DNA of 64,000 nucleotides from Prochlorococcus marinus str. MIT 0917 (lineage in GTDB: Bacteria > Cyanobacteriota > Cyanobacteriia > PCC-6307 > Cyanobiaceae), in assembly GCF_027359575.1 (NCBI RefSeq), contig NZ_CP114784.1:1487819-1551818 (forward strand). The letters are read 5' to 3'. Below, in pieces: positions 1-64,000 of the stretch; position 1 is the stretch's first letter, and each line of letters begins with the position of its first letter. Both the position numbers and the translations under genes were made by a program. Below the pieces are notes generated by a model, which saw nothing but the letters and a program-made list of their open reading frames with translations, did no database searches and had not been told where the DNA came from.

Positions 1-834
1 GTAAAAAAATCTAAAAGAGGAGGAAGTCTTCAAATTCTTTTAGGACCTTTGCTTGCCAATATTTTAGATCAAATTGTCATTTATGATTTTAGATCAAAGG
101 ATATTGCTTCAGGTGGTCATGGTGCCCCTTTGGTATCGTTAGTCGATGAAGCCCTATGTGGAAGGATATATGGATGGAGAGGCATCCTCAACCTTGGAGG
201 CATTGCTAATCTCACAATTATTCCACCTAAAACTGGAATTGATAAAACTTCTGAATGTTTAGGCTGGGATTGTGGACCGGCAAACTCATTACTTGATTTA
301 GCTATTCAAGAAAGTACTAATTCATCTCTAATGTTTGATGAGAATGGATCATTAGCTTCTTGTGGGATACCTAACTTAAAAATCATCGAAAAGTGGTTGA
401 GAGATCCTTTTTTTCATCTAGAACCTCCACGATCCACTGGTAGAGATCAATTCGGTTTTCAAGATTTAAAAAAAAGAAAAAAGGAATTGGGTGTTATTTC
501 AAAAGAAGATTTACTATCAACATTAACTACATTTACTGCATCAATAGTCTCTCAAGATTTAGATAATCTATTTAGGCTTAAAAATATAAGTTTAATTGAG
601 CTTTTGGTTGCTGGAGGTGGAACTAGAAATTTATTTTTAATGAGGCAACTGCAGAAGCAATGTAAAGGAGTACATGTTAGATCAATACACGAAATTGGTA
701 TACCATCACAATATAGAGAAGCTCTAGTTTTTGCCACTTTATCTTGGTGGAACTTCTTAAAGAAAAAAGTTAATCCGAAGAATATCACAGGAGCTAATCA
801 ATCTATTTTATATGGATTAAGAGTTGATCCTTGA
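1..834 (+). CDS. anmK: Anhydro-N-acetylmuramic acid kinase, 5'-truncated by window edge
   Basis: The reading frame is open from base 1 to the TGA at 832-834, so the N-terminus (including the ATP-binding start of the fold) lies outside the window. The visible 277 codons carry AnmK-family signatures: an SLQILLGP-like stretch, [12 protein letters not shown] near the start, the [10 protein letters not shown] block and the later VAGGGTRN sugar-kinase motif. AnmK cleaves and phosphorylates 1,6-anhydro-MurNAc to MurNAc-6-phosphate in cytoplasmic peptidoglycan recycling. A nagZ homologue at 23.6 kb supports a recycling route. The TTG at 49 is only an internal codon, not a start. Confidence 0.9.
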
Positions 835-852
835 TGTTAATTAATGTAAGAA

Positions 853-1155
853 TTAATTCCTTTTGAATTTTAATCTTTTTGGAATACCTTTAAGTCTTTG
901 CGTTTTTTGTTTCTCTAAGGAGTTTATAAAATTTTGTGTTTTATTTGTTTTTATTTTTAATTCTTTAGATGCTGAGCTTTCTTTTAATTCGTGATTTTTA
1001 ATTCCTTCTTGAATTAAGACTTTGGCCATATTACTAACAGTTCTAGATTCTCTTTCGGCTAATTCTGATAATCTTTCACATAATTCTTCTGGTAGGACAA
1101 CTTGTATACGAGGCGATTTTTGCTTCCCGTTCGATGAGTTTTGACGAGTAGCCAT
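853..1155 (-). CDS. Ribbon-helix-helix (CopG/Arc-like) DNA-binding protein
   Basis: A 100-residue protein with a basic N-terminus, then a beta-strand (PRIQVVLPEEL) followed by two helices ending in SNMAKVLIQEGI. This pattern is typical of ribbon-helix-helix repressors. The C-terminal third is lysine-rich and ends KRLKFKRN. It is read away from the basic-protein gene that starts at 1294. The 138-base gap between them contains inverted repeats that could be an autoregulatory operator. No toxin partner is evident beside it, so an antitoxin role is possible but unsupported. The ATG start at 1155 is clear. Confidence 0.75.
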   Translation of the reverse strand: MATRQNSSNGKQKSPRIQVVLPEELCERLSELAERESRTVSNMAKVLIQEGIKNHELKESSASKELKIKTNKTQNFINSLEKQKTQRLKGIPKRLKFKRN

Positions 1156-1293
1156 GCGTACAAAGAACTACCAAGTACTAAATAGTGTACACTTATACGC
1201 AAGGGTAGTATCCTTGTGTATGATACTTGATTATCTGGCCAGTTTTGCCTTATCAACCTTTACTTAAATTTTTTTATTTAAAAGGAGTATTTC
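1156..1293. promoter_or_regulatory. Divergent intergenic region with inverted repeats
   Basis: This short spacer serves two divergent genes, the RHH regulator and the gene at 1294. It contains AGTATC (1207-1212) and its exact reverse complement GATACT (1222-1227) nine bases apart, plus a GTGTACAC palindrome just upstream. RHH proteins commonly bind short inverted repeats next to their own gene, so an operator is a reasonable inference. An AAAGGAG ribosome-binding site precedes the ATG at 1294. Confidence 0.4.
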
Positions 1294-1650
1294 ATGTCTA
1301 AGCCATCTCTTCCGCCAACATCTAAACCTCTTTCTAATAAGGTTGTTTCGGATAAAGGAACTGTAAAACGACAAAGAAGGAAGTGTCGTAGTAATGGGAA
1401 GAATGCAGATGTTCTAATCTCTGCTGTTGTTAGTTCTTATTTATTGACTCATTTACATCATGTTTTGCAAAGAGCGGAATATGGGGCTAGTAAAGAAGGA
1501 AGATCTTCTCATGCTGCAAACTTTGCCCAACTTCGTAAAGTCCTTTGCATGGATGCTAGAAGCATGAAGGACGCGTCTGCTCTAGGTTTAAAGGAAAGTG
1601 ATTTAGATATGAGTAATGAATCTAACGGTTTTGAGACAAAAGCTGCATAA
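1294..1650 (+). CDS. Small basic protein of unknown function
   Basis: A 118-residue protein preceded by a strong AAAGGAG site. The first 35 residues are proline-, lysine- and arginine-rich (a KRQRRKCRSNGK patch). A helical segment with LISAVVSSYLLTHLHHVLQ follows, then a polar tail ending FETKAA. There is no signal peptide and no recognised domain. It probably belongs to the picocyanobacterium-restricted small proteins, but that is inference. It is co-oriented with the Nif11-like gene 33 bases downstream and divergent from the RHH gene. Confidence 0.6.
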   Translation: MSKPSLPPTSKPLSNKVVSDKGTVKRQRRKCRSNGKNADVLISAVVSSYLLTHLHHVLQRAEYGASKEGRSSHAANFAQLRKVLCMDARSMKDASALGLKESDLDMSNESNGFETKAA

Positions 1651-1683
1651 ATGAATATTCTTTAATTAGTCAATGTTTTTCTC

Positions 1684-1914
1684 ATGAGCGGCAATGCTGC
1701 AGAGCTTTATAAGCTCATAAATGCAGATCCTAATAAAAAACAAGATCTTTTTCGTCAAGCTCTTCAAAACCCAAAAGGTGCGATGCAGTCAATATGTGCA
1801 TTTGGGAGTGAAATGAATTTGCCAGTCACTTCAGAAGAGGTAAAAGAATATTTGACTACTATTGATGATTTAGATACTCAACAATGGCTAATAAAAGCTA
1901 GAGGTGGTTTGTGA
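1684..1914 (+). CDS. Nif11-like leader-type small protein without a core peptide
   Basis: A 76-residue protein. It starts with a LYKLINADPN helix, followed by LFRQALQNPKGAMQSICAFGSEMNLPVTSEEVKEYL, which matches the Nif11/N-terminal leader pattern (early helix, then A-G-hydrophobic-hydrophobic-S/T-E-E-hydrophobic). It ends in ARGGL immediately before the TGA. In Nif11-type RiPP precursors such as prochlorosins a GG site separates leader from core. Here only one leucine follows GG, so it looks like a leader with no cargo. No LanM-type enzyme is in the window. A free-standing regulatory Nif11 protein is equally possible. Confidence 0.65.
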   Translation: MSGNAAELYKLINADPNKKQDLFRQALQNPKGAMQSICAFGSEMNLPVTSEEVKEYLTTIDDLDTQQWLIKARGGL

Positions 1915-2079
1915 TTAATTTTTGAAAGAAGAGGGGAGTTCTAATGCATCTTGACCACTGTCTTTAATTCCTCTTCTTTCGTAGCCGCCCCCCCCTGCCA
2001 TCGTCCAAAAAAACCAATAACTGGGTATTGCAAGAGCTGCGGCGAGAACTAAAGCAGCAATTTGTTCGAGTCTTAACAT
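1915..2079 (-). CDS. 54-residue single-pass membrane protein
   Basis: Read on the minus strand from an ATG at 2079 to a TAA at 1915-1917. The protein begins MLRLEQIAALVLAAALAIPS, continues into a YWFFWTMAGGGGYERR segment, and has a polar tail ending LPSSFKN. One hydrophobic helix covers residues ~7-28, followed by a glycine run and a positive stop-transfer patch. It resembles the tiny thylakoid proteins of marine cyanobacteria, but I cannot match it to a named photosystem subunit. It is convergent with the Nif11-like gene, with only its stop codon between them. Confidence 0.6.
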   Translation of the reverse strand: MLRLEQIAALVLAAALAIPSYWFFWTMAGGGGYERRGIKDSGQDALELPSSFKN

Positions 2080-2164
2080 GGCTTACTTAAGTAATGTAAT
2101 TTAAATCAGTTGGAATCTTTTAAAGCTAAATGATTGCAGGTTATTCACTGGAGGTTTTGTTGTA

Positions 2165-3883
2165 GTGTTGCGACTTGAGAAAATTAGTAAGATTTATCCC
2201 ACTGGCGAAGTCTTGAAAGATGTCAGTTGGGAAATCAGAAATGGAGAGAGAATTGGTTTGGTTGGAGTCAATGGAGCAGGTAAATCAACACAATTAAAAA
2301 TTATTGCTGGATTAGAAGAGGCAACTGATGGATCTTTGATTAGTGAAGGGGATCCATCTATTGCATATTTAAAACAGGAATTTGATGTTGAGCTTTCAAG
2401 AACTGTCAGAGAAGAGTTATTTCAGGCATTTAAAGAAGCATCGAATTTACTTCATAGTCAAAAATTAATTCAAGAAAATATGGAATCTGAATTAGCCTCT
2501 AGAGATGTAGATTATCTGGATTCATTAATCCAAGAATTAAGCGTTATTCAAAGTAAATTTGAATCAATAAATGGCTACGATTTAGAGTCTAAAGTTGAAA
2601 AGCTATTACCCACTATTGGTTTTAATCAAAATGAGGGAGACAGATTAGTTGGAGATTTTTCGGGTGGCTGGCAGATGAGAATCGCTCTAGGTAAAATCAT
2701 TTTGCAAAGTCCTGATTTGTTGTTATTGGATGAACCAACTAATCATTTAGATTTAGAAACAATTGAATGGCTAGAGAGCTATTTACTTAATCAGAAAGTT
2801 GCCATGGTAATTGTTAGCCATGATAGATCTTTTTTAGATAAAGTTTGTACAAGAATTGTTAATACAGAGAGAGGTAAATCTAAAAGTTATCTTGGGAATT
2901 ACACAGCATATCTTCAGCAGAGAGATTTTGAATTGGAATCAACAAGAGTTGCATACCAGAAACAACAGAAGGATATGGAAGCTCAAAAGTCATATATAGA
3001 AAGATTCAGAGCAAGTGCTACAAGAAGTACACAAGCTAAAAGTAGAGAAAAGTTATTAGATAAAGTTGAAAGAATAGAAGCCCCAGAGAATAATATCAAA
3101 GGACCTAATTTTAAATTTATGGATGCACCTCGCGGTGGGAAGGATATATTAAGTATTAAGGATTTAACGCATAGCTATGAAGATAATATTTTATTCTTAG
3201 GAGCTTTTTTGGAGCTTCAACCAGGCGAAAGAATAGCATTTTTAGGGCCAAATGGATCTGGAAAATCTACTTTGCTTAGACTAATTATGGGTTTAGAAAA
3301 ACCTGATGAGGGATCTATTCAGATAGGAAAATATAATATTATCCCTAGTTATTTTGAACAAAATCAGGCAGAAGCCTTAGAATTAGACAAAACAGTAATT
3401 GAGACAATTTCTCAATCTGTACCAAATTGGACCCAAACGGAAATTCGTTCTTTACTAGGGAGCTTTGGTTTAACTAATGATTCAGTTTTTAAGGAGGTCA
3501 GTCAGATAAGTGGAGGAGAGAAAGCAAGACTGGCTTTAGCTTTAATGATTATTAAGCCATCCAATTTGCTTATTCTAGATGAACCAACAAATCATTTAGA
3601 TATACCTTCAAAGCAAATGCTAGAGCAGGCATTGTCTAATTATAATGGCACAGCATTAATAGTTTCTCATGATAGATATTTTATTTCAAAAGTTGCAAAT
3701 AAAATTGTAGAGATAAAAGATGGACAATTAATTAAGTATCAAGGTGATTATAAATACTATAAAGATAAAAAAATTGAAGAAGAAAAAGAAAAAGAAAAAG
3801 AATTACAATTGGCTGAACGTGAAAGAAAAAGGTTGGCTAATCGAGAAAAACAGAGAAAGAAAAAAAAATCAAATACAAGATGA
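2165..3883 (+). CDS. ABC-F family ATPase (ribosome-associated type)
   Basis: A 572-residue cytoplasmic protein with two ABC cassettes and no membrane segments, the ABC-F arrangement. Cassette 1 has Walker A GVNGAGKST (34-42), signature FSGGW and Walker B LLLLDEPTNHLD. Cassette 2 has GPNGSGKST, ISGGEKAR and LLILDEPTNHLD. A charged linker lies between them. The C-terminus is a highly charged coiled-coil-like tail (KEKEKE to RKKKK) of the Uup/YheS sort. Family members act on ribosomes as translation factors; which subfamily this belongs to is unclear. It uses a GTG start at 2165. Confidence 0.88.
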   Translation: MLRLEKISKIYPTGEVLKDVSWEIRNGERIGLVGVNGAGKSTQLKIIAGLEEATDGSLISEGDPSIAYLKQEFDVELSRTVREELFQAFKEASNLLHSQKLIQENMESELASRDVDYLDSLIQELSVIQSKFESINGYDLESKVEKLLPTIGFNQNEGDRLVGDFSGGWQMRIALGKIILQSPDLLLLDEPTNHLDLETIEWLESYLLNQKVAMVIVSHDRSFLDKVCTRIVNTERGKSKSYLGNYTAYLQQRDFELESTRVAYQKQQKDMEAQKSYIERFRASATRSTQAKSREKLLDKVERIEAPENNIKGPNFKFMDAPRGGKDILSIKDLTHSYEDNILFLGAFLELQPGERIAFLGPNGSGKSTLLRLIMGLEKPDEGSIQIGKYNIIPSYFEQNQAEALELDKTVIETISQSVPNWTQTEIRSLLGSFGLTNDSVFKEVSQISGGEKARLALALMIIKPSNLLILDEPTNHLDIPSKQMLEQALSNYNGTALIVSHDRYFISKVANKIVEIKDGQLIKYQGDYKYYKDKKIEEEKEKEKELQLAERERKRLANREKQRKKKKSNTR

Positions 3884-3912
3884 TTATTATGTATAATCTT
3901 TTTTAATTATAG

Positions 3913-5085
3913 TTAAAGATCATAAATATCAATTGGTTTGATAATTTTTATAGACTCTATATTCTCTCTAAGTATTTTCATTTTTAAAGTTGATTTTAAA
4001 TCATTTCGATTTATTTTTTGCACCACATCTGATGGAGTTAAAATTTTTTCATTGTTGATTGAAATTATTAAATCATTAACTTTCAATCCGCCTTTCTCTG
4101 CAGGACCATTTGGCAGCAAATAGTTAATAATTGCTCCATGTTCTCTTTGGGAAAGATACTTGCTTTTTTGTATGATATTGCTTGAAAGTGTTACTCCGAT
4201 CATGGGATGTTTGGCCCTACCACTTTTGATTAAATCTTTGGCAATTTTTCTAGCTCTATTTATTGGTATTGCAAAACCTAATCCTGCTCCTGGGCCTGAG
4301 CGAACAAGAGTATTAATACCAATCACTTCTCCAGCCGAATTTAATAATGGTCCTCCAGAATTACCCGGATTAATTGCTGCATCAGCTTGAATGAGATCTA
4401 TTCTTTTGTCCGAGATACCTAACTGAGCAACATCTCTATTGAGATTGCTAATTATTCCAAGAGTAACCGTATTTTCCAGTCCAAAAGGATTTCCAACTGC
4501 AATTGCCCAATCACCAACTCTTAAATTGTCGGAGTTACCTAATTTGGCGGTGGGCCAAGGACCTTTTGCTTTTAGTTTAATTACTGCAAGATCCGTTAAA
4601 GAATCCTCTCCAACAACATTTCCAATAACTCTTCTTCCGTCTGATAAACCCACTATGAGTTGGTCAGTTTTTTCTATTACATGAGCATTGGTCAGGACTA
4701 GACCTTCCTTAGAAAAAATTACTCCACTACCTTGGCCTCTTTCAATTCGAGATCGTGGAACTTGTAGGCCTCTGCGACCAAAGAATCTTTCAAAATATTC
4801 ATCATTCAAGATTCCAGGAGGAAAGATGCTTTCACTTGAAGATAAAACCTTACGCTGTGTTTCAATTGTGACCACTGCCCCTCCACTGATATTTAATGCT
4901 TTTGATACGAAAGATTGTTTATTTTGACTTTGTGGAGATGCAATTAAAGCTTCACTAGAATTAATAGGGGTTTCATACCGTAAATTAAAAAAAATAAGAA
5001 AAGCTAAAATAAAAATTTTAAAATGTTTTAGTTGCCATATTTTTAGGGTTCCTATTAATAGTCTCTTCGCATCTAATCCATGCAT
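3913..5085 (-). CDS. HtrA/DegP-type serine protease with PDZ domain
   Basis: A 390-residue protein with an N-terminal hydrophobic segment (residues ~20-35) serving as a signal or anchor. The trypsin-like domain shows the triad His135 (TNAHVIE), Asp165 (DLAVIK) and Ser243 (GNSGGPL). One PDZ domain follows from ~residue 290 (GPAEKGGLKVNDLIISIN). This is the cyanobacterial HhoA/HhoB/HtrA class, which degrades damaged proteins in the periplasm or thylakoid lumen. The single PDZ domain fits that group. It converges with the ABC-F gene. Confidence 0.93.
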   Translation of the reverse strand: MHGLDAKRLLIGTLKIWQLKHFKIFILAFLIFFNLRYETPINSSEALIASPQSQNKQSFVSKALNISGGAVVTIETQRKVLSSSESIFPPGILNDEYFERFFGRRGLQVPRSRIERGQGSGVIFSKEGLVLTNAHVIEKTDQLIVGLSDGRRVIGNVVGEDSLTDLAVIKLKAKGPWPTAKLGNSDNLRVGDWAIAVGNPFGLENTVTLGIISNLNRDVAQLGISDKRIDLIQADAAINPGNSGGPLLNSAGEVIGINTLVRSGPGAGLGFAIPINRARKIAKDLIKSGRAKHPMIGVTLSSNIIQKSKYLSQREHGAIINYLLPNGPAEKGGLKVNDLIISINNEKILTPSDVVQKINRNDLKSTLKMKILRENIESIKIIKPIDIYDL

Positions 5086-5313
5086 GATTTTCTGTAAGGG
5101 ATTAGTTATGGGTGTTTAAACTAATCATAGCTAATTCGGAAATTTAAAGATCCACTCATTTAATTACCGTAGATTTTTACTAAATAACTATTCTTTGAAC
5201 TTCTTTCATCTAGAATAATTTTCTGATTTATTCTTTGATTGATGATGAAACTAGAGCTACTTCAAACCTGAGTCTAATTAAGGCTTACAGTTTTTTGATT
5301 AATTATTTTTCAA

Positions 5314-5592
5314 ATGTTGAGCAATTTTTTACCTTTTCTTTATGGCATTTCAGTTTTTGTTTTGTTGATTTTGGCTGCCAAAATAATGCTGAATGGTTTT
5401 GTCTCAAGTCAAGCATCATTGAAGACTCAAAATTCATTTTCAAAGAAAAAAAAAGATGATCGAACAGGTTTAGTTACTGTTCATCCTGAGCTTTTAAACA
5501 AAGATGGATGCATTACTGATGAAGATTTGCTCACAGTTCGTTTTGCAAAGGACTCCGATCATCCACAATCATCTGAAAATCCTTCTGAATAA
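5314..5592 (+). CDS. DUF2973-like small membrane protein
   Basis: A 92-residue protein. One N-terminal transmembrane helix (LYGISVFVLLILAAKIML) is followed by a lysine-rich patch. The conserved tail reads VHPELLNKDGCITDEDLLTVRF, matching the cyanobacterial DUF2973 pattern (HPELLD..G.....LL.VRF). Function is unknown. An overlapping open frame at 5235-5459 has no such signature and is rejected. A start at ATG 5314 puts the helix at the N-terminus as in the family. Confidence 0.75.
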   Translation: MLSNFLPFLYGISVFVLLILAAKIMLNGFVSSQASLKTQNSFSKKKKDDRTGLVTVHPELLNKDGCITDEDLLTVRFAKDSDHPQSSENPSE

Positions 5593-5640
5593 TTTTCATT
5601 AGATTTTTTGGTTTGACATTAAATAGTTATCAAAGAGGTT

Positions 5641-6030
5641 TTGATTTTGGAACAAAGAACCCGCATAGTCGCTGCAGTTTTGAAAAATATGAAGTTGCCT
5701 CCACGGTTTCGTATCAGATTATTAAAGGAAGATCCAGTACGGCTTGAATTAAGTCTTACTCCAGCTTATGGAAAAGATCCTATTCAAGTTGGATTAGTAG
5801 AATCTCTCGATTTGGTTGCCAGACGAGACAGAGAAGGAAGAATGCCTCGAGATTTACAAGGCACATGGGATTGGACTGTAAGACATGGGAAAGTTAGTAC
5901 TGGAGGATGGAATCCTTATTTAAAAGAAGCTCTTCAAACAATGTTCGAAACTGGATTACCAGCAATTATTTACGAGGAACTAACTGGGGAGGATTATCAT
6001 CCAGTTGATGGTGCAAGGCACGTTAGATAG
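5641..6030 (+). CDS. Conserved cyanobacterial-type protein of unknown function
   Basis: A 129-residue soluble protein starting at TTG 5641 (a second TTG at 5647 is possible). It has a basic N-terminal region (NMKLPPRFRIRLLKEDPVRLEL) and a tryptophan-containing centre (LQGTWDWTVRHGKVSTGGWNPY). It ends in an acidic/histidine tail. I recognise no catalytic motif or named domain. It sits 49 bases after the DUF2973 gene and 100 bases before the HLIP gene in the same direction. Confidence 0.65.
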   Translation: MILEQRTRIVAAVLKNMKLPPRFRIRLLKEDPVRLELSLTPAYGKDPIQVGLVESLDLVARRDREGRMPRDLQGTWDWTVRHGKVSTGGWNPYLKEALQTMFETGLPAIIYEELTGEDYHPVDGARHVR

Positions 6031-6130
6031 GCTTTTAAGATTTAAAAATGAACTATTTTCAATGTTAATTTTATATGTTTTCTCATTCTGAGCATTTCTT
6101 TAGTATCATTGATTTGATTTCGATTTACAA

Positions 6131-6277
6131 ATGAAGGATAACTTCGAACCTCGTTATGGATTTGTCAATTTTGCTGAAATATGGAATGGCAGATTAGCTA
6201 TGATGGGTATTTTAATTGGTTTAACAACAGAGCTTTTAACTGGGCAAGGTATTTTAACTCAGATGGGAATAGGTTGA
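6131..6277 (+). CDS. hli: High-light-inducible protein (HLIP, one-helix LHC-like)
   Basis: A 48-residue protein translated from ATG 6131 to TGA 6277. It has the chlorophyll a/b-binding motif AEIWNGRLAMMGILIG, with the Glu and Asn/Arg used to bind chlorophyll, inside a single transmembrane helix. It ends in the TELLTGQGILTQMG stretch typical of marine cyanobacterial HLIPs. HLIPs bind chlorophyll and carotenoid, protect photosystem assembly and are induced by high light or stress. No clear HLR1 (RpaB-binding) repeat was seen in the 100 bases upstream. Confidence 0.92.
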   Translation: MKDNFEPRYGFVNFAEIWNGRLAMMGILIGLTTELLTGQGILTQMGIG

Positions 6278-6309
6278 AAAACTAATTTTTAGTTTTTATT
6301 TTTAATAGT

Positions 6310-7470
6310 TTGACTGAACTTCAAAACTTTAAACAATCTCTAAATACATATAGTGTTAAAGAGTTAAATGAATCTATCGGTTTATTGCTATCAAGGGGCT
6401 TCGCACCAAAATTCATACTGAAAGCAACTGTTTCTAAATCGCAAATAAAAAAAGGTCATTTATGGTTGACTTTTACTGATGGCCAAGCATGTGTAGATGG
6501 AGTTGCATGGTCATCAACAATAAAGTCTTTAAAATTTTTACCAAAGCAAGATGATGGCGTTATTATTATCGGTAAATTGAATTTCTGGGAATCTCAAGCA
6601 AGATTATCTGTACAAGTTTTTGATATTCGCCCAAGTATTTCTACTGTTCTTAAGAAGTTCGAAATAGTTAAATCAAAACTTTTTAAAGAAGGTTTTATTA
6701 ATGATTCATTACGAAAGAGATTACCAAAATATCCTAATTCAATAGGTATTCTTACAAGTGTTCCAAGCTCTGCTTTGGCTGACATGCTTAGAACTTCAAA
6801 GGAAAGATGGCCATTAACGAAACTGCAAATAATTCCTATTCCCGTTCAGGGTAATAATGAAAATCAATTGAAATCTATTTTAAGTAAATTAAAAGTCAAT
6901 AAGTTAGGATTAGATTCCATAATTATAGCTAGAGGTGGAGGAAGTAGAGAAGATTTAATGTTGTTCGATAGTGAAATTATAGCAAGAGAAATCGCCACAT
7001 TCCCTATACCCGTAATTACAGGAATAGGTCATGAAGATGATCTAACAGTTGCTGATCTTGTCTCAGACCATAGATCTTCTACTCCAACTGCTGCGATTGT
7101 TGATTCATTACCTTCAAGAGAAATTGAAAAAATTAACTTTATGCAAAATAAAAAAATACTCAAAAATTATTTGAAATTATTTTTTCAGAATAAAAAGAAA
7201 TATTTAATTACGAGAAAATCTTTTTTTGAATCTCATTCACCACGACTATTAATAAGAAATAAAAGAACAAAAATAAATTATATGTATGAGCTTTTGAATG
7301 CACTTTCCCCAGGCAAATTGCTAAAAAGAGGTTTTGCATTAATTACTAATGAGTCAGGTAATTCGATTTATAGTGTTAAAAATGTTAAGGAAAAAGATAA
7401 GTTGTTAGTTCAATTTTATGATGGAAAAATTACCGCAGAGGTGGAGAATCTTAATTATGATAAAATATAA
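6310..7470 (+). CDS. xseA: Exodeoxyribonuclease VII large subunit
   Basis: A 386-residue protein with an N-terminal OB-fold-like segment (KGHLWLTFTDGQACVDGVAW). The catalytic region shows GILTS, IIARGGGSREDLMLFDSE, PVITGIGHEDDLTVADLVSDHRSSTPTAA. These are the hallmark XseA blocks. It is shorter than the E. coli protein (456 aa), mostly through a reduced C-terminal coiled coil. It starts at TTG 6310 and is followed 27 bases later by xseB, forming the expected nuclease operon. Confidence 0.95.
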   Translation: MTELQNFKQSLNTYSVKELNESIGLLLSRGFAPKFILKATVSKSQIKKGHLWLTFTDGQACVDGVAWSSTIKSLKFLPKQDDGVIIIGKLNFWESQARLSVQVFDIRPSISTVLKKFEIVKSKLFKEGFINDSLRKRLPKYPNSIGILTSVPSSALADMLRTSKERWPLTKLQIIPIPVQGNNENQLKSILSKLKVNKLGLDSIIIARGGGSREDLMLFDSEIIAREIATFPIPVITGIGHEDDLTVADLVSDHRSSTPTAAIVDSLPSREIEKINFMQNKKILKNYLKLFFQNKKKYLITRKSFFESHSPRLLIRNKRTKINYMYELLNALSPGKLLKRGFALITNESGNSIYSVKNVKEKDKLLVQFYDGKITAEVENLNYDKI

Positions 7471-7497
7471 ATTTATTCAATAAAAATCTTTTATGCT

Positions 7498-7788
7498 ATG
7501 ACATTTGCTGAAGAAGAATCTAGAAGTCATTTATCAATGCCTAAACAATCTGCTAACAAAGAAAATATTGAAATCTTAAAAAAAGATATAAATAAATTAA
7601 GTTATGAAGAATGTATAGCTGAATTGGAAAGCATTTTATTAAATGTTCAAGATGAAAATATTTCGTTGGATAAAATTCAGATTAATTATATTAAAGGTCA
7701 TCTACTCTTAAAACATTGCGAGGAACTTCTGCAATTTTGTGAACAAGAGATTAATGAAATTAATCCGGAATTTCTAAATATAGATTAA
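7498..7788 (+). CDS. xseB: Exodeoxyribonuclease VII small subunit
   Basis: A 96-residue protein whose last ~60 residues form the XseB two-helix hairpin: LSYEECIAELESILLNVQDENISLDKI followed by GHLLLKHCEELLQFCEQEINEI. The first ~35 residues are a polar extension. It binds the XseA coiled coil. Its place directly after xseA confirms the call. Confidence 0.92.
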   Translation: MTFAEEESRSHLSMPKQSANKENIEILKKDINKLSYEECIAELESILLNVQDENISLDKIQINYIKGHLLLKHCEELLQFCEQEINEINPEFLNID

Positions 7789-7790
7789 CT

Positions 7791-8126
7791 TTATAAATCT
7801 ATATTTTCAGATTTTATATCAATTGTTGCTGAACTTGCTGGGATATTTTCCAGAATATCTTTTGTATTTGTTATGGTTGTTCGCTCCCCACATATTGGAC
7901 AAATAGTATGAGTATTAAAAAAGGAGGAGCCACAAACTTCACATACTTGTAATTTTGATTGGATTCTTTTCCAAGTAAACCATCCGATTCCTCCTAGAAT
8001 TAAGGGTATTATTGTAATGAGAAGGAATATTCCACCTGCTAAATCAAGAATAAATTTACCAGCTGGTGTAGGCACAATAAAAATTAAAATAAATACCATC
8101 CAAATTAATGAAGATGGCTTATTCAT
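7791..8126 (-). CDS. Small membrane protein with C-terminal zinc ribbon
   Basis: A 111-residue protein. Two hydrophobic helices occupy residues ~7-55. A cytoplasmic zinc-ribbon follows with paired CxxC motifs (CEVCG and CPICG, about 18 residues apart). The polar tail ends SENIDL. Zinc ribbons of this kind mediate protein or nucleic-acid contacts; no specific role is known to me. It is convergent with xseB, with two bases between stops. Confidence 0.65.
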   Translation of the reverse strand: MNKPSSLIWMVFILIFIVPTPAGKFILDLAGGIFLLITIIPLILGGIGWFTWKRIQSKLQVCEVCGSSFFNTHTICPICGERTTITNTKDILENIPASSATIDIKSENIDL

Positions 8127-8188
8127 GACTAATTAAGATATTTACTTATATATTCTAAATTAAATTTTAGTGCTTGTTTCATTGATGT

Positions 8189-9103
8189 TTAAACGTATCG
8201 GTTACGACGCATGCTTGCAATTACAACGCTCCAACATTGACCAAAATAAATAATCACTCCCACCATCCAAACCCAAAGAGTCAATACAAGGACTCCACCA
8301 ATGAATCCATAAGCTTGAAACCTTGATCCCAAAGAGAGAATACTTCTACTTACTGCCAAATTTAGAATAGTTAGCAAAGTCCCAATCAAAAAAGCTCCAG
8401 GTATGAGTGGTTTTAAAGGCACTCTTCTGCTTGGTAGTAAACCCTGTAAAAGCAGTGCCATAGTTGAAAAACCTATTAGTGGAAGCATAAATTGCCCCAC
8501 TTCAAGGACCGGTATTTTTGACATCATATTTTCAATCCAAGGTGATGTATTGGCTAATTCTTCAAAAACGGCACCAGGGATCATACGAATATTTGCACTG
8601 ATTTGGTCTATGACCATTAAAAAACCAACTAAAAGAACAACAAAAAAAGCTTCTATTCGATTTCTGATAAATCTAAATGCTTGGATTTTTAGTGGGTCAG
8701 GCTTTGATTTAACTGGTAGAACGTCTTCCCATAATCTATCTGCGCCTCTTTGTAATGTTAGATATGCATTGCCAGCAGTGATCATCAAGAACATCGCTCC
8801 AAGTATTCCAGCTCCAAATCCTTGATTAACCAATTTTATTAGCGTTGAATCGACTAGCCCCACAACTGATGGAGGTAAAACTTGAGCAGCCAGCGCAATG
8901 ATTTGTTGATCCAATCCTTGCTGCTTCCCTAAAAACCAAGATGCAACTGAAAGAGATATTAGTAATATTGGAAAAAATGATTGAAGAGTGTAGTAAGCAA
9001 ATGCTGCGCTCAAATCCACGCAATCACACTTAGACCATCTTTCATAAGCTCTCCAGAGGCTACTAAAAAACCATCTTATTTTTTTACTCCAGTTCAAGCC
9101 CAC
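8189..9103 (-). CDS. YihY/BrkB-family inner-membrane protein
   Basis: A 304-residue polytopic protein starting at GTG 9103. It shows the family's early AAFAYYTLQSFFPILLISLS helix, central LMITAGNAYLTLQRGADRLW, and final GFIGGVLVLTLWVWMVGVIIYFGQCWS segment, with about six membrane spans. The family was once called RNase BN in error; its true function, possibly transport, is unsettled. It is read divergently from nothing nearby: the IMPase-family gene upstream runs in the same direction. Confidence 0.9.
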   Translation of the reverse strand: MGLNWSKKIRWFFSSLWRAYERWSKCDCVDLSAAFAYYTLQSFFPILLISLSVASWFLGKQQGLDQQIIALAAQVLPPSVVGLVDSTLIKLVNQGFGAGILGAMFLMITAGNAYLTLQRGADRLWEDVLPVKSKPDPLKIQAFRFIRNRIEAFFVVLLVGFLMVIDQISANIRMIPGAVFEELANTSPWIENMMSKIPVLEVGQFMLPLIGFSTMALLLQGLLPSRRVPLKPLIPGAFLIGTLLTILNLAVSRSILSLGSRFQAYGFIGGVLVLTLWVWMVGVIIYFGQCWSVVIASMRRNRYV

Positions 9104-9241
9104 TTTGGTTTAAAAGTACTTTCTATTAAGCTAACTCCTAGGGAGAAGATTTTTCTTAGTTGAATCGGTAGATTTAAAATCATAAATTATTTACTGAAGC
9201 TTAATTGATTATTTAATGATAAACAACAAGCCCACATTGAA

Positions 9242-10060
9242 TTAACTATCTTGAATTAATGCTGTAGCCCAGGGCAGCATGTTGTTCAATTTATCTTTGG
9301 AAGAGGCTGTTAGTAATGGAAAATTTACAGAACTAAGATCTGTTCCAGAAAGAATATTTTTTGGATTAATGTCTAACCAATTGATAAGACAATTAAGTTC
9401 CTCAAGTATCAACCAGGCAGCTGCAACATCCCAAATTTTTGGTGTCGCCTCTAAGGCAGCTATGGTTTGACCAATGGCAACACTAGTCATATTTAAACTG
9501 GAGACCCCAAGTAGTCTAATTTTTCCTGGAAAAGATTGCTCTGGCTTCATTTGTAGAACTTTAATTGACCTGCTACAAAGTGAAATGCAGTCACTATTTT
9601 TTTTGAAGCGAGATTCAGGGTTAAGTGGCTTGTCGTTTAGCCAAACTCCTTTACCTTTTATCGCAAAGATTCTTTTTTTTAGAGCTGGTATATCAAGAAA
9701 GGCCGTCTCAGGTTCCCCATTTGTGAAACGTGCTATTGATATTGCCCAGTATGGAATTCCTGCTGCAAAATTAGTTGTGCCATCGAGTGGGTCAACCACC
9801 CAATATTCACTGGAGCTAGGAATTGACTGTTTACCTTCTTCACTCAGGACTCCTTCTCCGGGAGCAATTTTTGATAATCCTTGAACTATTGTTTTATCAC
9901 TCCACCTATCACATTCAGTAATGAGGGTTCCATCAGGTTTTATGTCAGAGTTGATTTGACCAAAATCTTGAAGTTGACGTTTTGCAACCTCATCAACTAA
10001 GTGATGAATTGAAATTAGTTGAGCTTTGCTCAGAGGTTTAGATATTGGACTTTGATTCAT
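9242..10060 (-). CDS. Inositol-monophosphatase-family phosphatase
   Basis: A 272-residue enzyme of the Li-sensitive Mg-dependent phosphatase superfamily. Motifs visible are LSEEGK (metal-binding glutamates), DPLDGTTNF (catalytic core) and WDVAAAWLI (third motif). Family substrates include inositol-1-phosphate, histidinol phosphate and PAP. The sequence alone does not decide among them. It lies 16 bases downstream of the tolC-like stop in the same direction, so the two may be co-transcribed. Confidence 0.88.
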   Translation of the reverse strand: MNQSPISKPLSKAQLISIHHLVDEVAKRQLQDFGQINSDIKPDGTLITECDRWSDKTIVQGLSKIAPGEGVLSEEGKQSIPSSSEYWVVDPLDGTTNFAAGIPYWAISIARFTNGEPETAFLDIPALKKRIFAIKGKGVWLNDKPLNPESRFKKNSDCISLCSRSIKVLQMKPEQSFPGKIRLLGVSSLNMTSVAIGQTIAALEATPKIWDVAAAWLILEELNCLINWLDINPKNILSGTDLSSVNFPLLTASSKDKLNNMLPWATALIQDS

Positions 10061-10076
10061 TTTTTTTAGTTACAAG

Positions 10077-11699
10077 CTATAGCTGACATAAAGGGATTAA
10101 ATTCGATTCATAGAGATTTGTTGTGGTGTCTAAGCCACTTTCATTTGGTTGATTGACTTTGATATCACATGGTTTGATGTTGTCTAAACCGGTTTGTCTA
10201 CTTAAATCCGCTAATAAGGTGTTATAGCTAGTGACAGCAATAATATAACGAACCTCGGAATCAGTTAAATCTCTTTGGTTATTTACAACTTCTCTTTGTG
10301 TCGTAATTCCTGATTTATATCTAAGCTTTGCAAGTCTTAGTGACTCTCTTGCAGATAACACTTCTGTGTAAGAAGCAGAAATATTTAGTTTGGCAGATTC
10401 GAGTTTGAAGAATATTTCTTCAATACCTTTTCTGATTTGAGCTCTTCTTAAAGCAAAGGTTAGCTTTGCTTCTTTTGCTTTACTTTTGTTGTAATTATAT
10501 AAAGATCTTGAATTACCTCCATCAAAAATAAACCATGTTGCATTGAGACCAATAGTGTTAGAGAAATTAGAGGATTTATTGCTAGTGTTTGGAGATATTT
10601 GATTTAACTCACCTTTTGCAAATGATGAAGTAGTTGTGTTTACTATGCTTAATTTGGGTTGGCCAGCTGCAAGTGCAGCATTTGCATTACTATTATTAAT
10701 TGATATATCCAATAGGATACTTTCAAGTTCTTCTCGTGAATTATACGCAGCAATAATACTATTTTCTAGTGATAAATCCCAGATACCAGTAACTTGAGTT
10801 TTTGAACCAATTACGGGTGTTATATCTTCTGGTAAATTAAGTATTTCAGCAAGTGATCTTTGTCCAATTTTTTGATCTCCTAATTTAATATTAAATAATT
10901 GCTGATCTCTAGCTAATTGAGTTTTAGCTTCTAGAACTTCTAATTTCGTACCAATGCCTGATTCAAATCTAATTTCTGCGTCTCTTAATCCAATAGTAGA
11001 TAATTCAATTGATTGTTTTGCTACTTCTATTTCCTCATTTGCTTTTTGCAAATTGAAGTAACGTTTTTTTGCTTCTAATTTTATATCTTTTAAAATTATT
11101 GAGTACGAATATTTTGACTTTTCATAACTATCTCTAGCTGATGCGATCTCTGGAACTCTTGCAGGATTAATTATATCCCATGAAATTTGAGCCGAGATAT
11201 TGGAGCTCCACTGTTTACTTGAAGTATCTTTTATTAGACTTGACTCGTTATAATTATCAGATTCAAAATATTGAGGAAATCCATTAGCTGTTAGGTTTAA
11301 TTTTGGATACCAAGAGGATAACGAGCTTTTTAATATTGATTTAGTTTGGTCAACTCTTTCTAAGTAAACTTTAATCGTTCGATTGTTATTTATAATTATA
11401 TTTTCGAGTTGATCTAGATTGATTTTTTGATAGCTTTTTATCGATACTTCTCGCGACCTAGAGGGTAAAAAAAGGTCTTTAGGAGCATTCAATTCATATA
11501 ATAATCCTTGGTGTTTTTGATTTGTACTTGATTCTCCTTTTATATTGATATTGGATTTGATTTTCTGAGAACTTGTAGCCCATAAAGGATTTAGCCCCGA
11601 TATAAATAAACCTGCAACAATCAGGAACTTTCTCTTCACTCTCCTCATAGGTATAGGAAAAACTGAGATGGATTTAGTAAAACAATTATGCTTTACCAA
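10077..11699 (-). CDS. tolC: TolC-family outer-membrane efflux/secretion protein
   Basis: A 540-residue protein with a basic N-terminus and hydrophobic signal (FLIVAGLFISG). Two homologous OEP repeats follow, each with long coiled-coil helices: AKTQLARDQQLFNIKLGDQKIGQRSLAEILNLPE in the first, and KLRYKSGITTQREVVNNQRDLTDSEVRYI in the second. TolC trimers make the outer-membrane channel of type I secretion and RND efflux. A start at the internal ATG 11648 would place the signal peptide more normally and remove the 14-base overlap with the upstream gene. Confidence 0.88.
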   Translation of the reverse strand: MVKHNCFTKSISVFPIPMRRVKRKFLIVAGLFISGLNPLWATSSQKIKSNINIKGESSTNQKHQGLLYELNAPKDLFLPSRSREVSIKSYQKINLDQLENIIINNNRTIKVYLERVDQTKSILKSSLSSWYPKLNLTANGFPQYFESDNYNESSLIKDTSSKQWSSNISAQISWDIINPARVPEIASARDSYEKSKYSYSIILKDIKLEAKKRYFNLQKANEEIEVAKQSIELSTIGLRDAEIRFESGIGTKLEVLEAKTQLARDQQLFNIKLGDQKIGQRSLAEILNLPEDITPVIGSKTQVTGIWDLSLENSIIAAYNSREELESILLDISINNSNANAALAAGQPKLSIVNTTTSSFAKGELNQISPNTSNKSSNFSNTIGLNATWFIFDGGNSRSLYNYNKSKAKEAKLTFALRRAQIRKGIEEIFFKLESAKLNISASYTEVLSARESLRLAKLRYKSGITTQREVVNNQRDLTDSEVRYIIAVTSYNTLLADLSRQTGLDNIKPCDIKVNQPNESGLDTTTNLYESNLIPLCQL

Positions 11700-13035
11700 G
11701 TGCTTTGTTCACGATGTCTTGTGCATCATGGACAATTCTTATAGACACATTAAGTGACGAAGAGAGCTCTTGAAGAGTCATGTCATCAAGAAAGATTTTT
11801 TCATCTTGCCTTAGCATGACCGATGGTAGAAGTAATTCATCGCCTAATTCTTGTTCCAGCAGTCCTTTTATGAGGTCTTGGCCTGTGAGTAGGCCTGTAA
11901 CTATTTGTTCTTGACCCCAATAAGGACTTGGAATTCCATAGAGATGTAGTTCGAAATTATTTATTTTATTTAGTCTTTTACAAGGCTTCTGTAATTCATT
12001 CTCAACAAGTTTGCCAACAACCCAGCTGCAGGTTCTCTTTTGATCAATTTTGGTAGGCAGATTTTTTGTGGCTTCATCCATCGAGCTAAGAAAGGTGCGA
12101 ATACTTCCTACTCCATTCTCCTTTTGAGGTAAATCTTCGTAAGAATTTAGAGAGGGCAAAGCCTTCTTTGCTATTAAATACCATTCGTCAGACAACCAGG
12201 CAAAACGTGAACCCGATGATTTATGAAATATTCTCTGCATTTGTTCAACTTGATTGATGACTTTTGTCGCACAATCAGAATCCACAGGTATCAGTCCATC
12301 ATTACTTGGTCTAAACCTTGTTAACCCAACTGGAACTACTGCTGCCGAGAGGACTACTGGAAAATCTCCTTGCGCAAAACCATATAGATCATTAATGGTT
12401 CTTTCTAAAGCTTTACCATCATTTATTCCAGGGCAAACAACAATTTGAGCATGAATTTGTATTTTTTTTTCTGAGAACCAAGATAACTGTTTTAAAAGGT
12501 CAATAGCTTTAGGATTCCTTAGTAATTTTGATCTTAATGAAGGTTCTGTTGCATGCACTGATACGAATAAAGGAGTGAGTCTTTGTTGATCAATTCGTAG
12601 CCAGTCATGTTCGGAAAGATTTGTAAGTGTTAAGTAGGAACCATATAAAAAACTTAGCCTGTAGTCGTCATCTTTTAGATATAGGCTTTTTCTTTTTCCT
12701 GGGGGCTGTTGATCAATAAAACAAAATGGACATTGATTATTGCATTGCTTTAATCCATCAAATAAAGCTTCGGTAAAAGCTAGTCCTAACTCGTCGTCAT
12801 AATCTTTTTCAATGTCAATTATATGTTTTTTACCATTTTCATCTAATATTATTAATTGAATATTTTCTTCAGCAATAAGAAATTTGTAATCAATAAGGTC
12901 TCTTGGTTTTACTCCATTAATACTAACTAATTGATCTCCAACTTCAAATCCAAGTTCCTCTCCTATAGAACCTTCTTCGATAGACGCAACAACAGCAGGT
13001 TTGATTTTCTTTTTAGTTATCTTTCCTTTGCTCAT
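11686..13035 (-). CDS. PDZ-like/radical-SAM-type FeS protein (DUF512, TIGR03279 type)
   Basis: A 449-residue protein. The N-terminal ~70 residues form a PDZ-like fold (EEGSIGEELGFEVGDQLVSING). A CNNQCPFCF cluster follows, matching the CX3CX2C radical-SAM iron-sulfur motif. The C-terminal DUF512 region contains LLPSVMLRQDEKIFLDDMTLQEL. This architecture is near-universal in cyanobacteria and annotated only as a putative FeS oxidoreductase. It overlaps the following tolC frame by 14 bases if the longer tolC start is used. Confidence 0.88.
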   Translation of the reverse strand: MSKGKITKKKIKPAVVASIEEGSIGEELGFEVGDQLVSINGVKPRDLIDYKFLIAEENIQLIILDENGKKHIIDIEKDYDDELGLAFTEALFDGLKQCNNQCPFCFIDQQPPGKRKSLYLKDDDYRLSFLYGSYLTLTNLSEHDWLRIDQQRLTPLFVSVHATEPSLRSKLLRNPKAIDLLKQLSWFSEKKIQIHAQIVVCPGINDGKALERTINDLYGFAQGDFPVVLSAAVVPVGLTRFRPSNDGLIPVDSDCATKVINQVEQMQRIFHKSSGSRFAWLSDEWYLIAKKALPSLNSYEDLPQKENGVGSIRTFLSSMDEATKNLPTKIDQKRTCSWVVGKLVENELQKPCKRLNKINNFELHLYGIPSPYWGQEQIVTGLLTGQDLIKGLLEQELGDELLLPSVMLRQDEKIFLDDMTLQELSSSLNVSIRIVHDAQDIVNKALGKA

Positions 13036-13428
13036 TTATGCTCCTAAACAAGAAAATAAATTTTTTATACTTTTCTGAGGTTTTGAAAAAAATTAAATTG
13101 ATCTTGATGAATGATGTGTTTTTTCAATATAAGTAAATTTTCGACAAAAAGTACTTAGGAAGATTTTTTCAAGTATCTCTTTCTCTGAGGATTTTTCAAA
13201 CTGCGCCTTGAAAAGCATTGCAATAATTGTAATTCAGAAGCTTTCAAGATTTTTTTTTAAAACTTTTTATTTGTATTCTGTAGACTGTTTGGTTTGGGTA
13301 TCGACTTGAATGTAAATTCATAGAAGGTTGAGCTGAAAATCAACTCAGTTTTATTAATTCTGATTTACTCAAACAATCCCACCAAGCCCATAAATCAACA
13401 AACGTCCTATCTTTCAAAGCCAAGGACA
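13036..13428. other. 393-base intergenic region, no gene seen
   Basis: This AT-rich spacer lies between two divergent genes (radical-SAM protein, minus; DUF3120, plus), so it should hold both promoters. I see no conserved small ORF and no tRNA. A weak imperfect hairpin (GTTGA...TCAAC around 13327-13345) is the only structure noted. Two related TCTGAGG(A/T)TTT blocks occur near 13075 and 13193. A small RNA cannot be excluded. Confidence 0.5.
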
Positions 13429-14088
13429 TTGCAATTTTGGGCTAGCACAATGGTTGTCCTGCCGGTTTTTGTTCAGGCTCCATGGGTTCATGTGTTCCCT
13501 TTTTCAGCTTTTTTATTTAGTTTCATCATATTTTTTCTTGGATTTTATTTACTAAAATTTTGTAGTGATAGATGGTCCTCTGTTGGTTCGCTATTGGTTG
13601 GCGTGAGTTGGAGCTGGTTAGGAGGATGTCTTTTTTGGGGATGGTTAAGAGCTCATCCTGTGTGGCATTTGCCTGTTGAGTCAATAGCTTTACCAATAGC
13701 AGCAAGCCTCTTAAAGACTAGATGGAAAATTGGAGCCAGTTTCTATTTGGCATCTCTATTGGGAACGGCTTTTACTGATGTAATGATTGTCTTAACAGGT
13801 GTCATGAAGGCTTGGCCCGAAGTTGTAGATGCGCCTTTTTCAGAAGCCTCCAAAATGCTTAGTTTTACTGCGGAACAATTATTGGAACCTTTTTCATTAT
13901 TTGCCATTTTTATTGCGGCAATTTTAATAATTTTGATAGCAAATTGGATGAATCAAAAATCAAAAAGTCAATCTTTGTCTTCTGATGCTTGGCTTGTCTC
14001 AAGTTCAGCTTTGACAACAACATTGTGGGTTGATGGTTTATTTTTTGCTACTACATTGATTCAACCTCAACTAAGTGGTTTGATCTGA
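13429..14088 (+). CDS. DUF3120 polytopic membrane protein
   Basis: A 219-residue protein of about six hydrophobic helices. The central block WSWLGGCLFWGWLRAHPVWHLPVESIALP and LGTAFTDVMIVLTGVMKAWP match the cyanobacterial DUF3120 family as I recall it. Function is unknown. The extended start is TTG 13429; the ATG at 13450 (reading MVVLPVFVQAPW) is a credible alternative. It ends 14 bases before nadB in the same direction, so it may be co-transcribed with it. Confidence 0.82.
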   Translation: MQFWASTMVVLPVFVQAPWVHVFPFSAFLFSFIIFFLGFYLLKFCSDRWSSVGSLLVGVSWSWLGGCLFWGWLRAHPVWHLPVESIALPIAASLLKTRWKIGASFYLASLLGTAFTDVMIVLTGVMKAWPEVVDAPFSEASKMLSFTAEQLLEPFSLFAIFIAAILIILIANWMNQKSKSQSLSSDAWLVSSSALTTTLWVDGLFFATTLIQPQLSGLI

Positions 14089-14101
14089 AAATTAATATTT
14101 T

Positions 14102-15784
14102 ATGGAATTAAATACTGGCTTTAATAAAAATGAAATTTACTCAACAAGTTGGGATGTAATTGTTATTGGAGCAGGAGCTGCGGGCTTAATGTCTTCTCTT
14201 GAATTGCCATCAAATCTCAAAACTTTACTGTTAAATCGCAATACTAGTAAGCGTTCTTCCAGTAGATGGGCACAAGGAGGAATGGCTGCTGTTACGAGAA
14301 TCGAAGATAGCGAGGATATTCATGCTCTGGATACCATAAAAGCTGGGGCTGGACTATGTGATTATGAAGCTGTTCAGATGTTTGTTGAGAGTGCTCCGAA
14401 ATTAGTAGATAGACTTTTGAAACTAGGAATGGAATTTGATAGAAATTCTGGAAACTTATCTACAACTCTTGAGGCTGCTCATACTCATAGAAGAGTACTT
14501 CACGTGAAAGATAGAACTGGAAAGGCATTGGTAGATGTTCTTAATGAGCAAGTTGATCAAAGAGATAATGTGTTGCATCAAAGAGGAATAAGAGTTACTC
14601 AGATTTGGGTTGAAAGAGGAAGATGTTTAGGTGTACAAGTTCTAGATGGACCAGCTTTGCGTTGGATAAAAGCAAAGGCAGTAGTTTTAGCTACGGGAGG
14701 AGGTGGACATTTGTTTGCCAATACCACAAATCCAGCTCAAGCAGCAGGTGAGGGAATTGCCTTAGCTTGGAGAGCTGGGGCTTTCATAGAAGATCTCGAA
14801 TTCTTTCAGTTTCATCCAACTGCTCTAAAATTGGATGATGCGCCCTCATTTTTGATTTCGGAAGCTTTAAGGGGAGAGGGTGCAGTTTTAGTGGATTCTC
14901 TTGGAGAGAGCCCCGTAGCTCACCTTGAAGGGAAAGATCTGGCATCAAGAGATCAAGTCAGCCGGGCATTGTTTAAAGCAATGCAAAAGCAAAAAGTTGA
15001 TCACATTGGTCTTGATGTCAAATCCATCGCTTTTGAGGATATAGAAGCGCGCTTTCCATCAATTTTTCAAAGGTGTAGAGAGCTTGGTTTAGAACCTTTA
15101 AAAGAATTAATACCCGTAGCTCCATCTGCCCATTATTGGATGGGTGGTGTCGCTACCAATTTGAAGGCACAAACGAATATCAAAGGACTTTTTGCAATAG
15201 GTGAGGTTGCATGTACTGGTCTGCATGGTGCAAATAGACTTGCAAGCAATTCATTAATGGAATGTTTGGTTTTTGCAAATCAAATGCGAAATATTCAATT
15301 AAATGATTTCAAAACTTCCGATATCTCAGGAAAAAATTTAAGTTTTAACAAATCTAATCTTCGCTTCTCTAAGGATAAAGGAACTAAGTATTTATCAAAA
15401 GAAATTGAAAAACTTAGACAATTATGTTGGAGTGAAGCTGGAGTTGATAGATCCAGGAAAGGGATGAGCTCTGCTCTTACAAAAGTTAAACGAGATTATC
15501 AAAATCTTTTAAACGAGCCCTTATTAAAATTGGTTTTTTCTCAGTCAAAATATAAAATTAATAAATTCGATGAAATTGCCAGAAGAGACCTGAATTTGCT
15601 GCTTGATTTGAGTAATCGACAAATGTCAAGTTTGCTTATGTTGGAGGCTTGTTTGTTTCGTGAAGAGAGTAGAGGAGGTCACTTTAGAGATGATTTCCCT
15701 ACTTCCGTTCCTTTTTGGCAATGTCATACTCGTCAAATAAAAGGAAAAAATATTCATACAAGACCTATTGGTGGCAAATGCTGA
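14102..15784 (+). CDS. nadB: L-aspartate oxidase
   Basis: A 560-residue flavoprotein that oxidises L-aspartate to iminoaspartate, the first step of NAD synthesis. The FAD dinucleotide motif VIGAGAAG is at 21-28. Further succinate-dehydrogenase/aspartate-oxidase blocks are SSRWAQGGMAAV, HTHRRVLHVKDRTGKAL, FQFHPTAL, SEALRGEGA and APSAHYWMGGV, then GLHGANRLASNSLMECLVF near the end of the catalytic part. The C-terminal helical domain is present, so the protein is full length. Confidence 0.95.
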   Translation: MELNTGFNKNEIYSTSWDVIVIGAGAAGLMSSLELPSNLKTLLLNRNTSKRSSSRWAQGGMAAVTRIEDSEDIHALDTIKAGAGLCDYEAVQMFVESAPKLVDRLLKLGMEFDRNSGNLSTTLEAAHTHRRVLHVKDRTGKALVDVLNEQVDQRDNVLHQRGIRVTQIWVERGRCLGVQVLDGPALRWIKAKAVVLATGGGGHLFANTTNPAQAAGEGIALAWRAGAFIEDLEFFQFHPTALKLDDAPSFLISEALRGEGAVLVDSLGESPVAHLEGKDLASRDQVSRALFKAMQKQKVDHIGLDVKSIAFEDIEARFPSIFQRCRELGLEPLKELIPVAPSAHYWMGGVATNLKAQTNIKGLFAIGEVACTGLHGANRLASNSLMECLVFANQMRNIQLNDFKTSDISGKNLSFNKSNLRFSKDKGTKYLSKEIEKLRQLCWSEAGVDRSRKGMSSALTKVKRDYQNLLNEPLLKLVFSQSKYKINKFDEIARRDLNLLLDLSNRQMSSLLMLEACLFREESRGGHFRDDFPTSVPFWQCHTRQIKGKNIHTRPIGGKC

Positions 15785-15789
15785 TTTAC

Positions 15790-16731
15790 TTAAAAATCTT
15801 TAGAGTTTTTATAATTGCTAATTTCAGCTAATTCTTCTAGGCTTTTAACTCCTGAATCAATTGAACCATTAATTTCCCAAGAAGGGAAACCTGTTATTCC
15901 TTTAGCTTCGCAAAGTTCTCTTTTGTTATTAAAACCATCTTTGGCACATTCAACTAAATTTAATTTTTCTGCAGCTTCTTTCCCGAACATTTCTTTTTGA
16001 TCATGACAATGGGGACACCAATAGGCGTTATACATTACAGCTCCTTCTTTTGTTAGATGCTCAGCGAGTTTTATTTTTTCAGTAGAACTTATGGCGATTA
16101 CCGCAGGTGGCATACCTTGGATATTATTTGAAACTTCCTTGGAAGATGGATCAACTGATGATGACCATATCAATCCTGCTAAAAGAACTGCTACTGACAC
16201 AATAAAACCTCTGAAAAATAACTTTCCATAATCTTCCCATCCGCCTCCAAACATATTTAATAGTAGAAGTGAAAGTGATATAAGACAAGAAAGAAGACAG
16301 AAAAAACAGAAAGCTTTAATTTTAAATATCATAATTGAAATTAAAATTAAGCTAAAAATAAAAGTCGATGTAGATATATAAAAAGACCCCCACCATGCAA
16401 TTTTTGATACATTATTTTTTTGGTTTTTGAGAATAGGTATTAACGGGAATATTGCCATTGATAATATTAAAAAATAACTTATTAAACCTAATAAAGATAA
16501 TGGAATAGAATAATTATTTGTTTGAATTAAAGTCCCCCAAGGGCTATTTAAAACTTTATCGCAACCCCCTAATCCGCCTGGACAGTTTAAATTTCCTATG
16601 AATCCCCATTTGTTCAATGTTATTGATCCTGTATCAATCACTCCAACTGTTGATAATATAGCTATTGCAACTCTCGCCCATTTAGAACCCAGATCTTGGC
16701 GTCGTCGACTTTTTAGTCTTGAAGATCCCAT
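15790..16731 (-). CDS. VKOR-thioredoxin fusion (disulfide-forming membrane oxidoreductase)
   Basis: A 313-residue protein with ~5 membrane helices. The VKOR domain has loop cysteines Cys50 and Cys57 and a CFFC active-site pair in a later helix. A thioredoxin-like domain follows at the C-terminus with CPHC. In cyanobacteria this fusion introduces disulfides into periplasmic and lumenal proteins and is needed for stable photosystem assembly. Both redox centres are intact. It is convergent with nadB with a five-base gap. Confidence 0.92.
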   Translation of the reverse strand: MGSSRLKSRRRQDLGSKWARVAIAILSTVGVIDTGSITLNKWGFIGNLNCPGGLGGCDKVLNSPWGTLIQTNNYSIPLSLLGLISYFLILSMAIFPLIPILKNQKNNVSKIAWWGSFYISTSTFIFSLILISIMIFKIKAFCFFCLLSCLISLSLLLLNMFGGGWEDYGKLFFRGFIVSVAVLLAGLIWSSSVDPSSKEVSNNIQGMPPAVIAISSTEKIKLAEHLTKEGAVMYNAYWCPHCHDQKEMFGKEAAEKLNLVECAKDGFNNKRELCEAKGITGFPSWEINGSIDSGVKSLEELAEISNYKNSKDF

Positions 16732-16911
16732 GAAAGTGAATTATGAATAAATAAATTTATATATTATTCTAATGAATAATTCATTTAAAGGTTGAATAAT
16801 CTCAATCTTTTTCAATGTTCTTTATATTTTAAGAACCATTTAGATATCTGACTGGGTATTAAATATAAACCTCTTAAACTAATCTAATACTAATAATACT
16901 GATTTATTTAT

Positions 16912-17004
16912 TCAGATCAATTTAATAGCTTTCAGAGCTTTTTGAATCAAGAATGCTGCAGAAAGTCCTGCGCCAACAAAAACTAAGTAAAATAGAATTC
17001 CCAT
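16912..17004 (-). CDS. petL: Cytochrome b6f complex subunit PetL (30 aa)
   Basis: A 30-residue single-helix peptide from ATG 17004 to TGA 16912. It begins MGILFYLVFVGAGLSAAFL and ends QKALKAIKLI. The length, the single membrane span and the basic K/R-AIKLI terminus match PetL (subunit VI), which stabilises the cytochrome b6f dimer in the thylakoid. Identity rests on this pattern because such short proteins give little signal. PetM, PetN and PetG sequences look different. Confidence 0.72.
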   Translation of the reverse strand: MGILFYLVFVGAGLSAAFLIQKALKAIKLI

Positions 17005-17066
17005 TTGATTTTAATTTCTCAACTAATAATAGAACATCAGTGCTTTATCTTTTGAATTTATGAATT

Positions 17067-17468
17067 TTAATCTTGAATATATTGTTTCCCGTCTATCAGG
17101 CATTGCTCTGCTCTTTGTAATTCACGACCAATGTAAATGGCATGATCTAAATGACTGATTGGGAATGGACCATGCCCCTCGGAGATTTGAATACCTAATT
17201 GCTTAGCACTCTTTCCTCTATAAATATTGCTTGGTTGATTTCTACTTTTTGTTTTACAACCAATTGTTTCACCGGACTCTGGATCAATAGCGCGACCTTT
17301 TTGATCAATATCATTTAAATAATGTTCAAGTATTAACTCATTCGTTGTTGGTTCAATTTTTATTAAGAAATAACCTTTTGGGTCAAGCTTTATTTGCCGC
17401 TTGGATAGTTTATCGTCTAAAAGCTTTATTGAGTTAATTAAGTCTTCTTGAGGTTCTAGATTTTTCAT
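17067..17468 (-). CDS. DUF4346 family protein
   Basis: A 133-residue soluble protein. Its core contains GYFLIKIEPTTNELILEHY, GRAIDPESGETIG, IYRGKSAKQLG, and SHLDHAIYIGRELQRAEQCL. These are the conserved DUF4346 segments, ending in YIQD. Related domains are found fused to tetrahydromethanopterin-methyltransferase-like or thymidylate-synthase-like proteins in some organisms, but no activity is established here. It lies upstream of petL in the same direction. Confidence 0.8.
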   Translation of the reverse strand: MKNLEPQEDLINSIKLLDDKLSKRQIKLDPKGYFLIKIEPTTNELILEHYLNDIDQKGRAIDPESGETIGCKTKSRNQPSNIYRGKSAKQLGIQISEGHGPFPISHLDHAIYIGRELQRAEQCLIDGKQYIQD

Positions 17469-17549
17469 TTCTTTAATTTACAAATTAAAAAGAAGATACA
17501 AAAGTCATTTGTTTTTTTGGCATTAAATTTTAAAGTCCTTTTAAAAAAT

Positions 17550-17816
17550 TTATCCTGAAATAAAGCTTTTCAGGATTAAAAATATAAGTAGGTTGACAAA
17601 AATAAAAGATAAATAAACAACACCAGGATTTTTCAGTCCTGCCGGTGCTGTTAGTTCATAGCCAAAAAGAGTAATAACACCTTGAGTCCCTTTATCTTTA
17701 TAACTAAAAATCCCTTTAGCAAAGAAAGGTTTCTCTTCATTAGATTCAACTGCATCTTTCTCGGTGGAAAGTGATTTATTGTTCTCGGGAGAATCTAGTA
17801 AATTGTTATCTGTCAT
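17550..17816 (-). CDS. Small C-terminally anchored membrane protein, unknown
   Basis: An 88-residue protein if started at ATG 17816. The frame is open further upstream to 17894, but that would overlap the FemAB-like gene by 47 bases. The first ~45 residues are polar and acidic. A KGTQGVITLFGYELTAPAGLKNPG stretch follows, then one C-terminal membrane helix (VVYLSFIFVNLLIFLILKSFI). There is no E-x-x-N-x-R motif, so it is not a standard HLIP. Function is unknown. Confidence 0.6.
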   Translation of the reverse strand: MTDNNLLDSPENNKSLSTEKDAVESNEEKPFFAKGIFSYKDKGTQGVITLFGYELTAPAGLKNPGVVYLSFIFVNLLIFLILKSFISG

Positions 17817-17847
17817 TGAGATTAAGTCTATAATTTGTCTGAAGTTA

Positions 17848-19029
17848 CTATGTATTTGATAGTTTTGGCTCTTCAAACTTAAAAGGCACTTCATTATTTG
17901 TAGCGTTTATTTGATCAAGCATTAACTTATTTGCTTTTGGTAGCCATTCTCTTATTAATGAGTCCATAGGTAAGTTGTACCATCTATGAAGACTTGCATT
18001 GGGTTTAGCAATAAAACCTCTTCGTTTTTTGTGACTACCGCCCGCTCCAGGATCAAAATATTTTATTTTATTCGCTATGCCCCACTCAATCGGGGAGTAA
18101 TAACAAGCTTCAAAATGTAAATTAGCTATATTTTTTTCTGCTCCCCAATATCGTCCCCAAAGCATATTTTCGCTTTTCACGCATAATGACATGCCAATTG
18201 TTTTATCAATTACTTCTTCTTTTGCATCAAATAAAACAATATTTTCTTTGAGTTCTGTTGATGTAAGTTCAGTGAAAAATGATTCAGTGAGGTATTTACT
18301 TCCCCATACTCCCCATCTTGAACAATGAAGCTCATAAAAATAATGCATTTTTTTTAAATTCATTGTATTGATTTGAGATCCACTAAGAGGTTCAACTTTT
18401 ACTCCACATTTTTTTATGCTTTCTCTTTCTCTCTTAATATTTCTACGTTGATTGGAATTAAATTTTTTTAAAAAATCAGAAAAACTTTTTTCTTGATTTA
18501 ATTTCAACAAACTTTGTTGATTGACCCACTTCGCGCAATTTAGAGATTCAGCTACTTTCATCCATTTGGGATCTACATATAAAAAATTACAACTGAGAAT
18601 TCCATTTTGTTTGGCAAAACTATCAATTTCAGAGAATAATATTTGTGTGAGGTCTATATCATTAACTCCTTCTGCAAAAAGAAAGCGATAACCTTCTATT
18701 GGACTTAATGGACTCATTCCTATTAGTTTTGGATAATATTGAAGTCCCATATCTTGAGCTAGTTGGACAAAGGCATTATCAAAAATAAATTCACCATAAC
18801 TATGAGATTTAAGATAGAGAGGTGCACATGCAATTAAATCATTTTCACTCCACGCAGAGAGAAATAATGGTTGCCATCCATATCTTTTACTGACACTTTT
18901 TGATCTTTCTAATGCATTTAACCAATCCCATTTATAAAAAGGAGTTGAATTTTCTTTTAAGAAATTATTCCAAATAATTTTAGGAATTTCTTGGATTGAT
19001 TCATGCCATTTGATTTTTAAATTGTTCAT
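17848..19029 (-). CDS. FemAB-like GNAT-fold protein (PF04339 type)
   Basis: A 393-residue cytoplasmic protein that resembles the 'peptidogalycan biosynthesis protein' family. Recognisable parts are WDWLNALERSKSVSKRYGWQP, the NQRRNIKRERESIKKCGV basic block and FEACYYSPIEWGIANKIKYFDPGAGGSHKKRRGF near the end. The fold is related to FemAB/GNAT acyltransferases, but substrate and even enzymatic activity are unproven. It sits 22 bases after the RibD-like reductase gene, in the same direction, and may form an operon with it and the PTPS gene. Confidence 0.85.
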   Translation of the reverse strand: MNNLKIKWHESIQEIPKIIWNNFLKENSTPFYKWDWLNALERSKSVSKRYGWQPLFLSAWSENDLIACAPLYLKSHSYGEFIFDNAFVQLAQDMGLQYYPKLIGMSPLSPIEGYRFLFAEGVNDIDLTQILFSEIDSFAKQNGILSCNFLYVDPKWMKVAESLNCAKWVNQQSLLKLNQEKSFSDFLKKFNSNQRRNIKRERESIKKCGVKVEPLSGSQINTMNLKKMHYFYELHCSRWGVWGSKYLTESFFTELTSTELKENIVLFDAKEEVIDKTIGMSLCVKSENMLWGRYWGAEKNIANLHFEACYYSPIEWGIANKIKYFDPGAGGSHKKRRGFIAKPNASLHRWYNLPMDSLIREWLPKANKLMLDQINATNNEVPFKFEEPKLSNT

Positions 19030-19051
19030 TTATTTGATACTAAATCTATAT

Positions 19052-19729
19052 TCAGGATAAATTATTTCTAAAATATCTTATAAGTAATTCATTATTTCCG
19101 AGCTTTTTACTTTCTTTTAGAATCCAGTCATTTTTTTTATTCATGATTGTATTTAAGTTTCTTACTTCAGATGAAACCCAACAGTAATCTCCTCCTATAA
19201 GAAGAGGTGTAATGGTGATTTGTAATTCATCTATTAGATCCTCTAAAAGAAAAGCTGAAATAAGATTTGCGCCTCCTAGTAATACAATTTTCGCTATTCC
19301 TTCTTTATACAAATCATCAAGAGAATCACGCCAAGTGATTTTTAAATTTATTTTCTTATCGAATCCATTAGGAAGCATGATCTCATTGTTCTTATCTTGT
19401 GCTTGGATCAACCATTTTTGAAGAGGTTGTTTAAAAAAAAGCCAATTTTCTGGAAAATCTATTTGATTGCTGGCTATAAGAGCAATTGGCTGTTCATTCT
19501 TTCCTTCTGAAGTTCTTTTCTTTAATAAGCTTTTGTTTTTAATTTCACAAATTGATTGATGATCTCTCAGCGTTTGCCCTCCCATTAAAATCCCATCTGA
19601 CCAAGCAAGTGATTCTTCTAAAACTAAACGATCTCCAGACTGACCTAATTGTGTTTTACCTCCTTCTGGATATGCGATACGCCCATCAATACTAGAAGCT
19701 AAAACTAATTTAACCCATTTTTTTTTCAA
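19052..19729 (-). CDS. RibD C-terminal/dihydrofolate-reductase-like reductase
   Basis: A 225-residue protein starting at TTG 19729, directly after the upstream TAA. It shows the RibD-C fold: KLVLASSIDGRIA at the start, SDGILMGGQTLRDHQ, a KIVLLGGANLISAFL strand-loop and DELQITITPLLIGGD at the end. The family reduces pyrimidine intermediates of riboflavin synthesis or related pterins/deazaflavins with NAD(P)H. There is no deaminase domain, so it is a stand-alone reductase. Its pairing with a PTPS gene suggests a pterin-related role, which is inference. Confidence 0.85.
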   Translation of the reverse strand: MKKKWVKLVLASSIDGRIAYPEGGKTQLGQSGDRLVLEESLAWSDGILMGGQTLRDHQSICEIKNKSLLKKRTSEGKNEQPIALIASNQIDFPENWLFFKQPLQKWLIQAQDKNNEIMLPNGFDKKINLKITWRDSLDDLYKEGIAKIVLLGGANLISAFLLEDLIDELQITITPLLIGGDYCWVSSEVRNLNTIMNKKNDWILKESKKLGNNELLIRYFRNNLS

Positions 19730-20656
19730 TTATCTAAGCAAACCAACCTGATTTTTTGAGTCCTTAGTATCGATCTTTGATTCAGGTACGTTTGCATAAA
19801 CTTCAGCCGCATTATTTGGACTCTCCTGTAGTTTTATCTTATATAAATTAGCCCCAATTGCATTAATTGGATTAGTTAATTTATCTGAAATGTGTAATGC
19901 AATATTTTCAGCTGTAGGTACACAATTTGCAAAATAAGGAATATCTTTATTTAAAAAGGTATGATCAAAAGGCTCTACAACTAAATCATTTATTAAACTA
20001 TTTAATGCTGATAAGTCACATATCATTCCTGTTCTAGGATTAATCTTTCCTTTGACAGTTATATCTACTAAGTAATTATGACCATGTCCATTAGGTCGAG
20101 CACATTTTCCGAATATTTTTTCGTTTTCGGTTTGGGGTAGGTCTTCTCTAGCCAAGCGATGTGCAGCTGAAAAGTGTGTTTGAACTGTTAAATAAGCATC
20201 CATAGCATTTCCTAGATAGTCAGCCCAAAGTTTTGGGTTTTCGTAAAGGCGAAGAGATTTTAGAGGTAAGTGAGATTTAAGGCGCTCCCATATAATACGA
20301 ACTAAACTTTCAGTTGTGGGAAGGCAACCTTCGGGCTTAGAAAGGTCAAACTCTGGCCATGTGTCATTTAAAAAACGAAAGTCGAGTTGACTTGTTACTT
20401 CATTTTTTATGGCATGTTTTACATCTGAAAGGTTTAAGACCATGCCATATTTATTAAGATCTCCTTCCATGGTTACGATTAACTCGTAATTATGTCCGTG
20501 GCCAGGAGCTATTGAGCATGGGCCAAACAAAGCTGAATTATCATCATCAGATAATTCAGGAAGCCTATAAAGGTGGCTTGCGCTAAAGCAGGCTCGCCTT
20601 GTGATTACACAGCTTCTACCCTCTCCGTGAGGGAAACTAGATGTGAGTGCTTCCAT
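19730..20656 (-). CDS. Fused tandem 6-pyruvoyl-tetrahydropterin synthase/QueD-like protein
   Basis: A 308-residue protein made of two PTPS domains. Domain 1 (~20-145) has His28, Cys47 and His53/His55 (GHGHNY), but Asp92 is followed by Phe93 where the family has catalytic His. Domain 2 (~155-285) keeps His166, Cys185, His191/His193 and the Asp231-His232 pair. Family members act on dihydroneopterin triphosphate to make pterins or 6-carboxytetrahydropterin for queuosine. Domain 2 looks catalytic; domain 1 may be structural. The start is ATG 20656. Confidence 0.9.
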   Translation of the reverse strand: MEALTSSFPHGEGRSCVITRRACFSASHLYRLPELSDDDNSALFGPCSIAPGHGHNYELIVTMEGDLNKYGMVLNLSDVKHAIKNEVTSQLDFRFLNDTWPEFDLSKPEGCLPTTESLVRIIWERLKSHLPLKSLRLYENPKLWADYLGNAMDAYLTVQTHFSAAHRLAREDLPQTENEKIFGKCARPNGHGHNYLVDITVKGKINPRTGMICDLSALNSLINDLVVEPFDHTFLNKDIPYFANCVPTAENIALHISDKLTNPINAIGANLYKIKLQESPNNAAEVYANVPESKIDTKDSKNQVGLLR

Positions 20657-20708
20657 AAATTTTTCACATCAAAACACATCTTAATAACTTTTAGTTACTT
20701 CTGTCTTT

Positions 20709-21305
20709 ATGGCTGTCCAATCAACCCTTGAATCTCTTAAAGAAAAGTTAGGTGGTCGAAATATATTTTTGATAGGAATGATGGGTTCTGGCAAAAGTCA
20801 AGCTGGGCCAGTTCTAGCAAAAATGATCAATTATGCTTTTGTTGATACTGATGATGTTATAGAAAAAGCTTCTAAGCAATCTATCTCATCTATTTTTGAA
20901 AAAGATGGAGAAAAAGTCTTTAGGGATGTTGAAAAAAAAGTTTTAAAAGAAATTAGTCAACATCATTCTCTTGTAATTGCTACTGGAGGTGGTTTAGTTA
21001 CCTTGCCTGAAAACTGGGGTATTCTTCATCAAGGAATAGTTATTTGGTTAGATCTTGATTTAAAACGTTCAATTAAACGATTAGAAAGTGATAACAAGAA
21101 ACGCCCTTTATTAATTGGGGATGATTTGGCTGAGGATTTTAGTCAGATTTATGAAAGTAGAAAACCAATATATTCAGAGTCAGATTTGAGAATAGAAGTT
21201 GAGGATCAATCTCCAAATGAGGTCGCAACTATGATTGCTGAACATTTACCAAGCATCCTTATTGACCCGGAGACTCAAGCCGAACGGCGTACCACTGAAT
21301 TATAA
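20709..21305 (+). CDS. aroK: Shikimate kinase
   Basis: A 198-residue enzyme phosphorylating shikimate in aromatic amino-acid synthesis. It has P-loop GMMGSGKS (23-30), substrate-binding VDTDDVIE, the second-site ATGGGLVTLPENW and lid RPLL. The length is slightly above the usual ~175, with a short C-terminal tail. That tail overlaps the convergent CRR7-like gene by 47 bases. Confidence 0.95.
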   Translation: MAVQSTLESLKEKLGGRNIFLIGMMGSGKSQAGPVLAKMINYAFVDTDDVIEKASKQSISSIFEKDGEKVFRDVEKKVLKEISQHHSLVIATGGGLVTLPENWGILHQGIVIWLDLDLKRSIKRLESDNKKRPLLIGDDLAEDFSQIYESRKPIYSESDLRIEVEDQSPNEVATMIAEHLPSILIDPETQAERRTTEL

Positions 21306-21522
21306 AACCTGCTTTGATTTCTAGGTCGCAGGCTGTATCAAGCAAATGTTGCGCAGCTTCTGCTATTGAAGACTTACATTTTAGATCTAATGGTAATGAA
21401 TCGAATTTATTTAACCAAGATTGCAACCATAAAAGTGTTTGTTCTTTATCCAGGAATTGTTCACTTTCACCAGGAACCAAAACAACATAATTATCCATTT
21501 CTCTAATTAGCGGATCAGACAT
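21259..21522 (-). CDS. CRR7-like protein (chlororespiratory reduction 7 family)
   Basis: An 87-residue soluble protein. It contains NYVVLVPGESEQFLDKEQTL near the start and the conserved end AAQHLLDTACDLEIKAGFIIQWYAVRLE, matching CRR7. In plants CRR7 is needed for NDH-1 activity in cyclic electron flow; the cyanobacterial homologue is little studied. The start codon at 21522-21520 overlaps the opposite-strand ATG of the next gene by two bases, and the 3' end overlaps aroK. Confidence 0.85.
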   Translation of the reverse strand: MSDPLIREMDNYVVLVPGESEQFLDKEQTLLWLQSWLNKFDSLPLDLKCKSSIAEAAQHLLDTACDLEIKAGFIIQWYAVRLESPGQ

Positions 21523-22252
21523 GAGACAGAAATTTTTCTTTTCTTTGATTTCTATTTTAATTATTTTTACTTACACAGGTACTGCACTAGCTGAAAGTAT
21601 TCTGCAAATAAATGATTTTCAACCATCTAAGCTTTCCGAACGCAAATTAATCTGGCCTAATTGGCGCGTTCCTTCTTCCATGAAACGCCCAGGATTAAAA
21701 GATGATTTGATTTACCCTGATTGGTTTGAAGGTGTATGGGATGTTACTAGTCAAATAGAAAGTGATCAGAATCAAAAACCTATTTTTCATTCAGCTAAAT
21801 TTATTCACAATACCTCTGGTGATTTAATTGCTGACCGTGAATACAATACGAAGTCTTATGCTTTAAGCACAAAAACTGGTGGTTTTTTATCAGTAAAGAA
21901 TGATCCTAAATCTCCTAATCGTCAGTTCGCAAAATTAACTGAAGATAGGTATTTAGAGACAAAAATCATAGGAAGACTTCAAGAAAAAATAGACAATAAT
22001 ATTTTTATTACTGATGAATTAATGTTACAAATTTTGCATACTCCAGTATTTAGCAGGGTTAGTCAGGTCGAAACATTAACTGAATTTAAAAAATGTGGAT
22101 CTAATCAAAATGATGACATGAATCTGAGTGATTTTAATATTTGTGGAGAACAATTTCAGTCTATTTATAATCAACCTGGGCAAAATATGATTTCTTTGCC
22201 GATTAAAATAGAGAAATCTAAATTAATACTTAGAAAAACTAATGATGATTAG
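21521..22252 (+). CDS. Exported (lumenal/periplasmic) DUF6816-like protein
   Basis: A 243-residue protein with a clear signal peptide (KFFFSLISILIIFTYTGTALAES, cleavage after ALA). The mature part has WPNWRVPSSMKRPGLKDDLIYPDWFEGVWDVTS, a pattern I associate with cyanobacterial/plastid lumenal DUF6816 proteins, then a lipocalin-like beta pattern. Function is unknown; the family assignment is from memory and moderate. Its ATG overlaps the opposite-strand start of the CRR7-like gene. Its 3' end overlaps the convergent GST gene by 14 bases. Confidence 0.7.
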   Translation: MRQKFFFSLISILIIFTYTGTALAESILQINDFQPSKLSERKLIWPNWRVPSSMKRPGLKDDLIYPDWFEGVWDVTSQIESDQNQKPIFHSAKFIHNTSGDLIADREYNTKSYALSTKTGGFLSVKNDPKSPNRQFAKLTEDRYLETKIIGRLQEKIDNNIFITDELMLQILHTPVFSRVSQVETLTEFKKCGSNQNDDMNLSDFNICGEQFQSIYNQPGQNMISLPIKIEKSKLILRKTNDD

Positions 22253-22958
22253 TTTTTTCTAATTGATCTTCAATTAAGTCTCTCCAGTTGAAAAGAATTT
22301 GAAGACTTGGATCATTTATATATAAAGAACAACCTTTGCCTGTTAGATTTTTTCCAGATGAATTTGGAAATTTGAGTAGTGATAAGTGTGATGCTACAGC
22401 AATATCAGCAACAGAAAGATTATTTCCAATAAGAAAGTTTTCTTGATCAATTAAATTTGATAGATATTTTAGATTTAATTTTAGAGATTCTTTCTCTTTC
22501 TGGTTTGTTAATCCAGAAATCCGACTGGCAATCTTAGTAGGAATATTAAAAATAAGTTTTTGCATAGAATCTGAGATTTCGTTGGTGAATAAAGAGGAAA
22601 TCAATATTGGATTCTTCGTAAGCTCTTCCAAAAAGACAATTTTTATAGATTTTGCCAAAGTTGTATCTGCCCAATTTTCAATTATTTGAGCCTGTGAAGC
22701 TTCCTTTAGACACTCTGGAATTAATTTTGGTTCTATTTCAATTTTCTCTAAGTGTCGTATTATTGAACTTGATTCATGGACTGTTGTTTCCTTGTCAAAA
22801 AGTACGGGTAATTTTTTTTGTCCTGTTTTTTGAAAGATATCTATTTGCCCTATGGCTGGAGTTATCTCAACGGTTCTATATTCAAGCTTTTTTGCAGCCA
22901 AAGCCATTCTTACTTTCAAGCAATAAGGTGAGTGCCTAAATTGATGAAGTTCCAACAT
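22239..22958 (-). CDS. Glutathione S-transferase-family protein
   Basis: A 239-residue protein if started at ATG 22958 (an in-frame TTG at 22973 would add five residues). The N-terminal thioredoxin fold has SPYCLKVRMALAAKKL with a possible catalytic Ser/Cys, then KKLPVLF and HESSSIIRHLE, the glutathione-contact motif (E/D-S-S). A helical C-terminal domain with NFLIGNNLSVADIAVASHL follows. Substrate is unknown; detoxification or peroxide stress roles are typical of the family. Confidence 0.88.
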   Translation of the reverse strand: MLELHQFRHSPYCLKVRMALAAKKLEYRTVEITPAIGQIDIFQKTGQKKLPVLFDKETTVHESSSIIRHLEKIEIEPKLIPECLKEASQAQIIENWADTTLAKSIKIVFLEELTKNPILISSLFTNEISDSMQKLIFNIPTKIASRISGLTNQKEKESLKLNLKYLSNLIDQENFLIGNNLSVADIAVASHLSLLKFPNSSGKNLTGKGCSLYINDPSLQILFNWRDLIEDQLEKTNHH

Positions 22959-23019
22959 TTTATTTTCCTTCAAATGGTTAGCAGAGTAGCTATTAATTCA
23001 GTCTTTTGTTGGTGAAAAA

Positions 23020-23226
23020 ATGGGTGAGTTTTTTTCTAATGTTTCTAGATATCCCAAATATCTCATCACAATAGTTTTGGGGGTTTTTACCTCTGCAATT
23101 TCTCCATTAATTAAACGAGGTAGTAATCCGATCACAGCGATTGCTCTTGTTGGGGCGTTGGTAAGTGGACTTCTGACAATAATTTTCTTATTAAAGGCTA
23201 TGGCTTTCCCTGTACCAATTACTTAG
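23020..23226 (+). CDS. ycf33: DUF751/Ycf33-like membrane protein
   Basis: A 68-residue protein with two hydrophobic helices. [17 protein letters not shown] begins it and [28 protein letters not shown] ends it, the DUF751 pattern that is equivalent to plastid Ycf33. Ycf33 has been proposed to affect PSI cyclic electron flow; this is weakly established. It is followed two bases later by rbfA. Confidence 0.8.
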
Positions 23227-23228
23227 AT

Positions 23229-23612
23229 ATGGCTAATTCAAGAAGAGTAGACAAATTAGCAGCTTTACTCAAAAGAGAAGTTAGTGAACTTTTAGTTAAT
23301 GGCGTCAGAGATGAAAGAATTCATCAGGCTATGATTACCATTACCTCTGTTGAGGTCTCAGGTGACTTACAGCATGCAAAAATTTTTGTAAGTCTTTTTG
23401 GAGAAGAGAAAAAAAAATCCGAAGTATTACTTGGTTTAGAGGAGGCAAAGGGATTTGTTCGTGCTGAGCTTGCTCGAAGGCTTCAAATGAGACGATCTCC
23501 TGAGCTTGTTTTTAAGATTGATAAAGGTATGACAAAAGGTCCTGCAGTTTTAGATCTTCTCAATTCATTAGAACTTGAACGTAAAAGTAAAGATATACGT
23601 AAAGATTTATAG
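23229..23612 (+). CDS. rbfA: Ribosome-binding factor A
   Basis: A 127-residue KH-like protein for 16S rRNA processing and 30S maturation. Visible blocks are [45 protein letters not shown] and [24 protein letters not shown]. All are diagnostic of RbfA. It is co-oriented between ycf33-like and nagZ, likely one transcript. Confidence 0.95.
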
Positions 23613-23629
23613 ATCAATCAATACTTTTG

Positions 23630-25264
23630 ATGAATAAATCTGATCTTAGAAGACAAGTTGCTGAATTATTTATAGTAAGAGCAAGTGGATTTAATCTTGA
23701 TTCGCAACGTTTATATCCCAACTTAGAAGAATCTAATTCAAATCTTAAGAGACTTTTAGAAGAAGGTGTTGGTGGAGTTATTTTTTTAGGAGGAACTGTA
23801 AAAGAATTAGAAATTCGTTGCAATGTCTTAAAAAAATGGTCGGGTAAACCTCTTCTCTTATGTGCTGACATTGAGGAAGGTGTTGGACAACGATTTTATG
23901 GAGGAACAAAGTTTATTCCTCCAATGGGTATCGCTCAGATTTATAAAAAAGATCATAATTTAGCAATTTCTATTGCTGAGAAAATCGGGTATTTTACTGG
24001 CAAGGAAGCAAAATATATTGGTTTGAATTGGCTATTAGCACCAGTCTGTGATATCAATAACAATTCAAATAACCCGGTTATAAATCTAAGAGCTTGGGGA
24101 GAAGAAACTGAACCAGTCAACAGGTTAACTTGTGCTTTCCATAGGGGTGTTTCTAGATCACAAATGCTTACTTGCGCAAAACATTTTCCTGGGCATGGCA
24201 ATTCCGAAATTGACTCTCACTTGGATCTTCCAGAAATACAGAATGACTTATCTGAATTAGAGAAATTTGAGTTAATTCCCTTTAGATCTTTAATCAATCA
24301 AGGAGTCAATAGTATCATGATCGGGCATTTACTTTTGTCAAAAATTGATCCTATTTATCCTGCAACACTTTCAAAAAGATTGGTTACTGATTTGTTACGT
24401 ATTAAATTAAAATACGATGGTTTAGTTGTCAGCGATGCCTTGGTTATGAATGCAATATCTAATAAATACAGTAGTGGTATATCTGCAGTTATGGCTTTTG
24501 AAGCAGGAATTGATTTGATTATGATGCCAAAAGATATTGATGAGGCAATTGATTCTCTAACTGATGCTTTTTATTCAGAAAAAATTTCTTTAGAAAGGTT
24601 ACATATATCTAGAGAAAGAAGAAAAAAACAACTTGATTTAATTGGTAATGAAAATGATTTAGCACAAGAAGAATTTAGGTATGAAGATGTTAAGAATAAA
24701 TTTTTAGTTGATGCTTATAGATTTAGTAATTCTATAATAAAACATTCAATTTTTGTCAGAGGAGAAAGTACTATAAAAGCTAAAGTTAATGATATTAATC
24801 TTATACAGATTGATAATTTTGATCAAGTATCTAATAAATTTTTACCTGCATTAAATTTACCTAAGGCAGTAGGCTTTAGGAATTTAATTATACATCCACT
24901 TGGCATCAGCCCATGGCAAGATAGTAATAAAAGATTTTTAGAATTAGGGCAATTTCGTAAGAGTAAAATTCTTATTCAGCTTTTTGTAAGAGGTAAACCA
25001 TTTATAGGATCAGAATATCATAACGATCATTGGATAGAAGCTATAAAAAATTTAGAAATTGAGGAAAGATTATCAGGAATTATTATATATGGATGTCCAT
25101 ATTTATATGATAAATTAAAGAAAACTATTCATGACTCTATCCCTTTAGCTTATAGTCCTAGTCAAATAGAGGAAGCACAAACTCAAATTTTAAGTCGTAT
25201 TTTGCAATCAAAAATAGTTCAAAAGGAAGTTGATAAAAAATCAAGTAAAGAATTTACTGATTGA
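23630..25264 (+). CDS. nagZ: Glycoside hydrolase family 3 beta-N-acetylglucosaminidase
   Basis: A 544-residue GH3 enzyme. A TTG at 23627 adds one residue, but ATG 23630 is preferred. Key motifs: LLLCADIEEGVGQRF, the KHFPGHGNSEIDSHLDLP loop (NagZ-type His general acid) and GLVVSDALVM with the nucleophilic Asp. It removes GlcNAc from peptidoglycan fragments in recycling, consistent with anmK at the window start. It carries an unusually long C-terminal part (~200 residues after the barrel) of unknown role. Confidence 0.9.
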   Translation: MNKSDLRRQVAELFIVRASGFNLDSQRLYPNLEESNSNLKRLLEEGVGGVIFLGGTVKELEIRCNVLKKWSGKPLLLCADIEEGVGQRFYGGTKFIPPMGIAQIYKKDHNLAISIAEKIGYFTGKEAKYIGLNWLLAPVCDINNNSNNPVINLRAWGEETEPVNRLTCAFHRGVSRSQMLTCAKHFPGHGNSEIDSHLDLPEIQNDLSELEKFELIPFRSLINQGVNSIMIGHLLLSKIDPIYPATLSKRLVTDLLRIKLKYDGLVVSDALVMNAISNKYSSGISAVMAFEAGIDLIMMPKDIDEAIDSLTDAFYSEKISLERLHISRERRKKQLDLIGNENDLAQEEFRYEDVKNKFLVDAYRFSNSIIKHSIFVRGESTIKAKVNDINLIQIDNFDQVSNKFLPALNLPKAVGFRNLIIHPLGISPWQDSNKRFLELGQFRKSKILIQLFVRGKPFIGSEYHNDHWIEAIKNLEIEERLSGIIIYGCPYLYDKLKKTIHDSIPLAYSPSQIEEAQTQILSRILQSKIVQKEVDKKSSKEFTD

Positions 25265-25364
25265 AAATTGTTTAATAGAGAATCTAGTACTCAAGAAAAA
25301 CCTTATCATTGTTTAAATAATTGCATAGTGATTCTCTAGACTTCCTAGAAAGAAGCATATAGAA

Positions 25365-26150
25365 ATGGCTTTAACCGACAAGAAGATAATTATTACTCGT
25401 GCCCAAGAACAGACTTCAGAGGCTCGTAAGATCTTTCGAGAAAATGGAGCTGAGGTGTTCGATCTTCCTTCATTAGTGATTGGACCTCCAGATGACTGGG
25501 CCCCTTTAGATGATGCCTTAAAGGAAATTGCGACCTTTGACTGGATCATTTTTTCTAGCGCAAATGGTGTTAGAAATGTTGAAGATAGACTTAAAGAAAT
25601 AGGATTATCTTTATCGAAAATTTCCAAGACTATTCAAATTGCTGCTGTCGGTAGAAAAACAGCTTCTTTGTTATCAGATATTGATGCAAAGATTAGTTTT
25701 GTTCCTCCTAGTTTTGTTGCAGACAGCCTGGTTGAATATTTCCCTCAGAATAAAAAAGGTTTAAAACTATTTATTCCGAGAGTACAAACTGGAGGTAGAT
25801 CAATATTATCTGACTCTTTTAAATTAAAAGGAGCAGAAGTTACTGAAGTAGCTGCTTATGAATCTTCTTGTCCTAAAGATATGCCTCAAAAGACTATAGA
25901 GGCTTTGAATAGTGGGGAAATAGATATTATTGCTTTTACTAGTGGTAAAACAGTAAAAAATACTGTCAGCTTATTTAAAAAATACTTTGGTGAAAATTGG
26001 TTGACATTAATCGAAAGGATTAAACTTGTTTCGATTGGACCCCAAACAACTATTAGCTGTAACAACCTAATTAGGAAACCTGATAATGAGGCTTCACCAC
26101 ATGATCTAGATGGATTATTAAAAGCTTGTTTGGAACTAAAATTTAATTAA
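25365..26150 (+). CDS. hemD: Uroporphyrinogen-III synthase
   Basis: A 261-residue enzyme that cyclises hydroxymethylbilane, a branchpoint step for haem, chlorophyll and cobalamin. HemD sequences diverge widely, but the two-domain pattern is present: KIIITRAQEQTSEAR at the N-terminus, DWIIFSSANGVRNV, AAVGRKTASLL, and later IDIIAFTSGKTVKN plus LVSIGPQT. It is read convergently with the SRPBCC gene with a two-base gap. Confidence 0.9.
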   Translation: MALTDKKIIITRAQEQTSEARKIFRENGAEVFDLPSLVIGPPDDWAPLDDALKEIATFDWIIFSSANGVRNVEDRLKEIGLSLSKISKTIQIAAVGRKTASLLSDIDAKISFVPPSFVADSLVEYFPQNKKGLKLFIPRVQTGGRSILSDSFKLKGAEVTEVAAYESSCPKDMPQKTIEALNSGEIDIIAFTSGKTVKNTVSLFKKYFGENWLTLIERIKLVSIGPQTTISCNNLIRKPDNEASPHDLDGLLKACLELKFN

Positions 26151-26152
26151 AT

Positions 26153-26605
26153 TTATGCTGATTTTTCTACAAGTTCTTTAAATCCATCAAGATTTTTTTG
26201 TAATTCTTTCGTGACCATTCCTCCAAGAATATTTGCTTTCATTAGATTTGCTAAAACTTGAGGTAATTCATAAGATATTTTTAATTTAACCACAGTTTTA
26301 GCGCTCTCTTCATTAAAAAAGCGTACTGAACCCTTGGTAGGTAAACCACCAACTGATTTCCATTCCAATTTCTCTGCTTCTACTCTTTCAGTGATTTGAG
26401 CTTTCCATTTAAAACGAAAGCCATTAGCTGCAAGTGTCCACTCCGTTAAATCAGGAAGTGTCGAGGTTTTTTCATCGACTGTCTTAACCGATTCAATCCA
26501 AGTCATCCACAAAGGCATCGAATCTAAATCACTCCAAAACTTCCAGACAAGTTCAACTGGAGCATGAATTTCACTTATCACTGTGTGATCAAGCCACTTT
26601 CCCAT
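26153..26605 (-). CDS. SRPBCC (START-like) cyclase/dehydrase-family protein
   Basis: A 150-residue soluble protein of the helix-grip fold that binds hydrophobic ligands. It opens with HTVISEIHAPVELVWKFWSDLDSMPLWMTWIESVK, typical of the polyketide-cyclase/SRPBCC family, and ends with a long amphipathic helix. It starts 3 bases after the crtQ stop in the same direction, so translation may be coupled. A carotenoid- or lipid-handling role beside CrtQ is inference from this pairing. Confidence 0.82.
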   Translation of the reverse strand: MGKWLDHTVISEIHAPVELVWKFWSDLDSMPLWMTWIESVKTVDEKTSTLPDLTEWTLAANGFRFKWKAQITERVEAEKLEWKSVGGLPTKGSVRFFNEESAKTVVKLKISYELPQVLANLMKANILGGMVTKELQKNLDGFKELVEKSA

Positions 26606-26608
26606 TTC

Positions 26609-28069
26609 TTAAGCAACCGAAGAATTTTTTGCTAGTGAAACAGACTTTGAGAGCATTGCTGAAGCAGCAAGATGACCACTCATTGTTGCTCCTTCCATAG
26701 AGTCAATGTAATCCTGTTTTGTGTAACTGCCTGCCAAGAAGAAATTACTAAAAGAGGTTTTTTGATCTGGTCTATATGGCTCCATTCCAGGTGCCTCTCT
26801 GTAGAGAGAATGAGAAACTTTGACCACATTGCTCCATAAAAGATTCAAGCCTTTTGAAGAAGGGAAAAGTGTCCTGACCTGTAGATCAGTATGTTTTACA
26901 ATTTCATCTGAGGGCTTGGTAATCCAGGGATCTCCAGGCGTTAACACACATTGAAGTAGTGAGCCCTGACCATCTTTTTTATAATCTTCTGGGCTTGATA
27001 AGGCTAAATCAGCAAAACAACTAAAATCAGCATCGGCTGTATATAGCAAATTGTCTAAACCAGATGGACTTTTTAGATTTATTTGAGCTTTTTCATTATT
27101 AATCTCTGTTACCCAGCCATCGTATCTAAGTTGTACTGTTGCCACTGGTACAGCATCAAGATTGAAAAGTGAGTCAAACTCTTTAAAACGTCTCCATGAT
27201 CTAGGAATTATTCTTTTAATACCTGATACATCGCAAGCAGCTAAATATTTGTCTACGTGAATTTGTTTTTCACCATCTGGAGTTTGAAGAGTTAATCCAG
27301 TCACGGATGGTTGGTCGGAATCCTCTGAATGAATTTCTTTAACAATATTCTCTAAGTGAAGTTTTCCACCTCTTTGTTCAATGTAATCGAGTATTGGCTT
27401 CGTGAGCCATTTGTGTGGTGAGCCTTTCAATAGGTTGAGCTTGGATGCCTCTGTTTTTGAAGCGAACATCATAAAGATGGTAAGCATGCATCTTGCTGAA
27501 ATAGCTTCGCAATCAATGAATCCCAGAGCATATGCAATAGGATTCCACATCCTTTCGATACTATTTAGGCTTCCTCCATGGTTTAGGAACCATTGTTTAA
27601 AGCTTATGGAATCTAGTGAGCGTATTGTTTTCATCGCCCCCTCATAGTCAATAAGCCCTCTTACAATTGGACTTGTTCCAAGAGCAAGAGCATTCCTTAG
27701 TTTGTCAATCCAATTTAATTGAGGTGTAGTGAAGAAGGCTTTTAAACCGTTGAAAGGAGCTCCTGCAAAAAATCGAAAATCAAGTGACTTGATGTCACCG
27801 CCCTTGTTAACAAAAAGGTGAGTGTGGTCTTTTGGTAAAAGATTTTCAAATGCCCCTACTTTTCTCATTAAGGCAAACAGATTGGCATAGTTGAAAAAGA
27901 ACACATGCAAGCCCATTTCTATATGATTGCCATCGGAATCTTCCCAGCTTCCAACTTTACCTCCAATAAATGGTTTTGCCTCATATAGGTCGACCTCATG
28001 TCCTTCATCAACAAGGTCAACTGCAGCAGTTAATCCTGCTAAACCTGCACCTATTATTGCGATTTTCAC
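26609..28069 (-). CDS. crtQ: Zeta-carotene desaturase
   Basis: A 486-residue FAD-dependent desaturase converting zeta-carotene to lycopene isomers. It starts at GTG 28069. The FAD-binding motif [12 protein letters not shown] is at 4-15. [21 protein letters not shown] segment and a C-terminal [19 protein letters not shown] block are present, the latter characteristic of plant-type desaturases. I call it CrtQ rather than CrtP because crtP sits beside crtB at 55-57 kb and this copy has the 'EMGLHVFF' variant. The two share overall architecture. Confidence 0.88.
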
Positions 28070-28174
28070 TCGTTTAATTAGATGGATACACTAACTCTAT
28101 GAATAAAAACTCGTTTTTGGCACTTTTAAAATCGAATATAATTAATAGAGTGTTATTAAAGTTCAGAAAAAACA

Positions 28175-28564
28175 ATGAGTCAATCAAGCGCACCCCCCGA
28201 AACTCATAAAGCTCAAGATGGGAAGGGAGTACTTATTACCACTCCTGCATTGGATCAGTTGTCTAGACTTTGCAAAGAACAAGGTTCAGGGAAATTATTG
28301 AGAGTTGGAGTGCGTTCAGGAGGATGCAGTGGTATGAGTTACACAATGGACTTTGTGTCTGCTGATGATATTCAAAAAGATGATGAAGTTTATGAATATT
28401 CAGTGGGTAGCAGCTCTTTTAAAGTGATTTGTGATCCTAAGAGTCTTTTGTATATATATGGTATGCAGTTAGATTTCAGTACAGATTTAATTGGTGGAGG
28501 CTTTAACTTTACTAATCCCAATGCATCACAAACTTGTGGCTGTGGAAGTTCCTTTGCAGTTTAA
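28175..28564 (+). CDS. HesB/IscA/SufA-type iron-sulfur carrier
   Basis: A 129-residue A-type carrier with the three conserved cysteines: Cys51 in RSGGCSGMSY, and Cys121 and Cys123 in TCGCGSSF near the end. It holds and transfers Fe-S clusters to target proteins. The N-terminal ~15 residues are a polar extension. It is divergent from crtQ across a 105-base spacer and is followed 30 bases later by a TPR gene. Confidence 0.93.
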   Translation: MSQSSAPPETHKAQDGKGVLITTPALDQLSRLCKEQGSGKLLRVGVRSGGCSGMSYTMDFVSADDIQKDDEVYEYSVGSSSFKVICDPKSLLYIYGMQLDFSTDLIGGGFNFTNPNASQTCGCGSSFAV

Positions 28565-28593
28565 CTTTAACTAAAAGAATTTAAAAATTAACA

Positions 28594-29013
28594 ATGGATC
28601 AATCAGAGGAAAGTCTTTTTGAAGAGGCCCTAAATCGCTATAAAGCTGGGACACCAGCAGATGAATTGATTGAAGATTTTCAGAAAATAACTTCTACCAC
28701 TCCAAATAATGCTGCTGCATGGACATGCTTGTCTTGGCTGCAGTTGTTATGTGATTCGCCTCAGGAAGCCTTGCGCTCTGCGCGATATGCCGTGAAACTT
28801 AACGGTCAAGATCCACAGTCAAGAATAAATTTAAGTCTTGCATTGTTAGAGACTAATTCTAAAGGAGTTAGAGATCATATTGATTATGTGAAAAGGGCTA
28901 TGTTCGTTCTTCCTGAATTAGAAAAAGAATTAAAAGAATCATTTGAAGATGGTCTTGCAAGGAAACCTAATTGGAAAACATTACTTAAAATCAAAAATTG
29001 GTTAGATCTTTGA
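28594..29013 (+). CDS. Small TPR-repeat protein
   Basis: A 139-residue soluble protein with tetratricopeptide-like helices. NAAAWTCLSWLQLLCDSPQEALRSARYAVKLNGQDPQSRINLSLALLE spans about one and a half TPR units. It is probably a protein-interaction adaptor. Its position just after the HesB-type gene suggests co-transcription and a possible cofactor-assembly link, which is inference. Confidence 0.8.
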   Translation: MDQSEESLFEEALNRYKAGTPADELIEDFQKITSTTPNNAAAWTCLSWLQLLCDSPQEALRSARYAVKLNGQDPQSRINLSLALLETNSKGVRDHIDYVKRAMFVLPELEKELKESFEDGLARKPNWKTLLKIKNWLDL

Positions 29014-29040
29014 TTTCAAATTAGATCTTATCAAATAATT

Positions 29041-29970
29041 TTAAGCTAATATTGCTTTAAAAGCGTCATTAATAGAGGGGAAACTGAATTTAAATTTGAG
29101 TTTTTTCAACCTTTGAGGTTTGACATTTTGTCCCTCTAAAACCACCCGAGCTCCATCTCCTAAAATTAACTTCAATATCGGCCCAGGAACTGCGAGAAGA
29201 CTAGGTCTGCCAAGTGATTGACCAAGTGAATTAGAGAACTCATTCATTCGTACAGGGTTTGGTGCAACCCCATTGACGACCCCAGACCAAGCAGAATTCT
29301 TTACACTTTCGTTAATAAGATTACAAAGATCTGTTCTGTGTATCCAGCTCATCCATTGTTTTCCATCTCCTATAGGACCTCCAAGACCTGCTCTGAAAAT
29401 AGGAAGCATTTTTCCTAGTGCTCCGCCATCTTTTGCTAATACGATGCCAATTCTTACAATTAGAAGGCGAGTCGATCTTGGTTTGCTTTTGGCACTAGAT
29501 TCCCATTCTTTACAGAGATTTGCTAGGAAATCGTCGCCCTGAGTATCTTCTTCATTGAATTCAGTTTGAGGATGTGAGCCATAAAAACCAATTGCCGATG
29601 CATTTATAAGAACTTTGGGGGGCTTTTTAAGATTTCGAAGGTTTTTAATCAGATTCTTTGTTGTTTCTATGCGACTATTAGTAATTTCTTTACAGTGATC
29701 GGTTGACCATCTTTTTTCAGCAATAGGCTCGCCAGCGAGATTGATCACTCCTTCACAACTTTTAAGACAAGTCTGAATTTCTTCTTTATCCCAAGACAAG
29801 GAATCAGCTGGATTCATTTGTATGAAACTGATGCTTTGGTCATTAGCTATGGCTATTAGTTTTTCTTTGGATTGTCTAGATATGACTGTGAGGTTGTGTC
29901 CTTCTCTAATTAGCAAAGGAATTAATTCTCTTCCGATAAAACCAGTGCATCCAGTAAGTAGTAATTTCAT
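29041..29970 (-). CDS. TIGR01777-type NAD(P)-binding SDR epimerase-like protein
   Basis: A 309-residue extended short-chain dehydrogenase. GCTGFIGRELIPLL gives the Rossmann glycine motif, with SAIGFYGSH as the active Tyr-region variant. Other blocks are EEDTQGDDFLANLCKEWE and MLPIFRAGLGGPIGDGKQWMSWIHRTDLCNLI. C-terminal DUF1731-like residues KPQRLKKLKFKF follow. Family members were once named SulA-like cell-division inhibitors, without good support. Substrate is unknown. Confidence 0.88.
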   Translation of the reverse strand: MKLLLTGCTGFIGRELIPLLIREGHNLTVISRQSKEKLIAIANDQSISFIQMNPADSLSWDKEEIQTCLKSCEGVINLAGEPIAEKRWSTDHCKEITNSRIETTKNLIKNLRNLKKPPKVLINASAIGFYGSHPQTEFNEEDTQGDDFLANLCKEWESSAKSKPRSTRLLIVRIGIVLAKDGGALGKMLPIFRAGLGGPIGDGKQWMSWIHRTDLCNLINESVKNSAWSGVVNGVAPNPVRMNEFSNSLGQSLGRPSLLAVPGPILKLILGDGARVVLEGQNVKPQRLKKLKFKFSFPSINDAFKAILA

Positions 29971-30159
29971 GATTTCTCTAATTAGATTTGATCAGCTTAG
30001 AGGGATTTTGATTAACTTATGATGTTGATCGCTTAAGAATATTTGTGTTATGGAATTTGCAATTAATTAATGACATGATTTTTACCATTTTGTTTTTACT
30101 GCTATTCTTCATTTGAATAGTTGAATTAAGTCGTTATTCTTTTTTATTAATTATTGAAA

Positions 30160-30423
30160 ATGTCTGAACAAACCGGAAAAGTAGATGATTCAAAATCACC
30201 TCCAAAGATACAAAAGAAACTTAGGAAAGGAGATCTTGTAAAAGTTGATCGTGAAAAATATTCTAATAGCTTAGAATCTAAAGCAAGTGATATTGAATTA
30301 CCTGAATATATTTTTCAAGGGCCTGGAGAAGTATTATTAATTAAAGGTGATTATTGTCAAGTTAGGTGGAGAAGACCAGTCCCTGATGTTTGGATAAATT
30401 CTGATCATATAGTTTTATATTAA
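30160..30423 (+). CDS. ndhO: NAD(P)H-quinone oxidoreductase subunit O
   Basis: An 87-residue protein started at ATG 30160 (a TTG two codons earlier is less likely). It has KKLRKGDLVKVDREKY then PEYIFQGPGEVLLIKGDYCQVRWRRPVPDVWI, which is diagnostic of NdhO. NdhO is a small stromal/cytoplasmic subunit of the photosynthetic NDH-1 complex for cyclic electron flow. The N-terminal 20 residues are polar. Confidence 0.92.
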   Translation: MSEQTGKVDDSKSPPKIQKKLRKGDLVKVDREKYSNSLESKASDIELPEYIFQGPGEVLLIKGDYCQVRWRRPVPDVWINSDHIVLY

Positions 30424-30443
30424 TAAATGAATAAAGATTGAAA

Positions 30444-31133
30444 TTATAAGATAAGCCATTCTTTTTTATTGCTTTGTAAAAATTTCCTTTTTTTCTTAGC
30501 AATAGCAATCATTGCTTTCCCATCATGGAGGTAATTGTCCACATAGCCCATTGTATAGAGCTCTAATTCATTTAGAGCATCCTCAACATGAGATAAGCAA
30601 TGATAGAGATCCAAGCTGAAATCTCTTATAATTGACGGACTTACCAAAGATGTATAAATTTTTTTAATTTTAGTTATTTTGTTTTTACTTTCCTCCAGAT
30701 ATAGGCAGAAAGAATCCATTAATAGTTGATCGTAAGGATCAGCTGATAATTCTCTTATTTTTGAACCTAAAGGATTAATTATTTGTCCTAATAACTTGTC
30801 AATAGGTAGGTATATACTTTGAAACCATTTCTTGATGTCTTCAGGCTTAGAGTAATTATTAGTTTCTCTTTTGTATTCATTCTGTTTATAAACTTTTGAA
30901 TCATTAACTTTATTTAAGTGAAGATCTTTATGTGTTTTCTTTAATGTTTCCCATGCTGAGTTTACTTCGAGCATTATTGCTGAATCTCCTCCTTTATCGG
31001 GATGATGTATTTTTACAAGTTTTCTATATGCTTTTTTAATCTCTTCTAGTTTTGCGCTGGGATGAACTTTCAATATTTGATATGGGTCTTTTCGCATTGT
31101 TGAATTATTTATTTCTTGGTTAGAGGTACTCAT
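30444..31133 (-). CDS. J-domain protein
   Basis: A 229-residue protein starting at ATG 31133. The frame is open further upstream inside cysK but lacks a plausible start signal there. A J-domain occupies ~residues 15-80: DPYQILKVHPSAKLEEIKKAYRKLVKIHHPDKGG, with the HPD motif needed to stimulate Hsp70. The remaining ~150 residues are helical and of no recognised type. It overlaps the cysK end by 14 bases, so translation may be coupled. Confidence 0.85.
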   Translation of the reverse strand: MSTSNQEINNSTMRKDPYQILKVHPSAKLEEIKKAYRKLVKIHHPDKGGDSAIMLEVNSAWETLKKTHKDLHLNKVNDSKVYKQNEYKRETNNYSKPEDIKKWFQSIYLPIDKLLGQIINPLGSKIRELSADPYDQLLMDSFCLYLEESKNKITKIKKIYTSLVSPSIIRDFSLDLYHCLSHVEDALNELELYTMGYVDNYLHDGKAMIAIAKKKRKFLQSNKKEWLIL

Positions 31134-32088
31134 TACCTTTGACTGGGTTCGCAGGGATTGAAGTAAACATGGTTGTTGAGAGATATCTTTCACCAAAACT
31201 AGGCAAAATAACAACCAATCGCTTATTTGCAAACTCAGGCTGATTTCCTACTTTTAAAGCAGCGGCTACTGCAGCGCCGCTGCTGACACCACTGAGCAAT
31301 CCCTCTTCTTTGGCAAGTCTTCTGCCGATATCCATTGCTTCATTATCTTTGATTCTTATGACCTCATCAATTTGATTCATATCTAATACATTAGGAATGA
31401 AACCAGCACCAATGCCTTGAATCGCATGAGATCCAGGATTCCCTCCTGACAAAACAGGACTTGATGAAGGCTCTACCGCAAAAACCTTGATCTTTGGATT
31501 TTTTTGTTTTAAAAATCTGGCACAACCTGTGATTGTTCCTCCTGTTCCTACTCCAGCAATTAATGCATCAAGTTTGCCTTCGCAATCTTCCCAAATTTCT
31601 TCAGCGGTTGTTTTTTCATGAATTTCTGGATTGGATGAATTATCGAATTGCTGAAGCAAATATGAATTAGGTATAGATGCTACCAATTCTTTTGCTAGCT
31701 CAATAGCTCCTTGGATTCCCTCTTTGCCTGGAGTTAGTTGAAGCTCTGCTCCAAATGCTCTTAACATTGAGCGACGCTCAGTACTCATCGTGTCAGGCAT
31801 TGTAAGTATGAGCCTATACCCTTTTGCTGCTGCAACCATGGCCAATGCAATTCCAGTATTTCCGCTAGTTGGTTCAATAAGAACAGTCTGTCCAGGTTTT
31901 ATGGTGCCCTCTTTTTCCGCTGACTTCACCATTGCGCCAGCTATACGGTCTTTTACGGATGCTGTGGGGTTGAAACTTTCTAATTTGGCTATAACTTCTG
32001 CTTTGCAATTAAATTCATTAGGTAATCTATTCAGTTTGACCATAGGTGTTTGGCCAACTAAAGAAGTTATGTCATTAGCAATTGGCAT
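31120..32088 (-). CDS. cysK: Cysteine synthase A (O-acetylserine sulfhydrylase)
   Basis: A 322-residue PLP enzyme. NPTASVKDRIAGAMV gives the PLP-binding lysine, EPTSGNTGIALAMVAAAKGY the substrate loop, and GVGTGGTITGCARFLK the phosphate-binding glycine loop. SGVSSGAAVAAAL closes the C-terminal part. It makes cysteine from O-acetylserine and sulfide. Confidence 0.95.
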   Translation of the reverse strand: MPIANDITSLVGQTPMVKLNRLPNEFNCKAEVIAKLESFNPTASVKDRIAGAMVKSAEKEGTIKPGQTVLIEPTSGNTGIALAMVAAAKGYRLILTMPDTMSTERRSMLRAFGAELQLTPGKEGIQGAIELAKELVASIPNSYLLQQFDNSSNPEIHEKTTAEEIWEDCEGKLDALIAGVGTGGTITGCARFLKQKNPKIKVFAVEPSSSPVLSGGNPGSHAIQGIGAGFIPNVLDMNQIDEVIRIKDNEAMDIGRRLAKEEGLLSGVSSGAAVAAALKVGNQPEFANKRLVVILPSFGERYLSTTMFTSIPANPVKGNEYL

Positions 32089-32225
32089 GATCTTATTGTA
32101 AAAACTTGAATCAGGTTCGAGGCAAAAGTTATTTAATAATTCAATTCTTTTTTAATAATGCTTGAAATTTTTTAATTCAAAAGCTTTATTGGCCTTTTAG
32201 AGATATAAATAGATGGAATAATGTT

Positions 32226-33797
32226 TTGATATTGACCGAGAGCATTTCCCAAAACTGTAGGCCTCCAATTTTATGGATTCTTCTTTTTTGGACCGTAGCT
32301 TGTTTGATTGCATTTGTCTCTCTGGGAAATTTGCCTTTAAGAGATTTTGATGAAGCAACTGTTGCACGAGTTGCATTGGAATTAAACCAAAAAAGTGGAC
32401 TAGAAAGATTGCTTCCTTCTATCTGGGATAAGCCCTATTTGAACAAACCCCCTGGATTGCATTGGTTAATATCGTTTGCTATTGGAATTAGTCGAGATTT
32501 TCAAAATAGTTTTGATTTATTACCTTCTGAGTTTTGTATAAGATTTTTCCCAGCACTTTTTTCTACTTTTGTTGTTCCATTGGGTGGATTGATCCAGTGG
32601 AATTTGCGTCCTAAAGATCGAATAGCATGTATTACTACATCTGCAATTTTATTGACTTTATTGCCAATTATTAGATATGGAAGAATGGCAATGTTGGATG
32701 GAACTCAGCTTAGTGCTATTGCACTATTATGGTTTTGCTTATCATCAATAAAAAATAATAAGTCTACTAAATTTAATTTTCTAGGAGCTGGATTTGCATG
32801 TAGTTTTATGCTTTTATTGAAAGCTCCTGTAGTTATTCCTGCACTATTTGCATCTTTATTACCTTTAATTTGGGAATATAAATCAAAAAAATATTTTGAT
32901 AATCTTTCATGGTCTTGGTTCTTCTATGGAGTAATTCCAGGTTTAGCTTGGCACGGATGGAATATCGTTTCATATGGTTCAGGAGCTTTCTGGTTATGGT
33001 GGGGCGATGGAGCAGGAAGAGTTTTATTTGAAAAAGGTTCAGGTAGTGAGCTAGGAGTTCTGGTACCAATAATTGAAATATTTGAAGGTGGGTGGCCTTG
33101 GATTCTTGTATGGCCAATAGGTTTTTTGTGGGCATGCTGGTGTCTTAACACTCGTTGGGGCGTTTGGGCTTTTAGTACTCAGATAATTATTGCGGGAAGC
33201 ATTTTACCTCTGAAAATGCAACTTCCCTGGTACATCCATCCATTTTGGTTGCCTTTTGCTTTAGTATGTGGACCTCCAGTATCTTGGTTAATTCAAAGAA
33301 AAGATAATAATTATATTTTCGCCAGACAATTATTAAGAAAAATTCCATATCTATTATCTTTAATTGGATTATGCTTATTTGCCTTTTCTTTATTAGTTAA
33401 ATTAAATATTATCAACTTTGAAAAAGGTTACTTTGGTGCAATCTTTTCTATTAGCTTGGCTTGGCTTATTGGGGGATTACTCTTATCTGATTCAAGAGAA
33501 AAGATTAGAAAACTTGGTTTTATTGGAATAATTTGTGGAACAGTGATTGGTTTATTCTTTTTTGTGAACTCTAAATTTTGGTTATGGGAAATAAATGAGA
33601 ATTGGGATGTAAGGCCTGTTGCTGAATTTATATCTTACTTCCCTGATCAACAAATTTATATTAAAAATAGTTTTGAGCGACCAAGTTTAAATTGGTATGC
33701 AGGAAAACGAATCAAAACTTTTGACGAAGAAAATCAAACTAAATGCAACGCAATTAAGAAAACTAATGCTTGGGATCTTTATACATGTAATGATTAA
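32226..33797 (+). CDS. ArnT/PMT-like membrane glycosyltransferase
   Basis: A 523-residue protein with ~11 membrane spans. It has the family's first-loop acidic pair in LPLRDFDEATVARVALELNQ and the DKPYLNKPPGLHWLI motif. These are typical of the GT-C fold family that transfers sugars from polyprenyl-phosphate donors, such as ArnT or dolichyl-P-mannose transferases. Acceptor and sugar are unknown; envelope modification is likely. It starts at TTG 32226; an ATG at 32221 is out of frame. Confidence 0.85.
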   Translation: MILTESISQNCRPPILWILLFWTVACLIAFVSLGNLPLRDFDEATVARVALELNQKSGLERLLPSIWDKPYLNKPPGLHWLISFAIGISRDFQNSFDLLPSEFCIRFFPALFSTFVVPLGGLIQWNLRPKDRIACITTSAILLTLLPIIRYGRMAMLDGTQLSAIALLWFCLSSIKNNKSTKFNFLGAGFACSFMLLLKAPVVIPALFASLLPLIWEYKSKKYFDNLSWSWFFYGVIPGLAWHGWNIVSYGSGAFWLWWGDGAGRVLFEKGSGSELGVLVPIIEIFEGGWPWILVWPIGFLWACWCLNTRWGVWAFSTQIIIAGSILPLKMQLPWYIHPFWLPFALVCGPPVSWLIQRKDNNYIFARQLLRKIPYLLSLIGLCLFAFSLLVKLNIINFEKGYFGAIFSISLAWLIGGLLLSDSREKIRKLGFIGIICGTVIGLFFFVNSKFWLWEINENWDVRPVAEFISYFPDQQIYIKNSFERPSLNWYAGKRIKTFDEENQTKCNAIKKTNAWDLYTCND

Positions 33798-33880
33798 ATA
33801 AAATATTATTATTAACATATTTTTCACTTCTTCCGCTTTTATTTGTAAGAATTATCTAGTTACAAGGGTTTTCTAAAAAA

Positions 33881-34141
33881 GTGTATTGTATCGAGCTTAC
33901 TATTAAATTAAGTCCTATGCCTTTGGTCGTGCAGAGAAAAGAGCATGGAGATGCTAAAAGGCTTTACTCCGAAGTTGTAGATGCTATTCAAAAAGGTAAT
34001 CAAAGGCTTTTAGAGTTGACTTGTGAAAAAGTCGAAGATAAAAGAATTACTGTTCTTGTTAGTGAAATTACAGCTGTACAAATTTATGAAAAGACTAGTA
34101 GTAGTACTAGTAAACGGCCTGGATTCTCACTGCAGAATTAA
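33881..34141 (+). CDS. UPF0367 family protein
   Basis: An 86-residue protein starting at GTG 33881. [20 protein letters not shown], then [44 protein letters not shown] match the cyanobacterial UPF0367 family, whose members begin MYTIEL-. That is why the GTG start is preferred to the internal ATG at 33917. It looks like an Hfq/Sm-unrelated beta-barrel-like small protein of unknown function. The tail is serine-rich. Confidence 0.82.
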
Positions 34142-34164
34142 GAAAAAATAGGAGTGATTTAATT

Positions 34165-34848
34165 TTGGAAACGATTAGGTCTTGCTATTTGGAATTCGAT
34201 AAAGTTTCTTTTTCTTTGCCCAATGGAGTCAAAGTTTTTGATCAATGCTCTTTTTCAATTTTAAAACCTGGTTTATGGATGCTGGTTGGTGAAAATGGAA
34301 GCGGTAAAAGCACCTTGTTTCGCTTGATCAGTGGAGTAATTCGTCCTGACAGCGGAAAAATTTTCTGTTCTCTTAGACCATCAATGGTTTATCAAAACCC
34401 AGAGCATCAATTGCTTATGCCAACTTGTAAAAGTGAGTTGATGCTTAGTGCTCCTAAAACTACTCGTCACTGCAATCTATTGGATTTGATTCAATCCTCT
34501 CTTGAGAAGGTTGAATTAGGGGAAATGTTGGACAGACCTATTCATACTTTAAGTGGTGGCCAAAAGCAGCGATTAGCTCTTGCTGGAGCAATTGTTAGCA
34601 ATTCAAATTTACTTTTACTTGATGAACCTACAGCTCTATTGGATCCTCAATGCCAAAATTCAATTTTAAAACTGATAAAAAAATTGACTAGTTCCTCCGC
34701 TGATCCAATTACAGCAATATGGGTTACTCATCGTTTGGAAGAATTATATTTTTGTGATGGGGCGGCAATTGTTAAAAATGGAGGAGTTGGCAATTGGAAT
34801 TCTGGCCCAAAAGTGTTCCAAGAATTAAAATCACTTGCCCTTAGGTAG
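34165..34848 (+). CDS. ABC transporter ATP-binding protein, CbiO/EcfA-like
   Basis: A 227-residue single ABC domain with Walker A GENGSGKST, signature LSGGQKQR, Walker B LLLLDEPTALLD and switch histidine in VTHRLEE. It resembles the ATPases of energy-coupling-factor and cobalt transporters. No membrane partner lies next to it, so the partner and substrate are unknown. It starts at TTG 34165 and ends just before tRNA-Asn. Confidence 0.85.
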   Translation: METIRSCYLEFDKVSFSLPNGVKVFDQCSFSILKPGLWMLVGENGSGKSTLFRLISGVIRPDSGKIFCSLRPSMVYQNPEHQLLMPTCKSELMLSAPKTTRHCNLLDLIQSSLEKVELGEMLDRPIHTLSGGQKQRLALAGAIVSNSNLLLLDEPTALLDPQCQNSILKLIKKLTSSSADPITAIWVTHRLEELYFCDGAAIVKNGGVGNWNSGPKVFQELKSLALR

Positions 34849-34877
34849 CTGGCAAGGGTAAGTTCTTAATGTTGTAA

Positions 34878-34949
34878 TCCTCGGTAGCTCAGCGGTAGAG
34901 CGATCGGCTGTTAACCGATTGGTCGCAGGTTCGAATCCCGCCCGGGGAG
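34878..34949 (+). tRNA. tRNA-Asn (GTT)
   Basis: A complete 72-base cloverleaf. The acceptor arm TCCTCGG pairs with CCGGGGA with one G-U. The anticodon stem ATCGG/CCGAT encloses the loop CTGTTAA with anticodon GTT. The T-loop is GGTTCGAATCC, and the discriminator base is G. CCA is not encoded. It marks the left edge of an accessory islet: a degenerate copy of its last 20 bases recurs near 39.64 kb. Confidence 0.97.
34930..34949 (+). repeat. tRNA-Asn 3'-end segment, candidate attachment core (left)
   Basis: The last 20 bases of tRNA-Asn (TTCGAATCCCGCCCGGGGAG) match 39628-39647 at 17 of 20 positions, including the run CCCGC-CGGGGAG. Integrative elements that target tRNA 3' ends leave such direct repeats at the far border. 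The second copy is not part of a tRNA. Confidence 0.5.
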
Positions 34950-34960
34950 TTTTTAGAAAC

Positions 34961-35060
34961 ATTCAGAAGAATTCAGGAGACCTCAAAAGGTCTCTTTTTT
35001 TTTCTATGACTGCCTTTTTGGTGAAATAGGGAATTCAGTAGCAGTCAGGATCATTCAGGA
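34961..35060 (+). repeat. Five phased A(T/G)TCAG-type motifs, candidate recombinase arm sites
   Basis: Octamers of the form A(T/G)TCAG(A/G/T)A start at 34961, 34971, 35033, 35043 and 35053. Spacing inside each cluster is exactly 10 bases, one helical turn. They begin 12 bases after the tRNA end. Arm-type binding sites of tyrosine recombinases are arranged like this. The same motif with extra matching bases (ATTCAGTAGCA) recurs at 39609, beside the far tRNA-like repeat. No integrase gene is in the window. Confidence 0.4.
34977..35003 (+). terminator. Rho-independent terminator after tRNA-Asn
   Basis: Stem GAGACC (34977-34982) pairs with GGTCTC (34989-34994) across a six-base loop, followed directly by nine T residues. 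It is well placed to end tRNA-Asn transcription. Confidence 0.85.
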
Positions 35061-35175
35061 AAAGTCACTGTTTTCTGCCCTTTGTTGAAAAACAGAACTA
35101 TTTTGTCCGTGATATAGAAGCAAGGGTTTTTTGTGCCCGAAAATCGCTCAAACCCGTTACTATCAGAGGCTTCTG

Positions 35176-35184
35176 TGGTATAAT
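35176..35184 (+). promoter_or_regulatory. Extended -10 promoter (TGGTATAAT)
   Basis: The sequence TGG-TATAAT at 35176-35184 is a perfect extended -10 consensus. No strong -35 is needed with an extended -10. It lies ~310 bases upstream of the TPR/oxygenase gene. It may drive that gene with a long leader, or a small RNA ending near a weak TGGG...CCCA hairpin and T-run at 35275-35298. Confidence 0.5.
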
Positions 35185-35425
35185 AGTAGTACTCTATAAG
35201 CGAAATCGTAAGAATAGTATTAGAGGTTTGGGTCCAGTTTCAGTCAATTTTTTAAAAAATTATCGAGTTTTGAATGGGATTTCTTCGCCCAATTTTTTAA
35301 CTATTAAAGAAATGGATAAAAAGATATAAGTAACTTGGATGACTTCAATCAAGTAACTATTGATAGATTTCTATGAATTAAATAAAAATTATCTCAAAAA
35401 AAGTTTTAATAAGGATAGAGTGAGT

Positions 35426-35479
35426 ACTCAAATTACTCAAATTAATCAAATTACTCAAATTACTCAAATTAATCAAATT
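35426..35479 (+). repeat. Six tandem 9-bp repeats (ACTCAAATT / AATCAAATT)
   Basis: The units follow the order A-A-B-A-A-B, where A is ACTCAAATT and B is AATCAAATT, so a 27-base block is duplicated. The repeat sits just upstream of the ribosome-binding region of the TPR/oxygenase gene. It lies in an open frame from GTG 35420 to TAA 35491 that would encode a 23-residue (T/N)QI-repeat peptide. Confidence 0.9.
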
Positions 35480-35497
35480 ATAAGTTTATAAAAAATA

Positions 35498-37480
35498 ATG
35501 GAACCTAGTGATAAAGATCAAGGGAAAAAGAATATACCTCAAGTCCAAGCATTTACTTTCCCATTTGCTTCGGGAGAAATCAAAGAAAACATCACTATTA
35601 CTACTAACACTCCTTCTAAACCTTCTAAAGAACAAATAATCAATCAAGCATTTAAATTTCATTCACAAGGAAATATTTTAGAAGCAACAAAATATTATGA
35701 ATACTTCATCAATCAAGGATTCAAAGATCATGTCACTTTTGCTAATTATGGACTCTTATTAAAAGATCTTGGCAATTTAAAAGACGCGGAATTATTACAA
35801 CGTAAAGCAATTGAACTTAATCCTAATTACGCAGATGCGCATTCAAATCTGGGAGGCATTTTGAAAGACCTGGATGAATTAAAAGAAGCAGAAGTCTCCA
35901 CGCGTAAAGCAATTGAACTTAAACCTGATTTTGCAGATGCGCATTCAAATCTGGGAGGCATTTTGAAAGACCTGGATAAATTAAAAGAAGCAGAAGTCTC
36001 CACGCGTAAAGCAATTGAACTTAAACCTGATTTTGCAGATGCTCATTCAAATCTGGGAGGCATTTTGAAAGACCTGGATGAATTAAAAGAAGCAGAATTC
36101 TACACGCGTAAAGCAATTGAACTGAATCCTAATTTTGCAGATGCTCATTTAAATCTGGGAGGCATTTTGAAAGATCTGGATGAATTAAAAGAAGCAGAAG
36201 TCTCCACGCGTAAAGCAATTGAACTGAATCCTAATTTCGCAGATGCTTATTTAAATCTGGGAGGTATTTTGAAAGACCTGGATGAATTAAAAGAAGCTGA
36301 AGTCTTCACGCGTAAAGCAATTGAACTTAAACCTGATTTCGCAGATGCTCATTTAAATCTGGGAAGCATTTTGAAAGAACTGGATCAATTAGAAGAAGCT
36401 GAAGTCTTCACGCGCAAAGCAATTGAACTGAATCCTGGTCTAAGCAAAGCGCATGAAGTATTAGGTTTAATACACCTCGAGAAAGGTTCATATGAATTAT
36501 CTCTTGAAAATTTTTTAGAAAGTTCTCAGTTAGTTAGAGGTCACAAAAATAAAGAAACCAACCAAGAAAGATTTAGAAGAATTAGCCAAGCTAAAATCGA
36601 ACATGATATTGAACAATTTGAATATTTAGCATCTAAAGGTTACGACTCTAAAAAATTTAGTGATCTTGCCTTTCTGTATAAAAAAGTTTACACTGAAATT
36701 AATTGGCCATCTGAAACCGAATTTATTTATTTAAATAATGAACATCATAGCATTCTGAAAAATAGTTATAATCGTTTAATAAATGTAATAGAAGCTCCTA
36801 GGTTAAAAGAAGAAGTAATCAATAATTCCTTAGATATTGAACAAATAACTAATGATTATACTAACCATGAATTCGGACTTACTTTCATTGATAATTTATT
36901 AAGTTCAAAAGCAATAGAATCTCTTAGAAAATTTTTACTCGAAAGTACAATTTGGTTTGATATTAAAAGGGGTGGATATATCGGAGCATATTTGGCAGAG
37001 GGTTTTGCTAACCCTTTAATCATTCAAATAGCAGATCAACTTAGACAGAAATTTCCAAAAATTTTTAAGGATTACCATATAAACAAAATATGGGCTTATA
37101 AGTACGATAGCCGCGCTAAAAATTACAAATCATCTCTTAATGGCATAAATGTTCACGCAGATTTCGCGGCGGTAAATGTCAATTTCTGGCTTACTACTAA
37201 CGAGGCGAACTTAAATCCTAACTCTGGTGGTTTAATCGTCTACGACGTAGAAGCACCAAAAGCTTGGGATTTCAAAACTTATAATACTAATGTGACCAAA
37301 ATTCAAGAAGAAATAAAAAGAAACAAAGCTAATACTACAGTGATTCCATATAGAGAAAACCGAGCGGTTGTCTTCAATTCAAATTTATTTCATGAAACTG
37401 ATAGATATGAATTCAGAGAAGGATACGAGAATCGTCGAATCAATGTGACTTTACTATTTGGACGAAGAGAGGATAGTTAG
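35498..37480 (+). CDS. TPR-repeat protein with C-terminal 2-oxoglutarate/Fe(II)-oxygenase-like domain
   Basis: A 660-residue protein. Residues ~1-75 are a leader module (FPFASGEIKENITITTN...) shared almost exactly with the protein at 37935. Residues ~77-345 are TPRs, six of them near-identical 34-residue units (111-314). The C-terminal ~200 residues carry a His553-x-Asp555 ... His632 iron-triad pattern with Arg647 available for 2-oxoglutarate, resembling prolyl-4-hydroxylase-type oxygenases. Substrate is unknown; hydroxylation of a protein or glycan is conceivable. It has no signal peptide. It is the first gene of the islet after tRNA-Asn. Confidence 0.8.
   Translation: MEPSDKDQGKKNIPQVQAFTFPFASGEIKENITITTNTPSKPSKEQIINQAFKFHSQGNILEATKYYEYFINQGFKDHVTFANYGLLLKDLGNLKDAELLQRKAIELNPNYADAHSNLGGILKDLDELKEAEVSTRKAIELKPDFADAHSNLGGILKDLDKLKEAEVSTRKAIELKPDFADAHSNLGGILKDLDELKEAEFYTRKAIELNPNFADAHLNLGGILKDLDELKEAEVSTRKAIELNPNFADAYLNLGGILKDLDELKEAEVFTRKAIELKPDFADAHLNLGSILKELDQLEEAEVFTRKAIELNPGLSKAHEVLGLIHLEKGSYELSLENFLESSQLVRGHKNKETNQERFRRISQAKIEHDIEQFEYLASKGYDSKKFSDLAFLYKKVYTEINWPSETEFIYLNNEHHSILKNSYNRLINVIEAPRLKEEVINNSLDIEQITNDYTNHEFGLTFIDNLLSSKAIESLRKFLLESTIWFDIKRGGYIGAYLAEGFANPLIIQIADQLRQKFPKIFKDYHINKIWAYKYDSRAKNYKSSLNGINVHADFAAVNVNFWLTTNEANLNPNSGGLIVYDVEAPKAWDFKTYNTNVTKIQEEIKRNKANTTVIPYRENRAVVFNSNLFHETDRYEFREGYENRRINVTLLFGRREDS
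35564..35815 (+). repeat. Dispersed repeat, copy 1 (shared leader module)
   Basis: 252 bases aligned without gaps to 38001-38252, with about 11 differences by eye. It encodes the common N-terminal module and first TPR of both islet proteins. It ends where the two proteins begin to diverge. Confidence 0.92.
35828..36439 (+). repeat. Six tandem 102-bp units encoding TPRs
   Basis: Each unit encodes a 34-residue TPR of the form ADAHSNLGGILKDLDELKEAE... The units are near identical in DNA, including silent positions (for example CTGGGAGGCATTTTGAAAGACCTGGATGAATTAAAAGAAGC recurs, broken here only by single changes). This level of DNA identity points to recent slippage or gene conversion rather than ancient TPR divergence. 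Confidence 0.92.
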
Positions 37481-37934
37481 CTTATTTTACTATGGCCTCT
37501 AAGAAAATTAATCTAACTCTTAAATTAGTTGACCACTAAAACATATATGAAACCATACGAATCAAATTATCACTAAACAGAGACGTTACTGTTCTGTTTC
37601 TCCCACTCAATAGTTCATAACTAAAATATTTATTATAACCCCAATCACTCACTCGATTTCATCTACATTTTTTGTAAAACCTTTATAAAACGTGTATGAT
37701 ACATTTTTGCCCATTTATATTTCCATCTTAGACATGGATTTAGAGAGCCTAAATCATATTTTATCCTGTTTCTGCTTAGTTACATTGTCCTATTAAATCA
37801 CATTTATAAATAGAGAAACAATATAAAAATTTACTGTTTATTCTCACATTATAGACTCAAAATTAATTTTTGAAAAAATAAAAAAGAAGTTGACTTTGTA
37901 GTAAAATTCTTTAGATTTCGAGTCTTAAAGATAC
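37481..37934. other. 454-base gap between the two TPR genes
   Basis: AT-rich with no convincing ORF. A bulged hairpin (AAACAGAGAC with GTTCTGTTT, 37575-37599) lacks a T-run, so it is a weak terminator candidate. A TTGACT and TAGATT pair 16 bases apart near 37889-37916 is a plausible promoter for the downstream TPR/methyltransferase gene. Confidence 0.45.
37889..37916 (+). promoter_or_regulatory. Candidate promoter of the TPR/methyltransferase gene
   Basis: TTGACT and TAGATT separated by 16 bases lie about 20 bases upstream of the ATG at 37935. The spacing suits a sigma-70-type promoter. The AT-rich context makes chance matches common. Confidence 0.35.
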
Positions 37935-39251
37935 ATGGAAGAACTTGAGAAACAAGTAAAGGAGAACAAAGTAAATGAAGTGAAAACATTCCCAGTTACA
38001 TTCGCTTCGGGAGAAATCAAAGAAAACATCACTATTACTACTAACAATCCTTCTAAACCTTCTAAAGAACAAATAATCAATCAAGCATATAAGTTTCATT
38101 CACAAGGAAATATTTTAGAAGCAACAAAATATTATGAATACTTCATTAATAAAGGATTCAAAGATCATGTCACTTTTGCCAATTATGGACTCATATTAAA
38201 AGATCTTGGTAAGTTAAAAGATGCGGAATTATTACAACGTAAAGCAATTGAAATTACTCCTGATTTCGCAGAGGCGCATTTAAATCTGGGAATCATATTT
38301 AGAGATCTTGATCAATTACAAGAAGCAGAAGACTCCACTCGTAAAGCAATTAAACTTAATCCTGATTTAGCAGAGGCGCATTACAATCTGGGATCCATAT
38401 TGAAAGATCTTGATCAATCAAAAGAAGCAGAATTATCATATCGCAAAGCAATTGAAATTAATCCTAACTTCGCAGATTCACATTATAATCTTGGGAATAT
38501 TTTAAATAGTCTAGGTAAACTAGATGAAGGAGAGAAAAGTATAGTGCAATGCTTAAAAGTGAATGAAAATCATTTACAAGGGAGTCTCACACTTAGCGCT
38601 ATGAAGCTGCACCAAGGTGATAATTCATTATTGAAGCACTTAATAAAATCAAATCAATCAAATAATCCTTTTTTAAATTCTTTAAAATGGGTATCAGGTT
38701 TACCCAAGCTACCAGAAGTTTTTTTTGATAGATATTCTTTTTATGACGCAATAATTACTCAAAGTATAAAAAATCGACCTTTTTATGAGTTTGGTGTCTA
38801 TAAAGGTTCTTCATTTAAGTATTTAATGAAAACTTTTAAAAAAGGCTATGGATTTGATACATTTGAAGGCTTGCCTGAAAATTGGAATCATTTTAAAAAA
38901 GGAGCATTTTCAACACAAGGAACCATTCCAGAAATTAATGGAGGAACATTTATAGCAGGAATGTTCGAAGAAACATTACCTACGTTTTTTTCTAAACCAA
39001 GACCAATAGCATCAGTTATAAATTTTGACGCCGATCTATATTCTTCTACTGTCTGTGCGTTGAATTATTCAAAACCAATAATAGATAAAGATACGATTTT
39101 AATTTTTGATGAGTTTATTGTCCACGAAAATTGGGAGCAAGACGAATATAGAGCATTCAATGAATTTTGCTTAAACAACAATTTTACTTACGAGGTTTTG
39201 GCAGTTTCTTATTCTACTTGTCAAACAGCAGTGAAGATAATAGGTATTTAA
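37935..39251 (+). CDS. TPR-repeat protein with C-terminal TylF-like methyltransferase
   Basis: A 438-residue protein. Residues ~1-75 repeat the leader module of the upstream protein, then about four TPRs (76-215). The C-terminal ~190 residues form a class I SAM-methyltransferase of the TylF/macrocin-O-methyltransferase type: Glu285-x-Gly287-x3-Gly291 (EFGVYKGSS), GFDTFEGLPENW, and the metal-site-like NFDADLYSST and FDEFIVHENW. Likely an O-methyltransferase on a sugar or other hydroxyl; the substrate is unknown. It is the second cargo gene of the islet. Confidence 0.82.
   Translation: MEELEKQVKENKVNEVKTFPVTFASGEIKENITITTNNPSKPSKEQIINQAYKFHSQGNILEATKYYEYFINKGFKDHVTFANYGLILKDLGKLKDAELLQRKAIEITPDFAEAHLNLGIIFRDLDQLQEAEDSTRKAIKLNPDLAEAHYNLGSILKDLDQSKEAELSYRKAIEINPNFADSHYNLGNILNSLGKLDEGEKSIVQCLKVNENHLQGSLTLSAMKLHQGDNSLLKHLIKSNQSNNPFLNSLKWVSGLPKLPEVFFDRYSFYDAIITQSIKNRPFYEFGVYKGSSFKYLMKTFKKGYGFDTFEGLPENWNHFKKGAFSTQGTIPEINGGTFIAGMFEETLPTFFSKPRPIASVINFDADLYSSTVCALNYSKPIIDKDTILIFDEFIVHENWEQDEYRAFNEFCLNNNFTYEVLAVSYSTCQTAVKIIGI
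38001..38252 (+). repeat. Dispersed repeat, copy 2 (shared leader module)
   Basis: Partner of 35564-35815, offset by exactly 2437 bases with no indel. The conserved 5' module followed by divergent effectors fits domain swapping between paralogues. Confidence 0.92.
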
Positions 39252-39387
39252 CAAAAAAGCAATAACAAACCAACTTACATAACTGGGCAAAATTTTAAAA
39301 AAAGCATCCTGATACCAATAAAAGAATGTATCAATTTTGGGTTTCTAAAGGCGAATAAATAATTAGGCTAAAGACGACAAAGATTAA

Positions 39388-39826
39388 ATGAGAGCCCAAG
39401 TAATTTGCTTAAATGTTTCATCCAGAAATGATGATTTGCCTGAAATGATTGAGCAATACTCAAAATCATTAAACCTAATCTAAAGCAGATACGTTTGCTG
39501 AGATTCTTCGTGCGTTTCCAATTCCTTTGGAGTGTAAGAAATACTTATTTGGTGAGTTATCTTTTTGTGGATTTTTCGGGGAAAATGCCTTCAAGAGCAT
39601 TTATGAGGATTCAGTAGCAACCAATTCAACTCCCGCTCGGGGAGCTTTAGGTAGCAAATGCAAAGTTGTTAATCCATCAGAATTGATTCTTTTGACGTGT
39701 AATTTTAAAAAAATATTGCGTAATTTGCTAGATGAAAACAAATCTGATGAATTTTTTATTAACGATTTATATGAAAGTTTTGAGAATTCCTTAACAGTAG
39801 CGCCTCGGAATCGGAAGACTTCCTAA
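39388..39826 (+). pseudogene. Possible frameshifted gene remnant
   Basis: An ATG frame (39388-39483, 31 aa, MRAQVICLNVSSRNDDLPEM...) ends in TAA. One base further on, a second frame stays open to 39826 and reads SKADTFAEILRAFPIPLECKK onward. A single +1 shift near 39480 would join them into ~145 residues. No family is recognised. Part of the second frame (NSTPARG) is simply the translation of the tRNA-like repeat, so this ORF may instead be spurious. Confidence 0.3.
39628..39647 (+). repeat. Degenerate tRNA-Asn 3'-end copy, candidate attachment core (right)
   Basis: TTCAACTCCCGCTCGGGGAG matches the tRNA-Asn 3' end (34930-34949) at 17 of 20 bases. It has no tRNA 5' half before it. Nineteen bases upstream starts ATTCAGTAGCA, also present at 35033 beside the tRNA. 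It sits ~360 bases before the core gene rpaA, where the islet would end. Confidence 0.45.
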
Positions 39827-40008
39827 AGACAGTTCATCTTCTTTTCACCTTTTTATTGATAAAAAAGTAGTGATAGCAAGTGATCTTGTCGATTAGGCCA
39901 TGGAAAACCGAATTTTCTGAATTCTGCAATAAAAACAAAATTTTGAGAGAATCATATGAATCTTTAGTAAACGCTATTGCGGGTACTTTTTAACCTAGAC
40001 AATTATTA

Positions 40009-40806
40009 ATGAAGCCTTGCATTTTACTCATTGAAGACGACCAAGACATGAGAGATCTGGTTGCAGGGCATCTTGAACACACTGGTTTTGATGTTCAAAA
40101 AGCTGAGGATGGCATCAAAGGTCAAGCGCTAGCTCTTCAATACGCACCTGATCTAATTCTTCTGGATTTAATGCTTCCCAAGGTTGATGGTTTAACTCTT
40201 TGCCAACGTTTAAGAAGAGATGAGAGGACATCAGGTATACCTATTCTTATGATTACTGCTTTGGGTGGTATCAAGGACAAAGTAACTGGTTTTAATTCTG
40301 GTGCAGATGATTACATAACAAAACCATTTGACCTAGAGGAATTACAAGTCAGGATCAAGGCCTTGTTGAGAAGAACCAATCGTGCTCCGTTAGGAAGTAA
40401 TAATCAGCAAGAAATACTTAATTATGGCCCTCTTACACTTGTTCCTGAAAGATTTGAAGCCATATGGTTCGAATCTCCTGTTCGTTTGACTCATTTAGAA
40501 TTTGAATTGCTCCATTGTTTGATGCAAAGACATGGTCAGACAGTTGCACCCTCATTAATTCTCAAAGAAGTGTGGGGTTATGAACCTGATGATGATATTG
40601 AAACCATACGAGTGCATGTAAGACATTTAAGAACAAAGCTTGAACCTGATCCAAGAAAACCAAGATTCATTAAAACTGTATATGGTGCAGGATATTGCTT
40701 AGAATTACCAACAGGGGATAAAATTAGTGAAATTCAACCATTAATAATTCAAGCAAGAGAAATTAATTCTTTAAAAAATAATACCGATGAAAGGGTTATT
40801 GCTTAA
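40009..40806 (+). CDS. rpaA: OmpR-type response regulator RpaA
   Basis: A 265-residue regulator. The receiver domain has phosphoacceptor Asp53 ([13 protein letters not shown]) with Glu/Asp acidic pocket at 9-11 and the conserved Thr/Lys. The winged-helix domain contains [20 protein letters not shown] and [19 protein letters not shown], a close match to cyanobacterial RpaA. RpaA carries output of the KaiABC/SasA circadian system and affects phycobilisome/photosystem gene expression. In Prochlorococcus the clock lacks KaiA. Confidence 0.9.
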
Positions 40807-40809
40807 TCC

Positions 40810-41769
40810 TTAATTAATTAAATTTATCTCTAACAAAGTTACTTCCCAAGCAAGTCTAGGTTGAACATATTTTAATAATTGTTTTCTTAGATCTTCAAAT
40901 TGTCTAACCTTTTGCGAATTCTTTTCATTTATCCAAGCTGTATTTTGTTGCAAATCAATCAACCATAATTGTTGCTCTATGTTTAATTCATCAGTTATTT
41001 CTTTGGCTAATTGTAATAACTCAATTTGATTGGTTAATTTAATTTCTAGCTTGTTTCTTAATGGACTTGAGATAGATAACCAATATTGAAGATTTCTTAG
41101 ATATCGTCCTGGAGATCCATAGGAAAAATTTATTAATTCTTTGATTTTGTCAAGAGTAACATCATCTTTTTGTTGAATAGATTCTGATTTTTCAATAATT
41201 TTGTTTACTTGATTTTCATTCAAGCGTATAAATGGGACTATCTGACATCTTGATCTAATTGTTGATAATAATTTATCTGGTCTTTCTGTGATAAGAATAA
41301 ATAACCCTGTATTTGTCTCTTCAAGTGTTTTTAATAATGCATTTGAAGCAGATTCATTGATTCTTTCAATATCTTCAATTATCACGATACTTTTTTCTGA
41401 CTCAAAAGGTTTTTTACTAAGAAATTCTATTATTTCTTTAATTTGATTTAATCTTATTTGAGGAGGTGATTTCATGCTTATGCTTTCTGATATCGCCTGC
41501 GTCTGAGAAATGCTTTTACCTTGGACTACGTAACATGGTTCTATCCATAATAAGTCGGGATGATTCTTACTTTCTATCTTCCTTTTTGTACTTTCTTTGT
41601 CTTCATTTTTGTCAAGAATAGATGTAATAAAAATTTTAGCAGTTTTCTTTCTTCCGACTCCCTCTGGTCCAGAGAATAAATATGCAGTAGAAAGATGTTC
41701 TTTTGAAATAGCTGACTTTAAAATTTCAATTGCTAAATCTTGACCATATATATTTTTAAAATAATCCAT
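40810..41769 (-). CDS. holB: DNA polymerase III subunit delta'
   Basis: A 319-residue AAA+ clamp-loader subunit. YLFSGPEGVGRKKTAKIF forms the P-loop and IEDIERINESASNALLKTLEE the Walker B-like region, and TIRSRCQIVPF holds the SRC arginine-finger motif. The zinc-binding cysteines found in many bacterial HolB proteins appear absent. It overlaps nothing and is separated from tmk by one base. Confidence 0.9.
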   Translation of the reverse strand: MDYFKNIYGQDLAIEILKSAISKEHLSTAYLFSGPEGVGRKKTAKIFITSILDKNEDKESTKRKIESKNHPDLLWIEPCYVVQGKSISQTQAISESISMKSPPQIRLNQIKEIIEFLSKKPFESEKSIVIIEDIERINESASNALLKTLEETNTGLFILITERPDKLLSTIRSRCQIVPFIRLNENQVNKIIEKSESIQQKDDVTLDKIKELINFSYGSPGRYLRNLQYWLSISSPLRNKLEIKLTNQIELLQLAKEITDELNIEQQLWLIDLQQNTAWINEKNSQKVRQFEDLRKQLLKYVQPRLAWEVTLLEINLIN

Positions 41770-41770
41770 T

Positions 41771-42406
41771 TTATTTGCTTTTTATTAGCTTTTTTATCTC
41801 AGATTGAATCTCGGATATAATTTTTTCTTTAGAGTTAATAGCAGATATTTTTTTCCATTTATTGTTCTTTGATAATGCTTGAAACCCTAGTGAAACATTT
41901 GATAAGAACTCTAAACCTTCTTTCTCAATTCGATCATCTTTTCTATTTTTTCTTCTTTTGATACTTTCTTCAACAGGTATATCTAGTAAAAATGTGATGT
42001 CTGGAGAAATACCTTGAGTGGCTATTTTTTCTAGATCTTTTATTAACTTTATATTTAACTTTCTTCCATAACCCTGATAAGCAAGGGTGGACCCACAAAA
42101 TCTATCACTGATTACCCAATCCCCTTTATTCAAAGTTGGACGAATAATTTCATTTATATGTTGTGACCTATCTGCCGCATAAAGCAAAAGCTCAGTGATA
42201 GAATCTGGGCATTTTTCCTTAGAACTATTCAATAGAAGGGATCTTATGGATTTTCCTAATTGGGTTCCTCCTGGTTCTCTAGTGATAACAAATTTATTAT
42301 TTTCAGGGATGAGGTCACTTTTAAGAAGCCATTTTGATAATTGATTGATTTGAGTGGTTTTTCCAGAGCCATCAATACCCTCAAAAACAATAAATTTCCC
42401 TTTCAT
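41771..42406 (-). CDS. tmk: Thymidylate kinase
   Basis: A 211-residue enzyme converting dTMP to dTDP. FEGIDGSGKTTQI is the P-loop (8-20), TREPGGTQLG the substrate-binding DR/EPGG motif, and SDRFCGSTLAYQGYGR the dTMP-binding loop. Its ATG overlaps the upstream copper-ATPase TGA (ATGA). Confidence 0.95.
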   Translation of the reverse strand: MKGKFIVFEGIDGSGKTTQINQLSKWLLKSDLIPENNKFVITREPGGTQLGKSIRSLLLNSSKEKCPDSITELLLYAADRSQHINEIIRPTLNKGDWVISDRFCGSTLAYQGYGRKLNIKLIKDLEKIATQGISPDITFLLDIPVEESIKRRKNRKDDRIEKEGLEFLSNVSLGFQALSKNNKWKKISAINSKEKIISEIQSEIKKLIKSK

Positions 42407-44733
42407 TTTGACTTCAAGGATAAAGCATTAAATACGACACTTATAGAGCTCAAAGCCATAAGTAAAGCCGCTAAAGGGGGTGATAGCAATAAGCCAGTGG
42501 ATGGTAAAAGTAATCCTGCCGCGATTGGTAAAGCAATTAAGTTGTATCCAAATGCCCATGCAAGATTTTGTTTTATTTTGAGCATTGCTTGTTTTGACAT
42601 TTGTAAGGCATTTGGAAGGGCTTCTAAATTTTCTCCAAGTAAAACAAGATCAGAAGAGTCCTGAGCGATTTGAGTTCCTGTGCCTATTGCCACACCCAAG
42701 TCTGCAGCGGCAAGCGCTGGTGCATCATTAATTCCATCACCTATCATGGCAACTAAACCATTATTTTTTAATAAGTTCAACTTATTTAGCTTGTCTGAAG
42801 GTAACATTTGCCATGAAATTTGTTTTGCACTAAAACCTAATTTCTTTCCTAAAGATAAAACTGCGGAATCTCTATCGCCACTGAACAAATTTAATGAGAA
42901 CCCCCTTGAACGTAATTTATTAATTGAAAGGAAAGCATCTTTTCTTACTTGGTCATCTATCAAGAAAAAGCCTAATAATTTGTTCTCCAGAGAAACTGCA
43001 ACTATTGATTGAGCTTTTGTTTTTGAAAGCTTGAAATTATTTTCAATCATTTCATTCCATTCAATTCCCTCACTTTTGATCCATTCGGGAGTTCCGACTC
43101 TTATCAGTCCATTTGAATTATGAATTTTGCCAGCGAGTCCTTTTCCTGGATATGTAATTGACCTTGAGACTGTTCCTAGTTTAATTTCTTTTTTATGTGC
43201 TTCTTGAATAATTGCTTGTGCAAGCGGATGACGACTATCTTGTTCAATGCTTGCTGCTAATTTTAGCATTACATTCTTTTCTGACTCTTTGTTCTCCCAG
43301 TAGCCAACAACCAAAGGTCTTCCGATTGTGAGTGTTCCTGTTTTATCAAAAATAATTTGATTTATTTTTGATGCCATTTCTATGACATCTCCACCTTTGA
43401 ACAGCCATCCTCGTTTAGCAGCTTCCCCTGAAGCAACTGTTATTACAGTTGGAGTGGCAAGTCCTAGTGCACATGGACAGGCCACAACTAAAACAGATAT
43501 AGATAATTGAAATGACAGGCTGAGTGGTGTTTGAGGTGCATTCATTAAATGAGCATGCAAATGATGGCTTTGCATGAAACCAGTATTAGAGACTTCTAAA
43601 ACTTCTGGCCATATCCTCGTACCTATTTTCCACCAAAAAAGAAAAGTCATCAAAGAAAGAGTTGTGACCCCATAGCAAAACATGCCTGCTACCTTGTCTG
43701 CTAATCCTTGAATTGGTGCTTTTCTAGCTTGGGCTTCTTCAACTAAATTTATTATTTTGGCTATAGCAGTATCAGATCCTATTTTTTGAACTTCTAAAAT
43801 AATTGTTGACTCTAAATTTAGACTTCCAGACGGAAGCTCGACCCCTGGTTTTGCTTCTAGAGGTAAAGATTCACCAGTTAAACTTGAGACATCGATCGCC
43901 GAGTGTCCTTTTATAACCAAACCATCTACTGGGATTCGATCTCCCGCTAATAATTGAATTTTTTCACCTGGTTTCAGGGCACCTATTCTGATTTCACGAA
44001 TTTCATTATTTTCTAAAATTAGATTGGCTGTTTCGGGTTGTAATTTTGATAATTCTTTTAATGCCGTGCCTGTGTTTACTCTTGCTCTTTCTTCTAGAAA
44101 CCGTCCCAACAAAACAAATCCAAGAAGCATGACCGGTTCATTGAAAAAACATGGCCACCCAACTGTCGGCCAAATCAGGGCAATTATGCTGGCTATATAA
44201 GCACTGATTACACCAAGGCTGACTAAGGTGTCCATAGTTGGTGTAAGCATGATTGCTGACTTTAGACCTGCTTTTAGGATTGATTTGCCCGGCCCGAGTA
44301 GAGCAAATGTTGCGAGTGCAGCATGAAAAGGTAATGAACCAATCAGTGGAAAAGATATTTGTTCTCCCTCTATTAAATGTCCCAACCCAGAGAGGATTAG
44401 TAATGAAGTAGCGATTATTAGTTGTCGCCACTTATTCCATAAACTTTGATTTTCTTTTATCTCTAATTTGGCATTATTTAAAATTGTTTGATCGGGTCTT
44501 TCCCTTGATGGAAAACCCTTGGATGTAAGAGTTTGTATTAAATCTGATAAGGAATTATTAGGATCTTTAGTTTCTATAAAAGCCGTTTTTGTAACTAAAT
44601 TCACGCTTGCATTATTTATGTTTGGATGGCTTTTAAGTATTTTTTCAACTGCTTGTACACAACTTCCACATTTCATGCCATCTACGTCAAGCAAAATTGA
44701 ATTTTTGCTTTGGGCAATCTTTTTGTTGCTCAA
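42403..44733 (-). CDS. P1B-type heavy-metal (copper) transporting ATPase
   Basis: A 776-residue membrane pump starting at TTG 44733. The N-terminal HMA domain has GMKCGSCV (Cys22, Cys25), followed by eight membrane helices. CPC in ACPCALGLATP specifies Cu+/Ag+, DKTGT is the phosphorylation site, and GDGINDAPAL the hinge. In cyanobacteria CtaA/PacS-type pumps deliver copper to plastocyanin and cytochrome oxidase. A histidine/methionine-rich loop (MQSHHLHAHLM) precedes the CPC helix. It overlaps tmk by four bases. Confidence 0.93.
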   Translation of the reverse strand: MSNKKIAQSKNSILLDVDGMKCGSCVQAVEKILKSHPNINNASVNLVTKTAFIETKDPNNSLSDLIQTLTSKGFPSRERPDQTILNNAKLEIKENQSLWNKWRQLIIATSLLILSGLGHLIEGEQISFPLIGSLPFHAALATFALLGPGKSILKAGLKSAIMLTPTMDTLVSLGVISAYIASIIALIWPTVGWPCFFNEPVMLLGFVLLGRFLEERARVNTGTALKELSKLQPETANLILENNEIREIRIGALKPGEKIQLLAGDRIPVDGLVIKGHSAIDVSSLTGESLPLEAKPGVELPSGSLNLESTIILEVQKIGSDTAIAKIINLVEEAQARKAPIQGLADKVAGMFCYGVTTLSLMTFLFWWKIGTRIWPEVLEVSNTGFMQSHHLHAHLMNAPQTPLSLSFQLSISVLVVACPCALGLATPTVITVASGEAAKRGWLFKGGDVIEMASKINQIIFDKTGTLTIGRPLVVGYWENKESEKNVMLKLAASIEQDSRHPLAQAIIQEAHKKEIKLGTVSRSITYPGKGLAGKIHNSNGLIRVGTPEWIKSEGIEWNEMIENNFKLSKTKAQSIVAVSLENKLLGFFLIDDQVRKDAFLSINKLRSRGFSLNLFSGDRDSAVLSLGKKLGFSAKQISWQMLPSDKLNKLNLLKNNGLVAMIGDGINDAPALAAADLGVAIGTGTQIAQDSSDLVLLGENLEALPNALQMSKQAMLKIKQNLAWAFGYNLIALPIAAGLLLPSTGLLLSPPLAALLMALSSISVVFNALSLKSK

Positions 44734-44894
44734 GAGAATATAAATCTTAGATACTTACTCTAAATTTAATAAATAAAAAGCATGTTGCATTCATTTAATA
44801 ATTTATTAATACATAAAAATTAGTTTCATTATTTCTATACATTTTTTCTATTTCCAGGCAGGATATAATTATATCTATTGATATTGGTTCAATC

Positions 44895-45416
44895 GTGCCT
44901 AGAAGTCAAAACAAAGACAATTTTCTTGATAAGGCCTTTACGAAAATGGCTGAGGGAATAGTGAAAGTGATGCCAATTGCCTCAAAAGAAAAAGAAGCCT
45001 ATCTGTATTACCGAAAAGGATTAGCAGCTCAAAATGATGGGGATTACTCTGAGGCTCTTGAGTATTATGAAGAAAGCTTAAAACTTGAGGATAATCAAGT
45101 TGATAGAGGAGAGACATTAAAAAACATGGCAATAATTTATATGAGTAATGGAGATGAAGAGAAAGCGCTAAATACATATAAACAAGCTTTGGGACAAAAT
45201 CCCAAACAACCTTCTTGCTTGAAAAATATGGGATTAATATATGAAAAGAGAGGCAGAATGGCTCAAAGAAATGGCAATCAAGATGAGTGTGATATCTGGT
45301 TTGATCAGGCAGCGGAGGTTTGGAGTAAAGCTGTTCGTTTATATCCAGGAGGATATTTAGATATAGAGAATTGGCTTAAGACTACAGGCAGAGGCAATGT
45401 TGATGTTTATTTGTAA
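44895..45416 (+). CDS. ycf3: Photosystem I assembly protein Ycf3
   Basis: A 173-residue protein with three TPR units: [32 protein letters not shown], then [32 protein letters not shown], and a third with [13 protein letters not shown]. It assists PSI assembly with Ycf4 at the thylakoid surface. The start is GTG 44895. Confidence 0.95.
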
Positions 45417-45432
45417 GTAATCAAGACATGGA

Positions 45433-46812
45433 TTAACTCTTATTTAAAGCATAGATTAAAGCTTCATTAATATTAGAAGCTTTTAATATTTTTAATTTTT
45501 TATTTGTTTCAAACTCTCTTGTATCTATTCCATCTGGGATAATTAATGTCTTATATCCAAGTCTTATGACTTCATTAATTCGTTGTTGCATTTGTCTTAC
45601 TAATCTTAATTGACCAGCTAGACCTATTTCTCCTATAAAAACCACACCTTCTTCAAGTTCAACATCTTTAAAGCTTGAAACTATTGCAGCTGCTATTCCT
45701 AGATCAGCCCCTGGTTCTTCTACTTCTAACCCCCCAGCTACAGCTAAATAACAATCATATCTTGAGAGTGAGAGATTCATGTTTTTTTCTAGAACTGCCA
45801 AGATTTGATGAAGTCTGTTTATCTCAACACCAGTAGTGGTTCTTCTTGGACTTGAATAACTAGTAGGATTTAAAAGTGCTTGTATATCAATGGCTAATGG
45901 TCTTGTTCCTTCACAAGTAACGATTGTTGAAATTCCAGGTGCAGAGGTTTTACTTAAAAATAATTCGCTTGGATTAGATACCTCCGATAATCCATCTGCT
46001 TGCATTTCAAAGACTCCAAGCTCACAAGTTGCACCAAATCGATTTTTCACACCTCTTAGAAGTCTGTGCGAAGCAAATCGATCGCCCTCAAAAGTGAGTA
46101 CTGCATCAACAAGATGCTCAAGAACTTTTGGTCCTGCTAACATTCCATCCTTTGTAACGTGACCTATTATCAAAAGTGATATGTTTTCTCGTTTGGCAAT
46201 TTGCTGTAAAGCCGCGGAACATTCTCTAACTTGAGCAACTGAGCCAGGCGAACTGGATAAGTTTTGATCATGCAAAGCTTGAATGCTATCAATCACTGCA
46301 ACGTCTGGCTTCAAATAATTAAGCTCTTTTATAACTAGCTCTAGGTCTGTCTCTGCGAGTAAATGAAGATTTGATGCGGAATCTTCGATTCGATTCCATC
46401 TGAGTTTTACTTGTTGAGCAGATTCTTCAGCAGCCACATAAAGAACCGATCTGTGATGGGCCATTGCAGTCGCGCTTTGCAAAATAAGAGTGCTTTTCCC
46501 AATCCCTGGGTCTCCACCAATTAATACAAGTGATCCAGGCACTAAACCACCTCCAAGTACCCTGTCTAATTCTCCATATCCACTTGGAATTCGATCAATA
46601 ATTTGCTTTTTTGTTAGGCTTATTAGTTCTGAACGATAGGGAGATTTTTCATTAGGAGAATTAATCTTTGTGTAAATAGATTTATCTGATTTTTGATTGA
46701 TTTTTTCTTCTATTATTGAGTTCCATTCTCCACAATTGTTGCAGCGGCCAAAGAATTGCCTGGTTTGAGCACCGCAACTTTGACAGACATAAATAGAGAC
46801 AGAACGAGACAC
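45433..46812 (-). CDS. radA: DNA repair protein RadA
   Basis: A 459-residue RecA-like protein. The N-terminal zinc finger is CQSCGAQTRQFFGRCNNCG. Walker A is GGDPGIGKST, KNRFG the RadA signature, and the C-terminal Lon-like domain has AVAGGLEVEEPGADL. It promotes branch migration in recombinational repair. It starts at GTG 46810-46812 and is divergent from rpaB. Confidence 0.95.
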   Translation of the reverse strand: MSRSVSIYVCQSCGAQTRQFFGRCNNCGEWNSIIEEKINQKSDKSIYTKINSPNEKSPYRSELISLTKKQIIDRIPSGYGELDRVLGGGLVPGSLVLIGGDPGIGKSTLILQSATAMAHHRSVLYVAAEESAQQVKLRWNRIEDSASNLHLLAETDLELVIKELNYLKPDVAVIDSIQALHDQNLSSSPGSVAQVRECSAALQQIAKRENISLLIIGHVTKDGMLAGPKVLEHLVDAVLTFEGDRFASHRLLRGVKNRFGATCELGVFEMQADGLSEVSNPSELFLSKTSAPGISTIVTCEGTRPLAIDIQALLNPTSYSSPRRTTTGVEINRLHQILAVLEKNMNLSLSRYDCYLAVAGGLEVEEPGADLGIAAAIVSSFKDVELEEGVVFIGEIGLAGQLRLVRQMQQRINEVIRLGYKTLIIPDGIDTREFETNKKLKILKASNINEALIYALNKS

Positions 46813-46919
46813 TTAGTTGTAAAAAGGAAGTTGGCTGTAGTTGAATAAAGATAGTGATCTTTAAATGTTGGTGAACCTTCACTTAAGATCTTGTCGCAGC
46901 CGCCAAAGCTAAGGAACAA

Positions 46920-47666
46920 ATGACGGCCACAAGTCCCTCAAAGGAAACCATCCTCGTAGCTGATGATGAGGCAAGTATTAGGAGGATCCTAGAAACCCGC
47001 CTATCTATGATTGGCTATCAGGTAATAACTGCTTGTGATGGAAATGAGGCATTGGATCTTTTTAGAAATTGTGAGCCTGATTTGGTGGTGCTCGATGTCA
47101 TGATGCCTAAATTAGATGGATATGGAGTTTGCCAGGAACTAAGAAAGGAATCAGATGTTCCAATAGTTATGCTGACAGCATTGGGAGATGTTGCAGATAG
47201 AATTACTGGCCTTGAGCTTGGTGCTGATGATTATGTTGTTAAACCATTTAGCCCAAAAGAATTAGAGGCTAGGATTAGATGTGTATTACGAAGAGTAGAA
47301 AAAGAACAAATAGCAGGACTTCCTAATTCAGGTGTGATTGCTGTTATGAATTTAAAGATTGATACAAATAAACGGCAGGTTTATAGAAATGATGAACGGA
47401 TTAGATTAACAGGAATGGAATTTAGTCTTTTAGAACTATTGGTTAGTCGTTCAGGAGAACCATTTAGTCGAGGTGAGATTCTTAAAGAGGTTTGGGGCTA
47501 TACGCCTGAAAGACATGTGGATACCAGAGTGGTGGATGTTCATATTTCTAGACTTAGATCAAAGCTTGAGGATGATCCTGCAAATCCAGAACTAATTCTT
47601 ACTGCAAGAGGAACAGGCTATCTTTTTCAAAGAATTGTTGATTCTATGATTCCTGAAGGATCATAA
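46920..47666 (+). CDS. rpaB: OmpR-type response regulator RpaB
   Basis: A 248-residue regulator. The receiver has Asp59 (VVLDVMMPKLDGYGVC) and acidic pair Asp15-Asp16, followed by a winged helix with [32 protein letters not shown]. This matches RpaB, which represses high-light genes (hli, psbA and others) at HLR1 sites under low light. It begins a likely operon with plsX four bases downstream. Confidence 0.93.
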   Translation: MTATSPSKETILVADDEASIRRILETRLSMIGYQVITACDGNEALDLFRNCEPDLVVLDVMMPKLDGYGVCQELRKESDVPIVMLTALGDVADRITGLELGADDYVVKPFSPKELEARIRCVLRRVEKEQIAGLPNSGVIAVMNLKIDTNKRQVYRNDERIRLTGMEFSLLELLVSRSGEPFSRGEILKEVWGYTPERHVDTRVVDVHISRLRSKLEDDPANPELILTARGTGYLFQRIVDSMIPEGS

Positions 47667-47670
47667 ATCA

Positions 47671-48993
47671 GTGGAAAAAAATCACCTAAATAATAAAACT
47701 AGTCGTTCTAAGGCAATCAGACGATTGGTTATTTGGTATCGCCGTAACTCAGCTGTTACAAGTCTCGTTGACACTGCAACAAGCTCAGCCACAGCAGCAA
47801 GCAATGTTGCTGGAACAGTTGTTTCTAGTGCTGGAACGGTTGTTTCGAGTGCTGGATCAATGGCTAGGAGTACATTAGAACCATTTGTGTTTGATCCTCT
47901 TAGGAGACTGCAAGGTGGATTAAGTACAGACGAGAAAAATGTAATTCAAGATGCCGAAAGGATTTGGGTTGCTGTTGACGGAATGGGAGGAGATTTTGCA
48001 CCTGGAGCGATTCTTGATGGTTGTTTGAAATCTTTGTCATTACTTCCATTGAAAATTAAATTTGTTGGTGAAATTGAAAAAGTAGAAAAAGCAGCCATTG
48101 AATTTGGCTTAGAAGAATCTCTAGGCAAAGCTATAGATGCTGGAAATTTCGAATTAATTCCAAGTGGTATCTCAGTTGGCATGGATGAAGAAGCCACTGC
48201 AGTGCGCAAAAAAAAGGATGCAAGCATCAATATTGCAATGAAATTGGTTAAAGAGGGAAAAGCTATGGGGGTTTATTCAGCTGGAAACTCTGGAGCAATG
48301 ATGGCTTCATCGATTTTCAAGTTAGGACGTTTAAAAGGCATTGATCGTCCAGCAATTGGAGCTTTATTCCCAACTAAAGATCCTGGTCAACCAGTTTTGG
48401 TTTTAGATGTTGGAGCAAATATGGATTGCAAACCAACCTATTTGCATCAATTTGCTCTTCTTGGGAATATTTATTGTCGAGATGTACTGCAGGTAGAGAA
48501 GCCAAGAATAGGATTATTAAATATTGGCGAAGAATCCTGTAAGGGTAATGATCTGTCTCTAGCAACCTATCAACTTTTAAACGAAGAAGAGCGTTTTTGC
48601 TTTTCCGGAAATTGTGAAGGTCGAGATGTTTTATCTGGTGATTTTGATGTTGTGGTTTGTGATGGATTTACAGGAAACGTTTTGCTGAAATTTCTAGAGT
48701 CAGTCGGAAGTGTTCTTTTGGGAGTTTTGAGAGCTGAGTTGCCAAGAGGAAGAAGAGGCAAAGTTGGTTCTGCTTTTTTAAGAAATAATTTGAAACGAAT
48801 AAAGAAACGTTTAGATCATGCTGAACATGGCGGAGCTTTACTTCTAGGAATTAATGGAATATGTGTGATTGGTCACGGTGGGAGTAAAGCTTTATCTGTT
48901 TTGAGTGCTTTAAGAGTTGTTCATTCCGCTGCAAGTCATGGAGTAATGGATGATTTAGCAGATTTAAATAAACCAGATGTTTTAAAGGTCTGA
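47671..48993 (+). CDS. plsX: Phosphate acyltransferase PlsX with N-terminal extension
   Basis: A 440-residue protein from GTG 47671. The PlsX domain proper starts near residue 93 (WVAVDGMGGDFAPGAILDG) and includes VGMDEEATAVRKKKDASI, SAGNSGAMMASSIFKLGRLKGIDRPAIG, and FTGNVLLKFLE. PlsX makes acyl-phosphate for phospholipid synthesis with PlsY. The extra ~90 residues are Ser/Thr/Ala/Gly-rich with a tandem 21-bp repeat (47809-47850). No catalytic residue is missing. Confidence 0.93.
   Translation: MEKNHLNNKTSRSKAIRRLVIWYRRNSAVTSLVDTATSSATAASNVAGTVVSSAGTVVSSAGSMARSTLEPFVFDPLRRLQGGLSTDEKNVIQDAERIWVAVDGMGGDFAPGAILDGCLKSLSLLPLKIKFVGEIEKVEKAAIEFGLEESLGKAIDAGNFELIPSGISVGMDEEATAVRKKKDASINIAMKLVKEGKAMGVYSAGNSGAMMASSIFKLGRLKGIDRPAIGALFPTKDPGQPVLVLDVGANMDCKPTYLHQFALLGNIYCRDVLQVEKPRIGLLNIGEESCKGNDLSLATYQLLNEEERFCFSGNCEGRDVLSGDFDVVVCDGFTGNVLLKFLESVGSVLLGVLRAELPRGRRGKVGSAFLRNNLKRIKKRLDHAEHGGALLLGINGICVIGHGGSKALSVLSALRVVHSAASHGVMDDLADLNKPDVLKV
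47809..47850 (+). repeat. Two 21-bp tandem repeats inside plsX extension
   Basis: GCTGGAACAGTTGTTTCTAGT is followed by a copy with two changes, encoding AGTVVSS twice. It lies in the extension rather than the enzyme core. Confidence 0.9.
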
Positions 48994-49046
48994 TTCGAAC
49001 TGTCCTACCATGTGATTGACTTATGAAATGAGGGCTTTTTTTAAAT

Positions 49047-50063
49047 TTGATTAGAAATTCTCAATGGGACTCAAGAATATCTTTTGTGGGGTGCGGAAGC
49101 GCCCTGCCTCAAAAGGTAATCAATAATGATCAACTTGGTCAGAGAGTGGATACTAATGATGAATGGATTCAAAGTAGAACTGGTATTGGTGAAAGACGGG
49201 TTATTGGAGAAAATGAGTCTCTGATTGACTTGGCTACTCAAGCAGCACTGAATGCTGTCAAAATGGCTGATTGGGATATGAAAACTATAGATTTGATAAT
49301 TCTTGCAACATCTACTCCGGAAGATTTATTTGGCTCGGCGCCTAAAATTCAATCAAATTTAGGAGCTTCAAATGCAGTCGCTTTTGATTTGACTGCTGCT
49401 TGTAGTGGCTTTTTATTTGCTTTAGTAACTGCATCACAATATTTAGCTTCTGGATCTATGAAAAGAGCTGTTGTGATTGGAGCAGACCAGTTATCAAAAT
49501 GGGTGGATTGGGATGATAGAAAGACTTGCGTTTTGTTTGGAGATGGAGCTGGAGCAGTAGCTGTTGAGACATCTGTAAATGAAAGTGGCTTGATTGGATA
49601 TGATTTGAAGTCTGATGGAACTAGAGGAGGTTGCTTAAATCTGTATCAATCAAATATTTTTTTAGATTTAGTTAAAGGCGCTACTCATCAAAAAGGGGAA
49701 TATTTGCCAATAAAAATGGAGGGAAAGGAGGTTTATAAGTTTGCAGTTAAAGAAGTTCCAATCATTCTTGGAGAAATCTTAGAAAAATATCAAGTTAAAT
49801 CAGAAACAATCGATTGGCTCTTATTACATCAGGCTAATCAAAGAATTCTTGATGCTGTAGCTGCGAGATTTTCAATTCCATCAGAAAAAGTACTTTCAAA
49901 TTTGAAACATTATGGAAATACCTCAGCAGCAACGATTCCATTGATGCTTGATGAGGCAGTTAGAGATCAGAGGATTAAATCAGGCGATTTAATAGCCTGT
50001 AGTGGATTTGGCGCTGGCTTGAGTTGGGGAGCCGCTTTGTTTTATTGGCATGGTCCCTATTAA
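49047..50063 (+). CDS. fabH: 3-oxoacyl-ACP synthase III
   Basis: A 338-residue enzyme that initiates fatty-acid synthesis by condensing acetyl-CoA with malonyl-ACP. Catalytic Cys119 is in TAACSGFLFAL; the histidine is in LLHQANQRI and the asparagine in HYGNTSAATIP. It starts at TTG 49047. The plsX-fabH-fabD-plsC order is a typical lipid-initiation cluster. Confidence 0.95.
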   Translation: MIRNSQWDSRISFVGCGSALPQKVINNDQLGQRVDTNDEWIQSRTGIGERRVIGENESLIDLATQAALNAVKMADWDMKTIDLIILATSTPEDLFGSAPKIQSNLGASNAVAFDLTAACSGFLFALVTASQYLASGSMKRAVVIGADQLSKWVDWDDRKTCVLFGDGAGAVAVETSVNESGLIGYDLKSDGTRGGCLNLYQSNIFLDLVKGATHQKGEYLPIKMEGKEVYKFAVKEVPIILGEILEKYQVKSETIDWLLLHQANQRILDAVAARFSIPSEKVLSNLKHYGNTSAATIPLMLDEAVRDQRIKSGDLIACSGFGAGLSWGAALFYWHGPY

Positions 50064-50090
50064 GCTGTTTAATAATTAATCTAGAAAATT

Positions 50091-50987
50091 ATGACTATTG
50101 CCTGGGTCTTTCCTGGACAAGGCTCTCAAAAATTAGGTATGGCAAATTCATTACTAGATTTGCCTGGTTCGAGAGATAGATTTGAATTAGCCTCAGAAAT
50201 TCTTGGAAGAGATCTTTGGAAAATTTGTTGTGATGAAGTAGTTCCAAATGAAGCAATATATGATTTAAATGATACGAGAAATACGCAACCCGCCCTTTTT
50301 GTTGTTGAGTCGCTATTGGTTGATGATTTAAAAAGACAAGAAAGGGAGACCCAAATAATTGCAGGACATAGTCTCGGAGAAATAGTTGGTCTTTACTCAG
50401 CAGAGGTTTTAGATGCAAAGACAGCTTTATTGTTATTAAAGAAAAGATCTGAATTGATGGCATCGGCAGGAGGAGGAGCAATGATTGCTGTTTTGGGCTT
50501 TGATCGAGATGAATTAGATGAGTTGATTAGAGAAACTGAGGGGGCTTCAATAGCTAATGATAATAGTGAATCTCAAGTTGTTTTATCTGGTTCGCCAGAA
50601 GCAGTGAGAAAAGTGGCTGATAATTTAAAATGTAAAAGAGCAATTCCTTTACAAGTTTCAGGTGCTTTTCATTCCATATATATGACTGAAGCATCTAAAA
50701 GTTTTGCTGCAGAACTTGATCAAGTAACTTTTAAAGATGCTCAAGTCCCAGTTCTTAGCAATGTTGATCCAACTCCAACTTTAAGTGGTGACATATTGAA
50801 GGATCGCCTAAAAAAACAAATGATTACTGGAGTGAGGTGGAGAGAGACTATGGATGTAATGAAAAAAGAAGGTATAACAACAATGATTGAGATTGGTCCA
50901 GGAAATGTTCTCAGCGGGCTTGCTAAACGATCCATGAAAGGGGTCTTGGTCAGTCAAATATCAAATGCAAGTGATTTGGGTTACTGA
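50091..50987 (+). CDS. fabD: Malonyl-CoA-ACP transacylase
   Basis: A 298-residue enzyme loading malonyl groups onto ACP. The nucleophile is Ser94 in GHSLGEIVGLYSAE, with the partner histidine in SGAFHS. PGQGSQ near the N-terminus is the usual first motif. Its TGA overlaps the plsC ATG by one base (TGATG), giving translational coupling. Confidence 0.95.
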   Translation: MTIAWVFPGQGSQKLGMANSLLDLPGSRDRFELASEILGRDLWKICCDEVVPNEAIYDLNDTRNTQPALFVVESLLVDDLKRQERETQIIAGHSLGEIVGLYSAEVLDAKTALLLLKKRSELMASAGGGAMIAVLGFDRDELDELIRETEGASIANDNSESQVVLSGSPEAVRKVADNLKCKRAIPLQVSGAFHSIYMTEASKSFAAELDQVTFKDAQVPVLSNVDPTPTLSGDILKDRLKKQMITGVRWRETMDVMKKEGITTMIEIGPGNVLSGLAKRSMKGVLVSQISNASDLGY

Positions 50988-51670
50988 TGTTGGAACAATC
51001 TAAAGTTTTTAAGGGAGTTGAAAAAATCCATAAAAACATACCTCGACAAAGTTTTGTTTATGGTTGCGTCAGTTACCTATTAGTTTTCCCGATTTTTCGT
51101 TTTTTGTTTAGAGGTCAAACAATAGGGATTTCCAATTTCCCTAAGACAGGAGGAGTTGTTGTTGTTTCTAATCATGGCTCCCATTTGGATCCCCCGATTT
51201 TGGGTCATGCTTTGGGCAGACCAGTAGCTTTCATGGCAAAATCTGAGCTTTTCAATGTGCCCATATTGTCATTCATAATTTCTGCTTGTGGTGCCTATCC
51301 AGTTAAGAGGGGAGCTGGAGATAGAGAGGCAATAAGAAATGCATCTAATCGATTAAGTGAAGGTTGGGCTACAGGTGTATTCTTGGATGGAACAAGACAA
51401 GAGAATGGGAGAGTTAATGATCCTAAAGCAGGTGCAGCTCTTCTAGCTGCTAGGACAGGTTCCCCTATCCTTCCAGTGGCAATAGTTAATAGTCACAGAG
51501 CTTTTCCCAAAGGATCTATTTACCCCCGATTTGTATCTATTCATTTAAGAGTTGGTGAATTAATTCAACCTCCTAAAACAAAGAAAAGAGAAGATTTAAC
51601 TTCAAAAACAAAAGAAATTCAAATATCTATAAATTCAATGTTGGATAAAGGTCTAATACATAATATTTGA
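50987..51670 (+). CDS. plsC: 1-acyl-glycerol-3-phosphate acyltransferase
   Basis: A 227-residue membrane-associated acyltransferase. SNHGSHLDPPIL gives the HX4D catalytic motif. FLDGTRQENG replaces the common FPEGTRS block, with Glu changed to Asp. One N-terminal hydrophobic segment lies near residues 25-40. It converts lysophosphatidate to phosphatidate. Confidence 0.92.
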   Translation: MLEQSKVFKGVEKIHKNIPRQSFVYGCVSYLLVFPIFRFLFRGQTIGISNFPKTGGVVVVSNHGSHLDPPILGHALGRPVAFMAKSELFNVPILSFIISACGAYPVKRGAGDREAIRNASNRLSEGWATGVFLDGTRQENGRVNDPKAGAALLAARTGSPILPVAIVNSHRAFPKGSIYPRFVSIHLRVGELIQPPKTKKREDLTSKTKEIQISINSMLDKGLIHNI

Positions 51671-51720
51671 AATTATAAGTTTTCTATTCAAGATTAGAGA
51701 ATATTGGAACTTTTGAATTT

Positions 51721-52440
51721 TTATTTTTGATTATCGATTGGTGAAGTTGGATAGATGGGCAATGTTTTTTGCCAACTAGATTGAATTTTTGATCTTTGAC
51801 AATATTGAGAAAAATTTATCAGCGAAATAATATCTTTTTCTATATTATTAGAGGCCTTAAATGAAGGATTAATAAGTTTTTCATTGCTTATTAATGTTGG
51901 AGAAATGATTTCACTAAATTCATGAAAATTTGACTCTTGGTGAATTTTAACTAGTTGATATTTACCAGCCACAATTCCTCTTCGTGGTAAAACATCTTTA
52001 ATCCAAAATGGATTGAAGGTTTGTTTTTTAGAAAGATCTTTGTAAAGTCTTGGGGCCATTAAATGAAAGGAACTCATAGAGTCTAATGAACAATCAATTT
52101 GCTGAGCAATGATTCTAGCCATTGAGATGGTTAACCTTGTGCTGGTATAACTCCCAGGACCTTTTGCTACTGAAATTCGAATAATTTGATTCCAATATTT
52201 TCTGGGAAGAATTGTTTCTATGCAACTAAATAATTTGTTTGATAAGGAGCGACCAATATTAAATATTTCGCTTTTTATTATTTTTTCTGGATTTTCAATA
52301 TCTTTAATCGCTATCCCAAAGGATTCTGTGCAGCTGTGTAAGGCCAATAAATATTTTGATTTTGAGTTATGGATATTTTGCAATGAATTTATTATAATTA
52401 TTATTTTGGAATTTCTTCTCCTGGACGAAGCCTGCTCCAT
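51721..52440 (-). CDS. tsaB: tRNA threonylcarbamoyladenosine biosynthesis protein TsaB
   Basis: A 239-residue ASKHA-fold protein that partners TsaD in t6A37 tRNA modification. ALHSCTESFGIAI and VAKGPGSYTSTRLTISMARIIAQQ match TsaB's conserved blocks. The C-terminal half is divergent, as usual for the family. The longest start (52440) overlaps ycf34 by 40 bases; a TTG at 52383 would remove this and still include the first conserved strand. Confidence 0.85.
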   Translation of the reverse strand: MEQASSRRRNSKIIIIINSLQNIHNSKSKYLLALHSCTESFGIAIKDIENPEKIIKSEIFNIGRSLSNKLFSCIETILPRKYWNQIIRISVAKGPGSYTSTRLTISMARIIAQQIDCSLDSMSSFHLMAPRLYKDLSKKQTFNPFWIKDVLPRRGIVAGKYQLVKIHQESNFHEFSEIISPTLISNEKLINPSFKASNNIEKDIISLINFSQYCQRSKIQSSWQKTLPIYPTSPIDNQK

Positions 52441-52652
52441 TTCCCTTGATCAAGTTTAAAACTATCGCATCCTCTTACATCCCATTCGATACCTGTCTTG
52501 CTATCAGGCAGATCAAAAATATTAATATGTATTTTTGGATTAGTGCCTTGAAAATCTGGATTTTTGGAGAGGTGTTTGACTTGATGATTTTCTTCAACTG
52601 TGTAGTAGGTCTTACATCTATCTACCCAAGCACAATCAACACAGATGCACAT
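52401..52652 (-). CDS. ycf34: Ycf34 family protein
   Basis: An 83-residue protein. CICVDCAWVDRCKTYYTVEE provides the four N-terminal cysteines of Ycf34, which binds an Fe-S cluster in Synechocystis and affects thylakoid energy balance. The conserved end EWDVRGCDSFKLDQGKWSRLRPGEEIP is intact. Confidence 0.93.
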   Translation of the reverse strand: MCICVDCAWVDRCKTYYTVEENHQVKHLSKNPDFQGTNPKIHINIFDLPDSKTGIEWDVRGCDSFKLDQGKWSRLRPGEEIPK

Positions 52653-52681
52653 AACTATTAAAGAAAAATCTAGGTGTCATT

Positions 52682-53875
52682 TTGATAAGTAAGGACACAT
52701 TACTATCAAATCATCTTTTTGGAGATTTAAAGCCAAAAGATTGGCCAATATCCATTGATGATTTGCCTCCTGGAAGTGCCTTGGTGGGCGGTTCTGTTAG
52801 AGATGGATTATTGAACAAATTTAGTCAAAAACCTGATTTGGATTTTGTGATACCAATAAATGCTATTAAGTTCAGCGAAAATTTATCTAAAAAGATTAGT
52901 GCCACTTTTATAAAGCTTGATGAAAATCGAGATATCGCTCGATTAGTTATTGATGGATGGACTCTAGATTTTGCTCGACAAGTTGGAAAAAATCTTACTG
53001 AAGATTTATTAAGACGAGATTTTCGAATAAATGCAATTGCGTTAAGGCTTCAAGAAAAGCCAGAGATTTTTGATCCGACTGGAGGAATGGACGATTTGAA
53101 AAGTAAGAAAATTGTTGCAATAAGTGAAAAGAATTTACTTGATGATCCTCTGAGGATTCTTAGAGGTTTTCGATTGATGTGTGAATTGGACTTTAAGTTA
53201 GAGAAAAGAACTAAAAGTTTTCTAAAAAATAATGTAGATAAATTAAGTAATGTTGCACCTGAAAGGATAAAAACGGAGATCTTAAAAATAGCTCATTCAA
53301 AATGGAATTCTTCGGTTTGGCAAACATATTTAGAATTACAATTATTGAAAAAATGGAATGATGATACTCTTTCTTATTTTGATCTACAAAGAAAAGATAT
53401 AACTTCAAAAGAGCTTTTATTGGGTTGCTTTTTAGCGAAACTAATATGTTTACTTGGTGATGAGGGCTTGTCGAATTTGAAGTTTAGTAAGAATGAAATA
53501 AAAAGATGCAAGAACCTTAGATTTTGGGTTCATAAAATTAAGAATTTAGGATTAGATGAGCTTTCCGAGGATGAAAGGTTTCAACTTCATATTGATTTGG
53601 AAGAGGATTTGCCATCTCTAATTCTTTTTTTGAATGAAAAATATAAAGACGTTTGGCTGGAACGCTGGAAAGACCCCTCTGATCCCCTATTCCACCCCTC
53701 TTCGCCCTTGGATGGCCATAAGCTTCAAAAGGTTTTCAGAATCCCCCCTGGCCCTTCATTAGGAGAACTCATTAGGCATCTTTCTAAGGAAAAAGCTTAT
53801 CGAAGATTCTTCACAGATGAAGATGCTTTGGATGTTGCTCGTAAATGGACCCTAGAGAATGCCCCCTTTTTGTGA
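52682..53875 (+). CDS. CCA tRNA nucleotidyltransferase / poly(A) polymerase family
   Basis: A 397-residue class II nucleotidyltransferase. Nucleotidyl-transfer motif LVGGSVRDGLLN with metal-binding DLDF, then RRDFRINAIALRL, and GFRLMCELDFKLEKRTKSFL in the neck region. A short C-terminal body follows. In an organism whose tRNAs lack encoded CCA (as tRNA-Asn here), this enzyme is needed. It starts at TTG 52682. Confidence 0.88.
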   Translation: MISKDTLLSNHLFGDLKPKDWPISIDDLPPGSALVGGSVRDGLLNKFSQKPDLDFVIPINAIKFSENLSKKISATFIKLDENRDIARLVIDGWTLDFARQVGKNLTEDLLRRDFRINAIALRLQEKPEIFDPTGGMDDLKSKKIVAISEKNLLDDPLRILRGFRLMCELDFKLEKRTKSFLKNNVDKLSNVAPERIKTEILKIAHSKWNSSVWQTYLELQLLKKWNDDTLSYFDLQRKDITSKELLLGCFLAKLICLLGDEGLSNLKFSKNEIKRCKNLRFWVHKIKNLGLDELSEDERFQLHIDLEEDLPSLILFLNEKYKDVWLERWKDPSDPLFHPSSPLDGHKLQKVFRIPPGPSLGELIRHLSKEKAYRRFFTDEDALDVARKWTLENAPFL

Positions 53876-53941
53876 TTAACTACACACAAATAAAATAAAT
53901 CTCGGCCGTATGCCGTCGTCTTCTTATCCCCTTTTTTCTAA

Positions 53942-54373
53942 ATGAGTGTTCGCCTTTACGTCGGTAATTTGCCGCAGAATGTCAATGTTAAAGAGCTTGA
54001 AGCCTTGCTATCATCCATAGGAGATGGCATTAAATTTAAAGCTGTTTTTGATAGAGATACCAAGGCTTGTAGGGGATTTGGCTTCGCTAATGTTAAAGAT
54101 GAAAATGTTGCAAATGAGCTGATTGAAAAATTAAATGGACATGAATTTAGTGGTAGTAAATTGAGGGTTGAGCGTTCTGAGCGTAAAGATTCAAATTCTA
54201 GTAATTCTAGAAGAGGAGCTAACTCTAACAATGGAAATAAAGGTTCTAATCGTAAAGATGTTAAGAAAGTTGTACATAGCGATGCACCAATTAAAGAAGC
54301 TCCAGATCCAAGATGGGCCGGAGAGCTATCAAAATTAAAGGATCTTTTGGCTAATCAAAAGACTCCTGTATAA
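53942..54373 (+). CDS. RRM-type RNA-binding protein
   Basis: A 143-residue protein with one RNA-recognition motif: RNP2 LYVGNL at the start and RNP1 RGFGFANV. A flexible Ser/Asn/Gly/Lys-rich linker follows (about 75-105), then a charged C-terminal segment. Cyanobacterial Rbp proteins of this type respond to cold and act in mRNA handling and localisation. It is convergent with crtB. Confidence 0.92.
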   Translation: MSVRLYVGNLPQNVNVKELEALLSSIGDGIKFKAVFDRDTKACRGFGFANVKDENVANELIEKLNGHEFSGSKLRVERSERKDSNSSNSRRGANSNNGNKGSNRKDVKKVVHSDAPIKEAPDPRWAGELSKLKDLLANQKTPV

Positions 54374-54377
54374 ATTT

Positions 54378-55316
54378 TCAATTAATTAGTGTTCTAAGTT
54401 TATATTTTTCGTCGTAGATAGTTTTCAGATATGAGATGGGTAGGTTTACAGCTTTTACCCATCCTTTTACATAAGCTCGATTATTGAATACGTCATAATC
54501 TAGTTTTTCAATTGAATTTAGTATTCCGCTGTATAGCGTTAAAGATGTCCATATGGGCCACCTTGCATCGATTGAGAGCCATTTGATGCCTTCTTCAGAC
54601 TTTAGAAACCATTCTCTTGCTCTGGCTAATTGAAAAGACATCAATGCTTTCCAGTTCTCATTAATTTTTCCGTTCATTAGGTCTTCTTCGGAGTAATTAA
54701 ATTTTTCCAGATCCTCTAATGGCAAATAAATTCGTCCTCTTCCTCTATCTTCTCCAACATCTCTAAGAATATTGGTTAATTGGTTCGCAATTCCTAGAGC
54801 AATAGCAGCTTTTGAGGTTTCAGGAGTTGGGAAATTTGGATTGGATTTATATGCAGCATCAATTCCTATTACACCTTGCGTCATTAACCCAACCGTTCCA
54901 GCAACGCGATAACAGTAGAGTTCAAGCTCTTCAAAGGTTTTATATCTGGTCTTATCCAGGTCCATTCTCTGGCCTTCAATCATGTCGATATAAGGTTGAA
55001 TAGACTGAGGGAATTTTTGAAGAGTATCGTTTAAGACTGCATCTAGATCATCTTCACTATTACCAGCAAAAACTCTTTTTGTTTTGTCTTCCCATTTATT
55101 TAATCGATCTGATAACTCTTTTTTAGATTTTTTTTGAGCTTCAACGCTGTCCATCAGTTCATCTGTTCTTCGGCACCACACATAAATAGCCCAGATTGCT
55201 TTGCGTTTAGCAGGAGGCAGCAACATTGTGCCAAGGTAGAAGGTCTTGGCCCATTTTGCAGTTTCTTGCCTGCAAGCCTCGTAGGCATCTTCTAGATTCA
55301 AAGAAGGCTGCGCCAA
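54378..55316 (-). CDS. crtB: Phytoene synthase
   Basis: A 312-residue enzyme that joins two geranylgeranyl-PP into phytoene. The first aspartate-rich motif is DELMD and the second DVGEDRGRGRIYLP. It is preceded in the same direction by crtP, 80 bases upstream, forming the expected crtP-crtB operon. It starts at TTG 55316. Confidence 0.95.
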   Translation of the reverse strand: MAQPSLNLEDAYEACRQETAKWAKTFYLGTMLLPPAKRKAIWAIYVWCRRTDELMDSVEAQKKSKKELSDRLNKWEDKTKRVFAGNSEDDLDAVLNDTLQKFPQSIQPYIDMIEGQRMDLDKTRYKTFEELELYCYRVAGTVGLMTQGVIGIDAAYKSNPNFPTPETSKAAIALGIANQLTNILRDVGEDRGRGRIYLPLEDLEKFNYSEEDLMNGKINENWKALMSFQLARAREWFLKSEEGIKWLSIDARWPIWTSLTLYSGILNSIEKLDYDVFNNRAYVKGWVKAVNLPISYLKTIYDEKYKLRTLIN

Positions 55317-55396
55317 AATTAGAAGTTTGTAAGTTTTTTAGTGTGCATTAATCTTTGGATTAGCAATTTAAATAGATTGCTATTTATACATTAAGA

Positions 55397-56803
<1,407 letters not shown>

Positions 56804-56889
56804 TTAACAACTTTAATGATTAAGACCACCCAACAAGGGTTTAGGTCGTTAAATTTGCAGTATATATTTTGGTTTGTTGTTTTAAATTC

Positions 56890-57237
56890 ATGAGCGATAC
56901 TATTCTCAAATGCACAACTAGACACGTAAGAATATTTACTGCAGTAGTCGAAAATAATGATTTAATTTTAGATAATGAAAATTTGACTTTAGATATCGAT
57001 CCGGATAATGAATTTCTTTGGAGTGATCAAGCAATAAAAAAAGTTCAAGATTATTTTCGTGAACTAGTGGACTATCAAGCTGGTAATGAACTGAGCGATT
57101 ATAGCTTGAGAAAAATTGGATCCTTGCTTGAAGATTTTATTAGAAAGTTACTGAAAGACGGAGAACTCAGTTATAACCCAAATAGCAGAGTTATGAACTA
57201 TTCCATGGGATTACCTAGAACTCAAGAATTATTATGA
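56890..57237 (+). CDS. ndhM: NAD(P)H-quinone oxidoreductase subunit M
   Basis: A 115-residue protein started at ATG 56890; the frame is open a little further upstream without a better start. [28 protein letters not shown] and [16 protein letters not shown] are NdhM signatures. It is a peripheral subunit of the cytoplasmic arm of NDH-1. The last codon overlaps the next gene (ATGA). Confidence 0.93.
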
Positions 57238-57896
57238 ATCAAGGTCCTTATAATCGACGACCATCGCCTCGTAGGAGATCAGATTTGGCGAGAAGACAAG
57301 AAGGAAACAGATTTAACTATAGAAAAGATTCAAATGTTAGAGACCAATATGAATCAAGAGGAAGTCGATTTAAATCGTCAGGTCCCTCGGATGGAGGAGG
57401 AGGTGGTGGTATAAAAATCAACTCCAATTCAATTGCTATTTTGGCTGGAGTATTGGTAATTGGTGTTGGCATAGGAAGCCTTATTACAAGCACAACGTCA
57501 GGTGGTCAAGGAAACATTGCAAGTCAGCAACAACTGGATATGGCGGTTCCTGATCCCGACTTTTGTAGGCAATACGGTGCAAGTGCCTTTGTTATCGATA
57601 TTGAAATGTACACGACCTTGAATCCCTCTACAAGCTTTGTTACGCAACCTGCTCTTCAACCAGGTTGCGTTATTAGAAGAGAAAATTGGACGGTTTTGCA
57701 AAAACAAGGAGCCATTAATAATGAAGATGTTAGAGAGTGCAAACAGAGAATGAATACATTTGCTTATATAGGTTCTATTAGGGACCAACCAATTGTTCGT
57801 TGTGTTTATCAAGCGGATGTCAACGAAAATAAATTTATAATCAAAGGTGCTGAAGAAGATGCAGTTGGTATCAATAAAGAAGCCATACAGTTTTAA
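57234..57896 (+). CDS. DUF3172 family membrane protein
   Basis: A 220-residue protein. The first ~60 residues are arginine/serine-rich ([18 protein letters not shown]...), then a glycine run and one membrane helix ([19 protein letters not shown]). The extracytoplasmic part holds [25 protein letters not shown] and four cysteines. DUF3172 is of unknown function. Overlap with ndhM suggests coupled expression and a possible NDH-1 link, which is inference. Confidence 0.85.
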
Positions 57897-58843
57897 TTTT
57901 TAGCATTAAACAGCGGAGAAAATGAACTAGCAAATAAAGGTAAGATATCTTTTGTAAATGCTTCGGCAGCTCTAGATGAATATCTGCCAGGATTAGTGAT
58001 TACTTTGAGTTCTCTTTTTACTTCTAGATCTGCAACAATTGGCCTGTGAATACTTCCTCCTGAAAGTTCCCTTTCAATTGAGACAACTGGGAGGAAAGCA
58101 GCTCCTAGATCAGATTGAACAGCATTTTTTATAGCTTCAAGAGAATTTAATTCCATCTCTATATGTAATCTTTGGACGTCTAGGCCTGAGGAAGATAAAA
58201 GTTTATCTAAGACTTTTCTTGTGGTTGATTGATTGTCTAAAGTAATAAATCTTAGACTATATAAATCTTCTTTTTTGAGCTCTTTTGACTTTGCTAATGG
58301 ATGCTTAGTAGGTAAGACAAGAGCTAACTCATCAGTTGCAAATGGAATTACTTGTAATGATTCATTTAGTTCTAATGGAAGTTGGCCACCGATAATAGCA
58401 ATATCTATTTGCCCATTCGCAACACTCCATCCTGTCCTTCTAGTGCTATGAATTTGAAGTTGAACTGAAACCTCAGGAAACTTTTGTCTGAAGAGCCCAA
58501 TCATCCTTGGCATCAAATAAGTACCAGTGGTTTGACTAGCTCCAATAATTATGGATCCTCCTTTGAGATTATTTAAATCTTCAATGGCTTTGCAAGTCTC
58601 TTGGCACTCTCCTAAGATTTTCTCACAGTAATTTAATAGCAGCTTTCCCGCTTCAGTTAGTTGAGCTTTTCTGCCACCTCTGTCAAATATGGCAATTTCT
58701 AGTTGTTTTTCAAGGTTTTGAACTTGTAAACTCACAGCCGGTTGTGTAACAAAGAGGCTGTCAGCAGCTTTTTTAAAGCTTCCCTCATCAACAATTGCTT
58801 TGAGGATTCTTAGTTGATCAAGAGTGAATGGGATCTCGGCCAT
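57893..58843 (-). CDS. rbcR: LysR-type transcriptional regulator, RbcR-like
   Basis: A 316-residue regulator. HTH within residues 5-63 ([35 protein letters not shown]), followed by the LysR substrate-binding fold. The sequence and position before NDH-1 genes match cyanobacterial RbcR/CcmR-type regulators of RuBisCO and inorganic-carbon uptake. The exact paralogue is uncertain. It is divergent from the NnrU-like gene across 109 bases and overlaps DUF3172 by four bases at its 3' end. Confidence 0.85.
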
Positions 58844-58952
58844 GGTGGCAGGCCTTCATGGCAGTTATTAAAATAAAATGTAGGGAAAAACAACTCCAAC
58901 TGTTGATCCGGTAAGGATCTAATAATTTATCAAGAGACATCTTATAGAAATA

Positions 58953-59699
58953 ATGACATTTTCAGATACTCATGGTTCAAGTTTCTGGATGATATTACTT
59001 TTATTTTTTTTTGCGGTTATTCATAGTGGTGGAGCAGCTTTAAGGGTGAAGGCGGAGAGTGTAATTGGTGCAAGAGCATGGAGATTGATCTTTGCTCTTG
59101 CCAGTATTCCCTCAGCTGTGATTTTGGTTGGTTATTTTATTTCTCATCGTTACGATGGAGTTAGGTTTTGGAATTTTCAAGGAGCTAGCGGACTTATTCC
59201 TTTGATTTGGATTTTAAGTGCAATAAGTTTTCTTTTTTTATATCCAGCTACGTATAACCTTTTAGAAATTCCTGCTGTCCTAAAGCCCAAAGTAAGAATA
59301 TATGCAACAGGGATTATTAGAGTCACTCGCCATCCCCAGGCAATTGGTCAAATTATTTGGTGTTTTGCCCATTTACTTTGGATAGGTACAAGTTTTACTC
59401 TTGTTACTTGCTTGGGATTGATTGCACATCATTTGTTTGCTATTTGGCATGGTGATAGAAGACTTACTCTCAAATTCGGAAAAGAATTTGAGGAAGTGAA
59501 GCAAAAAACATCAATTATCCCATTCTTGGCTGTGTTGGATGGACGACAAAAATTACAAATAAAAGAATTTCTTAGGCCCTCTCAAATGGGGATTCTAATT
59601 GCAGTGATTTTTTTCTGGTGGTCCCATAAATTTATTTCTGTTGGAGCTCAGAGATTTCTCTCTTTTGATTTAACTGAATTACTAGCAAGAATTGCTTAA
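58953..59699 (+). CDS. NnrU / 15-cis-zeta-carotene isomerase (Z-ISO)-like membrane protein
   Basis: A 248-residue protein with ~6 membrane spans. Family blocks: FFFAVIHSGGAALRVKAE, VTRHPQAIGQIIWCFAHLLWIGTSF, and HHLFAIWHGDRRLTLKFGKEFEEVK, with several membrane histidines that in plant Z-ISO can bind haem. NnrU is the bacterial homologue of Z-ISO. Since this genome makes 15-cis-zeta-carotene through CrtP, a Z-ISO role is plausible; a nitrite-reductase-type role is unlikely here. It is 26 bases upstream of ndhF. Confidence 0.85.
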   Translation: MTFSDTHGSSFWMILLLFFFAVIHSGGAALRVKAESVIGARAWRLIFALASIPSAVILVGYFISHRYDGVRFWNFQGASGLIPLIWILSAISFLFLYPATYNLLEIPAVLKPKVRIYATGIIRVTRHPQAIGQIIWCFAHLLWIGTSFTLVTCLGLIAHHLFAIWHGDRRLTLKFGKEFEEVKQKTSIIPFLAVLDGRQKLQIKEFLRPSQMGILIAVIFFWWSHKFISVGAQRFLSFDLTELLARIA

Positions 59700-59724
59700 A
59701 CTTATTTCAATATGATTTAGCTGG

Positions 59725-61731
59725 ATGCATTCGGCGGCAGATTTTGCTTGGTTAATTCCACTTCTTCCTCTTTGTGGGGCAGTTTTGATTGGTTTGGGAT
59801 TAATTAGCTTTAATGATCTTTTTAATCGTTCACGGAAACCCGTAGCAATAACCCTCTTAAGTTGTTTAGGTGCTTCGGCATTTATCAGCTATGCAGTTTT
59901 AGCTGAGCAAATCTCAGGCAATCCTCCAGTTGAACACTTGTTTATTTGGGCAAGTGCAGGATCTTTTGAGTTGCCAATGGGATATGTGATTGATCCTTTA
60001 GCGGCAGTCATGCTCACTCTAGTAACTTCAATTGCTTTCTTGGTGATGATTTACTCCCATGGTTATATGGCACATGATCCTGGGTATGTTCGTTTTTTTA
60101 CTTATTTAGCCTTATTCAGCAGTTCAATGCTTGGACTAATTGTTAGTCCAAATTTGCTTGAAATATATGTTTTTTGGGAATTGGTTGGAATGTGTTCTTA
60201 CTTACTAGTTGGCTTTTGGTATGACAGAGATGGTGCTGCACATGCAGCTCAAAAGGCTTTTATAGTCAATAGAGTGGGAGATTTTGGGTTATTGCTTGGT
60301 ATTTTGGGTCTTTTTTGGGCAACTGGTAGTTTTGATTTTCATGGAATCGCAGATGGGTTATCAGAGGCGGTTAGTTCTGGGACAGTTCCAGTTTGGGCAG
60401 CTTTAACTCTTTGCGTTCTTGTTTTTATGGGGCCAATGGCAAAGTCTGCACAATTTCCCTTACATGTTTGGTTACCTGACGCAATGGAAGGCCCAACTCC
60501 CATTTCTGCCCTAATTCATGCAGCAACAATGGTTGCAGCGGGAGTGTTTTTAGTGGCAAGGCTTGATCCTTTGTTTAGCCAGTTCCCTTTTGTTGGATTA
60601 TTAATTGCAATTATTGGAACAGTCACTTGTTTCCTAGGGGCATCTATAGCTTTGACACAAATGGATTTGAAAAAAGGATTGGCTTACAGCACAGTTTCTC
60701 AACTTGGATACATGATGCTTGCAATGGGCTGTGGCGCACCAATTGCAGGAATGTTCCATCTTGTTACTCATGCTTGTTTTAAGGCTATGTTATTTCTTGG
60801 CTCAGGTTCAGTTATCCATGCCATGGAGGAGGTGGTTGGTCATGAACCAATACTTGCTCAAGACATGCGATTAATGGGAGGCCTTCGTAAAAAAATGCCT
60901 ATCACAGCAATAACTTTTTTCATTGGTTGTATTGCTATCAGTGGCATTCCACCTTTAGCAGGTTTTTGGAGTAAAGATGAAATTCTTGGTCAAGCCTTTA
61001 ATAGTTTTCCAATACTTTGGTTCATTGGTTTCTTAACCGCAGGAATGACAGCTTTTTACATGTTTAGACTTTATTTTCTAACTTTTGAAGGAGACTTCCG
61101 AGGCGAAAATCAAGAGATGCAGGTCTCTTTGCTTGCTTTAGCAGGTAAAGAAAAAGATGAAGATCATGAAAATCATGAAGTTGGCAAGATACATGAATCT
61201 GCTTGGCCCATGACATTCCCATTGGCAGCTTTGGCAATACCGTCTGTTTTAATTGGATTTATAGGAGTGCCTTGGGACAGCATTTTCGCAAACTTTCTAG
61301 ATCCCATTGAGGCTGTTGAAGCTGCAGAAAAGTTTAGTTGGGGAGAATTTCTTCCACTTGCAACTGCATCTGTAGTTATCTCATCTGCTGGGATATTATT
61401 GGCGGTTTTAACTTATTATTTGAAACGACTTGATCTTGGTGTTTCTCTATCCAAGAAGTACCCTCAAATAAATTCATTTCTTCAGAACAAATGGTACCTA
61501 GATGAAATCAATGAAAAAATCTTTGTAAAAGGTAGTAGAAAGCTTGCAAGAGAAGTACTAGAAGTAGATGCAAAAGTAGTTGATGGAGTAGTCAATCTGA
61601 CTGGATTATTAACTCTTGGTAGTGGAGAAGGACTCAAATATTTTGAGACAGGCAGAGCTCAGTTTTACGCATTGATTGTTTTTGGAGGAGTGATTGTTCT
61701 CGTTGCGCTTTTTGGAATTGTAGGAGCATAA
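59725..61731 (+). CDS. ndhF: NAD(P)H-quinone oxidoreductase subunit 5
   Basis: A 668-residue proton-pumping NDH-1 subunit with ~16 membrane helices. FWELVGMCSYLLVGFWYDR, KSAQFPLHVWLPDAMEGPTPISALIHAATMVAAGVFLVARL and GIPPLAGFWSKDEILG are diagnostic of NdhF. A hydrophilic segment rich in Glu/His (DEDHENHEVGKIHE) occurs near residue 475. The C-terminal lateral helix is present. It is followed by ndhD, as in other picocyanobacteria. Confidence 0.96.
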   Translation: MHSAADFAWLIPLLPLCGAVLIGLGLISFNDLFNRSRKPVAITLLSCLGASAFISYAVLAEQISGNPPVEHLFIWASAGSFELPMGYVIDPLAAVMLTLVTSIAFLVMIYSHGYMAHDPGYVRFFTYLALFSSSMLGLIVSPNLLEIYVFWELVGMCSYLLVGFWYDRDGAAHAAQKAFIVNRVGDFGLLLGILGLFWATGSFDFHGIADGLSEAVSSGTVPVWAALTLCVLVFMGPMAKSAQFPLHVWLPDAMEGPTPISALIHAATMVAAGVFLVARLDPLFSQFPFVGLLIAIIGTVTCFLGASIALTQMDLKKGLAYSTVSQLGYMMLAMGCGAPIAGMFHLVTHACFKAMLFLGSGSVIHAMEEVVGHEPILAQDMRLMGGLRKKMPITAITFFIGCIAISGIPPLAGFWSKDEILGQAFNSFPILWFIGFLTAGMTAFYMFRLYFLTFEGDFRGENQEMQVSLLALAGKEKDEDHENHEVGKIHESAWPMTFPLAALAIPSVLIGFIGVPWDSIFANFLDPIEAVEAAEKFSWGEFLPLATASVVISSAGILLAVLTYYLKRLDLGVSLSKKYPQINSFLQNKWYLDEINEKIFVKGSRKLAREVLEVDAKVVDGVVNLTGLLTLGSGEGLKYFETGRAQFYALIVFGGVIVLVALFGIVGA

Positions 61732-61830
61732 TTTACATAATTTTTTTAGGTGTGTGTTTCATCCCCTATCTAGAGGGTGCCAATAATCTCATAATTTCTA
61801 AACTCAAAAAGTGGTGATTAATTTCGAGTC

Positions 61831-63486
61831 TTGGAATTCGCTCTAAATACAAGTTTCAGCCTAGGAACAATGCTTATACCTGAGCCAATTCCAGCCGATT
61901 TCCCCTGGTTAAGTTTATCTATATTTTTTCCCATTGTTGGGGCATTAATTGTTCCTTTTATTCCAGATAAAGGGGATGGAAAAGAAGTTCGATGGTATGC
62001 ACTAATAATTGCTTTAATTACTTTTCTAATTACAGTCATTGCTTACTTCAAAGGTTTTAATCCAAGTCAAGAAGGTTTGCAATTATATGAAAAAGTTAGT
62101 TGGCTCCCATCTCTTGGATTGACTTGGTCTGTTGGCGCAGATGGATTGTCAATGCCATTGATATTGCTTACAAGTTTCATAACTTCTCTTGCAGTTTTGG
62201 CAGCGTGGCCAGTTAGCTATAAACCAAAATTATTTTTCTTTTTAATTCTCGCCATGGATGGCGGCCAGATAGCTGTATTTGCTGTTCAAGATATGTTGCT
62301 ATTCTTTCTGGCTTGGGAATTGGAGTTGTTTCCTGTGTATTTATTCCTTGCAATTTGGGGTGGTAAGAAAAGGCAATATGCGGCGACCAAATTTATTATC
62401 TACACAGCAGGCAGCTCGTTATTTATTCTCCTTGCTGGACTTGCAATGGGTTTCTTTCAAGGTGGCGGGATACCAGATTTCGGTTATACACATTTAGCTC
62501 AGCAAAATTTTGGTAAGGGGTTTCAATTGCTTTGTTATTCAGGATTGCTAATAGCTTTTGGGGTCAAACTTCCTATAGTTCCTCTTCATACTTGGTTGCC
62601 AGACGCGCACGGAGAGGCCACAGCTCCCGTACATATGCTCTTAGCAGGCATACTTTTAAAGATGGGTGGATATGCCCTCCTTAGATTTAACGCACAATTA
62701 CTGCCTGATGCTCATGCTCAATTTGCACCATTGTTAATTGTTCTGGGAGTAGTAAATATTATTTATGCAGCTTTAACTTCTTTTGCTCAAAGAAATTTAA
62801 AAAGGAAAATTGCTTATAGCTCAATAAGTCATATGGGTTTCGTTTTGATAGGTATTGGAAGCTTTAGTTCTCTAGGAACTAGTGGAGCGATGTTGCAAAT
62901 GGTGAGCCACGGTTTAATAGGAGCAAGTTTGTTTTTCCTTGTTGGTGCAACTTACGACAGGACTCACACTCTTCAATTAGATGAGATGGGTGGTATTGGC
63001 CAAAACATGAGGATTATGTTTGCTTTATGGACTGCATGTGCTTTTGCTTCTCTGGCTTTACCTGGAATGAGTGGATTTATCTCAGAATTAATGGTCTTTG
63101 TTGGATTTGTAACTGATGAAATTTATACACTCCCTTTTAGAATTGTTGTTGCTGCATTAGCTGCAATAGGAGTCATTTTGACACCTATATATTTATTGTC
63201 GATGCTCAGAGAAATTTTCTTCGGGAAAGAGAATGCGAAGTTAATATCAAAAGCAAAATTGGTAGATGCAGAACCTAGGGAAATTTATATAATTGCTTGT
63301 TTATTAGTTCCTATTATTGGAATTGGTTTGTATCCAAAAATTATGACTGATACTTATATGTCATCAATTGATGGTTTGGTTAAAAGAGATTTGTTAGCCG
63401 TTGAAAGAATTAGAAGTGATCAAGCAACAATTATTAGTAATACAAATTTATCCATTGGGGCTATTGAAGCCCCTATTTTTGATTGA
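61831..63486 (+). CDS. ndhD: NAD(P)H-quinone oxidoreductase subunit 4
   Basis: A 551-residue proton-pumping NDH-1 subunit. [66 protein letters not shown] and [14 protein letters not shown] are NdhD/NuoM signatures. The longest start is TTG 61831; the ATG at 61870 ([13 protein letters not shown]) may be the true one. It works with NdhF in the ndhF1/D1-type photosynthetic complex. Confidence 0.95.
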
Positions 63487-63550
63487 AAATTATTTAACCT
63501 GGCATTCCATCCAATATAGAGATAACTTGCTTTTAGACTCATATTCCTAA

Positions 63551-64000
63551 TTGCCAGTTGATCTTTTAACTCAAAATTCTGATTCTGGCGCGAGACTTGC
63601 TATTCGTTTATTGCAAGATGCTGCTCAAAGAGGAGATATTGACCCTTGGGATGTGGATGTTATTCCAGTTGTAGATGGTTTTTTGGATCAACTTAAGCAG
63701 CGTATTGAAATTCCAAAAAAGATTTCACAACATTTCAGTCAGAATGGAGGAAGTTATGAGGTTGATCTCGCTCAGAGTAGTGAGGCCTTTTTAGCTGCTT
63801 CTGTCTTAGTTGGTTTAAAGGCGGAGGTGCTTGAGGCTGAAATGTTCTTGTTTGATAAGGAAGTTGAAGATGATTCAGACTTTGATTTTGGCGAACAGGG
63901 TTGGCTAGATGACAGTTTTCAATTACCTCTTCGACCAGAGAGACATCTTTTTAGAAGGCCAGTTGCACCTCCCCCATTTAGAAGGCCAGTTACTCTTGGA
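63551..64000 (+). CDS. scpA: Segregation and condensation protein A, 3'-truncated by window edge
   Basis: A frame opens directly after TAA 63548-63550 with TTG 63551 and runs to the window end (150 codons). ARLAIRLLQDAAQRGDIDPWDVDVIPV and AFLAASVLVGLKAEVLEAEMFLF match ScpA's N-terminal block. It forms the SMC-ScpA-ScpB condensin for chromosome segregation. A PFRRPV element is repeated near the window end. Confidence 0.88.
   Translation, partial: MPVDLLTQNSDSGARLAIRLLQDAAQRGDIDPWDVDVIPVVDGFLDQLKQRIEIPKKISQHFSQNGGSYEVDLAQSSEAFLAASVLVGLKAEVLEAEMFLFDKEVEDDSDFDFGEQGWLDDSFQLPLRPERHLFRRPVAPPPFRRPVTLG

Follow-up and report, generated by a model that had tools for sequence, protein, structure and literature searches.

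How did a run of TPR-coding units that are nearly identical in DNA arise in a Prochlorococcus gene, and what is the encoded protein likely to do? This question is raised by one gene in a 64,000-nucleotide stretch of the Prochlorococcus marinus str. MIT 0917 genome (contig NZ_CP114784.1), which we analysed as a whole and refer to as the window. The original prediction for this locus had proposed that the conserved silent positions of the units reflect a very recent expansion by slippage or gene conversion, and that unit number may vary between cells. It did not include the context of the gene, which is one of 44 mosaic paralogues and lies on an insert at a tRNA-Asn gene. The features considered here are collected in Table 1.

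Table 1. Positions in the window of the array, its gene and the surrounding insert.
Feature	Position	Strand	Basis
tRNA-Asn(GTT); 3' end (34928-34949) is the left attachment-like sequence	34878..34949	+	ARAGORN
Terminator-like hairpin, left end of insert	34975..34996	+	similar sequence 3' of tRNA-Asn in G005 and G018
9-bp repeat array TACTCAAAT, 6.2 copies	35425..35480	+	TRF; leader directly upstream of gene
TPR-2OG oxygenase gene (predicted), 660 aa	35498..37480	+	ORF; Pfam TPR_1 etc.
N-terminal module, ~100 aa, common to the 44-member family	35498..35800	+	found in all 44 ORFs; no Pfam or NCBIfam match
Six near-identical 102-bp TPR units	35801..36412	+	TRF; pairwise unit comparison
Degenerate last TPR unit, 47-49/102 to core	36413..36514	+	unit comparison
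C-terminal 2OG-Fe(II) oxygenase-like domain (predicted)	36515..37477	+	alignments; AlphaFold2; PDB structural matches
Second family member: same N-module, TPR units, TylF/Methyltransf_24-like C-terminus (38544-39248)	37935..39251	+	ORF; Pfam
Three 102-bp TPR units of second gene, 77% matches	38187..38498	+	TRF
Decayed copy of tRNA-Asn 3' end, 16/19 identical, right insert boundary	39626..39644	+	comparison with relatives

The array and the C-terminal domain of its gene

The gene encodes a TPR protein, as judged by its match to Pfam model PF00515 (E=1.9e-50, six stretches), and its repeats form an in-frame array with a period of exactly 102 bp (TRF: 35801-36437, 6.2 copies, 93% matches). All 15 pairs among the six core units are identical at 91-98 of 102 bases, which bears out the near-identity that had been predicted; the predicted location referred to this same array, although its coordinates (35828-36439) were out of codon register by 27 bp. 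No two of the six units are identical in DNA, and the half-decayed units that flank them (starting at 35699 and 36413) match the core at only 45-49 of 102 bases. As a control, we compared adjacent 102-nt stretches in sliding windows along the 46 stop-to-stop ORFs of at least 200 aa within the window. The best match was 101 in this gene and 84 in the neighbouring gene, against at most 48 (median 40) in all other window ORFs, including a Ycf3-like TPR gene at 39.

The similarity extends to silent positions, in agreement with the original prediction. Third codon positions of the array are conserved about as much as other positions, and codon agreement at shared residues is 0.912. Family codon usage predicts 0.536 and position-specific usage 0.674; the values between genes are 0.651 and, for units with an amino acid identity of 80% or more, 0.749. 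Among the six units, pS is 0.123 and pN/pS is 0.53. For every one of them, the nearest unit in the genome lies in the same gene (93-98 of 102 bases inside the gene; at most 82-86 outside). At the protein level, five consecutive units (170 aa) have an adjacent identity of 29-32 of 34 residues, which places the array within the definition of Dyrka et al. (more than 85% identity across 100 aa or more of repeats). Gain or loss of 102 bp leaves the reading frame intact, so it would alter the length of the array and would not switch the gene off. The 9-bp array directly upstream of the gene is possibly a separate, length-variable leader; paralogue 762812, whose leader is related to that of the window gene, has about one copy of the 9-bp repeat TACTCAAAT.

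For the C-terminal domain, Pfam returned no family at E<=0.01 (a Pfam match is the usual, not the defining, sign of an oxygenase of this type), a PDB sequence search gave no match, and an NCBIfam scan found nothing for the modules of this gene. A first AlphaFold2 model built from 16 close sequences (pLDDT 42.9) was superseded by a model from a 49-row alignment, which reached a pLDDT of 95.2. Foldseek returned 445 PDB matches to this model at E<=0.001; the best structural match was HalB (Z 14.9, rmsd 3.1, 202 aligned residues), with P4H and PHD2 at 13.8. The putative iron triad and arginine are H214 (37154-37156), D216 (37160-37162), H293 (37391-37393) and R308 (37436-37438), and both the HxD...H motif and the Arg are present in every row of the two alignments (16 of 16 and 49 of 49). 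From the double-stranded beta-helix fold of the model and these residues, we predict that the C-terminus belongs to the 2OG-Fe(II) oxygenase superfamily. The domain shares the predicted fold, HxD..H and the conserved Arg with PHD2, P4H and the BesD/Hal group, and it differs from them in being fused to TPRs and in sequence, with 9-19% identity in the listed structural matches. In radical halogenases of the BesD/Hal type, the iron-binding Asp is replaced by a small residue. We rejected this activity for the window gene on the ground that D216 is invariant in all 49 rows; the conserved Asp favours a hydroxylase over a halogenase.

Module re-pairing in a 44-member family

A search of the gene's own genome gave 67 matches, and the fetched stretches contained 44 ORFs with the N-terminal module (members were counted at E<1e-20 with this module present). 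The module itself has no Pfam or NCBIfam match. Family members carry 3-16 canonical 34-aa TPR units, as counted with a score threshold of our own that may miss decayed units. Together they occupy 83,157 bases, a slight overestimate because ORFs were taken stop to stop, although one ORF (760745) is truncated by the end of its fetched stretch. This total is 4.32% of the genome, so that one mosaic family takes up about 4% of a genome of only 1.92 Mb.

The C-terminal ends fall into clusters of 12, 5, 5, 4, 3, 2 and 2 members plus 11 singletons. When we scanned 17 representative ends with Pfam, the classes recovered were sulfotransferase, GT41, methyltransferases (Methyltransf_25, TylF, FkbM) and 2OG-Fe(II) oxygenases, as well as a GT9-like class with a weak match below the cut-off. 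Four of the 17, including that of the window gene, had no Pfam match, and a fifth matched TPR models only. Three members consist of TPRs alone (L042:5439-7319, L044:4997-9034), and each is directly followed by a separate 2OG-FeII_Oxy_3 gene, indicating that enzyme and arm can be separate. A TPR-only paralogue with its stand-alone 2OG-FeII_Oxy_3 gene looks like a split version of the fused enzymes.

N- and C-terminal modules of the family do not vary together: across 946 gene pairs, the Spearman correlation between their identities was 0.046. Individual gene pairs illustrate this independence in both directions. Genes 1071204 and 1387852, about 316 kb apart, have C-termini that are 98.9% identical and N-modules at the 72% background, and their high-identity stretch starts within the TPR arrays of both. 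Conversely, the adjacent genes 806433 and 809362 have an identical leader and N-module and six identical units, and their C-termini (GT41-type and 2OG domains, with the GT41 label taken from the cluster representative) are 45% identical. The two family members in the window have N-modules that are 88% identical at the nucleotide level and unrelated C-terminal ends, and the end of the second gene is 94% identical in nucleotides, over the part compared, to that of paralogue 760745. These comparisons show that recombination has re-paired the N- and C-terminal modules and that the junctions lie inside homologous TPR DNA.

Within-gene similarity of units is a property of part of the family. The nearest unit was in the same gene for 92 of 310 family units and in another gene for 208, with 10 ties; the chance expectation for the same gene is 2.4%. 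As 208 units are closest to a unit of another gene, we conclude that within-gene homogenisation is real but partial. A run of three or more consecutive units at 85% amino acid identity is present in 9 of the 44 genes, and units identical in DNA occur inside two genes, three in 1712435 and two in 1397473. With its three identical units, 1712435 (L044:6441-8432; 16 units) makes a stronger candidate than the window array for length variation that is still under way.

Relatives in other genomes and the tRNA-Asn insert

Across the 300 genomes of the taxonomic family, 91 contain the N-module. Outside the genus the copy number is mostly 1-3, with 5 and 6 as the highest values among the matches listed, and inside the genus 16 or more copies are common. 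Proteins with the 2OG end of the window gene were found in 26 distinct versions, several of them cut by contig ends, and these have 2-11 units. Unit number is thus not fixed across strains; a fixed number would have counted against the original prediction. Five pairs of these relatives are at least 83% identical; one pair is cut by a contig end, and three of the other four differ in unit number.

At one syntenic locus, a gene has 5 units in one genome (G000) and 11 in another (G005). We initially considered this as an in-place expansion and dropped that interpretation, keeping the locus as positional evidence only, because the genes are less conserved (74-76% identical) than their flanks (83-92%). 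In addition, the C-terminus of the G005 copy falls outside the 8 closest, so replacement is possible. The same locus holds several family genes in G004, and no family gene was present in the stretches read from G031, G018, G038, G035, G015 and G022. Among viral contigs searched for relatives, none was confirmed. A contig assigned to a Crocinitomicaceae MAG (L102) carries a gene for a TPR-2OG protein with 70% identity to the query and is probably a mis-binned Prochlorococcus contig.

The two family members in the window lie on a 4.7-kb insert between the tRNA-Asn gene and a decayed copy of the tRNA 3' end. Both flanking genes lie on one contig in 23 relatives. The distance between the flanks is 439-591 bp in 16 of these and 980-3929 bp in the other 7, compared with 5163 bp here. 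We fetched 20 of these 23 relatives. The 3' end of tRNA-Asn is intact in all 20, and in 8 of them the right-flank match starts at window position 39625, directly at the tRNA 3' end. The site is empty in most relatives, with a short scar retaining both ends in G018, and it is occupied by other family members in three: a TPR gene with a separate 2OG-like gene (a likeness judged by eye) in G022 and G028, and a TPR-methyltransferase in G014. Within the insert (34950-39644), we found no recombinase among ORFs of at least 90 aa, which were two TPR genes and one short ORF; the latter (39527-39826), which extends over the right attachment-like repeat, matches no Pfam family and is probably spurious. 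Of the 9 clusters that the family forms in this genome, 4 are located no more than 3 kb downstream of the 3' end of a tRNA gene (P=0.001; 0.5 expected), and the other 5 are not.

Several further arrangements were seen at tRNA genes. In G032, the tRNA-Asn site (L092) has a carbamoyltransferase-like protein (identified by eye) in place of the TPR genes and a copy of the tRNA end with 4 mismatches. A 60-kb island (L036) contains two copies of tRNA-Ala(GGC) that face each other (6192-6266 and 15694-15768), one scoring lower than the other (50.7 vs 65.5 bits), with TPR genes past the 3' end of each. On contig C23 of G033, the response-regulator gene downstream of the insert is present twice in opposite orientation, which looks like an assembly artefact.

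Origin of the array, possible function and known systems

The data support the part of the original prediction that invoked local expansion or homogenisation via recombination, in that the nearest units lie in the same gene, silent sites are more conserved than codon bias explains and relatives differ in unit number. In contrast, "very recent" is too strong, because pS is about 0.12 between units, similar to the divergence between species of the genus (flanks 83-92% identical), and no two units are the same. It is rather unlikely, in our view, that very recent plain replication slippage multiplied a single unit and left a length that is phase-variable between cells. In favour of slippage, the units are tandem and in frame, adjacent 102-nt stretches match at up to 101 of 102 bases in sliding windows, and other arrays of the family contain identical units. 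Slippage nevertheless fits poorly, because the variant sites are mosaic where a serial duplication ladder would be expected: of 21 pairs among seven informative biallelic sites, 12 fail the four-gamete test. On this evidence, exchange between units by unequal recombination or conversion is a better fit to the variants than plain serial slippage. Purifying selection acts on the TPR residues (pN/pS about 0.5), and ordinary functional constraint together with codon bias might be invoked to explain the array without recombination. We consider this very improbable, and we reject codon bias as the explanation, given that the observed codon agreement of 0.912 compares with 0.54 from usage, 0.67 from position-specific usage and 0.75 for similar units of different genes. 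Moreover, when we compared adjacent units at 44 of 79 loci with TPR-2OG relatives, Prochlorococcus included, the proteobacterial genes had ordinary divergent arrays (mostly 45-75 of 102 bases identical), with a gammaproteobacterial fragment (L113; 98 of 102) as the exception. Finally, tandem repeats are prone to assembly errors, but an artefact is barely credible for a 612-bp array in a single-contig genome whose units differ at identifiable sites and whose family has matches in 41 of 41 genomes of the genus.

We consider it probable that the array serves as a docking arm and that its gene belongs to a large family of TPR-docked modifying enzymes that is mosaic and recombining. TPR positions 2, 5, 9, 12, 13, 33 and 34, which we take to be concave and ligand-facing, are more variable than other positions (mean entropy 2.47 vs 1.41, p=2e-5). 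There was no sign of positive selection at these sites, as pN is higher there, but pS is higher too, without an excess of pN over pS; in young unit pairs across the family, pN/pS is 0.45. In the proposed mechanism, the concave surface would bind a shared class of partner or substrate, changes in unit number and concave residues would tune that binding, and exchange of the C-terminal enzyme would change the modification made. The window gene would contribute hydroxylation by an Fe(II)/2-oxoglutarate oxygenase, and the family as a whole may diversify the cell surface, for instance against phages. The island neighbours include a nucleotide-sugar dehydratase and transferase, an aminotransferase, SIS and PfkB heptose-type genes and a carbamoyltransferase. 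From these neighbours, and from the domain names, surface glycans or surface glycoproteins appear to be the most likely targets, an assignment that we hold with somewhat less than even confidence. GT41 enzymes classically act on cytosolic proteins, and we counted this against a surface role. We also considered a phage defence gene and rejected this assignment, since the PADLOC matches of the four proteins scanned, including one to a model named PrimPol, were only through the repeat region.

Two further readings concern why such genes are abundant. The genes could be passengers of tRNA-targeting mobile DNA, with arrays and modules varying by recombination of the elements and without benefit to the host. 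The attachment-like repeats and variable cargo at the tRNA-Asn site and the excess of clusters beside tRNA 3' ends are in line with this proposal, yet pN/pS is below 1, the catalytic residues are invariant and five of nine clusters are not near tRNAs, so we regard it as having a low probability. A role of the low-light TPR expansion in photosystem II assembly or light adaptation is slightly less probable again. It was proposed in PMC11357015, which finds TPR Pfams to be most represented in low-light strains. However, that analysis counts Pfam domains, and the TPR genes described here encode fusions with transferases and oxygenases, in islands that also carry sugar-nucleotide genes. The many TPR domains of low-light strains may therefore be, at least largely, one family of fused modifying enzymes and not assorted TPR scaffolds. 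For the family of TPR-docked enzymes, we can extend the proposal, though we think this wider version more doubtful than not: low-light Prochlorococcus would have a combinatorial modification system in which dozens of transferases and oxygenases dock through TPRs and recombination through the repeats keeps reshuffling their arm lengths and enzyme ends. This system would be spread in part on recombinase-less, tRNA-targeted cargo and would diversify the surface against phages. If the family does re-deal arms and enzymes, surface variation in this abundant phytoplankton lineage would have a concrete source, and it would become possible to test how phage pressure or partner binding shapes streamlined genomes.

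Several elements of this picture are already known from the parts of the literature that we compared, namely repeat homogenisation (PMC4986451), tRNA-linked cargo (PMC10872708, PMC10654061) and the TPR excess in low-light Prochlorococcus (PMC11357015). We found no account of this mosaic TPR-enzyme family in our search of the open-access literature. The low-light TPR abundance is the same phenomenon seen at the level of Pfam counts, and the compared passages of PMC11357015 mention no family, modules, silent-site conservation or tRNA insert. Tycheposons and tRNA-linked islands of Prochlorococcus, as described in PMC10872708 and PMC10654061, resemble the insert in three respects: the cargo is located next to a tRNA gene, the 3' end of that tRNA is repeated at the opposite boundary, and the content of a given site varies. 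The insert shows the integration at a tRNA gene with a 3'-end repeat that marks tycheposons, and it is unlike them in lacking a tyrosine recombinase and in being too small and decayed for that name. Polymorphic toxins (PMC3482391) likewise have a constant N-terminus and C-terminal domains exchanged by recombination, whereas the C-termini of this family are modifying enzymes and not toxins.

The closest parallel is with fungal NLR and hnwd genes, in which repeat homogenisation is accompanied by number polymorphism (PMC4986451, Dyrka et al. 2014, in the passages compared). Such genes, also the subject of Chevanne et al. 2010 (PMC2873952), have very similar TPR, ANK or WD units, unit-number polymorphism, combinatorial assortment of domains and variable concave TPR residues, features that recur in the family studied here, where unit number differs among relatives. 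The family differs in being bacterial, in that the exchanged part is a modification enzyme and in a pN/pS without a signal of positive selection; for the window gene, Pfam gives only repeat-type families (TPR and similar), with no NACHT or NB-ARC domain. If the combinatorial system exists, bacteria would have an equivalent of the fungal NLR repertoires that recombine through repeats, with enzymes replacing receptors.
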